DNA from: Candidatus Nanopelagicales bacterium
GTDB lineage: Bacteria > Actinomycetota > Actinomycetes > S36-B12 > GCA-2699445
NCBI GenBank assembly: GCA_030700225.1
Contig: JAUYJT010000042.1
Coordinates: 1-41,235 of the forward strand
DNA length: 41,235 nucleotides
Reading direction: 5' to 3'
A program made the position numbers and the translations under genes. Below the pieces are notes generated by a model. That model saw only the letters and a list, made by a program, of their open reading frames with translations. It was not told the DNA's origin and did no database searches. Shown here one piece after another: positions 1 to 41,235 of this stretch (position 1 is its first letter; each line of letters opens with the position of its first letter).

Positions 1-263
1 CGAAGGATCCCCGGGGCTCGAAGGAACGCCGCCGACGCTTCTACATATGGTGCGCACCGAAACGCTCGTGCACACGGCTGCGCGGGTATCCGGTGCTCGG
101 ACGCCATGAGCACCACTTCTTGGAGGGGCTGGCGACTGCCAGTGGCCGCGGACCACAGGCCCGGGCACAGCCGCCGAGCGCACCTCCAGGCGCCGCGCCG
201 AGGCCCCAGCTCGCGGTCGACCCCTCGACCTTGGTGAGCAGCCGGACCGGCGCCGTTGCCGAT
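1..263. other. Left edge, no recognisable gene
   Basis: This stretch lies downstream of the cbbX stop. I read all frames. The only open stretch running to the edge is a minus-strand frame from an ATG at about 107, and its translation resembles nothing I know and has no clear ribosome binding site. No hairpin with a U-run was seen. It may hold the end of the cbb transcript. Confidence 0.4.
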
Positions 264-1259
264 TCAGTCCGCGGAGCTTTCTCTCTCCTCGGCCCGATCG
301 GTGAAGAGGGTGCTACCGCGGACGTCCTCGGCGGTCAGCAAGATCAGGTCCTGCTTCCCCAGCGGACGGTCGAGCCCGACAAGTCGCCGCGCTTGACGGA
401 GCCGGCACCGCTCGATCGCGTTGCGGACGCTGCGTGCGTTGGAGAAGTTCGGTCGAGCTCGCCGAAGGGTGAGGTACTCCGAGAAGACCTCGCGTGCCTC
501 CTCGTCGAATCGGAAGTTCTCCCCCGCGACCATCAGTTCAGCGATCTGCATCAACTCGTCGTGGTTGTAGTCCTCGAACTCGATGTGGTGGGGGACACGG
601 GAGCTGAGGCCGGGGTTCGCCGAGAAGAACGTCGCCATCCGGTCGGGATAGCCGGCGAAGATGACCACGAGGTTCCCACGGTCGTTCTCCATCTCGGTGA
701 GCAAGATTTCGATGACTTCCTGTCCGTAGTCCCGTTCGTTTTCCGGACGGAAGAGGTAGTAGGCTTCGTCGATGAAGAGGATCCCCCCTGCTGCCTTGGC
801 GATCGCCTCTTTTGTCTTCGGCGCGGTGTGACCGATAAATTGGCCGACGAGATCGTCGCGGGTGACAACGTGCACCCGCGGCGCACGGATGTAGCCGAGC
901 GCGTGCAGAATCGCCGCCATCCGCATGGCCACGGTGGTCTTGCCGGTTCCCGGCCCACCGGTGAAGCTCATATGCAGGGTGGGCTTCGACGACGATAGGC
1001 CGAACTGGCCGCGCGCCCGGTCGACCTGGAGCAGTGAGGCGATCTCCCGAACCCTGCGCTTGACCGATGCCAGCCCGACCAGCTCCGCGTCGAGGGCAGC
1101 CAGGGTCTCCTCGACCCTGGCTGCAGCCTCGTCCGCGGCAAGATCCAGCTGGGCGTCGTCTGCGAGGATCACGGCCTCGGCCGTCTGCTCATCGGGGGTG
1201 GCGGCCGGTCCGCCACCAGTAACGGCCGTTGGTGGATATCCGAACCCCTGGGATGCCAT
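264..1259 (-). CDS. cbbX: CbbX, red-type Rubisco activase (AAA+)
   Basis: CbbX is the AAA+ ATPase that remodels inhibited red-type Rubisco by pulling on the C-terminus of the large subunit. The 331-aa protein has a Walker A motif (GGPGTGKTT, about residues 101-109), a Walker B motif (ILFIDE, 160-165) and the CbbX pore-loop block (FIGHTAP, 141-147). From memory of the Rhodobacter sphaeroides enzyme, the pore-loop aromatic is Tyr; here it is Phe141, a conservative change. An approximately 55-residue N-terminal tail precedes the AAA+ core. The ATG lies just upstream of the point where cbbS ends (4-bp gap), with GGGAGA inside the end of cbbS as a likely ribosome binding site, so the gene is the third member of cbbLSX. 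Its presence supports a red-type Rubisco. Function is highly confident by family; activity is inferred. Confidence 0.96.
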   Translation of the reverse strand: MASQGFGYPPTAVTGGGPAATPDEQTAEAVILADDAQLDLAADEAAARVEETLAALDAELVGLASVKRRVREIASLLQVDRARGQFGLSSSKPTLHMSFTGGPGTGKTTVAMRMAAILHALGYIRAPRVHVVTRDDLVGQFIGHTAPKTKEAIAKAAGGILFIDEAYYLFRPENERDYGQEVIEILLTEMENDRGNLVVIFAGYPDRMATFFSANPGLSSRVPHHIEFEDYNHDELMQIAELMVAGENFRFDEEAREVFSEYLTLRRARPNFSNARSVRNAIERCRLRQARRLVGLDRPLGKQDLILLTAEDVRGSTLFTDRAEERESSAD

Positions 1260-1263
1260 GACT

Positions 1264-1692
1264 TCACTCTCCCGCGTAGCGCGTTCCGGTAGGCCGGTCG
1301 GTGGCGTAAGACTTCACTGAATAATGCTGGACTCGGTCGTGGGCGTCCTGGCGCACGAGCAGCAGGCCCGGCTCGTTCGTGGGGGTCTGGACTAGGAACG
1401 ACATGGCGGTCGTCTGCTTGCCGAGCCTGGCGTCGTAGGCGAGCACGCGGATGTAGTGCTCCGGCTTGGCGGTCCGGCACTCGTTGATCTGCGTGAGGAC
1501 GCCGTCGGGCTCGATCAGGTCGAACATCGGCAGGCCCCACATCTCCCAGTAAATGTTGCGGGGGTGGGGGTCGTCGGTGTACTCGATAGACACGGGCCAC
1601 TCGTGGTCGAGCGCGTACTTCACCTGGGCCGCGATCTCCTCGTCGGTGAGATCTGGCAGGTAGGAGAAGGTACCGTAGTGGATCTTGCTCAT
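1264..1692 (-). CDS. cbbS: Rubisco small subunit, red type
   Basis: This is the small subunit of form I Rubisco (142 aa). The N-terminus begins with the usual [15 protein letters not shown] block and continues with an [11 protein letters not shown] core near residues 47-58. Red-type small subunits carry a C-terminal extension of roughly 30 residues that forms a beta-hairpin lining the holoenzyme channel and aids assembly; such a tail (after about residue 110) is present here. The gene sits 26 bp downstream of cbbL and has a good ribosome binding site (AGGAG, 6 nt before ATG). The cbbL-cbbS-cbbX order is the standard red-type operon. Confidence 0.97.
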
Positions 1693-1718
1693 GGTGTGCT
1701 CCTCTCGATGAGTTGTGG

Positions 1719-3275
<1,557 letters not shown>

Positions 3276-3277
3276 CT

Positions 3278-4189
3278 ATGACCAGAGCCACGGACCTCCC
3301 GGCAGCTGCCACCTGGGCTCGTCTGCAAACGTTCATTGCGGTGTACGACGGCGGTAGTGTCCGGGTGGCCGCCGAATCCCTCCACGTGACGCCGCCTGCC
3401 GTGTCGGCCGCCATCACCGCGCTGGAATCGGTGCTCGGCGTACCCCTCTTCACCAAGGCTGGTCGCGGCATCGTGCCCACCGACGCCGGAGTCATCTTCG
3501 CCTCCTATGTCCGCAAGCTGCTGGGTCTGCTGGCCGAGGCGGCCGGAGCCGTGCACGAGGCGGACCGCGGCCGCGTGCGGATCGGAGCCGTCGCGACGGC
3601 GAGCGAATACGTCCTGCCTGCCCTGGTCGCGTCCTTCGCCCGGGAGCACCCCCAGGTCGCGCTGTCGCTGTCGGTGCTGCCACGAGACGAGCTCTTCGCG
3701 CTGGCCGCCGATCACCACGTAGACGTGGTGCTGGCCGGCCGGCCCCCGCGCGGCGCGGGCCTGATCACCCGCGCCCGCCGCCCCAACAGGCTGCTGCTGG
3801 TCGGACGCCCCGGCCTCGACGGTGACCCGTTGAGCACGCCGTGGTTGCTCACCGCCGTCGGCTCAGGCACGCGGGACACCGCGCTGTCGCTCCTCAACCG
3901 GCTCCAGGCCAGGCCTCCCCTCCTCACCCTAGGCACGTCCGGGGCCGCCGTGGCCGCTGCGCGGCAGGGGCTTGGCGTGACCCTCGTGCACGAAGAGGCC
4001 GTGCGCGGCCAGGTCTCAAGCGGGGAGCTCACCACCTATCCTCTGGCCGGCACCCCCCTTGACCGCCCCTGGCACCTGTGCACCAGCGCCGAGCCGAATT
4101 CGGCGACGCGGTTGTTCGTGCGGCATGTCAGCAACGAGGAGGCCGTGGGGGAAGCGAGGTTTCACACCAGGGATCGCCCGAAGGGGTGA
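3278..4189 (+). CDS. cbbR: CbbR, LysR-family regulator
   Basis: This LysR-type transcription factor (303 aa) most likely controls the cbb operon. An N-terminal winged HTH (about residues 10-70, including VAAESLHVTPPAVSAAI and LFTKAGRGIVPTDAG) is followed by a periplasmic-binding-like effector domain (about 93-290). The frame is open upstream, but ATG at 3278 gives the usual short leader before the HTH; upstream starts would run through the palindromes. No strong ribosome binding site is visible. In known systems CbbR responds to Calvin-cycle metabolites such as RuBP or phosphoenolpyruvate, or to NADPH; the ligand here is unknown. It is divergent from cbbL and runs into the conserved repeat upstream of fba1. 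Confidence 0.9.
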   Translation: MTRATDLPAAATWARLQTFIAVYDGGSVRVAAESLHVTPPAVSAAITALESVLGVPLFTKAGRGIVPTDAGVIFASYVRKLLGLLAEAAGAVHEADRGRVRIGAVATASEYVLPALVASFAREHPQVALSLSVLPRDELFALAADHHVDVVLAGRPPRGAGLITRARRPNRLLLVGRPGLDGDPLSTPWLLTAVGSGTRDTALSLLNRLQARPPLLTLGTSGAAVAAARQGLGVTLVHEEAVRGQVSSGELTTYPLAGTPLDRPWHLCTSAEPNSATRLFVRHVSNEEAVGEARFHTRDRPKG

Positions 4190-4190
4190 A
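4161..4190 (+). promoter_or_regulatory. Conserved spaced inverted repeat, site A (fba1)
   Basis: TTCAC, 20 bp, GTGAA; extended arms TTCACACC and GGGGTGAA with one mismatch. The right arm overlaps the cbbR stop codon. The site ends 33 bp before the fba1 ATG. The same arms with identical spacing recur at 7118, 16475 and 35660. Sites A and C also share GATCGCCC at the same offset inside the spacer. Regulatory function is inferred. Confidence 0.6.
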
Positions 4191-4223
4191 TCGCCGTCGC
4201 CGCGCCCTGCGCATGCTGCGGGC

Positions 4224-5195
4224 ATGAGCATCCTCCACAGCACAGCCCGCGAACTGACCCACGGTGGCCGCGGCATCCTCGCCGCCGACGAGTCCATCAA
4301 GACGATGTCTGCCCGCCTCGAGGGGCGAGGCATCACGGCCAGTGAGGCCGCGCGCCGGGACTACCGCGAGCTCCTGCTCACCGCTCCCGGACTCTCGACG
4401 GCGGTCAGTGGCATCATCCTTGCCGACGAGACGTTTGGTCAGGAGCTCAGCGATGGGCGCCCGTTCCCGGTCGCGGCCCGCGAACTGGGAGTCCTGCCCG
4501 GCATCAAGGTCGACACCGGCACCACCCCGTTGCCCGGTGGTGGCGGCGCCCTCATCACGGAAGGGCTCGACGGACTCGGCGCTCGCCTGTCGTCATACGC
4601 CGAACGTGGAGCCGCATTCGCCAAATGGCGAGCCGTCATCGAAATCACCACGACCACCGAGCACACGGCTCGAGCCAACGCGCACGCGCTGGCTCGCTAT
4701 GCGGCCCTGTGCCAGGAGCACGGCATCGTTCCGATCGTCGAACCGGAGGTGCTCTGCGCCGGCGACCACGACATCGTGGCATGCGCCGACACAACCCGCC
4801 TGGCGCTCGCTGTCGTCTTCAGCGAGCTCGATGACGCAAGCGTCGACCTGAAGGGCATCGTGCTCAAGCCGAACTTCGTCACGCCTGGCCTGGATGCGGC
4901 GAAGGTCAGCGCGGCTGTCGTTGCCGCCGCAACCTTCGAGATCCTTCGCGAGACGGTGCCATCGGCCGTCCCCGGGATCGCATTCCTGTCCGGGGGGCAC
5001 CCGACGGAGGACGTGTGCGCTTTCCTCAAGGAGCTCAGCGCGATTCCGAACCGACCCTGGGACGTGACGTTCTCGTTCGGGCGGGCCCTGGTGAGTGCGG
5101 CACTGAACAGATGGGGTGGAGACCCGGCCAACGTCGACGCTGCGCAGGAGCGACTTCTCGACAACTGTCGTCGGGCCGCCGATGCCACCGCCTGA
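4224..5195 (+). CDS. Class I fructose-bisphosphate aldolase (FBA1)
   Basis: This 323-aa class I aldolase condenses DHAP with glyceraldehyde-3-P or, in the Calvin cycle, erythrose-4-P. All key residues of the rabbit muscle enzyme are matched: D22 in GRGILAADES (Asp33), K95 in GIKVD (Lys107), K134 in FAKWRAV (Lys146), E173 and E175 in IVEPEVL (Glu187, Glu189) and Schiff-base K215 in VLKPNFVTPG (Lys229). ATG 4224 is chosen because the protein then begins right before the conserved GRGILAADE block; no clear Shine-Dalgarno is seen. It follows cbbR by 34 bp, with site A between, and converges on the histidine kinase gene. It is the catalytically canonical copy of three paralogues in the window. Confidence 0.93.
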   Translation: MSILHSTARELTHGGRGILAADESIKTMSARLEGRGITASEAARRDYRELLLTAPGLSTAVSGIILADETFGQELSDGRPFPVAARELGVLPGIKVDTGTTPLPGGGGALITEGLDGLGARLSSYAERGAAFAKWRAVIEITTTTEHTARANAHALARYAALCQEHGIVPIVEPEVLCAGDHDIVACADTTRLALAVVFSELDDASVDLKGIVLKPNFVTPGLDAAKVSAAVVAAATFEILRETVPSAVPGIAFLSGGHPTEDVCAFLKELSAIPNRPWDVTFSFGRALVSAALNRWGGDPANVDAAQERLLDNCRRAADATA

Positions 5196-5229
5196 GTCGG
5201 ACACACAACGACGGACCAGAAGCCTGTTT

Positions 5230-6402
5230 CTACGACAGGGGTAGCTCGACCAACACGGTGGTCCCGCGACCGGGCGCCGACTCGATTCGCAACGAGGCCC
5301 CGATCACCGCACACCGCTCCGCGACCGAGCTCAGGCCGAAGTGCTGGTCCCCGTCCAAATTCCCCACTCGGGAGGCACGCGCGTCCGCCACGTCGAAGCC
5401 CAGGCCGTTGTCGGTACATCCTAGAATCATTGAGTCGCTCACGCGTCGTAGCGAAAGAGTGATCTTCTCAGCTACGGCGTGCTTGATCGCGTTGGCGAGC
5501 GTCTCCTGGGCAACCCGGTAGAGCGACGCAGCCGCGTGGTCCGGGATCGTGGCTAGGTCCGCCTCGGGGTCCACGACGAGCCGGATGTCCGGCCCGTCGT
5601 CTCGTTGCGCTGTCTGCACGAGCGATTCGATCGCCGCGACCAGCCCGAGGTCGTCCAGGACTAGGCTGTGCAGTCCGGCGATCGCCGCGCGGGTCTGGTT
5701 GTAGGCCAGGTCCGCGAGCGCCCGGGCATTGGAGAGCTCGTCTCGCGCGCGGTACAGTTCCCTGACCCAAGCAGCCAGATCGGGCTCGTCGCTGCAGGCG
5801 AGCTCGGAGACGGTGAGGTCCGCAGCTGAGAGGTGGAACGACATCGATGCCAACGCCGTGGTGACCCCGTCGTGCAGGTCGAACGCCAGTCGGCGGCGCT
5901 CTGCCTCCTGGGCATGGACTGCCTGCTGGATCAGCCGGTCGCGCTCGGTGCGGTGCCGGCTGACAGCCCGGAAGAGCTGTTGCGCGTGAACGCGCAGACC
6001 GATCATGGCAACCACGGACTCCGCGGCCACCAGATCCGGCTCACCGAACGGGCGGCGCGAGTTTCGGTGCACGGCAAGCACGCCGATCACCCGACCGTCG
6101 ACCCCCGGGAGCGGCAAGCACATCCGCGCCACCGTCTTGTCGGGCGTGAGCCCGAGCAACTGCCGATGGAGCGCGTTGCGCGGAGAGTCCGCCTCCAGTA
6201 GCACCGGCTGCTGCGTGCGAGCCACCCGGCCGGTGACGCCAAAACCGACCTGCAACACCAGGGATGCGGCGGAGGGATGCGGGGGGAACATATCGGCGAT
6301 GGTGAGATTCTGGTCGTCGATCTCGTATAGGAGCGCGCCGTCCGCATCCAACAGCTCCGCGAGCTGTCGGGCGTCGGGCACACCGTCGCCGGCGGGCCTC
6401 AC
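5230..6402 (-). CDS. GAF-domain histidine kinase (HisKA_3 type)
   Basis: This is a cytoplasmic sensor kinase (390 aa) with no membrane segment. A GAF domain covers about residues 10-145. It is followed by a HisKA_3 dimerisation helix with phospho-acceptor H177 (RLAFDLHDGV) and a HATPase domain with an N-box (ETLANAIKHA) and G-boxes (CTDNGLGFD, GRGTTV). Such kinases pair with NarL/FixJ regulators, and the regulator gene RR1 immediately precedes it with a GTGA overlap, so the start is GTG. The signal sensed by the GAF domain is not evident; redox, gas or small-molecule signals are known for the family. Its setting among Calvin-cycle genes suggests it tunes carbon or energy metabolism. Confidence 0.92.
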   Translation of the reverse strand: MRPAGDGVPDARQLAELLDADGALLYEIDDQNLTIADMFPPHPSAASLVLQVGFGVTGRVARTQQPVLLEADSPRNALHRQLLGLTPDKTVARMCLPLPGVDGRVIGVLAVHRNSRRPFGEPDLVAAESVVAMIGLRVHAQQLFRAVSRHRTERDRLIQQAVHAQEAERRRLAFDLHDGVTTALASMSFHLSAADLTVSELACSDEPDLAAWVRELYRARDELSNARALADLAYNQTRAAIAGLHSLVLDDLGLVAAIESLVQTAQRDDGPDIRLVVDPEADLATIPDHAAASLYRVAQETLANAIKHAVAEKITLSLRRVSDSMILGCTDNGLGFDVADARASRVGNLDGDQHFGLSSVAERCAVIGASLRIESAPGRGTTVLVELPLS

Positions 6403-7067
6403 CGGAACAGGCCCTCCCGGAGCGCCACCGCGGTCGCACCGCTGCGGTCGGAGACCCCGAGCTTTCGGTAGAGGCCGCGAATGTGGCTCTTCACGGTGTC
6501 CTCGCTCACCACCAGCTTGTTGGCCACGCCCTTGTTCGAATGACCTGAGACGATAAGCTCGAGAACCTCGGACTCGCGGTGGGTGAGCCCGAGATGCGCC
6601 CCCGACCAGAACTCCCCGGCACTCAGCCTGGCGGCAGAGAACGCCACCCGACCCGCCAACGCGCGATCCACGACCGTCTCCCCCTCACGGACCAACAGTA
6701 GATCTGTTACAAGGTCCTGTCCGTCAATGCGCTTGAGGATGTATCCCGAGGCGCCGACCCGGAGCGCCTGGTAAAGGTAGTGGTCGTCGTCGTACGCCGT
6801 CAGCAGGACGACCTTGGTGCTGGGGTACTGGGTAGTGACCTGCCGGCACAGGTCGAGGCCGCTGTCCTGGCCGATGCGCACGTCGCACAAGAGCACGTCG
6901 GGGCTTAGATCCGCGACAAGCGCGACGGCAGCCGTTGCGTTGGTCGACTGGCCCAGAATCTGCACATCGCCCGCGAAGTGGCCGAAGATTGCGCACAGAC
7001 CTTGCAGCACCATCTCGTGGTCGTCGACGAGGACGAGGCGCAGGGGGCTCGGGGCGATCTCCGGCAT
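6399..7067 (-). CDS. NarL/FixJ response regulator (RR1)
   Basis: This 222-aa response regulator has a receiver domain with acidic pair D15/D16, phospho-acceptor D62 (LLCDVRIG), T90 and K112 (YILKRID). A LuxR-type HTH (about 157-215) has recognition region VSEDTVKSHIRGLYRKLG. It is translationally coupled to the downstream kinase gene (GTGA overlap), so the two form a classical pair. The same protein type recurs as RR2 at 36817, with an almost identical HTH. No Shine-Dalgarno precedes the ATG and a -10-like TAACCT lies six bases upstream, which suggests a leaderless mRNA. It is divergent from rpe and close to site B, a candidate binding site. Confidence 0.94.
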   Translation of the reverse strand: MPEIAPSPLRLVLVDDHEMVLQGLCAIFGHFAGDVQILGQSTNATAAVALVADLSPDVLLCDVRIGQDSGLDLCRQVTTQYPSTKVVLLTAYDDDHYLYQALRVGASGYILKRIDGQDLVTDLLLVREGETVVDRALAGRVAFSAARLSAGEFWSGAHLGLTHRESEVLELIVSGHSNKGVANKLVVSEDTVKSHIRGLYRKLGVSDRSGATAVALREGLFR

Positions 7068-7073
7068 GGCACA

Positions 7074-7079
7074 AGGTTA
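7074..7079 (-). promoter_or_regulatory. Candidate -10 of leaderless RR1 mRNA
   Basis: TAACCT fits the actinobacterial -10 pattern TANNNT and ends exactly 6 nt before the RR1 ATG, with no Shine-Dalgarno between. RR2 shows the same spacing with TAGGCT. No clear -35 was found. Confidence 0.4.
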
Positions 7080-7117
7080 GTCATCGTAGCGGGTCCACGG
7101 GGATGTCCGTCGAGCAT

Positions 7118-7147
7118 TTCACCCGCACCTCCACCCAGGTGGGTGAG
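7118..7147 (+). promoter_or_regulatory. Conserved spaced inverted repeat, site B (RR1-rpe)
   Basis: TTCAC, 20 bp, GTGAG; extended arms TTCACCC and GGGTGAG. It sits in the 140-bp divergent gap, 60 bp before the rpe start and 50 bp before the RR1 start, so it could act on both. Spacing is identical to sites A, C and D. Confidence 0.55.
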
Positions 7148-7207
7148 TTCCCTACACCGCCGCGCGCGGTCGAATGGAAGCACCAGACCAGAAGGGAAGC
7201 GATCCCG

Positions 7208-7945
7208 ATGGCCCAGCCCGCCGCGAACGACACCCGAACCCATAGTCCGCTCATCGTGCCTTCCGTGCTGCCCGCTGACTTTGCCCGCATCGGTGACGAG
7301 GTCCGCGCGCTCTGCGAGTCCGGCGTCGACCGCATCCAGTGGGACGTGATGGACGGCGTGTTCGTCCCCAACCTCACCTTCGGTCCCGACCTGATCGCGG
7401 CAGCGCGCCCGCACAGCTCGGTCGGCTTCGAGGCGCACCTCATGGTCGTCAATCCCGACGAGTTGCTGGGGAAGTATGTCGACGCGGGCTGTGACCTCGT
7501 CATCGTGCACTCCGAGGCGTGCACCCACCTGCACCGCACGCTTCACCGCATTCGTGAACTCGGCGCCCGCAGCGGGGTCGCGTTGAACCCGCACACTCCG
7601 GCCGAAGTTTTCCAGCATGTCATGGAGGAGACCGACCTGGTCCTTGCGATGACGGTCAACCCGGGCTTCGGGGGCCAAGCTTACATCTCTGCGGTCGAGC
7701 CCAAGGTCGCAAGCCTGCGCCGGATGATCGATGAGTCCGGCCTCGACATCGAGCTTGAGGTTGACGGCGGCATCACCGACTCGACCGTTCGCGGGGCGGC
7801 GGCCGCCGGCGCAGACGTCTTCATCTCAGGCTCGTGGATGTACGCCTACCCCGACGGCAAGACAGCCGCCGTCAGCCGGCTCCGAGAGATCGCCGCCGCC
7901 AACATGACCAGTCCCCTAACCACGACATTCCGAGGTGCCCCATGA
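7208..7945 (+). CDS. rpe: Ribulose-phosphate 3-epimerase
   Basis: Rpe interconverts xylulose-5-P and ribulose-5-P for RuBP regeneration. The 245-aa TIM-barrel protein shows the family blocks [22 protein letters not shown] (metal/substrate His replaced in part by the MDG signature), [17 protein letters not shown] (catalytic loop) and EVDGGI near residue 184. ATG 7208 has AAGGGAAG just upstream. It heads the rightward operon rpe-tkt-cbbY-glcD-aminotransferase and overlaps tkt by ATGA. Site B lies in its upstream region. Confidence 0.95.
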
Positions 7946-9864
7946 CCGACGTCCTGCAGTCCGAGCCCACGACGGTCTCGACCGACCAGCTGGCCATTGA
8001 TACCCTCCGCTTCCTGGCCGCCGACATGGTCCAGGCCGCCAACTCGGGGCATCCCGGCATGCCCATGGGTGCTGCGCCGATGGCATGGACGCTGTGGAGT
8101 CGGCACCTGCGCCACGACCCCGCCGACCCGACCTGGGCCGACCGTGACCGCTTCGTGCTGTCGGCCGGCCACGGCTCGGCGCTGCTCTACGGCCTCCTGC
8201 ACATCTTCGGCTACGACCTGCCGACCGAGGAGCTGCGGACTTTCCGCCAGCTCGGCTCGCGCACACCGGGACACCCGGAGTTCGGGCACACCGCCGGCGT
8301 CGAGTGCACCACCGGACCGCTCGGCCAGGGGCTGGCCATGGCCGTGGGCCTGGCTCTCGCCGAGCGGATGACCCACACCCGGTACCCCGAGGTGACGGAC
8401 CACCGCACCTACGCGATCGTCGGCGACGGCTGCCTGATGGAGGGCATCAGCCACGAGTCGGCGTCTCTCGCCGGCCATCTCGGGCTGGGGCGACTCATCG
8501 TGCTCTGGGACGACAACGCCATCACCATCGACGGGGGAGTCGAGCGCTCCACCGGTGATGACCAGCTCGCCCGCTTCGCGGCCTACGGCTGGCACACCGA
8601 AGCCGCGGTCGACGGCACCGACCTGGCCGCGATCGACGCGGCGATCACCCGCGCCAAGGCCGACCCGCGACCCAGTTTCATCGCCGTCCGCACCATCATC
8701 GGCCACGGCGCACCAGGGATCGAAGGTACGGCGAAGGCGCACGGCTCCCCGCTCGGCGAGAACGTCCTGGCCGAGACGAAGCGGCTCGCGGGCTGGGGCT
8801 ACGCCCCGTTCGAGGTGCCGGCCGAGGTGCAGCAAACCTGCGCCGCCGTGGCCGCCGGAGGAGCCAACGCGCACGGAGCGTGGGATGCCGCGTTCGCCGC
8901 ACTGGAGGAGGACGACCCTGACCTGGCCGCGCAGTTCCGCCGTACGCGCGACCTGGTGCTGCCTCCTGGTGTCGCCGAGGCACTCGTCGTGACCGTCGGC
9001 GAGAAGCCCCGGGCCACCCGGCAGTCCTCGCAGGCCTGTCTGGATGCCCTGCGCGAGGTCATGCCGGAGCTCGTGGGCGGTTCCGCCGATCTGTCCGGCT
9101 CGACCGGCACGGCGTTCGGCGAGCTGGTCACCCGTGACGATTACGCGGGGCGCGCGATCGCGTTCGGTATCCGTGAGTTCGGGATGGCCGCGATCATGAA
9201 CGGGATCAGCCTGCACGGCGGGTTCCGGGTCTTCGGCAGCACCTTCCTCGTCTTCGCGGACTACCTGCGTCCGGCCCTGCGCCTGGCCGCGCTGATGCAT
9301 CAGCCCGTGATCCACGTGCTCACCCACGACTCGATCGCTGTCGGCGAGGACGGGCCCACGCACCAGCCCGTCGAGCACGTGGAGTCACTGCGGATCATTC
9401 CCGGCCTGCAGGTCTTGCGCCCTGCCGACGACGCGGAGACCGCGGCGGCCTGGCGGCTGGCGCTGGAGCGCACCGACGGCCCGACCGCGCTGATCCTCTC
9501 CCGTCAGGGCCTGCCGCAGCTCGATCCGTCCAGCTTCGAGGGGGACGGCCAGCCCGATGTCCAGATCGTGGCCACCGGGTCGGAGGTGTCCCTGGCCGTG
9601 GCGGTCGCCGAGCGCCTGCGCGAGGAGGGGTACGGCGCCCGCGTCGTCTCGGTCCTGGACCGAACCCACTACGCGCCCGACCCCGGGGTCACGACGGTGA
9701 GCCTCGAGGCCGGCGCAACCGCCGGCTGGGCCGGCCTGGTCGACCTCGCCATCGGCCTCGACGGATTCGGCGACAGCGGTCCCGGCGATGAGGTGATGGC
9801 TCACCATGGCTTCACCGTCGACACAGTCGCGGAGCGGATCCGCGCGCACCTCGCTGCGCGATGA
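7942..9864 (+). CDS. tkt: Transketolase
   Basis: This thiamine-diphosphate enzyme moves two-carbon units in the Calvin and pentose-phosphate cycles. The 640-aa protein has an N-terminal ThDP domain with the GDG motif ([12 protein letters not shown], with NAITIDGG following), a central pyrimidine domain ([13 protein letters not shown] and [18 protein letters not shown]) and a C-terminal domain (about 530-640). It is somewhat shorter than typical enzymes of 660-700 aa but all main blocks are present. The ATG overlaps the rpe stop (ATGA) and its own stop overlaps cbbY in the same way, so the three are translationally coupled. Confidence 0.96.
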
Positions 9865-10568
9865 GTGACCTGTCGGCGGTCATCTTCGATGTTGACGGCA
9901 CCCTCGTCGACAGCGAGCGTGACGGCCACCGGGTGGCGTTCAACGCGGCGTTCGAGGAGGCGGGGTTGCCCGACCGGTGGGACATCACGACCTATGGCGA
10001 CCTGCTCCGCATCCCCGGCGGCGTCCAGAGGATGGTGCACTGGTTCGAGCACACCGGCCGACCCTCCGGTGAGGCGCGCGAGCTGGCCGCCGCATTGCAC
10101 AAGCGCAAGACCGCAATCATGCGCGACCTCGTCGAGGAGGGGCGCATCCAGGCCCGGCCGGGCATCCCTCGACTCATCGACGAGCTCGCGATCCACGGGG
10201 TGCCGATGCACGTCGCCACCACCGGCACCCGTGCCTGGGTGGAGCCCTTGCTCGACCGCATCTTCGGCGACCGCTTCCGACTCATCGTGACCGGGACCGA
10301 GGTGCCAGACCTCAAGCCCAGCCCCGCCGTCTACCTTGAGGTGCTGCGCCAGCACGGCACCGCACCGGAGGGGGTCGTGGCGGTCGAGGACTCGGCGAAC
10401 GGCGTACGCGCGGCCGTGGCCGCAGGCCTGGTCTGCGTGGCCACCTACAACACCTACACCCGTGACGACGACCTGTCCGCAGCGACGCTGGTGGCCACTG
10501 ACGCCGGGGACCCCGCGTTCACGGCCTGGTTCCGGGACCGGCTTCGAGCGACGGCCCGCCCGGCCTGA
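9861..10568 (+). CDS. cbbY: CbbY-type HAD phosphatase
   Basis: This is a HAD-superfamily phosphatase (235 aa) of the CbbY type. Members of this family dephosphorylate xylulose-1,5-bisphosphate, a misfire product that inhibits red-type Rubisco. Motif I is DVDGTLVDS (nucleophile near D10), followed by the CbbY-like RDGHRVAFN helix. Motif II is around TTGTR (118-122), motif III around DLKPSP and motif IV VEDSANG (about 175-181). Coupling to tkt by ATGA and position in a cbb locus with CbbX favour this role. A 2-phosphoglycolate phosphatase is the main alternative. Confidence 0.85.
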
Positions 10569-10588
10569 TCGCTTGCACACTCAGGACC

Positions 10589-11971
10589 ATGCAGATCGAC
10601 AATGCCGTCGCCGAGGCCGTCGCCGAGCTCGTCAGCCAGCTCCCCGACGGGGTGGTGGTGACGGGCGCCGACGAGATGGACAAGTACCGCGAGGACTTCG
10701 CGCGGGACGGGTCGGCCGGGATGCCGATCGCCGTCGTACGCGCCGGCAACGCCAGCCACGTGCAACAGGCAGTGCGCTGGGCGGCCGCGCACCGGGTGCC
10801 CGTGGTCCCGCGTGGCGCCGGCACAGGCCTATCGGGCGGGTCCTCGGCCGTCGACGGCGGGATCACGATCTCGTTGGACCGGATGCGACACATCGAAATC
10901 GACCCCGCCTGCCAGGTCGCGATCGTAGACCCGGGGGCGCTGAATGCGGACGTCAAGCGAGCAGCTGCCGAGCACGGCCTGTGGTACCCGCCCGATCCCT
11001 CGTCGTATGAGATCTGCTCGATCGGTGGCAACCTCGCCACCAACGCCGGCGGCCTGTGCTGCGTGAAGTACGGCGTGACGACCGACTACGTCCTCGGCAT
11101 GGACGTCGTCCTGGCCGACGGCACGCTCGTCACGCTGGGCGGCAAGCAGATCAAGGACGTCGCCGGGCTGTCGCTGCTGAAGCTGTTCGTCGGCAGCGAG
11201 GGCACCCTCGGCGTGATCACCCGGGCGACTCTGCGGTTGATCCCTGCCCAGACCGCAGGCGCGGCTCTGGTCAGTGCTTTCCCGACCATGGCCGCCGCAG
11301 CGCGGGCCGTGGTGGCGATCCGCAGCCGCGTGCGTTGCTCGATGCTGGAGCTGATGGACAACACCACCATCAACGCCGTCGAGGACTGGCGCTCCCACGG
11401 ACTCGACCGTTCGACCGGCGCACTGCTGATCGCGCAGTCGGATGCGTCCGGCCCGTCGTGCAAGACCGAGATTGACCTGATCCGCGAGCACTGCGAGCAG
11501 GAAGGCGCGACGGACGTCTTCACGACTACCAACGCCGACGAGGCCCAGATGTTCGTCGCAGCCCGCCGCAACGCGTTCCTCGCTCTCGAGCAGCGCGGGA
11601 GCGTGCTGTTTGAGGACGTCGGCGTCCCGGTGCCGCTGCTGCCCGACCTCGTCGACGGAGTGGGCGGCATCGCGAAGCGCTGCGCCGTGGAGATCGCCGT
11701 CGTGGCCCATGCCGGCGACGGAAACACCCACCCGATCATCGTGTACGACGCCGCGGATCCCGGTGCCGCGGTCCGGGCGCGTCAGGCGTTCGACGAGGTG
11801 ATGACGATCGCGATCGCGCTCGGCGGGACCATCACCGGGGAGCACGGAGTGGGACGCGCGAAGAAGGCCGCACTGCCCGACCAGCTCGGTGCCGACGTGA
11901 TGACACTGACGAAACGCATCAAGGATGCTCTCGACCCCGACGGCATCCTAAACCCCGGCGCAGTCCTGTAG
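10589..11971 (+). CDS. glcD: FAD-linked oxidase, glycolate oxidase GlcD type
   Basis: This 460-aa flavoprotein belongs to the FAD-linked oxidase family containing GlcD and D-lactate dehydrogenases. The PCMH-type FAD domain shows PRGAGTGLSGGSS (about 74-86), GGNLATNAGG and VGSEGTLGVIT. The C-terminal domain shows HAGDGNTHP and GEHGVGRAKK, ending in the usual GILNPG. In this setting it most likely oxidises glycolate to glyoxylate after phosphoglycolate dephosphorylation. No glcE or glcF is nearby, so the electron acceptor is unclear; D-lactate or 2-hydroxyglutarate as substrate cannot be excluded by sequence. It follows cbbY by 20 bp; CAGGA before the ATG is a fair ribosome binding site. Confidence 0.85.
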   Translation: MQIDNAVAEAVAELVSQLPDGVVVTGADEMDKYREDFARDGSAGMPIAVVRAGNASHVQQAVRWAAAHRVPVVPRGAGTGLSGGSSAVDGGITISLDRMRHIEIDPACQVAIVDPGALNADVKRAAAEHGLWYPPDPSSYEICSIGGNLATNAGGLCCVKYGVTTDYVLGMDVVLADGTLVTLGGKQIKDVAGLSLLKLFVGSEGTLGVITRATLRLIPAQTAGAALVSAFPTMAAAARAVVAIRSRVRCSMLELMDNTTINAVEDWRSHGLDRSTGALLIAQSDASGPSCKTEIDLIREHCEQEGATDVFTTTNADEAQMFVAARRNAFLALEQRGSVLFEDVGVPVPLLPDLVDGVGGIAKRCAVEIAVVAHAGDGNTHPIIVYDAADPGAAVRARQAFDEVMTIAIALGGTITGEHGVGRAKKAALPDQLGADVMTLTKRIKDALDPDGILNPGAVL

Positions 11972-11988
11972 TGCCAACGAGGAGAGAG

Positions 11989-13095
11989 ATGACACCCATC
12001 GTCAGACGCCACCTGTTCGGTCCCGGCCCGACCAACCCCTACCCGGAGGCGACGGAGGGTCTGGCCCGGCCGTTGCTCGGTCACCTCGATCCGGCCTTCA
12101 TCGCGATCATGGACGAGACCTGTGATCGCCTCCGGGAGGCGTGGGGCACCGCCAACGTACGCACGCTTCCGCTCTCGGCAACAGGGTCGGCGGGCATGGA
12201 GGCGGCCTTCGTCAACACCGTACGGCCCGACGACGTCGTGGTCGTCGCGGTCAACGGCCTGTTCGGGCAGCGGATGTGCGAAGTGGCGAGGCGATGCGGC
12301 GCCCACGTGGTCCCTGTTGAGCACACGTGGGGCACCCCCGTCGATCCCGAGCGAGTGCTGGCCGCCCACCCTTCGCCCACACTCGTGGCCGCCGTGCACG
12401 CCGAGACGTCGACGGGGGTCCAATCCGACATCGCGGCGCTGGGTGAAGCCGTGCACGCGGCCGGGGACGCACTCCTGGTCGTCGACGCGGTGACCTCCAT
12501 CGGCGGCCTCAAGCTACGGGCCGACGACTGGGGCATTGACGTGGGCTACGCCGGCACTCAGAAGTGCCTGGGCGTCGCACCGGGACTTGCTCCGTTCACC
12601 ATCAACGATCGCGCGTTCGCGCGTCGCGTCGAACGCCCGCAGTCCTGGTACCTCGACCTCGGTCTCATCGGCGGCTACGCCGGCGAGGCGGTGTCGAAAG
12701 GAGGTGGCCGCACGTACCACCACACGGCGCCCGTCGCGATGGTCACGTCGCTCCACGCCGGCCTCGGCAGGATCCTCCACGAGGGATTGCCGAACGTGTG
12801 GGCCAGGCATGCGGCGGCGGGCCAGGCTCTTCAGGACGGGCTCGAGGCCATGGGCCTCGAGTTGTTCGCAGAAAAGGGTTCACGGCTGCCCGACCTCACC
12901 GCGGTCAAAGTGCCGGCCGATGTCGACTCGGCCGCGGTCCGGCGCACCCTGCTGAACCGCTACGACATAGAGATCGGCGCCGGGGTCGGCGAGTTCGCCA
13001 GCTCGGTGTGGCGCATCGGTCTGATGGGTCCCAACGCGCGAGCGGACGCGGTCACCATGGTGCTCGGCGCCCTGGCGGAAGTGCTGGGACGCTAG
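11989..13095 (+). CDS. Class V aminotransferase, serine/alanine-glyoxylate type
   Basis: This PLP-dependent aminotransferase (368 aa) resembles alanine- and serine-glyoxylate aminotransferases. It opens with LFGPGPTNPYPE, has the ATGSAGMEAAFVN cofactor-binding block, VDAVTSIGGL and the PLP-lysine block GTQKCLGVAPG (Lys near residue 186). After glcD, the natural reaction is amination of glyoxylate to glycine. A GTG at 11971 overlaps the glcD stop, but ATG 11989 is preferred because AGGAG lies 4 nt upstream of it. It is the last gene of the rightward operon. Exact amino donor cannot be read from the sequence. Confidence 0.85.
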   Translation: MTPIVRRHLFGPGPTNPYPEATEGLARPLLGHLDPAFIAIMDETCDRLREAWGTANVRTLPLSATGSAGMEAAFVNTVRPDDVVVVAVNGLFGQRMCEVARRCGAHVVPVEHTWGTPVDPERVLAAHPSPTLVAAVHAETSTGVQSDIAALGEAVHAAGDALLVVDAVTSIGGLKLRADDWGIDVGYAGTQKCLGVAPGLAPFTINDRAFARRVERPQSWYLDLGLIGGYAGEAVSKGGGRTYHHTAPVAMVTSLHAGLGRILHEGLPNVWARHAAAGQALQDGLEAMGLELFAEKGSRLPDLTAVKVPADVDSAAVRRTLLNRYDIEIGAGVGEFASSVWRIGLMGPNARADAVTMVLGALAEVLGR

Positions 13096-13137
13096 TTAGC
13101 GTCGGTCGGCCTGGTCGGGTTCCGCCCGCTGCCCAAG

Positions 13138-13158
13138 CCGTTCAAGGCTGTTGAATGG
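13138..13158. terminator. Weak hairpin between convergent operons
   Basis: CCGTTCAA and TTGAATGG flank a 5-nt loop, giving an 8-bp stem with one G-T step. There is no U-run, so this is only a possible bidirectional terminator between the aminotransferase gene and prk. Confidence 0.2.
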
Positions 13159-13200
13159 CCACGGGATCCTCCTAGCGCGGGGACGATGGCGTTGATGGGC

Positions 13201-14076
13201 TCAGCGGGCCTTGTCGCGGTGCTCGAGCAGCCGCCACAGCATCGGCGTGAAGATCAGCTGCATGGCCAGGTCCATCTTCCCGCCGGGGCACACGATGGTG
13301 TTCGGCCGCGACATGAACGAGTCATGCAGCATCGAGAGCAGGTAGGGGAAGTCGATCCCGCGCGGGTTGGCAAATCTGATCACGAGCATCGACTCGTCTT
13401 GGCTTGGGATGGTCCGCGCGATGAAGGGGTTGGACGTGTCCACGATTGGGACCCGCTGGAAGTTCACGTGCGTGCGGGAGAACTGTGGGCACATGTAGTT
13501 CACATAGTCGTCCATCCGGCGCAGGATGGTCTCGGTGACCGCCTCCGCGGAGTAGCCGCGCTGGGACTTGTCGCGTTGTACTTTCTGCGTCCACTCGAGG
13601 TTGATGACCGGCACTACACCGATCAGCAGATCGGTGAATTGCGCGACATTGACCGTCTCGGTGGCCACCGCGCCGTGCAGACCCTCGTAGAAGAGCAGAT
13701 CGGTGCCAGCAGGGATCTCCTCCCAAGGCGTGAACGCGCCCGGCTCCTGGTTGTACGGCGCCGCTTCCTCGTCGCTGTGGAGATACTTGCGCAGCTTGCC
13801 GGTGCCCGTTTCGCCGTACACCCGGAACAGCTCCTCAAGTTCCCCGAAGAGGTTAGCCTCGGGCCCGAAGTGGCTGAAGGTGTGGTCACCCTCGGCCAGC
13901 GCACGCGCCATCTCCGCCTTCATCTCCACGCGGTCGAACCTGTGGAAGCTGTCGCCCTCGACGAAGGCCGCATTGACGTGCTCGCGACGGAAGATCTGCT
14001 CGAACGTGCGCATCACCGAGGTGGTTCCGGCGCCGGACGAACCGGTGATGGCAACGACTGGGTGCTTGACGGACAT
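13201..14076 (-). CDS. prk: Phosphoribulokinase, proteobacterial type
   Basis: PRK phosphorylates ribulose-5-P to RuBP, the Rubisco substrate. At 291 aa it matches the short, octameric bacterial class rather than the plant/cyanobacterial class. The P-loop is GSSGAGTTS near residue 12, followed by EGDSFHR with its substrate-binding residues, the HFGPEANLF block, FYEGLHGA and the later RRMDDYVNY and RFANPRGIDFPYL segments. ATG 14076 has GAGGAGG upstream and starts just before the P-loop. It lies 10 bp downstream of fbp and is co-transcribed with it. Confidence 0.96.
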   Translation of the reverse strand: MSVKHPVVAITGSSGAGTTSVMRTFEQIFRREHVNAAFVEGDSFHRFDRVEMKAEMARALAEGDHTFSHFGPEANLFGELEELFRVYGETGTGKLRKYLHSDEEAAPYNQEPGAFTPWEEIPAGTDLLFYEGLHGAVATETVNVAQFTDLLIGVVPVINLEWTQKVQRDKSQRGYSAEAVTETILRRMDDYVNYMCPQFSRTHVNFQRVPIVDTSNPFIARTIPSQDESMLVIRFANPRGIDFPYLLSMLHDSFMSRPNTIVCPGGKMDLAMQLIFTPMLWRLLEHRDKAR

Positions 14077-14086
14077 GGGGGCCTCC

Positions 14087-15160
14087 TCAGGTGTTGACGC
14101 GGAACAGACCGCGCAAGCCGTAGAGCGGGTGGTTGTCGGCCGCCGCCTCGGCCGGCTCGGCGTGATAGCGCTCGATGCGCTCCACTTCCTCGCGGCTGCC
14201 GAAGATGAAGCCGATGCGCTGGTGCAGGTCCTTCGGCTTGACGTCCAGGACGCGTTCGTAGCCGGTCGTGGCGCGGCCACCTGCCTGCTCGATCAGCATC
14301 GCGATCGGGTTCGCCTCATACAGGAGGCGCAGCCGGCCTGCCTTGTCGGAATCCTTGGTGTCGCGCGGATACAGGAAGACTCCGCCGCGGGTGAGGATCC
14401 GATGCGTTTCGGCAACCAGGGACGCGACCCAGCGCATGTTGAAGTCCCGTTCGCGCGGGCCGTTGACCCCCTGTAGGCACTCGCTCACGTAGCGCAGAAC
14501 CGCCGGCTCCCAGAAGCGCTGATTGGAGCTGTTGACGGCGTACTCCGAGGTGGACTCGGGGAGGGTGAGGTCTACCTCGGTGAGAAAGAACTCGCCAAGA
14601 CTCGGGTCCAGGGTGAAGACGTGCACGCCCCTCCCGACGGTGATCACAAGGACGGTGGCCGGACCGTAGACGGCGTACCCGGCTGCGACCTGCTGGGTCC
14701 CCGGTTGGAGGAAGTCCTCGACCTCGGGGTCCTCCCCCGCGGTGGTCGCGCGCAGGATCGAGAAGATGCTGCCCACCGAGACGTTGACGTCGATGTTGGA
14801 GGAGCCGTCGAGCGGATCGAAGGCAAGGAGGTACTTGCCGCGTGGATAGGCGGCCGGGATCAGGTAGGGGTCATCCAGCTCTTCGGATGCCATCCCGGCC
14901 ACATTTCCGGTGCCTTCGTTGACGGACAGGAAGATGTCGTTGGCGACGATGTCCAGCTTCTGCTGCTGCTCACCCTGGACGTTGACGGCCCCCGCCTTGC
15001 CGATCACGTCGGTGAGGGCGCCCGTGGCCATCCGCTTCGAGATCGCCTTGCAGGCCAGGGCGACGTCGAGGATGAGCGAGTTGAGTTCGCCGCTCGACTC
15101 GAGGTGACGGCGGCGCTCCTCGATGAGGAACTGCGCGAGCGTGGTCCGTTCGATCAGCAT
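14087..15160 (-). CDS. fbp: Fructose-1,6-bisphosphatase class I
   Basis: This class I FBPase (357 aa) hydrolyses fructose-1,6-bisphosphate and possibly sedoheptulose-1,7-bisphosphate, since no separate SBPase is seen. The metal-binding signature DPLDGSSNIDVN (near residue 113) and VGSIFSI follow, with the C-terminal GGRAT block. Two adjacent ATGs exist; the second (15160) is chosen because AGGAG lies 6 nt before it, against 3 nt for the first. The 183 bp upstream contains an imperfect ATCCA/TGGAT repeat but no match to the conserved A-D sites. Confidence 0.94.
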   Translation of the reverse strand: MLIERTTLAQFLIEERRRHLESSGELNSLILDVALACKAISKRMATGALTDVIGKAGAVNVQGEQQQKLDIVANDIFLSVNEGTGNVAGMASEELDDPYLIPAAYPRGKYLLAFDPLDGSSNIDVNVSVGSIFSILRATTAGEDPEVEDFLQPGTQQVAAGYAVYGPATVLVITVGRGVHVFTLDPSLGEFFLTEVDLTLPESTSEYAVNSSNQRFWEPAVLRYVSECLQGVNGPRERDFNMRWVASLVAETHRILTRGGVFLYPRDTKDSDKAGRLRLLYEANPIAMLIEQAGGRATTGYERVLDVKPKDLHQRIGFIFGSREEVERIERYHAEPAEAAADNHPLYGLRGLFRVNT

Positions 15161-15343
15161 CATGAACTCCTCAAAGGAAGGTGGCGGGGACGACGGGTGC
15201 GTGCGACTTGGACCGAGCAAACCAGCGGGGCCGGTGGCCCGGCATCCATCCGAGGGGTGGCCGGAGGGGTGGATCGGCCTGGACAGCGCCTGTGGGAGGC
15301 CGACAGGTCTGGGACCTACCTAGGTTCGCGTCGTGGCGCGGGC
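15161..15343. other. fbp-prk upstream region
   Basis: This 183-bp gap lies between the end of fba3 and fbp, both leftward. It holds the fbp ribosome binding site and GC-rich sequence including two GGGGTGG elements. I found no convincing promoter or terminator. Confidence 0.3.
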
Positions 15344-16255
15344 TCATCCCCCCTTGGCGGCGGGGTGGAGTGCCTGGGCAGCGGCGCGGCACGACGCACT
15401 GAGGGCAGCCTGGCCGGAAATGATGCCCCCATCCTGGCTCGTCCAGGCAAGGGTGGCCGGGGCGACCAGTGCGCGCCCGAACGCGAACGTGATCGGCAGA
15501 CGCAGTCCTGCCTCCGCCGCTTGGCCGCTCACGGCACCCAGGGAGGCACAGGCAACGTCGTTGTCCAGCCCTGTCGACATGAACATCACCCCCGCGAGGG
15601 TGGGGGGAACATGCTCCCTGAGCAGCTGAATGGTGGTTTGGGCCACGAGCTCCGGGTCGGCCGGATCGTCGTGCCACACGCCCGGCCGCACGAAGTTCAT
15701 CCTGATCACCACCTGGCTCGCGGGGACGGACGCAGCGGCCAGCGCTCTGTCCAGCGCCCGGATGGCGTTGCCGGTGACCGCCATCGCCACCGCATGACTG
15801 TGCGAGCACTGGTTGGGCATCGCAATGTCCAGCATCGGCAGCAGGCCCACCTCAAGGCTGGCCGCGGCCCGTTCAGCGAGCAGGGTCGTGTCGACGTACG
15901 CCGCCGGTCCGGTCGTCGTGAAGGGGTCGAGATCTGCCCTCCACTTCACGAAGCTGGCACCATCTCGAACAAGGTCGCCCAGGTCGCGTTCTGCCCGATG
16001 CGCGTCGAGGCGCACCCCGACCACGATTCCCGTGGGCGCGGCCCCGCGGCACTGGGTCAGCCCCTCGGGCGCGACCAGCACGCCCGAGATCCACTGATCG
16101 AGTTCGGGGGTCTCGAGCAGCATCGCTCGGTGGCCCTGGGCCTCGAACTCGGCTCTCCCATCGGTGTCGGTCGAGATGCGATCGAGGTGCTCGTCGACCG
16201 CGAGCAGACCCTTCCCCGGAGTGAACAGGCGCGCGGCGATGCGTTCGGGAGTCAT
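15344..16255 (-). CDS. Degenerate class I aldolase paralogue (FBA3)
   Basis: This 303-aa protein aligns along its length with FBA1 and FBA2 but lacks the catalytic set. It keeps D21 (GKGLLAVDEH) and K104 (FVKWRAD). The position of the Schiff-base lysine is R185 (VIRMNFVRPG), the Lys107 equivalent is R82, and the EPE acids are replaced by D143-I-A145. A Schiff-base aldolase mechanism is therefore unlikely. It may be a pseudoenzyme, a regulator of the other aldolases, or an enzyme with different chemistry. The ATG at 16255 has no ribosome binding site of its own and overlaps the stop of a 24-codon leader ORF (ATGA). Repeats and site D lie upstream. It is the first cbb-type gene leftward from that gap, followed by fbp and prk. 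Confidence 0.75.
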   Translation of the reverse strand: MTPERIAARLFTPGKGLLAVDEHLDRISTDTDGRAEFEAQGHRAMLLETPELDQWISGVLVAPEGLTQCRGAAPTGIVVGVRLDAHRAERDLGDLVRDGASFVKWRADLDPFTTTGPAAYVDTTLLAERAAASLEVGLLPMLDIAMPNQCSHSHAVAMAVTGNAIRALDRALAAASVPASQVVIRMNFVRPGVWHDDPADPELVAQTTIQLLREHVPPTLAGVMFMSTGLDNDVACASLGAVSGQAAEAGLRLPITFAFGRALVAPATLAWTSQDGGIISGQAALSASCRAAAQALHPAAKGG

Positions 16256-16326
16256 GAGGCCGGCTGCGCTTCGAGGACGTGCCGAACGGTGCTGATCAGG
16301 AGGGTGCGGATGCGGCCGTTGGTCAT
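16252..16326 (-). CDS. 24-aa leader ORF coupled to fba3
   Basis: The ORF starts with ATG at 16326, preceded by AGGGAG at a good spacing, and encodes 24 residues (MTNGRIRTLLISTV at the start, ending EAQPAS). Its TGA overlaps the fba3 ATG (ATGA). Because fba3 lacks its own ribosome binding site, this short ORF probably delivers ribosomes to it. It is not in the fba3 frame, and FBA3 aligns with the other aldolases without it. It could be a control peptide or the remnant of an N-terminal extension. Confidence 0.5.
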   Translation of the reverse strand: MTNGRIRTLLISTVRHVLEAQPAS

Positions 16327-16393
16327 GGCGATCTCCCTGGAATCGGTGGATCTCCACCGTCCGACCGGCGGAACCGCGCGTCCACCACCCCCA

Positions 16394-16436
16394 GGGTGAG
16401 GTCGGGGGTGAGGTCGGGGGTGAGGTCGGGGTGACC
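16394..16436. repeat. Tandem 12-bp repeats upstream of fba3
   Basis: The unit GTGAGGTCGGGG occurs three times with 12-bp spacing (GTGAG at 16396, 16408, 16420) and a fourth, altered copy follows 11 bp later (GTGAC at 16431). Each contains the GTGAG arm of the conserved inverted repeat, so these may be arrayed half-sites. They end 70-110 bp upstream of the leader ORF. Confidence 0.6.
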
Positions 16437-16474
16437 TCGTACCTGACATGTCGTGGGCCCCGAAGTCTGGAGAC

Positions 16475-16504
16475 CTCACCCACCCGCTCCCCCGGCAGGG
16501 TGAT
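16475..16504 (+). promoter_or_regulatory. Conserved spaced inverted repeat, site D
   Basis: CTCAC, 20 bp, GTGAT; extended arms CTCACCC and GGGTGAT. It lies in the 247-bp gap between the fba3 leader ORF and the divergent gene at 16574. Spacing is the same as at sites A, B and C, though the outer bases differ by one on each side. The rest of the gap holds the tandem repeats. Confidence 0.45.
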
Positions 16505-16573
16505 CCACTCCGGCGCGGGCCGGTCGATGGTGGAGCCAGGCACTTGTTCCCTCGTCGAAGGAGACGAACAACC

Positions 16574-17182
16574 ATGGCCCCGAGCACCACGACACCCAGC
16601 GGCCTCGACCCCGACCTGGCGACCCACGAGCAACCGATCCAGGAGATCATCCGGGTCGCCCATGAGCGCCTGGCGCAGCGTTTCGAGGACGTCCATGTCA
16701 TGACCTGGCCGCGTCAGGCCCGCGACGTCCAACACCGCGCCGACGCGATGCTCATCGAACTCACGCGCCACGTCAACGCCGTGCGCGCCGTGGCCGTCGA
16801 CGAGGTCCGTTCCGTCGGCGAGGCCGACCTGGCCCAAGCGCTGCGCACCCTGTGCCGCGACGTCGAGCAGAGCACGTGGTGGATCAAGGCCCGGCTCTAC
16901 GGCAATTCCAGCATGAGCAAGTGTTCGTTCCCTGCCCTGGTGGCCGAGGTCGAGGAACAGGTCGCCACCCTCCTCGACCTCGAGCAGCAGGCCCTGACCC
17001 AGCTGCGTAAACACCACGACCACGCCGGCCTGGTGCGCATCGGCCAGCGACTCCTCCGGGTCGAGGCCCACTCACCCACCCGCCCGCACCCCCACCTGCC
17101 CCACCAGGGGCGACTCGGCGCCCTGGCGCGCGCGGTGACGTCCCGCACCGACGCCATCTGGGACACCGTCGAGGGCCGCTAG
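16574..17182 (+). CDS. Uncharacterised helical protein, 202 aa
   Basis: I do not recognise this protein with confidence. It is predicted mainly helical and soluble, with heptad-like stretches (about 52-105 and 119-165) rich in Leu, Ala, Glu and His, for example HRADAMLIELTRHV. The general layout recalls hemerythrin-like HHE domain proteins, but a clear set of metal-binding His and Glu is not visible. ATG 16574 has GAAGGAGA upstream. It stands alone, divergent from fba3 across site D and convergent with the DUF6390 gene with a 22-bp gap. The shared site suggests it is controlled together with the aldolases. Confidence 0.7.
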   Translation: MAPSTTTPSGLDPDLATHEQPIQEIIRVAHERLAQRFEDVHVMTWPRQARDVQHRADAMLIELTRHVNAVRAVAVDEVRSVGEADLAQALRTLCRDVEQSTWWIKARLYGNSSMSKCSFPALVAEVEEQVATLLDLEQQALTQLRKHHDHAGLVRIGQRLLRVEAHSPTRPHPHLPHQGRLGALARAVTSRTDAIWDTVEGR

Positions 17183-17204
17183 GACACCGACTGCCGACGG
17201 CCCG

Positions 17205-17966
17205 TCAGCCCCCCTGTTGCGCCAGCCGCGTGTTGGTGAGGACCACCTGCTCCGCCGACCTGGCCAGCAGGGTTTCGGCCTGCGCCGACGTCAGCCGGTC
17301 GCACGCGAACGACCAGTGGATCGCCGCCCAGTCGTCCTCGGTGAACTCGGCCATCGCGCCGTCTGCGGTACGCCGCGCCACGCGTTCGTGACGCGGCTCG
17401 CCGATCCGCAGCAGCCCGTCGTGGTGCAAGGTGTCGACCTCCACCAGCATCGAGTCGTGGTCGACGTCCAGCACGCGACCGGCGCGGATCCGGCATGAGT
17501 CCAGGATGTGCAGCGGCTCAGGCAGTCCGGTTGAGAGCAGCCGCGTCCACGGATATACGCCGAGGACGTGGAAGGCGTGAGTGGGCCGCACTTCCGGCAA
17601 CAGCTCGGCACGCAGATGGGACCAGTAGTGCCCCGCCTGTGCGGCGAACCGGTCGATCAACAGCTCACCGAGACGCTGGTCGTCCACCTGGTCGGTGAGG
17701 TCCGACCCGGTCCAGTAGGCCCGGCCGACCGCCTCGGAGAGCGGGTCGAGACCCACGAACTCGCCGATCAGCACCTGGTAGGGCCAGACCCCCGAGAACT
17801 GCTTGGCCGCGCGCCGTACCCCACCTGGCTCGACCGGCCGGCCGCAGGCCGAGCGCTGGAGGACGGCCGCGGCCGAGGGACCGCAGTAGCCCAGGGCGTT
17901 GGGCGCGTGCGCGTAGCGGGCGAACAGCCGCTCGCCTTCGACGTCGTGGTCGGAGGTCTCGCTCAC
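17205..17966 (-). CDS. DUF6390-like hydrogenase-cluster protein
   Basis: This 253-aa protein appears to match the DUF6390 family (opening LFARYAHAPNALGYCGP), which I associate with actinobacterial hydrogenase gene clusters. Its function is not known to me. No signal peptide or membrane segment is evident; it is Trp- and His-rich in the middle (GHYWSHLRAELLPEVRPTHAFHVLGVYPW, seen around 113-140 in parts). The start overlaps the hypD stop by ATGA, and it is the last gene of the leftward hydrogenase unit. The translational coupling to hypD suggests a role in maturation or assembly. Confidence 0.7.
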   Translation of the reverse strand: MSETSDHDVEGERLFARYAHAPNALGYCGPSAAAVLQRSACGRPVEPGGVRRAAKQFSGVWPYQVLIGEFVGLDPLSEAVGRAYWTGSDLTDQVDDQRLGELLIDRFAAQAGHYWSHLRAELLPEVRPTHAFHVLGVYPWTRLLSTGLPEPLHILDSCRIRAGRVLDVDHDSMLVEVDTLHHDGLLRIGEPRHERVARRTADGAMAEFTEDDWAAIHWSFACDRLTSAQAETLLARSAEQVVLTNTRLAQQGG

Positions 17967-19096
17967 AGCTCGGCGCGCTCACCCACCATGATGGCCGTGT
18001 CGCGGTGCAGTCGGCCGAAGTTGTAGTACGCCGCGCAGGCGCCCTCCGGCGAGACCATGCAGGTCCCGATCGGGGTCTCGGGGGTGCACGCGGTGCCGAA
18101 GACCTTGCACTCCCATGGCTTGATGACGCCCTTGAGGACTTCCCCGCACTGGCAGGCCTTGGGGTCCGCGACTCGGATGCCCGGCATCGAGAATCGCTCC
18201 TCGGCGTCCCAGTCGGCGTAGTCGCGGTGGACCTTGAGGGCGCTTTGCGAGATGAAGCCGAGACCACGCCACTCGAAGTGGGGACGCAGCTCCATGGTCT
18301 CGCCGAGCAGCTTGAGTGCCTGCGGATTGCCCTCGGCTCGGACGATGCGGGAGTACTGGTTCTCGACCTCGCATCGGCCCTCGTCCATCTGCTTGAGCAA
18401 CATGTGGACCGACTGAAGGATGTCGAGTGGTTCGAAGCCGGCTACCACCATCGGCTTGCCGTAGACCTCGTTGACGAACCGGTAGGGCCTGGTGCCGACC
18501 ACGGTGGAGACGTGACCGGGCCCGAGGAAGCCGGAGAGCCGCAGGTCGGGCGAATCGAGGATGGCCTTGATCGGCGGGACGATCGTGACGTGGTTGGCGA
18601 ACACGGAGAAGTTGGTGACTCCCAACTGCTTCGCGCGCACCAGGGTGACCGCGGTGGAGGGCGCCGTCGTCTCGAACCCGACGGCGAAGAACACGACGTG
18701 CTTGGTCGGGTTCTCCATCGCGATCTTCAGCGCGTCGAGCGGGGAATAGACGAAGCGACAGTCCGCGCCGCGCGCCTTGGCGTCGAGCAAGGAGCCCGTC
18801 GACCCGGGCACACGCATCATGTCGCCGAAGGTCGTGAAGATGACACCTTCTTGCTGGGCGAGCCAGATCGCATCGTCGATGCGTCCCATCGGGATGACAC
18901 AGACCGGGCAGCCGGGCCCGTGCACCAGTTCGATGTTGTCCGGAAGGATGTGCTCGAGGCCGTGTCGATAGATGGTGTGGGTGTGTCCGCCACACACCTC
19001 CATGAACTTGTATTCGTCCTCGGTGGCCAGCTGGGTGATCTTTTTGACCAGAGCGCGCGCAGCGGCCGGGTCTCGGAACTCGTCGACGAACTTCAT
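17963..19096 (-). CDS. hypD: HypD, hydrogenase Fe(CN)2CO assembly protein
   Basis: HypD is the [4Fe-4S] scaffold on which, with HypC, the Fe(CN)2CO unit of [NiFe]-hydrogenase is built. The 377-aa protein has all signature motifs: CGGHTH with C35, GPGCPVC with C63 and C66, GFETTAPS, and the C-terminal cysteine block (CQCGE, WECKVFG, GTCMVSPEGAC) for the cluster. ATG 19096 has AGGAG 7 nt upstream; the frame is open further back, but the family starts here. It lies 10 bp after hypC and overlaps the DUF6390 gene. Confidence 0.97.
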   Translation of the reverse strand: MKFVDEFRDPAAARALVKKITQLATEDEYKFMEVCGGHTHTIYRHGLEHILPDNIELVHGPGCPVCVIPMGRIDDAIWLAQQEGVIFTTFGDMMRVPGSTGSLLDAKARGADCRFVYSPLDALKIAMENPTKHVVFFAVGFETTAPSTAVTLVRAKQLGVTNFSVFANHVTIVPPIKAILDSPDLRLSGFLGPGHVSTVVGTRPYRFVNEVYGKPMVVAGFEPLDILQSVHMLLKQMDEGRCEVENQYSRIVRAEGNPQALKLLGETMELRPHFEWRGLGFISQSALKVHRDYADWDAEERFSMPGIRVADPKACQCGEVLKGVIKPWECKVFGTACTPETPIGTCMVSPEGACAAYYNFGRLHRDTAIMVGERAEL

Positions 19097-19106
19097 CTCG
19101 CGTCTC

Positions 19107-19376
19107 CTACAGGCTCGTGGAGCTGAACTGCTCCAGTTCGTTGTCGTACTCGCTGCCCATCTTCTGGAGCTGCGCGAGGGTGATCGCCGCTTCTTCCTCG
19201 TCGATCCTGGCCATGGCGAACCCGACGTGCACCAGCACCCAGTCGCCGTCCTTGAGGCCGGTGTCGGCCAGCAGTCGGACGCTGATGGTTCGCCGTACTC
19301 CCGACACGTCGACCTTTGCCAGGTAGTTCTCCGCGTCGACCGTCTCGACGACCTGTCCCGGGATTCCCAGACACAT
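19107..19376 (-). CDS. hypC: HypC chaperone (first copy)
   Basis: HypC carries the Fe(CN)2CO group between HypD and the large-subunit precursor. The 89-aa protein starts MCLGIPGQVVE, giving the essential N-terminal Cys2, and has the GDWVLVHVGFAMARIDEEEA block. It is adjacent to hypD and hypE, the usual partner order. A second stand-alone HypC lies at 21963 and a fused HypC-like domain at 21226. ATG 19376 has AGGAAGAG upstream. Confidence 0.96.
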   Translation of the reverse strand: MCLGIPGQVVETVDAENYLAKVDVSGVRRTISVRLLADTGLKDGDWVLVHVGFAMARIDEEEAAITLAQLQKMGSEYDNELEQFSSTSL

Positions 19377-19418
19377 GGCTCTTCCTCTCGATCAACAATG
19401 GGGGGCATCAGCTAGGGG

Positions 19419-20516
19419 TCAACAGATTCGGGGCAACGGGTCGCCGACGAGCATGTCGACGATTCGGCTTCCGCCGAACGGGGTGCGCAGCGCCACGATC
19501 CCCGGGGGATCGGCCACCACCTCCGCGATGATGTCGGCGTCATGACCCAGCGGGTGCGCACGAAGGGCCGCCAGCGCGGCCGCCGACTCCTCGACTGGCA
19601 CCACCGCGACGAACTTTCCTTCGTTGGCGACATAGAGCGGATCGATGCCGAGCAGGTCACACGCGCCGTTGACGATTGGTCGGACCGGGAGCCGCGCCTC
19701 TTCGATGATCACCCCGACGTTGGCGGACTTCGCCAACTCGTTGAGCACTGTGCCGACCCCACCGCGGGTGGCGTCGCGCATCCAGCGAGTGCCCGGTGCG
19801 GCCGCGAGCAGTTCGCTCACGATGCCGCCGAGGGCCGCGGTGTCGGAGGAGATGTCGGCCTCGATGTTGAGCTCGCCGCGCGCGAGCATCACCGCCATCC
19901 CGTGGTCGCCCATCGTGCCGGAGACCAGGACTCGGTCGGTGGGCGCGACGCGCTCGGGTCCGAGCACTCGATCGGCCGGGACGATGCCGATGCCGGCGGT
20001 GTTGATGAAGAGGCGGTCGGCGGCGCCCCTGGGTACCACCTTGGTGTCACCAGTCACGATCTCGACGCCGGCAAGTGCCGCTGCCTCGGTCATGTCGGCG
20101 ACGATCTCGCGCAGCACCTCGATGGACAGTCCCTCCTCGATCACGAAGCCGGCCGAGAGCCACTTCGGATTCGCGCCCGAGACTGCCAGATCGTTGACCG
20201 TGCCGTGCACGGCGAGGTGGCCGATGGACCCGCCGGGGAACTGGATCGGCTGGACCACGTAGGAGTCGGTGGAGAAGGCGAGACGTTCACCACTCGGCAG
20301 GGTTAGTCCGGCCGAGTCGCCGAGGGCGGCGAGGGTGGGGTTGCCGAAGGCTTCCAGGAAGACGGCGTCGGTCAGCGCCGCCGACGACTTGCCGCCGGCG
20401 CCGTGGGCCAGCGTGATGACGTCCTCGAGCAACCGGGGCCGACGTTGCCGGAAGGCCTCGATCCGGGAGAGCACCTGCAGCTCACGCGGCGTCTGGGCGC
20501 GTGGTGTGACCGTCAT
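19419..20516 (-). CDS. hypE: HypE, cyanide-ligand synthesis
   Basis: HypE takes the carbamoyl group from HypF on its C-terminal cysteine and dehydrates it to the thiocyanate that supplies CN to the active site. The 365-aa protein has the PurM-like ATP-binding fold (LAHGAGGKSS near residues 36-45, DSAGLTLPSG, NDLAVSGANP, RDATRGGVGTVLNE) and ends exactly in PRIC, placing the catalytic Cys at the last position. ATG 20516 overlaps the stop of the SIS gene by ATGA; it is 42 bp upstream of hypC. Confidence 0.97.
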   Translation of the reverse strand: MTVTPRAQTPRELQVLSRIEAFRQRRPRLLEDVITLAHGAGGKSSAALTDAVFLEAFGNPTLAALGDSAGLTLPSGERLAFSTDSYVVQPIQFPGGSIGHLAVHGTVNDLAVSGANPKWLSAGFVIEEGLSIEVLREIVADMTEAAALAGVEIVTGDTKVVPRGAADRLFINTAGIGIVPADRVLGPERVAPTDRVLVSGTMGDHGMAVMLARGELNIEADISSDTAALGGIVSELLAAAPGTRWMRDATRGGVGTVLNELAKSANVGVIIEEARLPVRPIVNGACDLLGIDPLYVANEGKFVAVVPVEESAAALAALRAHPLGHDADIIAEVVADPPGIVALRTPFGGSRIVDMLVGDPLPRIC

Positions 20517-21229
20517 CGGCTGACCTCTTCTCGAGTAGGCGGTTCCGCGGCAGCGGCTGGCGCCGAACGGCGCACGGCGCGCCACTCCCGCATGGTCTCC
20601 TGCGCAACGGACCACAGCCGGTGGCCGATCATCGCGTGCGACTCCTGGATCCGGTGGATGGATTGGGAGTCGACGGTGAAGCAGTAGTCGAGTTCGTCAC
20701 TGGCCTGCATCTGCCCGCCGTCGTACCCGGCGAAGCCGATCGTCAGCAGGCCGAGTTTGCGGGCCTCTGCCAGACCGCGGAGCAGGTCGTCGGAGTTGCC
20801 GCTCGTGGACAGGGCGATCGCGACGTCGCCGGGGGTGGAATGGGCGATGATCTGCCGGCTGAAGATCAGCTCGAAGCCGACGTCGTTGCCCAGGGCGGTG
20901 ACGACCGCCTGATCGTCTGTGAGCGACCACGCCGCCACCGGTCGCCCGGCAGGCGGGTTGCAGAAGAGACCCGCTAGGGTCGCGGCATCAGTCGAGGAAC
21001 CGCCGTTGCCGAACGTGTAGAGCCGACCGCCGGCGATGAACCGCTCTCCCATCGCCCGACCCGCGGCCACGATGTCGGGCTCCATCCGCGCGAGGGAGGA
21101 TCGTTGCAAGTCACGGGAGATCGCCGCCTTGTCGCGCGCCGAGGAAGCGAGGTCGGCGAGCAGGGCCTGCGGATCATTCTCGTCGGCCTCGATGAAGGGA
21201 TAGAGGAAGCCGGTGCTGTCGTCCGTCAT
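20513..21229 (-). CDS. SIS-domain, GmhA-like protein
   Basis: This is a sugar-isomerase (SIS) domain protein (238 aa) resembling sedoheptulose-7-phosphate isomerase GmhA. The phosphosugar-binding loops are visible as FGNGGSSTDAATLAG (73-87) and LSTSGNSDD (about 141-149). Genes of this type recur in actinobacterial hydrogenase clusters with no accepted role. Here it is translationally coupled to hypE (ATGA) and to the SIS/HypC fusion gene. A true heptose enzyme seems unlikely given the context; a hydrogenase-specific role is inferred. Confidence 0.85.
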   Translation of the reverse strand: MTDDSTGFLYPFIEADENDPQALLADLASSARDKAAISRDLQRSSLARMEPDIVAAGRAMGERFIAGGRLYTFGNGGSSTDAATLAGLFCNPPAGRPVAAWSLTDDQAVVTALGNDVGFELIFSRQIIAHSTPGDVAIALSTSGNSDDLLRGLAEARKLGLLTIGFAGYDGGQMQASDELDYCFTVDSQSIHRIQESHAMIGHRLWSVAQETMREWRAVRRSAPAAAAEPPTREEVSR

Positions 21230-21966
21230 GAAGGCTCCACCTTGGTCAGGGCCATGCCGGCATGGATGAGGATCAGATCGCCCGGAGCGACGTCGCCAAC
21301 CAGGCTCACGTCGACGTCCTCCTCACCGGTGGCAGTACGTACGGCGGCGGGCTCTGTCGGCTCGGAGGGCGCCTCGAGGACCTCGGCGAGCCGGCCCTCG
21401 TCCGAGCAGGTCACGCAGACCTCCTCGGTGCACTCCTCGTCCTCGGCGGTGAGCAGTCCCGGGTGCTCGAAGCAGACGTGGGTGAGTTCCCAGAGCAGGT
21501 GGTACATCAGCACGAAGCGGCCCGTCGCCGGGACCATCGGATCGTCGGAGGCAACCCAGAGCACGTGGTCTGCGGCGCCGTCCGGTGGTCGCTGGCCGAA
21601 GCCGACCCAGATCGTGGAGACCCCCCACGCGGGCGCCCGCTGCATAAGGCTAAGTGCGGTGGGGTCATCGGCGGCCGCCACCGCGATCACGACGTCGCCG
21701 GCCCGCACGGCGACTCGGGTCTGCGCCACCGGGTCAGCGCCCACGAGGGCCACCGACGGCAGCGCACGCTTGCCCATGATCACCGGGTGCACGAACTCCA
21801 CGGCGACGTGGTGGGCGTGTGGCTCCCACTGCGGGCTGACCACCCACAAGGTGGCGCCACGGTGGAAGGCCCGGGCCAGCGACAACGAGGCCTGGGCGAG
21901 GTCCTGGGAGAGGTCGGCGCCGATCAGCTCGTCGGCGATCTGGTCACGCACGGTCTGCACAGTCAT
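21226..21966 (-). CDS. SIS-like domain fused to HypC-like domain
   Basis: The 246-aa protein has two parts. Residues about 1-170 resemble a weak SIS fold (VALVGADPVAQTRVAVRAGDVVIAVAA near the centre). Residues about 183-246 resemble HypC: EVCVTCSDEGRLAEVLEA is the counterpart of the HypC start and GDVAPGDLILIHAGMAL matches the HypC core. The essential HypC Cys would be C184 or C187, inside the chain rather than next to the initiator Met. It overlaps its neighbours on both sides by 4 bp. The fusion, and its position between a SIS protein gene and a normal hypC, suggest that SIS and HypC functions meet in the same complex. Confidence 0.75.
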   Translation of the reverse strand: MTVQTVRDQIADELIGADLSQDLAQASLSLARAFHRGATLWVVSPQWEPHAHHVAVEFVHPVIMGKRALPSVALVGADPVAQTRVAVRAGDVVIAVAAADDPTALSLMQRAPAWGVSTIWVGFGQRPPDGAADHVLWVASDDPMVPATGRFVLMYHLLWELTHVCFEHPGLLTAEDEECTEEVCVTCSDEGRLAEVLEAPSEPTEPAAVRTATGEEDVDVSLVGDVAPGDLILIHAGMALTKVEPS

Positions 21967-22205
21967 GCCGTTCCCTCCAGCAGTCCGACCTCGCGCATCA
22001 CCGCGACAGTCTTGCGGGCCTCTGCCTCGTCGAGCCGGGTGAGCGCGAAGCCAGCATGCACGATGGTCCAGTCGCCGACGGCGAGCTCAGGCAGGTAGTT
22101 GAGCCGGATCACTCGCTCCTCTCCGACGAAGTCGGCACGGGCGAGCAACGCGCCCTGTGGGTCGGTCCACCGTTCCCGGATCTGGCCGGGCACTCCGAGG
22201 CACAT
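21963..22205 (-). CDS. hypC: HypC chaperone (second copy)
   Basis: This second stand-alone HypC (80 aa) begins MCLGVPGQIRERW, keeping the essential Cys2, and contains LAVGDWTIVHAGFALTRLDEAEA. It differs clearly from the copy beside hypD, so it is not a recent duplicate. Two HypC-type chaperones often split work between scaffold and large subunit. Its ATG overlaps the hypF stop by one base (TGATG) and its stop overlaps the fusion gene. Confidence 0.94.
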   Translation of the reverse strand: MCLGVPGQIRERWTDPQGALLARADFVGEERVIRLNYLPELAVGDWTIVHAGFALTRLDEAEARKTVAVMREVGLLEGTA

Positions 22206-24610
22206 CAGATCTGCTCCTTCATCGCGATAGTCGAGGTCTTCAAGATCGGCCTGGTCGTCGGTGTCCCGGCCAGCATCGCGGTGGCCACCGCGGCCTGGCC
22301 GAGCGCCAGGCCACCGTCGTTGGGTGGCACTTCGCGGTGCGTGAGGACCTCGAAGCCGGAGGCCTCGAGGCGTCGCGTGACGGCGTCGGCGAGCAGTCGG
22401 TTGCAGAACACGCCTCCGGTGAGTCCGATCGTCTCGGTCCCGGCGGCGGCCGCCTGGACGCTGGCGAGAGTGACGGTCGCGTCGGCGAGCGCGTGGTGGA
22501 ACAGCAGCGCCGAGCGGCCGACGTCGACGCGAGCATCGGGCCGACACAACGCCCGTACCAGCGGTTCGGGATCGAGGAAGGGGATCCCGCCGGCCGGGTT
22601 ACGCACTGGCAGCCACGCCGGGGCCACCGGCTCGTCACCCGCGGAGTTCCGCTGAGTGACGCGGGCGGCCATTTCGAGCTCGATCGCGGCCTGTGCCTCA
22701 TAGGTGACTCGGCCGCGGATGCCCAGCAGCGCCGCCGCAACGTCGAAGAGCCGGCCTACCGAGCTGGTGGTAACCCAACCGGTGCCGTGCTCAAGGAGGC
22801 CGGGCAGGACCTGTCGCTCCTCCGGGGTGAGCTCGAGGGGGAGGTCGTCGAGCGACCCGCCTGCGGCGAGGACTGCAAGAGCGGCCGTGCGGAGGGGGTT
22901 GCGGACGCCAGCGTCCCCGCCGGGGAGGCGTACGGCGCCGAGGTGGCCGACCCGCTCAGCGGACGCGCCGGAATGACCGAGGACGAGGAACTCACCACCC
23001 CACACAGTGTGGTCGCAGCCGTAGCCGGTGCCGTCAAAGACGACGCCAAGAATCGTGTGGTCCAGACGGCCGTGTTCGGCCGCCAGCGCGGCGAGGTGCG
23101 CGTGGTGGTGCTGGACCTCGACAACCGGAACGTCGAGCTCCTCGGCCCGGCGTCGTCCCCAGGCCGACGAGGCGTAGGCCGGGTGCGGGTCGACGGCGAC
23201 GGCCTCGGGGGTGGCCCGGTGGAAGCGCAGCATCGTTGCCGTCGCCGCGTCATGGACGCGTTGGGCCTCGAGCGAGCCGAGGTCGCCCACGTGTGCGGAG
23301 AGGAAGGCCTGGCCGTCGCGCGTCAGGGCGAACGTGTTCTTGATCTCGGCCCCGGCGGCCAGCACGACCGCATCGCCGGGCAGTGCCACCGGCAAGGGAG
23401 CGTAGCCGCGCGAACGTCGAACCGGCACCGGGCCGCGAGGGCCCACCGCGACGACGGAGTCCTCGCAGGGCACCACGATCTCCCGGTTGTGGGTGAGGAA
23501 CAGGTCGGCGATCCCGGCGAGGCGATCGAGCGCGTCGGCATCGGTGAAGGCGATCGGCTCGCCGGAGGCGTTGCCCGACGTCATGACCAGCACGCTCGGC
23601 GCGCCGGGCGCTCCCTCAGGCAGATCGGCGAAGAGCAGGTGGTGCAACGGGGTGTAGGGCAGCATCACGCCGAGCTCGTCGTATCCGGGCGCCACACAGT
23701 CGGCCACCGGCGCTGCGGGATGGGCGGGCAGCAGGACGATTGGGCGTGCCGCTGACGTCAGGAGAGCCTCGCCGCCACGGACGTCGACCAGGGTGGCCGC
23801 GGTCTCGAGGTCGCGGGCCATCAGCGCGAAGGGCTGGTCGGGGCGGTGCTTGCGGCCCCGGAGCACCTCGACGGCGGTGCAGGAGGTGGCGTCGCAGGCG
23901 AGGTGATAGCCGCCGATCCCCTTGATGGCCACGATCGCCCCGCCGCGAAGGGCCGCCACGGCGGCGCGCAGCGCTCCTTCGGTGTCGGTGGCCAGCTCTG
24001 TGCCGTCGGGCGAGCGCAGGACGAGCCGCGGGCCGCAGTCGTGGCAGCCGATGGGCTGGGCATGGTGGCGGCGGTCCCGCGGATCGGCGTACTCCCCAGC
24101 GCACTGTGCGCACAGCGGGAACGGTGCCATCGAGGTCTGTGGCCGGTCGTAGGGCAGGTCGCGGGTGATCGTGAAGCGCGGACCACAGTTGGTGCAGGTG
24201 ATGAAGGGGTGCCGGTGCCGGCGATCCCCGGGGTCGACCAGCTCGCTCAGGCAGTCGTCGCAGACCGCCGCGTCCGGCGCGACCAGTGTGCGGGCGCCGA
24301 CCGAGGCCGAGGAGGTCTCGATGGTGAAGCCGACCTCGCCGGTGGGACTCACGGGTGCTGCGTCGACCGAGGCGATGCGCGCCATCGGCGGCGCCTGGCC
24401 GATGAGCTGGATCAGGAAGTCCTCGACCCGCTCGCGGGGTCCCTCGACCTCGATGCTGACGCTGGTCGCGTCGTTGCGGCAGTGTCCGACTAGGCCGAGC
24501 TGCTCGGCGAGCCGGGCGACGTGCGGGCGGAAGCCGACGCCCTGGACGACGCCGCGGACCACCACCCGTTGCCTAACATTCGTCTCGGTCCAGCTGCTCA
24601 GAGACGTCAT
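22205..24610 (-). CDS. hypF: HypF carbamoyltransferase
   Basis: HypF converts carbamoyl phosphate and ATP to carbamoyl-adenylate and loads HypE. The 801-aa protein has, in order, an acylphosphatase domain (GVVQGVGFRPHV, 20-31), two C-x2-C-x18-C-x2-C zinc fingers (about 115-195; CTNCGPRFT and CHDCGPRL end each), a YrdC-like domain (about 205-400, KGIGGYHLACDA) and a Kae1-like domain with VQHHHAHLAA and DGTGYG. Length fits the family. ATG 24610 overlaps the NHL gene stop by ATGA. Confidence 0.97.
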   Translation of the reverse strand: MTSLSSWTETNVRQRVVVRGVVQGVGFRPHVARLAEQLGLVGHCRNDATSVSIEVEGPRERVEDFLIQLIGQAPPMARIASVDAAPVSPTGEVGFTIETSSASVGARTLVAPDAAVCDDCLSELVDPGDRRHRHPFITCTNCGPRFTITRDLPYDRPQTSMAPFPLCAQCAGEYADPRDRRHHAQPIGCHDCGPRLVLRSPDGTELATDTEGALRAAVAALRGGAIVAIKGIGGYHLACDATSCTAVEVLRGRKHRPDQPFALMARDLETAATLVDVRGGEALLTSAARPIVLLPAHPAAPVADCVAPGYDELGVMLPYTPLHHLLFADLPEGAPGAPSVLVMTSGNASGEPIAFTDADALDRLAGIADLFLTHNREIVVPCEDSVVAVGPRGPVPVRRSRGYAPLPVALPGDAVVLAAGAEIKNTFALTRDGQAFLSAHVGDLGSLEAQRVHDAATATMLRFHRATPEAVAVDPHPAYASSAWGRRRAEELDVPVVEVQHHHAHLAALAAEHGRLDHTILGVVFDGTGYGCDHTVWGGEFLVLGHSGASAERVGHLGAVRLPGGDAGVRNPLRTAALAVLAAGGSLDDLPLELTPEERQVLPGLLEHGTGWVTTSSVGRLFDVAAALLGIRGRVTYEAQAAIELEMAARVTQRNSAGDEPVAPAWLPVRNPAGGIPFLDPEPLVRALCRPDARVDVGRSALLFHHALADATVTLASVQAAAAGTETIGLTGGVFCNRLLADAVTRRLEASGFEVLTHREVPPNDGGLALGQAAVATAMLAGTPTTRPILKTSTIAMKEQI

Positions 24611-25824
24611 GGCCGCTCCCAGATGGCGATGCGGTTGTTGCCGCTGTCGGCGACCAGCAGCAGGTCTGGAGCATCCCCGCCGCCCGGGTGCCAGTGCACG
24701 CCGTACGGCCAGCACAGCGTGTCGGTAGCGACCTGCGCCCAGCGGTTCTCCCCGTTGGCGGCGAAGGTCGGTTGCCCCAGCACGGCATCAGGCGCGTCGT
24801 CGTGGCTGGCCTCGACCGAGGCGTAGATCAGCACCCGGTTGTTGGCCGTGTCCGCGACCGCCATCGCGCCACCCGGGACCGTGGAGACGGCGTAGGGGAA
24901 TCGGAAGCGCCCCGCCTGCGAGATGTACGGGAACTCCATGGAGGCGGTCATGTTGGGCTGGCCGAGGACGGCATCGGCGGGGCAGTCAGTCTCCGGGTGC
25001 CGAGCCCAGCGCAGCAGGCGGTGGTTGCCGGCGTCGGCGACGACGATCCCGCCCTTCGCGCCGGCGACGTCGTGGGGCCAGCGGAAGGAGTCTGCGCGTG
25101 CTTCACCGCCACGGTTCTCCTCGCGGTCGGCGGGTCCGGGCTGTCCCAGGACCACGTCCGCGGGCCGGTCCGTGGTGGGGATGCCATCGCGCCACACCAG
25201 GACTCGGCGGTTGCCGGTGTCGGCGACGTAGAAGCGGCCGTCGATGACCGCGATCCCGAACGGCCAGTAGAACGACGCTGCGTCCGCCTCGCCACCACGG
25301 TTGGCTTCGACGTGGTGGGCGTCAACCTGTCCGAGCACGCGGTCGGGCGGCGTCCCGGTCACGGTCGGGACCGTGTCCCACACCAGGATGCGGTGGTGCC
25401 ACGCGTCCGCGACGACCAGGCGGCCCCCGTGGACCAGCACCCCAGTGGGCAGATGCATCCCGACGGCTGGGCCGAGGCCGCTCGCGGCCGGGCCCTCGGT
25501 GTGCTCGTCGGGTTGGCCCAGAACGACATCTGCCGGTAGCCCGTCGGTGGTGGGAACGCCGTGCCAGATCATCACACGATGGTTGCCGGTGTCAGCAGCG
25601 ACCACGATCTGCCCGTCGGTCCACGCCGCTCGGGGTGCGTAGAGCTGGCCAGCCACCGGTGCCGCAGCCGGTAGTTGCAGACCGCCCGGGGAGTCGGCGC
25701 CCAGGATTGCGCGCGGCCGCCATCCGCCGTACGAGGCGGGCGCGGCGGCGTCAAGACCGGGCAGCCCGTGCCCCGGCAGCACTCCGGTGTGAACCGAGCC
25801 GGTGGCGATCACCTGAACCCTCAC
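24607..25824 (-). CDS. NHL-repeat beta-propeller protein
   Basis: This 405-aa protein is built of six NHL-type blades. The blade motif recurs as VVAADTGNHRVMIW, VVADAWHHRILVW, YVADTGNRRVLVW, VVADAGNHRLLRW, AVADTANNRVLIY and LVADSGNNRIAIW, alternating with VLGQP loops. No signal peptide is seen, so it is likely cytoplasmic and a protein-interaction platform. NHL proteins occur in group 1h hydrogenase clusters of mycobacteria and relatives, with unknown task. The start is GTG at 25824, 3 bp after the NifU/Rieske gene; the stop overlaps hypF. Confidence 0.88.
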   Translation of the reverse strand: MRVQVIATGSVHTGVLPGHGLPGLDAAAPASYGGWRPRAILGADSPGGLQLPAAAPVAGQLYAPRAAWTDGQIVVAADTGNHRVMIWHGVPTTDGLPADVVLGQPDEHTEGPAASGLGPAVGMHLPTGVLVHGGRLVVADAWHHRILVWDTVPTVTGTPPDRVLGQVDAHHVEANRGGEADAASFYWPFGIAVIDGRFYVADTGNRRVLVWRDGIPTTDRPADVVLGQPGPADREENRGGEARADSFRWPHDVAGAKGGIVVADAGNHRLLRWARHPETDCPADAVLGQPNMTASMEFPYISQAGRFRFPYAVSTVPGGAMAVADTANNRVLIYASVEASHDDAPDAVLGQPTFAANGENRWAQVATDTLCWPYGVHWHPGGGDAPDLLLVADSGNNRIAIWERP

Positions 25825-25827
25825 GCG

Positions 25828-26775
25828 TCAGTCCCCGAGGTCGCCACTAGCGCGGACCCAGATCCGGCCGTGCTCGAGACGCAGGGGCAGTTGCTGGAGC
25901 TGCGCGCCGGGCATCGACATGCACTCGCCATTCGTGGAGTCGTAACAGAAACCGTGACCCGCGCACGTGATCGTGCCCTGTTGTGCATCGACCATCGCGT
26001 CGTCGAGACGGCGCCCCAGGTGGGCGCACTCGTTGACGAAGGCCGACATCTGCCCGGCGGCGTTGACCACGATCACCTCGAGTGAGGGTGCGTCGCGCGG
26101 AGTCAGGGTCACCGCACAGACCTCGCCGACACCGACGGTCCCGACGGCAACCGCTGATGACCAGCCAGCTTCCTCGAGCGCACGCTCGGCCCGGGCGAGG
26201 TCCTCGGCAGCTTGGTCGGGTGAGCCCACCGTGATCGAACTCAAGGGGATCAAGGTCGGCGACGGGTCGTTCGGCAGCACCTCGACCGAGGTGAGACCGG
26301 GTACGCCCTCGACCAGTGCGGCCTCGACCCCGTTGCGCATCGTGACCGATGCCATCGAGCAGCCGTTGCAGGCACCCTGGAGCTTCACGAACGCCGTGCT
26401 CCCCTCGATCCGGTCGAGCTCGACGCCTCCCCCGTGGGACGCCAGGCCGGGGCGGACCGAGTCGAGCACCCGGCGAGCCTGGGTCATCGCGTCAGGTCGG
26501 ACGATCCCGTGCATGGTGAGGGCCATCAAGACGTCAGGCTCGTCCACCAGCTCGAAGAGCAGCTCCTTGCCGCGCGGGTCGTCCCGCAGCCGACGTACGA
26601 CCGTGGTCAACGCCTGCTTGTGCAGGGCGTTGAGCGCGTCCAGGGCGTCTGTGATGACGGCGCGCGAGTCCGGCTCGAGGCCGGACAGCCCGCCCATCGC
26701 CTCGTCGAGCGCGGCCGCAAGCTGCTCGATCGATCGATCGGCGACATCGTGGACCGGCTGTGCCTGGGTGCTCAT
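25828..26775 (-). CDS. NifU-like/Rieske iron-sulfur protein
   Basis: This 315-aa protein combines a NifU C-terminal-type domain (CNGCSMA, C136 and C139) with a Rieske [2Fe-2S] domain whose ligands are in place: CAHLGRRL (C250, H252) and CAGHGFCYD (C271, H274). The first 90 residues are helical. Mycobacterial high-affinity hydrogenase clusters encode comparable iron-sulfur proteins (HucE and HhyE) that are needed for H2 uptake, so this is a likely electron carrier or assembly factor for the hydrogenase. The start overlaps the stop of the TPR gene by 4 bp. Confidence 0.88.
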   Translation of the reverse strand: MSTQAQPVHDVADRSIEQLAAALDEAMGGLSGLEPDSRAVITDALDALNALHKQALTTVVRRLRDDPRGKELLFELVDEPDVLMALTMHGIVRPDAMTQARRVLDSVRPGLASHGGGVELDRIEGSTAFVKLQGACNGCSMASVTMRNGVEAALVEGVPGLTSVEVLPNDPSPTLIPLSSITVGSPDQAAEDLARAERALEEAGWSSAVAVGTVGVGEVCAVTLTPRDAPSLEVIVVNAAGQMSAFVNECAHLGRRLDDAMVDAQQGTITCAGHGFCYDSTNGECMSMPGAQLQQLPLRLEHGRIWVRASGDLGD

Positions 26776-28169
26776 GGCCGGTCCTGACCAGGGCGAAGCA
26801 CGGTGACCTTGGGCTTCGGCGGTGTCACCGCGTCGACGCCCAGCGCCGCGGCCTGCGCGCGGACCCCCATGCCCGAGGTGAACGTCTCCGGCTGCGGCAT
26901 CCGGCCGAGCTGCTCGGCCCGCCGGGCCATGTCCGTGAGAGAATCGTCGGGGTCCTCGACCCCAGACCTCGCGATTTCGTCGAGCACACCGCGGACGGCC
27001 AGCGCCGAAGCGTGGTCGAGCTGGGTCTCAAAGAGGTAGCGAGCTTCGACCAGTTTCGCCTTGGCCTGGTCGAAGATGCCCAAGTGAGCCAGCACGTTTC
27101 CCTGGTTGGCGAGCAGCCGGGCAAGGGCCGAGGGGTCCGACTGGCGGATGCCGCTCGCCAGGATCTCCTCGTAGAGCTCGACCGCCTCGACGAGGTTGTC
27201 GCCTTGGTGGGTGGACGGGGTGTAGACCAGCGCGTTGGCGAGGTTGAGGGTCGCCGTCGACCACAACTCTGGCGCTGCATCGGAGGTGAACACCCGACGA
27301 CACGCGCGCAGTGCCTGGGTCGCGACACCGAGTCGCAGCTGGTCCGAAGCCGTGGTCATCGGGGTCGCCAGGTGGGCGGTGGCCAGGTCGAGCTGCAGGC
27401 CGGCCCACAATTGGGGGGAGGACTCCTCGGTCACGAGCTGGAGCGCGTCGTAGTAGCAGCGCATCGCCTCGTGGAGCAGGGTCCGCGGGTCGCCCCGGCC
27501 GCTGGCGGCGTCCTCGTGGGACAGGCTGCCGAGGTGGTGCAGGAGCTCGGCGCGCGACTCGCGTAGGTCGCTGCTGCCGTCGAGGAGCGCGGTCGCCTCG
27601 GTCAGTGCGGCTCGGGCCTCCTCACGGTGCCCGGCCTCGCGCAGCAGCGTGCCGTGGTGCCCGCGCAGGACTCCCGCGAGTGCCGCAGCCGGAGCAGCAG
27701 CCTGTGCGGCCCGGTCGAGCAGGTCGAGGGCGGTACGGCCGTTGCCGGCCTCCAAATGCTCAGTGGCCAGAGCTGCCCACACGAGCGCCTTGACCTCATC
27801 GGCGGCCACCGCAGGCGGAAAGGCCGGCAGCTCACCTTGACCGGTCGTGTAAGCGACCACGTCGACCAAGGGGGCCAGCTCGGGGGGAAGACCGGCGCGG
27901 ATAACGGCCGGGTCGGCCGACTCGGGATCGAGCACCCAGCGGTTGTAGGCGCTGATGGGGTCGTCGCCCCAACAGACGTCCGAGGCGGCGACCGGCTCCC
28001 CGGTATGTGCCAGTTCGTGGGTTCGGAGCTCCTTGGGCCAGACTGTGGGCAGGACTCCCGCCGCGAGGTCCGCCCGCACGTCGGCGTACCCCTCGACCAG
28101 CAGCAGGCCCTGGGGAAAGGCAAAGGCGCCCAGACCCCAGACCGTCGCCGTGTCAGCCGTGCCTGTCAT
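26772..28169 (-). CDS. TPR-like repeat protein of hydrogenase cluster
   Basis: This 465-aa protein has a short N-terminal region of unknown fold (residues 1-115, with FPQGLLLVEGY) followed by helical pairs of the tetratricopeptide type (about 120-400), such as AALATEHLEAGNGRTALDLLDRA and ARLLANQGNVLAHLGIFDQA (each seen as a two-helix unit). No catalytic motif is visible. TPR proteins mediate protein contacts, and this one may tether the hydrogenase or its maturation factors. It overlaps the NifU/Rieske gene by 4 bp and the 68-aa gene by 17 bp. Confidence 0.8.
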   Translation of the reverse strand: MTGTADTATVWGLGAFAFPQGLLLVEGYADVRADLAAGVLPTVWPKELRTHELAHTGEPVAASDVCWGDDPISAYNRWVLDPESADPAVIRAGLPPELAPLVDVVAYTTGQGELPAFPPAVAADEVKALVWAALATEHLEAGNGRTALDLLDRAAQAAAPAAALAGVLRGHHGTLLREAGHREEARAALTEATALLDGSSDLRESRAELLHHLGSLSHEDAASGRGDPRTLLHEAMRCYYDALQLVTEESSPQLWAGLQLDLATAHLATPMTTASDQLRLGVATQALRACRRVFTSDAAPELWSTATLNLANALVYTPSTHQGDNLVEAVELYEEILASGIRQSDPSALARLLANQGNVLAHLGIFDQAKAKLVEARYLFETQLDHASALAVRGVLDEIARSGVEDPDDSLTDMARRAEQLGRMPQPETFTSGMGVRAQAAALGVDAVTPPKPKVTVLRPGQDRP

Positions 28170-28359
28170 CGTTGTCCTCCACCGGCGCCCGGCGCCGCGC
28201 TGTTGTTCGGCGAATCACGTCGGCCGCCAGTTTCGCGAGGGCCGGCGATCTGTGGGTCGAGACGGCTCGTCGCTCGAGTCCCTGGTCGGTGAGCACCAGC
28301 AGGTAGACCGTCCACTGGCCCCGCTCCTCGACGACCTCGGCCGTCACCTCGACTGCCAT
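28153..28359 (-). CDS. Small conserved-looking protein, 68 aa
   Basis: ATG 28359 is preceded by GGGAG at 6 nt. The product starts MAVEVTAEVVEERG, has a plausible beta-strand core (GQWTVYLLVLTDQG) and a basic/acidic tail. It overlaps the TPR gene by 17 bp. It also lies inside the 3' part of the protease reading frame, in a different frame. This frame looks like real protein, while the overlapping protease tail is Arg/Gly-rich and looks non-coding. Function unknown; I do not recognise the family. Confidence 0.65.
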   Translation of the reverse strand: MAVEVTAEVVEERGQWTVYLLVLTDQGLERRAVSTHRSPALAKLAADVIRRTTARRRAPVEDNDDRHG

Positions 28360-29230
28360 GATGAACTCCCCCCCTGCCCGGGCACTCACCCACCAACCTG
28401 ACCTTCAAGGTGCCCTCCTCCTCGTCCCAACTGGCCGGGAAACGACCGGCAACCGGCTCGAAGCCGAGCACTTCGTGGATCAGCACCGTCCGCTCGCCGG
28501 CCGCGTTGCGCTGGCGCAGCACCAACCCGCCATTGGCTGCATCGTTAAGGGGCAGCAGTTCGAGGCTACCGTCGCTGCAACGCGCGACACACACGTCGGC
28601 CGGGAAGCGAAGGCTGGCGAGCTCGGCCCCCAGGTGCAGATAGCCCGCCTCGGTGATTTCCACGCTCGATTCCGGGGACACAGGGTAGAAGTCGCTCTCG
28701 ATGAGATCCGCCACATGCTGCATCGACGCCTCGACCTGCGAGGTCATCGTGGCGCCGAACTCGATCTCTGCCACCTCGACGAGGAAGACGGTGATGTCGG
28801 TAGGACGCTCAGGACCAAGCAACCACTCGGAGAACGACAGCGCATGGTCCCACCGGAAGTTGTGCGTGTGCAGACCGTCAATCGGTGGCAGCTCCTCAAT
28901 CTCGGCCGCCGGCACCTTAAAAACGGTACCGGGCTCGGAGCCGGTCGCCGCGGCGTCCACGATCACGACACGCTTAGCGCCACGCATGCCGAACGCTACA
29001 TCCATGCCCGACGTCCCACCGTCGACGAGACGCACGCCGTCCGGCACGCCCCGAGTGAAGAGGGTACGAATCAGCACCGGACCGACGGCATCGTCCCCGC
29101 GCAGAATATTTCCGCAGCCGATGACGAGCAGCTCGCAGGCCTCGGGCGGAAACCCGTCGTCGAGGAGGGTGTGGGGAGCCGGCGCCGAGTGGGTCCTCCC
29201 GGCGCCGGGACCCGTCTCAGACCATGCCAT
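28166..29230 (-). CDS. Hydrogenase maturation protease with C-terminal domain
   Basis: This endopeptidase of the HyaD/HybD type cleaves the large-subunit C-terminus after Ni insertion. VIGCGNILRGDDAVGP (37-51) is the family opener, with D46/D47 in place of the usual Glu metal ligand; VIVDAAATGSEPG holds D92, and H129 (WDHALSF) is a candidate third ligand. Residues about 190-280 form an added domain (FPADVCVARC, LVLRQRNAAGERTVLIHEVLG). The open frame gives 354 aa, but the last 70 or so residues overlap the 68-aa gene and look non-coding; a G7 run at 28368-28374 could hide a frameshift. The natural end is probably near 28385. ATG 29230 overlaps the large-subunit gene by 14 bp. Confidence 0.8.
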   Translation of the reverse strand: MAWSETGPGAGRTHSAPAPHTLLDDGFPPEACELLVIGCGNILRGDDAVGPVLIRTLFTRGVPDGVRLVDGGTSGMDVAFGMRGAKRVVIVDAAATGSEPGTVFKVPAAEIEELPPIDGLHTHNFRWDHALSFSEWLLGPERPTDITVFLVEVAEIEFGATMTSQVEASMQHVADLIESDFYPVSPESSVEITEAGYLHLGAELASLRFPADVCVARCSDGSLELLPLNDAANGGLVLRQRNAAGERTVLIHEVLGFEPVAGRFPASWDEEEGTLKVRLVGECPGRGGVHHGSRGDGRGRRGAGPVDGLPAGAHRPGTRATSRLDPQIAGPRETGGRRDSPNNSAAPGAGGGQR

Positions 29231-30860
29231 TGATCACGAACCGGTTCAGTTCCTTGCCGGTCTTGCCGTCATAGGCGTGCACAGTGCAAACCAAGCAGGA
29301 ATCGAAGGAACGGGCGACGTGACCCAGCTCCACGGGGTCTGTCATGTCCTTGACCGGCGTGCCGACCAGAGCGGCCTCGATCGGTCCAAGCGTCCCCTCG
29401 GAGTCTCGTGGCCCGATGTTCCAAGCCGTCGGGGTGACGACCTGGTAGTTCGCGATCTTGCCGTCCTCGATCACGATCCAGTCCGCCAGCGCGCCGCGAG
29501 CCGCCTCGGTGGCGCCGAAGCCCTTGCCCGAGGAACGCTCCTCGGGCTTGGTGTAGAATGAGCCGTGCAGGTCGATCTCGCTGAGCCACTCCATCACCCA
29601 ACTGAGGTACTTCGGGGCCTCGTGCATGCGCGCCATCTGGCGGGTGAACACCGACGGACCGAGCTTCTCCATCATGTCCACGAACAACGGGTCGTCATCT
29701 TGGTGTGCGGCCGCGTTCGGGGCACCGGCCGCGATCCTCCGAGCCAGCGGACCGGCCTCGAGCGGGATCCGGCCGAGGTCCGGAACGTCGTAGCGCGGCG
29801 ACTTGGCCCAGGAGTACTTGCCGTCCTTGCGGCCCTGAAGAGGGTCGATGGGATTGGTCTCGCCCTCCCACGGGTGCAAGGGGCGGTCGCCGGTGAAGAA
29901 GGCGTGGGTGACGTCCTCGGAGACCCGCAGGTGGTCGAAGTCATGCCACCGGCCGTCCGCGTAGATGCCCGAACGGCCTTTCAGGGCATCATTGCGGGCG
30001 TCAATCGTGGGGTTCTCATACATCGACGGCTCGAGGTAGGTCCCGGTGGAGATGTAGTTGCCGACACCGGCGCCGTACTTGTCCAGGCCCACGTCAAGGG
30101 CAAAGCGGATGAAGAAGCCGCAATCGGAGTTGTACTGCGACTCGTTCTCCTCGACCCAGGCCTGCATGTCCTCCCAGGTCTTGACCTCCATCCAGCGTTC
30201 GACCGAGCAGCCGAGCCACTCCTTCTCAAGCCAGTTGTCTTTCCAGTGGTGGAGGATCGCGGTGGCGCGCGTGACATCGGAAAGGTTGGGCGCACTCATC
30301 ACGCCGCCCGGGACCATGAACGAGCTGTGCGGCCATTGACCACCGAAGATTGCATAGACCTCGACCGGCTTGCCGGAAAGGACGACACCCTTCTGGTAGG
30401 ACGTCCCGACGTAAGGTGCGAAGCGACGTACGGCTTCATCGTAGAGCGGCGAGTTGGCGTAGTTCTTGTTGACCAGGTCGACCGCGAAAAGCGCGTAGAA
30501 GTAGCGCGGGATCGATTGGAGGGTCTCGCAGGCCTGCGCGATATTGCGGATCAACGTCGCGTTCTGCGGAACGTGGGTTGCCCATGCCGTGTCAAGCGCG
30601 TAGCAGGCCTTGTAGAGGTGGGAGCCGCCACAGATGCCGCAGATGCGCGGCGTCACGATCAGTCCGGCCTGTGGGTCCTTGCCGCGCAGGATGATCTCGA
30701 AGCCGCGAAACATCGCGGCCTCGGTCCACGCGGAGGTAACCACGCCGTCCTCGATCGTGACGCGAACGTCCAGGTCGCCCTCAACACGGCCCATCGGGCT
30801 CACGAAGAGGTCAATGGAGTCGGCGCCGGCGCCCGGGTTGTCAACTTCAACTGCAGTCAT
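29217..30860 (-). CDS. hhyL: [NiFe]-hydrogenase large subunit, group 1h type
   Basis: This catalytic subunit (547 aa) splits H2 at its NiFe(CN)2CO centre. The proximal metal motif is TPRICGICGGSHL (C74, C77), the form seen in group 1h (formerly group 5) enzymes. The C-terminal motif is SFDSCLVCTVH (C522, C525, H528), followed by 19 residues that the protease would remove. Group 1h enzymes in Streptomyces, Mycobacterium and Ralstonia are oxygen-tolerant, and the actinobacterial ones can oxidise H2 at trace levels; high affinity here is inferred from family. It lies 30 bp after the small-subunit gene and has an AGGAA site before the ATG. Confidence 0.97.
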   Translation of the reverse strand: MTAVEVDNPGAGADSIDLFVSPMGRVEGDLDVRVTIEDGVVTSAWTEAAMFRGFEIILRGKDPQAGLIVTPRICGICGGSHLYKACYALDTAWATHVPQNATLIRNIAQACETLQSIPRYFYALFAVDLVNKNYANSPLYDEAVRRFAPYVGTSYQKGVVLSGKPVEVYAIFGGQWPHSSFMVPGGVMSAPNLSDVTRATAILHHWKDNWLEKEWLGCSVERWMEVKTWEDMQAWVEENESQYNSDCGFFIRFALDVGLDKYGAGVGNYISTGTYLEPSMYENPTIDARNDALKGRSGIYADGRWHDFDHLRVSEDVTHAFFTGDRPLHPWEGETNPIDPLQGRKDGKYSWAKSPRYDVPDLGRIPLEAGPLARRIAAGAPNAAAHQDDDPLFVDMMEKLGPSVFTRQMARMHEAPKYLSWVMEWLSEIDLHGSFYTKPEERSSGKGFGATEAARGALADWIVIEDGKIANYQVVTPTAWNIGPRDSEGTLGPIEAALVGTPVKDMTDPVELGHVARSFDSCLVCTVHAYDGKTGKELNRFVINGMV

Positions 30861-30890
30861 GGGTTCCTCGTTCCTGTTCCGACATGTTCG

Positions 30891-31862
30891 TCAGACGACG
30901 AACATGTCCTCCTTGGACCACTGCGGAGCGGCGATCCTGGCGGCGGCGGCGTGTGCCATGTAGGTGATGTGGTCGGCGCCTTCGGGGACTTCCTTGGGAA
31001 TCGTGCCGGAGACCTTCTGGGTCTTGAAGACGGTTCCCTTGGCGAGGTCGAAGAAGGGGAACTCCGGTTCGGTACAGCCCAGGCATGGCATGCCGGCGCG
31101 TGTCTTGGAGCTCTGTCGATTCCACAGGATGCGATTGCAGGGGCTGTGTGTCATCGGGCCGCGGCAACCGAACTCATAGAATAGACAGCCCGTGCGGGTG
31201 CCTTCCCCGAAGCTCGTCGTGGACTGCTTGTACTCGAAGAACTGGACGCGCGTGCATCCCGTCTGAGTGAAGGTCTTGAAGAACGTCTGCGGGCGGTGCA
31301 GGTCGTCCAGCGCGATGTCGCCGGCGCGACCAGTGGCGAGTGCGACCAGGATCTGGGTGATCCAGTCGGGGTGGGCCGGGCAACCAGGGATGTTGATCAC
31401 GGGAAGACCGGACTTGCTGCGCCAGTCGGGCCCGAGGAAACCGCCTCGCTCGCGCTTGTGGAACTGCAGCCCAGTCGAGTCGCTCGGGTTGGGCTCCATC
31501 GCCGGGACGCCACCCCAGCAGGCGCAGTCGCCGATCGCGACGACGATGCTGGCGGCTTCACACAGTTCGGTGACCCACTCGATCATGGGTCGGTCCGCGA
31601 ACATGTCCATCCGCCCGGAACCGTCCGGGCCCTGGATGACGGTGCCCTCGAGCACGAAGATGTCGAGGGGCCGCGCACCGGAAGCACAGTCATTGAAGAT
31701 CTTCGTGGCGTTCTCGCCCAGCTCCATCCCGAGGCTGGGGTGCCACAAGAGTTCGAGGCCGAAGTCGACGATCAGGTCGACGACATTGGGCTCCTCGGCA
31801 TTGAGAAACGACATCGTGTTGCCCGAACACGCGCCCGCCTGAAACCACAGCACTGACGACAT
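30891..31862 (-). CDS. hhyS: [NiFe]-hydrogenase small subunit, group 1h type
   Basis: This subunit (323 aa) carries the iron-sulfur relay from the active site. It has no Tat signal peptide, so the enzyme is cytoplasmic or membrane-associated from the inside. Cysteine groups visible are ACSGN (C12), GDCACWGG (about 112-119), GCPAHPD, and a distal set in TGCTRVQ, GCLFYEFGC, SPCNR and PCLGC. In the Ralstonia group 1h enzyme the proximal cluster is held by three Cys and one Asp. Here the usual CxxC has become C12-S-G-N15, so the fourth ligand is not obvious. It is 12 bp after the DUF1641 gene. Confidence 0.96.
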   Translation of the reverse strand: MSSVLWFQAGACSGNTMSFLNAEEPNVVDLIVDFGLELLWHPSLGMELGENATKIFNDCASGARPLDIFVLEGTVIQGPDGSGRMDMFADRPMIEWVTELCEAASIVVAIGDCACWGGVPAMEPNPSDSTGLQFHKRERGGFLGPDWRSKSGLPVINIPGCPAHPDWITQILVALATGRAGDIALDDLHRPQTFFKTFTQTGCTRVQFFEYKQSTTSFGEGTRTGCLFYEFGCRGPMTHSPCNRILWNRQSSKTRAGMPCLGCTEPEFPFFDLAKGTVFKTQKVSGTIPKEVPEGADHITYMAHAAAARIAAPQWSKEDMFVV

Positions 31863-31874
31863 CTGATGACCTTC

Positions 31875-32402
31875 CTAATCCTCTGAACGGTGGGTTGGGG
31901 CCGAGGGCGCTACCTGAAGCTCCTGGCCGATAGACCTCGCGACGGTGGCGCCGTAGCTGAGGGCGCGTCGGATGTCGGGATCCTTCAGCAGCCGCGCGAG
32001 GCTCAACAGACCGGTGACCTCGACCGGCGATTCCTTGAACTGCTGGCCGCCGGCCACGAGGCCGCGCGCCACCGTGGCCACCGAGTCCAACGCCTGCGGA
32101 CTGACCACGTCGGAGGCTGCAAGGCGCTTGGCGCTGTCGACCATGCCCTGCACGTCGATCGCGCCCAGCGTCGACGAGAGCGTGGTGTTGCCGTTGACGG
32201 TATTGCGGAGCTCAGCGACGCTCGCGAAGAGGCTCTCGCCGACCGTGTCGCTGCGTGCGACGAACTGGTCGAGGCCCTCCAGTAGCACGGCGACCAGGTC
32301 TGCGTGGTCGAGCAGATTGGCCACGGCGGCGGCGATCCGTGGCTCCTGGAGCTTGTCCAGGACTGCGTCCGTGGCGCGTTCTCGTGGTGGTGACAACGTC
32401 AT
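31875..32402 (-). CDS. DUF1641-type protein
   Basis: This 175-aa helical protein resembles the DUF1641 family (LLSLARLLKDPDIRRALSYGATVARSIGQEL near the end, seen around 130-160). DUF1641 proteins occur next to hydrogenases and formate dehydrogenases, but their role is not established. It is the first gene of the hydrogenase unit. AGGAGG lies 6 nt before the ATG. A candidate promoter with overlapping palindromes is 37-65 bp upstream. Confidence 0.8.
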   Translation of the reverse strand: MTLSPPRERATDAVLDKLQEPRIAAAVANLLDHADLVAVLLEGLDQFVARSDTVGESLFASVAELRNTVNGNTTLSSTLGAIDVQGMVDSAKRLAASDVVSPQALDSVATVARGLVAGGQQFKESPVEVTGLLSLARLLKDPDIRRALSYGATVARSIGQELQVAPSAPTHRSED

Positions 32403-32556
32403 TCAGGACCTCCTGGCGATCGCGCTCTGGGAACTGTGAATGTAACTACCGTCACATGGAGTGACTATCGTGGAGGCGCAGGGACTATCAGGATTGCGAA
32501 TGATTCTTGATGGAATGACGCAATCACCCGATAGTAGGCACATCGGAAGGGATCCC
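32403..32556. promoter_or_regulatory. Divergent hydrogenase/AraC control region
   Basis: Leftward candidate promoter: -10 TACATT (plus-strand 32439-32444) and -35 TAGTCA (32462-32467), spacer 17 bp, 37 bp upstream of the DUF1641 start. Two inverted repeats overlap it: TGTGA, 12 bp, TCACA (32435-32456) and GTCAC, 5 bp, GTGAC (32451-32465). These are candidate operators, for example for the AraC-type protein. The hexamers are only approximate matches. Confidence 0.4.
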
Positions 32557-33627
32557 ATGGAGCGCCTGTCACGCCTGAGGTTCATGAATGTGGACCGCAC
32601 GCGCGAACCCGTGCGCCGTCGCATCCGGCCGCGGGGTGTGCCCAATGCTTTGCAGGAGCATCCGGTCATCGACAGCGACGACCGGGACCTGGCCCAGGAC
32701 GTGACGAGCCAGCTGCTCGGACAGTGCCAGGTCATCCCTGTGAAGGCCCAGCTGGCTGACTTCCACTGCCGACTGCATGCTGTGCAGTTGCTCGATGTGT
32801 CGATGGCCTACTTGGACTACTCCGCTGCGACCACGGTCCAGGTCGCCTCGTCGGGCGACTGCTACACGGTGCACATGACAAGCGCGGGGCACGGCACCGC
32901 CCACATCAACGGCACCGATCACCACCTCACGCCGTTCTTTGCCCTGGCGATCTCACCCCGCACTACCTATACGTTGAGCATGGACCGGGACTCGCCACAG
33001 AACATCGTCCGCATCGAGCGCGAGGCCGTCGAGCGGCAACTGTCCCGACTGCTCGGTCGCCAGCTCCGTGAACCACTGTCGTTCACGCCGGTCGGCGACC
33101 TGACCACCGACGAGGCCGCTCGCTGGCACGGCTCCCTGCAAATATTCTCCAACGAGGTGATGTCCCCCTCCTCGTTGATCCAGCAGGGCATCGGCGCCGC
33201 GCAGCTCGAGGAGTTGGTGATCTCCACCCTGCTCCTTGTGCATGAGAACAACTACAGCCACGCACTCAGGGCAAGGCCAGGCGCGTCGGGGAAGCCGGCC
33301 GTGACGCGCTCCATCGAGTTCATCGAACTGCACCTAGCCGAGCCCATCTCGCTCAGCGACATTGCCCGCTATGCCCAGATGAGCCCCCGCTCGATCCAGG
33401 CCGGGTTTCGTGAGGATCTCGGCACCACTCCGATCACGTTCATCCGCGATCGCCGACTCGACGCCGTACGGCGAGACCTGCTCGCGGCGACGCCGCGAGA
33501 GGGCCTCACGGTGACTGATGCCGCCACCCGATGGGGATTCCAGCACCTGGGTAGCTTCTCCGGCTTCTATCGCAACCGGTTCGGCGAATCGCCCTCGACG
33601 ACACTTCGGAGGGCGCGCAGTGCATGA
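32557..33627 (+). CDS. AraC-family regulator
   Basis: This 356-aa transcription factor has an N-terminal ligand-binding-like domain (about 60-230, of the AraC-binding-like type) and a C-terminal double HTH (about 260-350) with ISLSDIARYAQMSPRSIQAGF and WGFQHLGSFSGFYRNRFGESP. The frame is open from a GTG at 32461, but ATG 32557 has GAAGGGA upstream and is preferred. It is divergent from the hydrogenase genes and overlaps hypA by 8 bp, so it is transcribed with hypAB. It probably regulates the hydrogenase unit; the effector is unknown. Confidence 0.85.
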   Translation: MERLSRLRFMNVDRTREPVRRRIRPRGVPNALQEHPVIDSDDRDLAQDVTSQLLGQCQVIPVKAQLADFHCRLHAVQLLDVSMAYLDYSAATTVQVASSGDCYTVHMTSAGHGTAHINGTDHHLTPFFALAISPRTTYTLSMDRDSPQNIVRIEREAVERQLSRLLGRQLREPLSFTPVGDLTTDEAARWHGSLQIFSNEVMSPSSLIQQGIGAAQLEELVISTLLLVHENNYSHALRARPGASGKPAVTRSIEFIELHLAEPISLSDIARYAQMSPRSIQAGFREDLGTTPITFIRDRRLDAVRRDLLAATPREGLTVTDAATRWGFQHLGSFSGFYRNRFGESPSTTLRRARSA

Positions 33628-34015
33628 GCTCTCTCTGTGCCGCAGCATCCACCTGATCGTGGACCGCTCCCGTCAGGAGCGGCAGGTCCTCGCCGTGCAC
33701 CTCCAGGTCGGGCAGTTGCGCCAGGTCATCCCGGAAACCCTCGTCTACTGTTGGGACCTGGTCACCGCCGACGGCCCGCTGGCGGGCGCCAAACTTCAGA
33801 TCGACCAAATCCCGGTGGTGCTCTCCTGCCACAGGTGCGGAGTGGAGACCACGGTGCAGCACGCCCTGGTCCTCATCTGTGGCGCCTGCGGCGGGGCCGA
33901 CACGCACCCAATCAGCGGCGAGGAGTTCATGGTGACGTCCCTCGACCTGGCGCCCGCACGAGTCACCAGCCCACCCAGCGAGGAGAACGACCATGGGCCG
34001 ATTCCACCGGCATGA
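33620..34015 (+). CDS. hypA: HypA, nickel insertion protein
   Basis: HypA delivers nickel to the hydrogenase large subunit with HypB. The 131-aa protein begins MHELSLCRSI when read from a GTG start, giving the essential His2 nickel ligand. The structural zinc site is C70-x2-C73 and C87-x2-C90. The GTG at 33620 overlaps the AraC gene end by 8 bp and has GGAGGG upstream; no ATG in frame gives the MHE start. A Pro/Ser-rich tail of about 20 residues overlaps hypB by 23 bp. Confidence 0.94.
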   Translation: MHELSLCRSIHLIVDRSRQERQVLAVHLQVGQLRQVIPETLVYCWDLVTADGPLAGAKLQIDQIPVVLSCHRCGVETTVQHALVLICGACGGADTHPISGEEFMVTSLDLAPARVTSPPSEENDHGPIPPA

Positions 34016-34775
34016 CGACGGCACCGAGCACGACCATAGGCACGAGGAGCATCCGCGGGGCCAACCCCACGAGGACGTCGGCGACCACTCCGGCTACGAG
34101 ACCGGCGCCGAGCGTATCAATGTCCTGGAGCGGATCTTCAGCGAGAACGACGCCGCCGCCGACGCCAACCGTGCGGCCTTCGCCGAGCACGGTGTGCACT
34201 GCCTCAACCTGATGTCATCACCGGGCGCGGGCAAGACCACGCTGCTCGAGCGCACCCTGGCCCACCTCCAGGAGCGTGGGATACGGGCCGGGGTCATCGA
34301 AGGCGACATCGAGACCTCGATCGACGCCGACCGGTTGGCGGGATACGGCGCCCAGGTCGTCCTCCTCAACACCGGGGACGGCTTCGGCGGCGAGTGCCAC
34401 CTCGACGCACCCATGGTACGTAAGGCCGTGGGCGGACTCGACCTGGCCGCGCTCGACGTCGTCATCGTCGAGAACGTCGGCAACCTCGTCTGCCCGGCCG
34501 AGTTCGATGTCGGCGCACACACCTCCGCAATGGTCTATTCCATCACCGAGGGAGAGGAGAAGCCACTGAAGTATCCCGTCATGTTCCGCGCCTGCGACAT
34601 CGTGTTGGTCAACAAGCTCGATCTACTCCCGCACCTCGACTTCGACCTTGACCTGTTCAGGCGAAACCTCGCCCAGGTCAACCCCAAGGCGGTGGTCTTC
34701 GAACTCAGTGCCCGCACGGGCGAAGGGCTTCAGGCCTGGCATGAGCAGCTCCAGGATGCGTTGGTCCCGGCCTGA
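33993..34775 (+). CDS. hypB: HypB, nickel-binding GTPase
   Basis: HypB is the GTPase that drives nickel delivery. The 260-aa protein has a His-rich N-terminus (8 His in the first 32 residues), which in related proteins stores nickel, then a P-loop SSPGAGKTT (75-83), the GDIETSIDADR switch region, VENVGNLVCPAEFD with its metal-binding Cys, and NKLDLL for guanine specificity. ATG 33993 has GAGGAGA upstream. Its stop overlaps the next gene by one base (TGATG). Confidence 0.97.
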   Translation: MGRFHRHDDGTEHDHRHEEHPRGQPHEDVGDHSGYETGAERINVLERIFSENDAAADANRAAFAEHGVHCLNLMSSPGAGKTTLLERTLAHLQERGIRAGVIEGDIETSIDADRLAGYGAQVVLLNTGDGFGGECHLDAPMVRKAVGGLDLAALDVVIVENVGNLVCPAEFDVGAHTSAMVYSITEGEEKPLKYPVMFRACDIVLVNKLDLLPHLDFDLDLFRRNLAQVNPKAVVFELSARTGEGLQAWHEQLQDALVPA

Positions 34776-35611
34776 TGCTGCCCCGGATCGACGCCACCGA
34801 CGACCACATCGGTTTCACCTGGCTCTCGCCCGAAGGACGAGCGCTGCGGCTGCGCCAGGTCATCGCCCTGCCGGGAGCCGAGCCGGAACGCTGGCTGCCG
34901 ACCCATCTCGAGGCTCTCGACGACGTGCTGATCGAGGTCGCCGGAACGTACGGCGAGGTCCTCGGCGGCGGTCGGCGCCCGACTGCCTCCGAACGCGAGG
35001 ACCTGGTCGGTGTCTACGCAACCCTGGACCGGCTGTGCTGGGAGTACGCCGATGCCCTCGCAGCAACCGAACGCCCGGGATCGGTGCGCGCGGGGCAGAT
35101 CATCGGCACGGCTGCGTTGATGAGCATCCGGACCCGCGAGGCCGTCTCGATGATGGGCGCGCCACCCTTCGAGGGTGAGCTCGACGAGCCCGGTCTGGGC
35201 GTGATAGGAGGGCGGGCGGGCCTGCACTGGGTCACCCCCGAGGCGGCGTGGCCGGGAGCCCGCTGGCTGGTCGTCACCGACGGCGGTCTGCGGCTCCCCG
35301 CGACGCTGTCGATGCTGATGTTCGACGCCTCAGGTGTCGACAAAGACGCGACCCTGACCGAGCACCGAGAGGCGCTTGCTCGGGTCACGGAGGCCGAGAC
35401 CGACCCGGCGGCAGAGCCTATGCGGGCGAGTGGCGCGCTCGACTGGTTGCTGTTCGACTGGATCATGGCTCACCGTGACGGCCCCGACTCCGGGGCGGTC
35501 CAGATTCGCTCCGGCAACGTGGCCGACGCCGACATGATCGTCGCCGCCACGGCCGCTTCCGCCCGGATCCGCGCCCGCTTCGACCCGGCGCTGGTTGGGA
35601 CACTGGCCTGA
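34775..35611 (+). CDS. Unrecognised protein coupled to hypB, 278 aa
   Basis: I do not recognise this protein. It is soluble, acidic and without signal peptide or membrane segments. The N-terminal half is helical (residues 40-110), the centre has GGRAGLHWVTPEAAWPGARW and LRLPATLSML (about 148-190), suggesting a mixed alpha/beta fold, and the C-terminus is helical. Its ATG overlaps the hypB stop (TGATG), so it is translated with the nickel GTPase, which suggests a maturation or nickel-related role. It ends 48 bp before conserved site C. Confidence 0.7.
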   Translation: MLPRIDATDDHIGFTWLSPEGRALRLRQVIALPGAEPERWLPTHLEALDDVLIEVAGTYGEVLGGGRRPTASEREDLVGVYATLDRLCWEYADALAATERPGSVRAGQIIGTAALMSIRTREAVSMMGAPPFEGELDEPGLGVIGGRAGLHWVTPEAAWPGARWLVVTDGGLRLPATLSMLMFDASGVDKDATLTEHREALARVTEAETDPAAEPMRASGALDWLLFDWIMAHRDGPDSGAVQIRSGNVADADMIVAATAASARIRARFDPALVGTLA

Positions 35612-35659
35612 CGGCGCTCCGACACCTCGCCGACGAGCGCGTCGAGGAGGCTGCGGCAC

Positions 35660-35689
35660 TTCACACCCCTGATCGCCCACGGGGGTGAG
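35660..35689 (+). promoter_or_regulatory. Conserved spaced inverted repeat, site C (fba2)
   Basis: TTCAC, 20 bp, GTGAG; extended arms TTCACACC and GGGGTGAG. It shares GATCGCCC with site A at the same offset in the spacer. It lies 69 bp upstream of fba2, after the end of the 278-aa gene. Confidence 0.6.
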
Positions 35690-35758
35690 TCCGCACATGG
35701 CGGGAATTGGCACGCTCTAACAGGTATCGCCCGAAGAAGGAGGGAGCCGCCGATCTCC

Positions 35759-36889
35759 ATGAGCACGAAGCGCCCGCGCGCTCTGTATGCGCCAGCCCGG
35801 ACCGCCCACATCGCCCGACGCCTGATGGGCGATGGCCGCGGGATCCTGTCGGCCGACGAGTCGATCTCAACCGTGTCCGGGCGGTTCGTCGACGAGAGCA
35901 TCGAGCCCAGCACGCGCGTACGACGCGACTACCGCCAACTTCTTCTGACAGCTCCCGGTCTCCGGACGACGGTCAGCGGCATCATCGTGTGCGACGAGAC
36001 GTTCGGCCAGGCGCTCACCACCGGCGAACAATTCCCGGAGGCGGCTGCCGCCCGCGGCATCCTCGTCGGGATCAAGATGGACACGGGGCCACTTCCGAGC
36101 CCAGTGGTGCCCCAGGGCGCACTGGTGACCGAGGGGCTCGAGGGTCTCCAGGCTCGGCTCGAGTCCTACGCCACCCGCGGGGCCGCCTTCGCCCAATGGC
36201 GAGCGGTCTTCGATGTCGCCACCCCGGACAGGGCGGTTATCCGCGAGAACGCACATCGCATGGCGGTGTACGCACGATGGTGCCAGGACGCCGACATCGT
36301 GCCGATCGTGGAGCCCGAGGTGCTGGCCGCGGGCGCGCACAACCTGGACGCGTGCAGACAGCTGACGCGGCTGGCACTCACGACACTCTTCGATGCCCTG
36401 GCCGTGCAGGGCGTGGACCTCGCGGGCGTGGTGCTCAAGCCCAACTTCGTCACGCCCGGCCTCGCCAGCCAGCCGTTGTCGGCCACGACCGTGGCCACCG
36501 AGACGTTCGACGTGCTGCGTGAGACCGTGCCGAGCGAGGTGCCCGGCATCGCCTTCCTGTCCGGCGGCCATCCGGCCGATGCCGCCTGCGCCTACCTCGC
36601 CGCGTTGCGCGCCGTGAACGGCCGGCCATGGGATGTTACGTTCTCCTTCGGCCATGCACTGGTCAGCGAGGTCCTCGCGATCTGGGGTGGCTCACACGCC
36701 AACGTCACCCTCGCCCAGAGGTCCTTGTTGTCCAACTGCGCCCGGGCTGCCGCAGTATCGCGTGATCCGGACTTGTCCGGCCACAGCGGCGGCGCTGAGG
36801 CCCAGCTGCTTGATGGTCACCGGAACAGCCCCTCACGCAGGGCCACGGCCGTCGCGTCGCTTCGATCGGACACACCAAGCTTGCGGTAG
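35759..36889 (+). CDS. Class I aldolase paralogue (FBA2), K-to-Q at Lys146
   Basis: This 376-aa class I aldolase keeps D33 (GRGILSADES), K106 (GIKMD), E185 and E187 (IVEPEVL) and the Schiff-base K227 (VLKPNFVTPG). The catalytic Lys146 of the FAKWR motif is Gln146 (FAQWRAV), which should weaken the reaction. An approximately 45-residue C-terminal tail continues past the point where FBA1 ends and runs antisense into the end of the RR2 gene (73-bp convergent overlap); the tail looks non-conserved. ATG 35759 is the first good start; the AGGAGG before it is about 15 nt away. Site C lies upstream. Confidence 0.88.
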   Translation: MSTKRPRALYAPARTAHIARRLMGDGRGILSADESISTVSGRFVDESIEPSTRVRRDYRQLLLTAPGLRTTVSGIIVCDETFGQALTTGEQFPEAAAARGILVGIKMDTGPLPSPVVPQGALVTEGLEGLQARLESYATRGAAFAQWRAVFDVATPDRAVIRENAHRMAVYARWCQDADIVPIVEPEVLAAGAHNLDACRQLTRLALTTLFDALAVQGVDLAGVVLKPNFVTPGLASQPLSATTVATETFDVLRETVPSEVPGIAFLSGGHPADAACAYLAALRAVNGRPWDVTFSFGHALVSEVLAIWGGSHANVTLAQRSLLSNCARAAAVSRDPDLSGHSGGAEAQLLDGHRNSPSRRATAVASLRSDTPSLR

Positions 36890-37482
36890 AGGCCGCGGAT
36901 GTGCGTTTTGACGGTGTCCTCGCTTACGACGAGGGTGCTCGCCACGCCGCGGTTGGAGTGGCCTGCCACCAGGAGCTCCAGGACCTCCGACTCGCGCTGC
37001 GTGAGCCCGAGGTGGGCACCCGGCCAGAACTCGCCTGAGCTCAGCCTGGCCGCCGAGAGCGCGACCCGGCCCGCGAGAGCGGCGTCGATGGCTGTCGCCC
37101 CCGCCGCCACTCGAACCAAATGGTCGACCAGTTCTCGGCCGCCGATCCGCTTGAGGAGGTAACCGGACGCCCCCGCCCGCAGGGCCTTGAAGAGATAGTG
37201 CTCGTCGTCGTAGACGGTCAGCATCACGACCCGGACCCCCGGGTGCTCGGCGGCGATGCGCCGGCAGAGGTCGAGTCCGCTCTCCCGGCCGATCCGGACA
37301 TCACACACGGCGATGTCGGGCCGCTCCGTGGCGATCACCCGCATAGCGTCGCCCGCCGTTCGCACGCTGCCGACAACGAAGACCTGCTCCTCGAAGTGGG
37401 TCAGCATCGCAGCGAGACCCTGCAGGACCATCTCGTGGTCGTCGACAAGGACCAAGCGCAACGGGCCGCGCGAGGTCATCAT
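36817..37482 (-). CDS. Orphan NarL/FixJ response regulator (RR2)
   Basis: This 221-aa response regulator is a paralogue of RR1. Acidic pair D14/D15 and phospho-acceptor near D61 (AVCDVRIG) are kept, as is the switch Lys (YLLKRIGG). The HTH region (VSEDTVKTHIRGLYRKLGVSD) is almost identical to that of RR1, so both should bind the same DNA motif. No histidine kinase gene is adjacent, unlike RR1; it may be driven by the RR1 partner kinase. A -10-like TAGGCT lies 6 nt before the ATG, suggesting a leaderless mRNA. Its 3' end overlaps fba2. An IS fragment begins just upstream of the promoter. Confidence 0.93.
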   Translation of the reverse strand: MMTSRGPLRLVLVDDHEMVLQGLAAMLTHFEEQVFVVGSVRTAGDAMRVIATERPDIAVCDVRIGRESGLDLCRRIAAEHPGVRVVMLTVYDDEHYLFKALRAGASGYLLKRIGGRELVDHLVRVAAGATAIDAALAGRVALSAARLSSGEFWPGAHLGLTQRESEVLELLVAGHSNRGVASTLVVSEDTVKTHIRGLYRKLGVSDRSDATAVALREGLFR

Positions 37483-37488
37483 GGCTAC

Positions 37489-37494
37489 AGCCTA
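37489..37494 (-). promoter_or_regulatory. Candidate -10 of leaderless RR2 mRNA
   Basis: TAGGCT matches TANNNT and ends 6 nt before the first RR2 ATG, the same spacing as TAACCT before RR1. The expected -35 area, around 37512-37520, shows no good hexamer and borders the IS remnant. Confidence 0.4.
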
Positions 37495-37555
37495 GGGGCC
37501 CCAGCTTGGCTCGGCCCTCTCTGGCCCGCGCCTCGCGAACTCGGTTAACTGGGCG

Positions 37556-37921
37556 GTGGAGAAGGCGAACGTCCAAACAGACCTGCCATCACTCCTTGCT
37601 GTCGAGCGCGGTTGGCTCGACATGAAGTCCAGCCTGGGACTGCGTCCAGTCTTCCACTACCGCGAGGACCGCATCCGCGCCCACGTGCAACTGTGCTGGC
37701 TCGCGCTGCTGCTGATCCGGGTCGTCGAGAACACCACCGGCGACACCTGGCGCAACATCGCCCACGAGCTCGACCGAATGCACCTGGTCACCCTGGCCAC
37801 CCCCGACGGCCAGGTCGCGCAACGCTCGACCACCACGCCCAGGCAGAAGCAGATCCTCGAGGCCCTCGACCTACCCGAACCGCCCCGGTTCTTCGACTTC
37901 ACCGTGCCCGCACCCGGCTGA
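37556..37921 (+). pseudogene. IS1634-type transposase, C-terminal fragment
   Basis: The 121-codon frame matches the C-terminal part of IS1634-family (IS4 group) transposases: VERGWLDMKSSLGLRPV followed by HYREDRIRAHVQLCWLALLL. The N-terminal and most of the catalytic domain are missing, and GTG 37556 is only the first in-frame start of the remnant. No functional product is expected. It sits immediately upstream of the RR2 promoter, so the insertion may have displaced the original upstream sequence. Confidence 0.75.
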
Positions 37922-38239
37922 GCGCGCTGAACCCAGCGCCGCCACACAAGCGGCTTGTTGTAGTAACACGACCCCGCCACGCCTGAACCGCGTTTGCGCA
38001 GGTCAGCGCCCCAATTCAGCCGATCGTGTGCCCATCATCTTCGGAAGTCCGGGCAGAGTGCGGACGATTTCCCCCCGACTTTCCGTGACCTGGACGACCT
38101 CCAGGCACGGGGCCGGCTGCGCAGGCGGTCCGCGGGTGGCTCCACGGCCAGTCGTCGACGGCTCTCCGCACGAGATTCGTGGAGTACGAGGTTACGGGTG
38201 CGACTCGCCGGCCTGGCACAGGCTTCGACATGCCAAGCC
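37922..38239. other. Non-coding remnant between IS fragment and HAD gene
   Basis: About 318 bp with no convincing gene in any frame. It begins with a perfect 13-bp palindrome (ACAAGC, G, GCTTGT, near 37946-37958), and the sequence up to about 38100 may be the downstream end of the IS1634-type element. The rest is unassigned. Confidence 0.35.
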
Positions 38240-39304
38240 TCACGCAAGAGTGATGGGGGCGCTGTCGACGCCGAGCTGACGCTCCAGTCCTCGCCACATC
38301 GCAGCGTTGGAAGAGATCGTGTGGCCGTCGTCGAGTGCCGCCCAGGCCGTCGTGACCACGGCCTGCAACAGGTCGCGTCCGCTGTCGCCTTCTCGAACGT
38401 ACACGAAACCGTCAGGCGAGATTTCGACCAAGTCGCCCGGCGTCTGGCGCAGGCGCAGGGGAGACTTGAGCAGTCCGGTAAGGTCGCGTGCGACGTACGT
38501 CGGCCGCTGGCAGTCAGGAGCGAACGCGAGTTCCTGCAGGCGTGAGGCTCCGGACAGAACGAACAGCGAGTCGAGGCGTGCAGCGTTGGCCCCTGCGATG
38601 TCGGTATCGAGGCGGTCTCCGCACACGAGGGTGGCGTCGTGCCTCGTATCGAGCCTGGCACGAGCCAGGTCGAACAACGCTGGACCCGGCTTGCCGGTGA
38701 CGTGTGGGTCCACTGTCGTGGCGGTCCGGACCGCGGCCACAAGAGCGCCATTGCCGGGCGCCGGGCCGTCCGCAGTCGGGAAGGTCAGGTCGCGGTTGGT
38801 GGCTACCCAAGGCACACCGCGCCGGACAAGGTTGCCGACCGCGGCTAGCTCGCGCCAGGTGACCTCCATCCCCAGACCCTGGACGATCGCCACAACCGTG
38901 GTGTCGGCCACGTCCGGGACGCGGACCGGGCCCAGCCCCGCCTCTGCGAGCGCCTCCGAGACTCCAGGTCCGCCAACAGCCAGCACGGACGCGCCAGGCG
39001 GAAGCCGCTTCGCCAAATACGCCGCAGCAGACTGGGAGCTGGTCACCACCGACCAGCCGGGATCTTCCACGCCTATTTCGCGCAAGTGCCTGGAGACCTC
39101 CTCCGGCGAACGCGACGCGTTGTTCGTCGCGAAGACGACCCCAACGCCGCTGGCAAGGACGTCGCGCAGGGTCGCGACCGCACCGGGCACGGCAGCGTCT
39201 CCTCGGTAGACGACGCCGTCGAGATCGCAGATCACCCCGTCGTACTCGGCGACTAGGGAGCCGGTCGAACGATCGGTCTGAAAGCCCTCGGACGGTGGAA
39301 GCAC
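38240..39304 (-). CDS. HAD-IIA phosphatase, phosphoglycolate phosphatase-like
   Basis: This HAD-IIA (NagD/PGP-like) phosphatase of 354 aa has motif I CDLDGVVYRG (D27, D29), motif II ATNNASRSP (about 59-67), the cap domain (about 85-200), motif III TGKPGP and motif IV CGDRLDTDIAG. Members act on 2-phosphoglycolate, p-nitrophenyl phosphate or sugar phosphates. Next to a Calvin-cycle locus with glcD and an aminotransferase, phosphoglycolate is a good guess, but IS remnants separate it from those genes. The start is GTG 39304 with GAGGAG upstream. The C-terminal 70 residues are an added tail. Confidence 0.8.
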   Translation of the reverse strand: MLPPSEGFQTDRSTGSLVAEYDGVICDLDGVVYRGDAAVPGAVATLRDVLASGVGVVFATNNASRSPEEVSRHLREIGVEDPGWSVVTSSQSAAAYLAKRLPPGASVLAVGGPGVSEALAEAGLGPVRVPDVADTTVVAIVQGLGMEVTWRELAAVGNLVRRGVPWVATNRDLTFPTADGPAPGNGALVAAVRTATTVDPHVTGKPGPALFDLARARLDTRHDATLVCGDRLDTDIAGANAARLDSLFVLSGASRLQELAFAPDCQRPTYVARDLTGLLKSPLRLRQTPGDLVEISPDGFVYVREGDSGRDLLQAVVTTAWAALDDGHTISSNAAMWRGLERQLGVDSAPITLA

Positions 39305-39389
39305 GACTTTCGCTCCTCGGTTGGGATGGGATCATCAGACGCTAGGTGCGTCACGAGTCCCAGCGGCTCACCCGCGCGAATGACGTCGG

Positions 39390-39709
39390 GGGTGAGCCTC
39401 GATGCTGCCGCCTGGGCGAACCTGCACCGCGACCACGCCAGCACCACGTAGAACACTTGGACCTTCCGACCCGCGATAAACTGCTCGGCCCAGTCGATCG
39501 CCAGCACCTCGGCCGGCGACCACACCGCGGGACGACGGCCACTCGCGCGGGCCTGGCCCTGACGCCACGAGCGCTTCGCATCCGCGACCAGTCGCCGGAA
39601 GTTGCGGTCCGAGCCTTCATCGCCCGCCGCCCGCTGCGGCCGGCAGTAGCCGCTTCGTGCTGATCTTCCGAAGGGTCGTGGGGACCTTCTCCGCGACCGA
39701 CTCGGCCAC
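39390..39709 (-). pseudogene. IS21 IstA transposase fragment, frameshifted
   Basis: Two frames together match IstA. The upstream part (from about 39709) reads VAEKVPTTLRKISTKRLLPA; near 39622 a one-base shift moves to the frame with GSDRNFRRLVADAKRSW, then SPAEVLAIDWAEQ and the GRKVQVFYVVLAWSRCRF block of the DDE domain. Both ends are missing and no istB follows. The boundaries are approximate. The remnant overlaps the promoter side of the HAD gene. Confidence 0.75.
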
Positions 39710-39711
39710 AG

Positions 39712-39886
39712 CTCGAGTCCTCGGCTACCGCGTCACCCTCTAACTTGCCGCCTGAGACTCCGGCAGCACGCCAACCTAGGCTCCGCCGGATGCTGTCACC
39801 CGCCCGGCTGAGGTCATTCGGACTAGGATTGCGGCGCGGGTTCAAGCCTGAGTGCAACACCCTTGATCTGATCGAGGTGTTCTTCG
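39712..39886. other. IS30 left flank
   Basis: No gene is seen here. The last 50 bp, with TGCAACACCC at about 39852-39861, resemble the left end of actinobacterial IS30-family elements; the exact terminal repeat cannot be fixed because the right end is missing. Confidence 0.4.
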
Positions 39887-41094
39887 ATGGCTCGTCCTGC
39901 CATTGCTTGTGAGGTCCGAAAGGCGTTCTGGCGGCACGTCGCTGCTGGGCTCACGACTGAGGATGCTGCGGTAGCTGCTGGCGTGTCGCGGGCCGTGGGC
40001 TACCGCTGGTTCGCAGCATCGGGTGGTGTGATGCCGCGACGGACCGATCGTGAGAACCCGGCCGACCCACCGCGTCCCCGGGGGCGTCGGTTGAGCCTGG
40101 CTGATCGCGAAGAGATCGCCTTGTTGCTGCACCAGAGGCGCAGCGATGCCGAGATCGCCACGGTGCTGGGCTTCGACCGGACCACGATCTGGCGCGAACG
40201 TCGACGCAACACCACCGGTGGCCGGTACCGAGCCACGACAGCGCAAGCGGCCGCCGATGCCCGTCACCGCGACGCGCACCCGCCCGGGCCGGTCAAGCTC
40301 GCCGAAGGCACCCCACTCCACGACGAGGTCCAGGCACGGCTGAGCAAGAATCAGAGCCCCGAACAGATCGCGCATCGGCTCCGCCGCGACTTCCCCGACG
40401 ACCCGGAGATGCACGTGTCCCACGAGACGATCTACCAGGCCCTCTACGTCCAAGGACGCGGCGCGCTGCGCCGCGAGCTAGCGAACTGTCTGCGCACCGG
40501 ACGCGCGATGCGCAAACCCCGTGCCCAACGCGCCGCCCGCAACGCCCGGACCGGGAACCTGCGCGACATCGTCTCCATCAGCCAACGCCCACCCGAGGTC
40601 GAGGACCGTGCCGTGCCCGGCCACTGGGAAGGCGACCTCATCCTCGGCGCCGGCAACACCTCCGCGATCGGAACCCTGGTCGAACGCGCCACCGGCTACC
40701 TGATCCTGCTCCACCTCGACGGCGACCACACCGCCGAAACCGTCCAAGAAGCCATGTGTCGCGAGATGGCCAAGCTGCCCGAAACCCTGCGCCAGACCCT
40801 GACCTGGGACCGCGGCAGCGAGATGGCCAACCACGTCCAGATCGCCGCCGCGACCGGCCTGGACATCTACTTCGCCGACCCCGCCTCACCGTGGCAACGC
40901 GGCTCCAACGAGAACACCAACGGACTCCTACGCCAGTACTTCCCCAAAGGCACCAACCTGTCCTTCTGGGGCCCCGGCTTCCTCGACCAAGTCGCCCACG
41001 AGATGAACAACCGACCCCGCAAGAGACTCGGCTGGGACACCCCCGCCGAAGCCCTAGACGCACTACTGTCCAACCCCATCAACCCACCCGGTGA
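39838..41094 (+). mobile_element. IS30-family element, right end lost
   Basis: The element contains one transposase gene and a probable left end near 39840. Its right end is replaced by the terminal sequence of an IS3-family element beginning at about 41095 (TGAATCGCCCCGGG), so it is probably immobile. Boundaries are inferred. Confidence 0.5.
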
Positions 41095-41128
41095 TGAATC
41101 GCCCCGGGTTTCGTGGAGGCTCGGTTAG
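39887..41128 (+). CDS. IS30-family transposase
   Basis: The 413-aa transposase has an N-terminal HTH (about 20-45), the IS30 HTH_38 domain (68-105, LSLADREEIALLL and IATVLGFDRTTIWRE) and a DDE integrase core with D250 (HWEGDLILG), D308 (LTWDRGSE) and E342 (GSNENTNGLLRQYFP). The last ten or so residues (after NPPG) are encoded by the end of the adjacent IS3 element, so the native C-terminus is lost, while the catalytic core is whole. ATG 39887 is the first start after the left end. Confidence 0.93.
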   Translation: MARPAIACEVRKAFWRHVAAGLTTEDAAVAAGVSRAVGYRWFAASGGVMPRRTDRENPADPPRPRGRRLSLADREEIALLLHQRRSDAEIATVLGFDRTTIWRERRRNTTGGRYRATTAQAAADARHRDAHPPGPVKLAEGTPLHDEVQARLSKNQSPEQIAHRLRRDFPDDPEMHVSHETIYQALYVQGRGALRRELANCLRTGRAMRKPRAQRAARNARTGNLRDIVSISQRPPEVEDRAVPGHWEGDLILGAGNTSAIGTLVERATGYLILLHLDGDHTAETVQEAMCREMAKLPETLRQTLTWDRGSEMANHVQIAAATGLDIYFADPASPWQRGSNENTNGLLRQYFPKGTNLSFWGPGFLDQVAHEMNNRPRKRLGWDTPAEALDALLSNPINPPGDESPRVSWRLG

Positions 41129-41235
41129 TTGGATCCAGCCTCAGTGAGGACCGGGTTCTGACGGTAGTGCTCGACGGGTTGTGACGCCCAGTGTTTGGCC
41201 TCGAACTCGGCGGGCGGGATGAGTCCGATCTCGCC
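41125..41235 (-). CDS. IS3-family transposase OrfB, C-terminal part (edge)
   Basis: The minus-strand frame enters from the right edge and ends at 41125. The 36 visible residues (GEIGLIPPAEFEAKHWA, then VEHYRQNPVL) match the C-terminus of IS3-family OrfB transposases. Its element end, TGAATCGCCCCGGG at 41095, abuts and interrupts the IS30 gene. The rest lies outside the window. Confidence 0.85.
   Translation of the reverse strand, partial: GEIGLIPPAEFEAKHWASQPVEHYRQNPVLTEAGSN

Follow-up and report, generated by a model that had tools for sequence, protein, structure and literature searches.

The window, by which we mean the whole 41,235-nucleotide stretch of Candidatus Nanopelagicales DNA analysed here, carries a gene, FBA3, that encodes a class I fructose-bisphosphate aldolase (FBA) fold without the Schiff-base lysine. 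FBA3 and its relatives are most probably conserved class I FBA paralogues of actinobacterial Calvin-cycle islands that have given up Schiff-base chemistry, rebuilt the active site and come to bind a sugar phosphate. These genes pass for aldolases by family match, although the residue on which the family's chemistry is defined is missing from them. In this clade the fold is conserved, the catalytic set is lost and selection is seen across species, as would be expected of a pseudoenzyme. The reading of the earlier note, in which FBA3 is a pseudoenzyme or a repurposed enzyme and does not act as an FBP aldolase through a Schiff base, is well supported and can now be extended to a clade of eleven.

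FBA3 lies on the minus strand at 15344..16255, and its frame is intact from the ATG at 16255 to the TGA at 15344 (303 codons, 303 amino acids). The GC content by codon position (0.72/0.53/0.83) is of the coding type and resembles that of FBA1 and the neighbouring genes. Directly downstream on the same strand is fbp, encoding fructose-1,6-bisphosphatase (14087..15163), and the run continues with prk, encoding phosphoribulokinase (13201..14076), so that FBA3 stands at its head. Frame, GC pattern and neighbours therefore agree with the intact, well-framed gene beside fbp and prk that had been described before. The RuBisCO large subunit gene (RbcL; 1719..3176, minus strand) marks the Calvin-cycle island, and FBA1, a class I FBA of the canonical kind in which no catalytic residue is missing, is encoded at 4224..5195 on the plus strand. 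A class II aldolase gene is present elsewhere in the same genome. The window also holds a second altered paralogue, the class I FBA gene FBA2 (35759-36889, plus strand), which is 61% identical to FBA1 and combines K146Q and R303H with a kept Lys229 and Glu187; this pair of changes was absent from the other loci read.

By family profile, FBA3 matches Pfam PF00274 (E=4.1e-32, 111.8 bits, gathering score 22.2), as do six other members of its clade at 52-189 bits, and it is matched by 44 different class I FBA sequences of the PDB. With the NCBIfam FBA equivalog NF033379, FBA3 scores 132.2 bits, below the curated cut-off of 250; the same profile gives FBA1 410, FBA2 353 and the other clade members 71-210 bits. 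The AF2 model of FBA3, computed from a 30-sequence alignment, is a (beta/alpha)8 class I FBA barrel with a pLDDT of 89.8 and a pTM of 0.89. Its best PDB matches by VIA-align are class I FBAs (Z 35.6, rmsd 2.4, 298 aligned), and a Kribbella member modelled in the same manner (pLDDT 92.9, pTM 0.91) reaches Z 34.5 to class I FBAs. The class I aldolase fold proposed earlier is thus borne out, the barrel being shared at Z about 35 with enzymes such as those of rabbit muscle (1ado), Toxoplasma (5tkl) and Bartonella (3mmt).

Residue equivalences were taken from the alignment of FBA3 with FBA1, FBA2 and homologues and are given in rabbit numbering, with all codons on the minus strand. Arg185 (15701..15703, beta6) occupies the position of the Schiff-base Lys229, Arg82 (16010..16012, beta3) that of Lys107, and Asp143-Ile144-Ala145 (15821..15829, beta5) those of Glu187-Pro188-Glu189, while Lys104 (15944..15946, beta4) corresponds to Lys146 and Asp21 (16193..16195, beta1) to Asp33, all as the earlier note had assigned them. 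In the AF2 model, D21, R82, K104, D143 and R185 are placed at or just after their strand ends. Further changes are S35H (H23), G272T (T228) and the disappearance of the TEGLDGL stretch. Also kept are Ser271 (Ser227, 15575..15577) and Arg303 (Arg261, 15473..15475), both at the C1-phosphate site, together with R148 (R106), N231 (N187) and G273 (G229). Among the features of the equivalog, FBA3 lacks Lys229, Glu187 and Glu189, and has Lys146, Ser271, Gly273, Arg303 and Arg148. Lys107, Lys146, Glu187 and Lys229 are present in every class I FBA from outside the window that was aligned, and those sequences have only scattered single changes (N231S in a few; E189Q and S271P in one).

A direct search of genome contigs with FBA3 found nothing, since identity between FBA3 and the rest of the clade is only 30-40%. 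Family-, order-, class- and phylum-wide searches using FBA3 as the sole query gave no close relative, the loci read being all canonical FBAs, and plasmid searches gave no high-identity match, the best reaching 33% for FBA3 and the matches being mostly annotated as class I FBA. The relatives came from a contig scan with the FBPase encoded next to FBA3, which yielded 80 loci, five of them with an FBA3-like gene near fbp, and from a subsequent profile search that added five FBA3-type genes in other genomes. The 1966 genomes covered contained ten relatives with the core substitutions, the orthologues that the earlier note had proposed to look for: those of Nocardioides sp. Root682, Nocardioides sp. 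J54, N. pelophilus, two Kribbella, Nocardioidaceae UBA4001 and four other genomes. One further gene, in genome G1281, resembled a member by score (196 bits) and was excluded for its canonical residues.

K229R and E189A are found in 11/11 members, and Lys229 is Lys in 29/29 canonical sequences. The motif [TSD][IVA]A[ML]P occurs in 11/11 clade members versus 0/29 canonical sequences, and EPE in 0/11 versus 28/29. D33, R148, S271, G273 and R303 are kept in all eleven; K146E and S35Y occur in ten, and nine have Thr at the position of Glu187. Conserved positions specific to the clade are, in FBA3 numbering, V19, Y23, R82, E104, N108, P111, G117, H120, T143, A145, M146, P147, V156, N163 and R185. 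Of the eleven, the window protein diverges most; it deviates at several of these sites (A19, H23, K104, D108, P117, Y120 and D143), so the function of the other ten need not be its own. Tyr23 and His120 in the relatives, set against His23 and Tyr120 in the window protein, look like a swap. The clade therefore resembles class I FBA in Ser271, Gly273, Arg303, Arg148, Asp33 and its Calvin-cycle neighbours, and differs from it in the absent Schiff-base lysine and Glu187/Glu189, Lys107 to Arg, Lys146 to Glu in 10/11, Ser35 to Tyr or His, the lost interface stretch and a score below the equivalog cut-off.

In a tree with the 29 canonical sequences, all eleven form one clade with support of 100/100. 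The window protein branches first within it, on a long branch and with weak support (76/90), and its Lys104 may therefore be either ancestral or the product of a reversal. NG86 dN/dS is 0.245/1.158 = 0.21 for Root682 and J54, 0.313/0.884 = 0.35 for the Kribbella pair and 0.232/0.704 = 0.33 for genomes G841 and G816; the range of about 0.2-0.5 for the clade is rough, as dS is near or above 1. In three such genome pairs the dN of FBA1 is 0.09-0.25, and the FBA3-type gene evolves 2-3 times faster than FBA1 (dN 0.25 versus 0.09, one genome pair). Taken together, these values point to a clade that evolves faster than FBA1 but under constraint, as expected of purifying selection.

The FBA3-type gene lies inside a Calvin-cycle gene island in all 11 members, and its place there varies. 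It lies tail-to-tail with the RuBisCO activase gene cbbX in four genomes, head-to-head with fbp in both Kribbella, close to cbbX and FBA1 in genome G984, and upstream of fbp-prk in the window. In three Nocardioides it follows hypB and is itself directly followed by a homologue (e.g. L185 9298-9918) of the product of 16574..17182 (plus strand), the divergent neighbour of FBA3 in the window. The latter is a protein of about 202 amino acids with no match in Pfam, NCBIfam or PDB. A second product without a family match, encoded at 34775-35611 (plus strand), is likewise conserved in Nocardioides as a neighbour of hypB and of the FBA3-type gene. Across 295 genomes of one family, the FBA3-type gene is present in 8, RbcL in 10 and both in 7. 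The gene thus occurs in 7/10 genomes with RbcL versus 1/285 without, that one being beside cbbX at a contig end (Fisher p 2.6e-11, a value inflated by relatedness). Most members' genomes also hold a canonical class I FBA, which usually shares a contig with the FBA3-type gene and is 5-35 kb off where measured.

Only 2/38 Kribbella genomes have an FBA3-type gene. None is present in N. allogilvus, which of the relatives found is the closest one for the remainder of the island (RbcL 96%, FBA1 92%, FBP 87%). The gene is accessory and unevenly present; since many Calvin loci lack it, it is not essential to the cycle. In N. allogilvus, homology to prk-fbp ends at window position 15278, immediately short of FBA3; the gene that comes next there matches window 38468-39263. 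A window block of about 23 kb (15278-38468), with FBA3, the hyp and hydrogenase genes and FBA2, therefore separates two genes that N. allogilvus has side by side, as if it had been inserted or lost as one unit. The island itself may have been acquired horizontally, since an FBA3 query matched no class I FBA in related genomes of the order, and the RbcL of the window is 96% identical to that of Nocardioides allogilvus.

What such a protein would do is suggested by what it has kept. We take Ser271, Gly273 and Arg303 to be the kept phosphate site of rabbit aldolase, and Ser35 and Lys107 its second phosphate site. The kept residues, together with Arg148, suggest a phosphate-bearing ligand, and since all four are invariant, sugar-phosphate binding by FBA3, as proposed in the earlier note, is plausible; the changed Ser35 and Lys107 suggest that the second site is altered. 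In the mechanism that we propose, the kept site would hold a Calvin-cycle sugar (bis)phosphate non-covalently, and Arg185 would fill the place of the catalytic lysine. There is a precedent in two relatives of the class I aldolases, LsrF and ADH synthase, whose barrels handle other phosphorylated ligands (PMC2728841), although these keep the catalytic lysine and FBA3 does not. We would put at even chances the bolder possibility that a class I aldolase barrel lineage was rebuilt in actinobacterial Calvin islands into a new class of protein, be it a sugar-bisphosphate sensor or an enzyme with a new non-Schiff-base mechanism, for example one that clears inhibitory sugar phosphates made by RuBisCO. 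If a Calvin-cycle metabolite is sensed or processed, this would reveal a control or repair step not known so far in soil actinobacteria that oxidise hydrogen and fix carbon, a type connected with atmospheric chemosynthesis (PMC9561532). With FBA1 as the "before" and FBA3 as the "after" within one gene island, the change of function is directly testable. Our search of the open-access literature gave no match for an aldolase pseudoenzyme or for an FBA3-type gene in Calvin clusters.

Two branches of this explanation have to be weighed. A binding or regulatory role in the Calvin cycle would be the slightly favoured one, though only tentatively, given that the gene evolves fast and is an accessory one of uneven occurrence. 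The other branch, a new reaction, is a serious but somewhat less expected possibility, in which the clade would act on a Calvin-cycle phosphate through Glu104, His120, Tyr23, Thr143 and Arg185 and independently of a Schiff base; isomerisation, epimerisation, metal-assisted cleavage and the clearing of RuBisCO side products are candidates. The new polar residues fixed across the clade and the tail-to-tail arrangement with cbbX at four loci speak for it, but the proposed catalytic set is not kept in the window protein, which has Lys104, Tyr120 and His23.

Outside the reading of a rebuilt, phosphate-binding paralogue, a duplicate decaying under relaxed selection on its way to a pseudogene is improbable. 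The rate excess over FBA1 and the long end branch are what it would predict, but it is opposed by the dN/dS of the clade, about 0.2-0.5, by phosphate-site residues that never vary and by the new residues that the members share. The decay of the frame in relatives that the earlier note had named as a sign of a pseudogene was not found, the ten relatives being intact instead. A simple pseudogene was rejected on the intact frame in 11 genomes.

A regulatory subunit that forms hetero-oligomers with FBA1 is similarly unlikely. A canonical class I FBA is at hand in most members' genomes, as such a partnership would need, but the TEGLDGL-type stretch, which takes in known tetramer-interface positions (rabbit Gln125, Asp128), is missing in 11/11 members and present in 29/29 canonical sequences. 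In addition, no canonical class I FBA was detected in genome G841, which has an FBA3-type gene, a provisional result as genome completeness was not reported.

The loss of Schiff-base chemistry can be followed through the lysines. The roles of Lys229, Glu187 and Glu189 in the Schiff-base route of class I FBA have been summarised, and in the same work a krill FBA with K230D is reported to have about half activity, so that lysine loss was not total in that assay (PMC9499490). The krill result conflicts with the accepted role of Lys229, yet it is a measured value. With Lys229 lost together with Glu187 and Glu189, the established route would be removed in FBA3. The Root682 and J54 members have zero lysines and the N. 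pelophilus member has one, and no lysine position is conserved across the clade. Judged from their sequences, a lysine Schiff base is excluded for the Root682 and J54 members, and with two such members the clade as a whole would be unable to use one. For the window protein the exclusion holds at the canonical position only. Lys104 is its sole lysine at a barrel-strand end. Transaldolase has its Schiff-base lysine, Lys132, on beta4 and an aspartate on beta1, an arrangement that the window protein resembles with Lys104 and the kept Asp21. A nucleophile moved to Lys104 in the manner of transaldolase is nevertheless very unlikely and was rejected, as the residue is Glu in the other ten members and two members are lysine-free. 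No sequence match to transaldolase was seen.

Some minor observations concern the DNA around FBA3 and the window end. The FBA3 start has no obvious ribosome site. A 24-codon ORF at 16255-16326 (minus strand), with a purine-rich stretch before its own ATG, has a stop that overlaps the FBA3 start (ATGA), and translational coupling of the two is possible. Upstream of FBA3, at about 16390-16450 (minus strand), a stretch of about 12 bases (CCCCGACCTCAC) recurs in near-perfect direct repeats. At the window end, an ORF at 39887-41128 (plus strand) resembles an IS30-type transposase, as judged by eye only.
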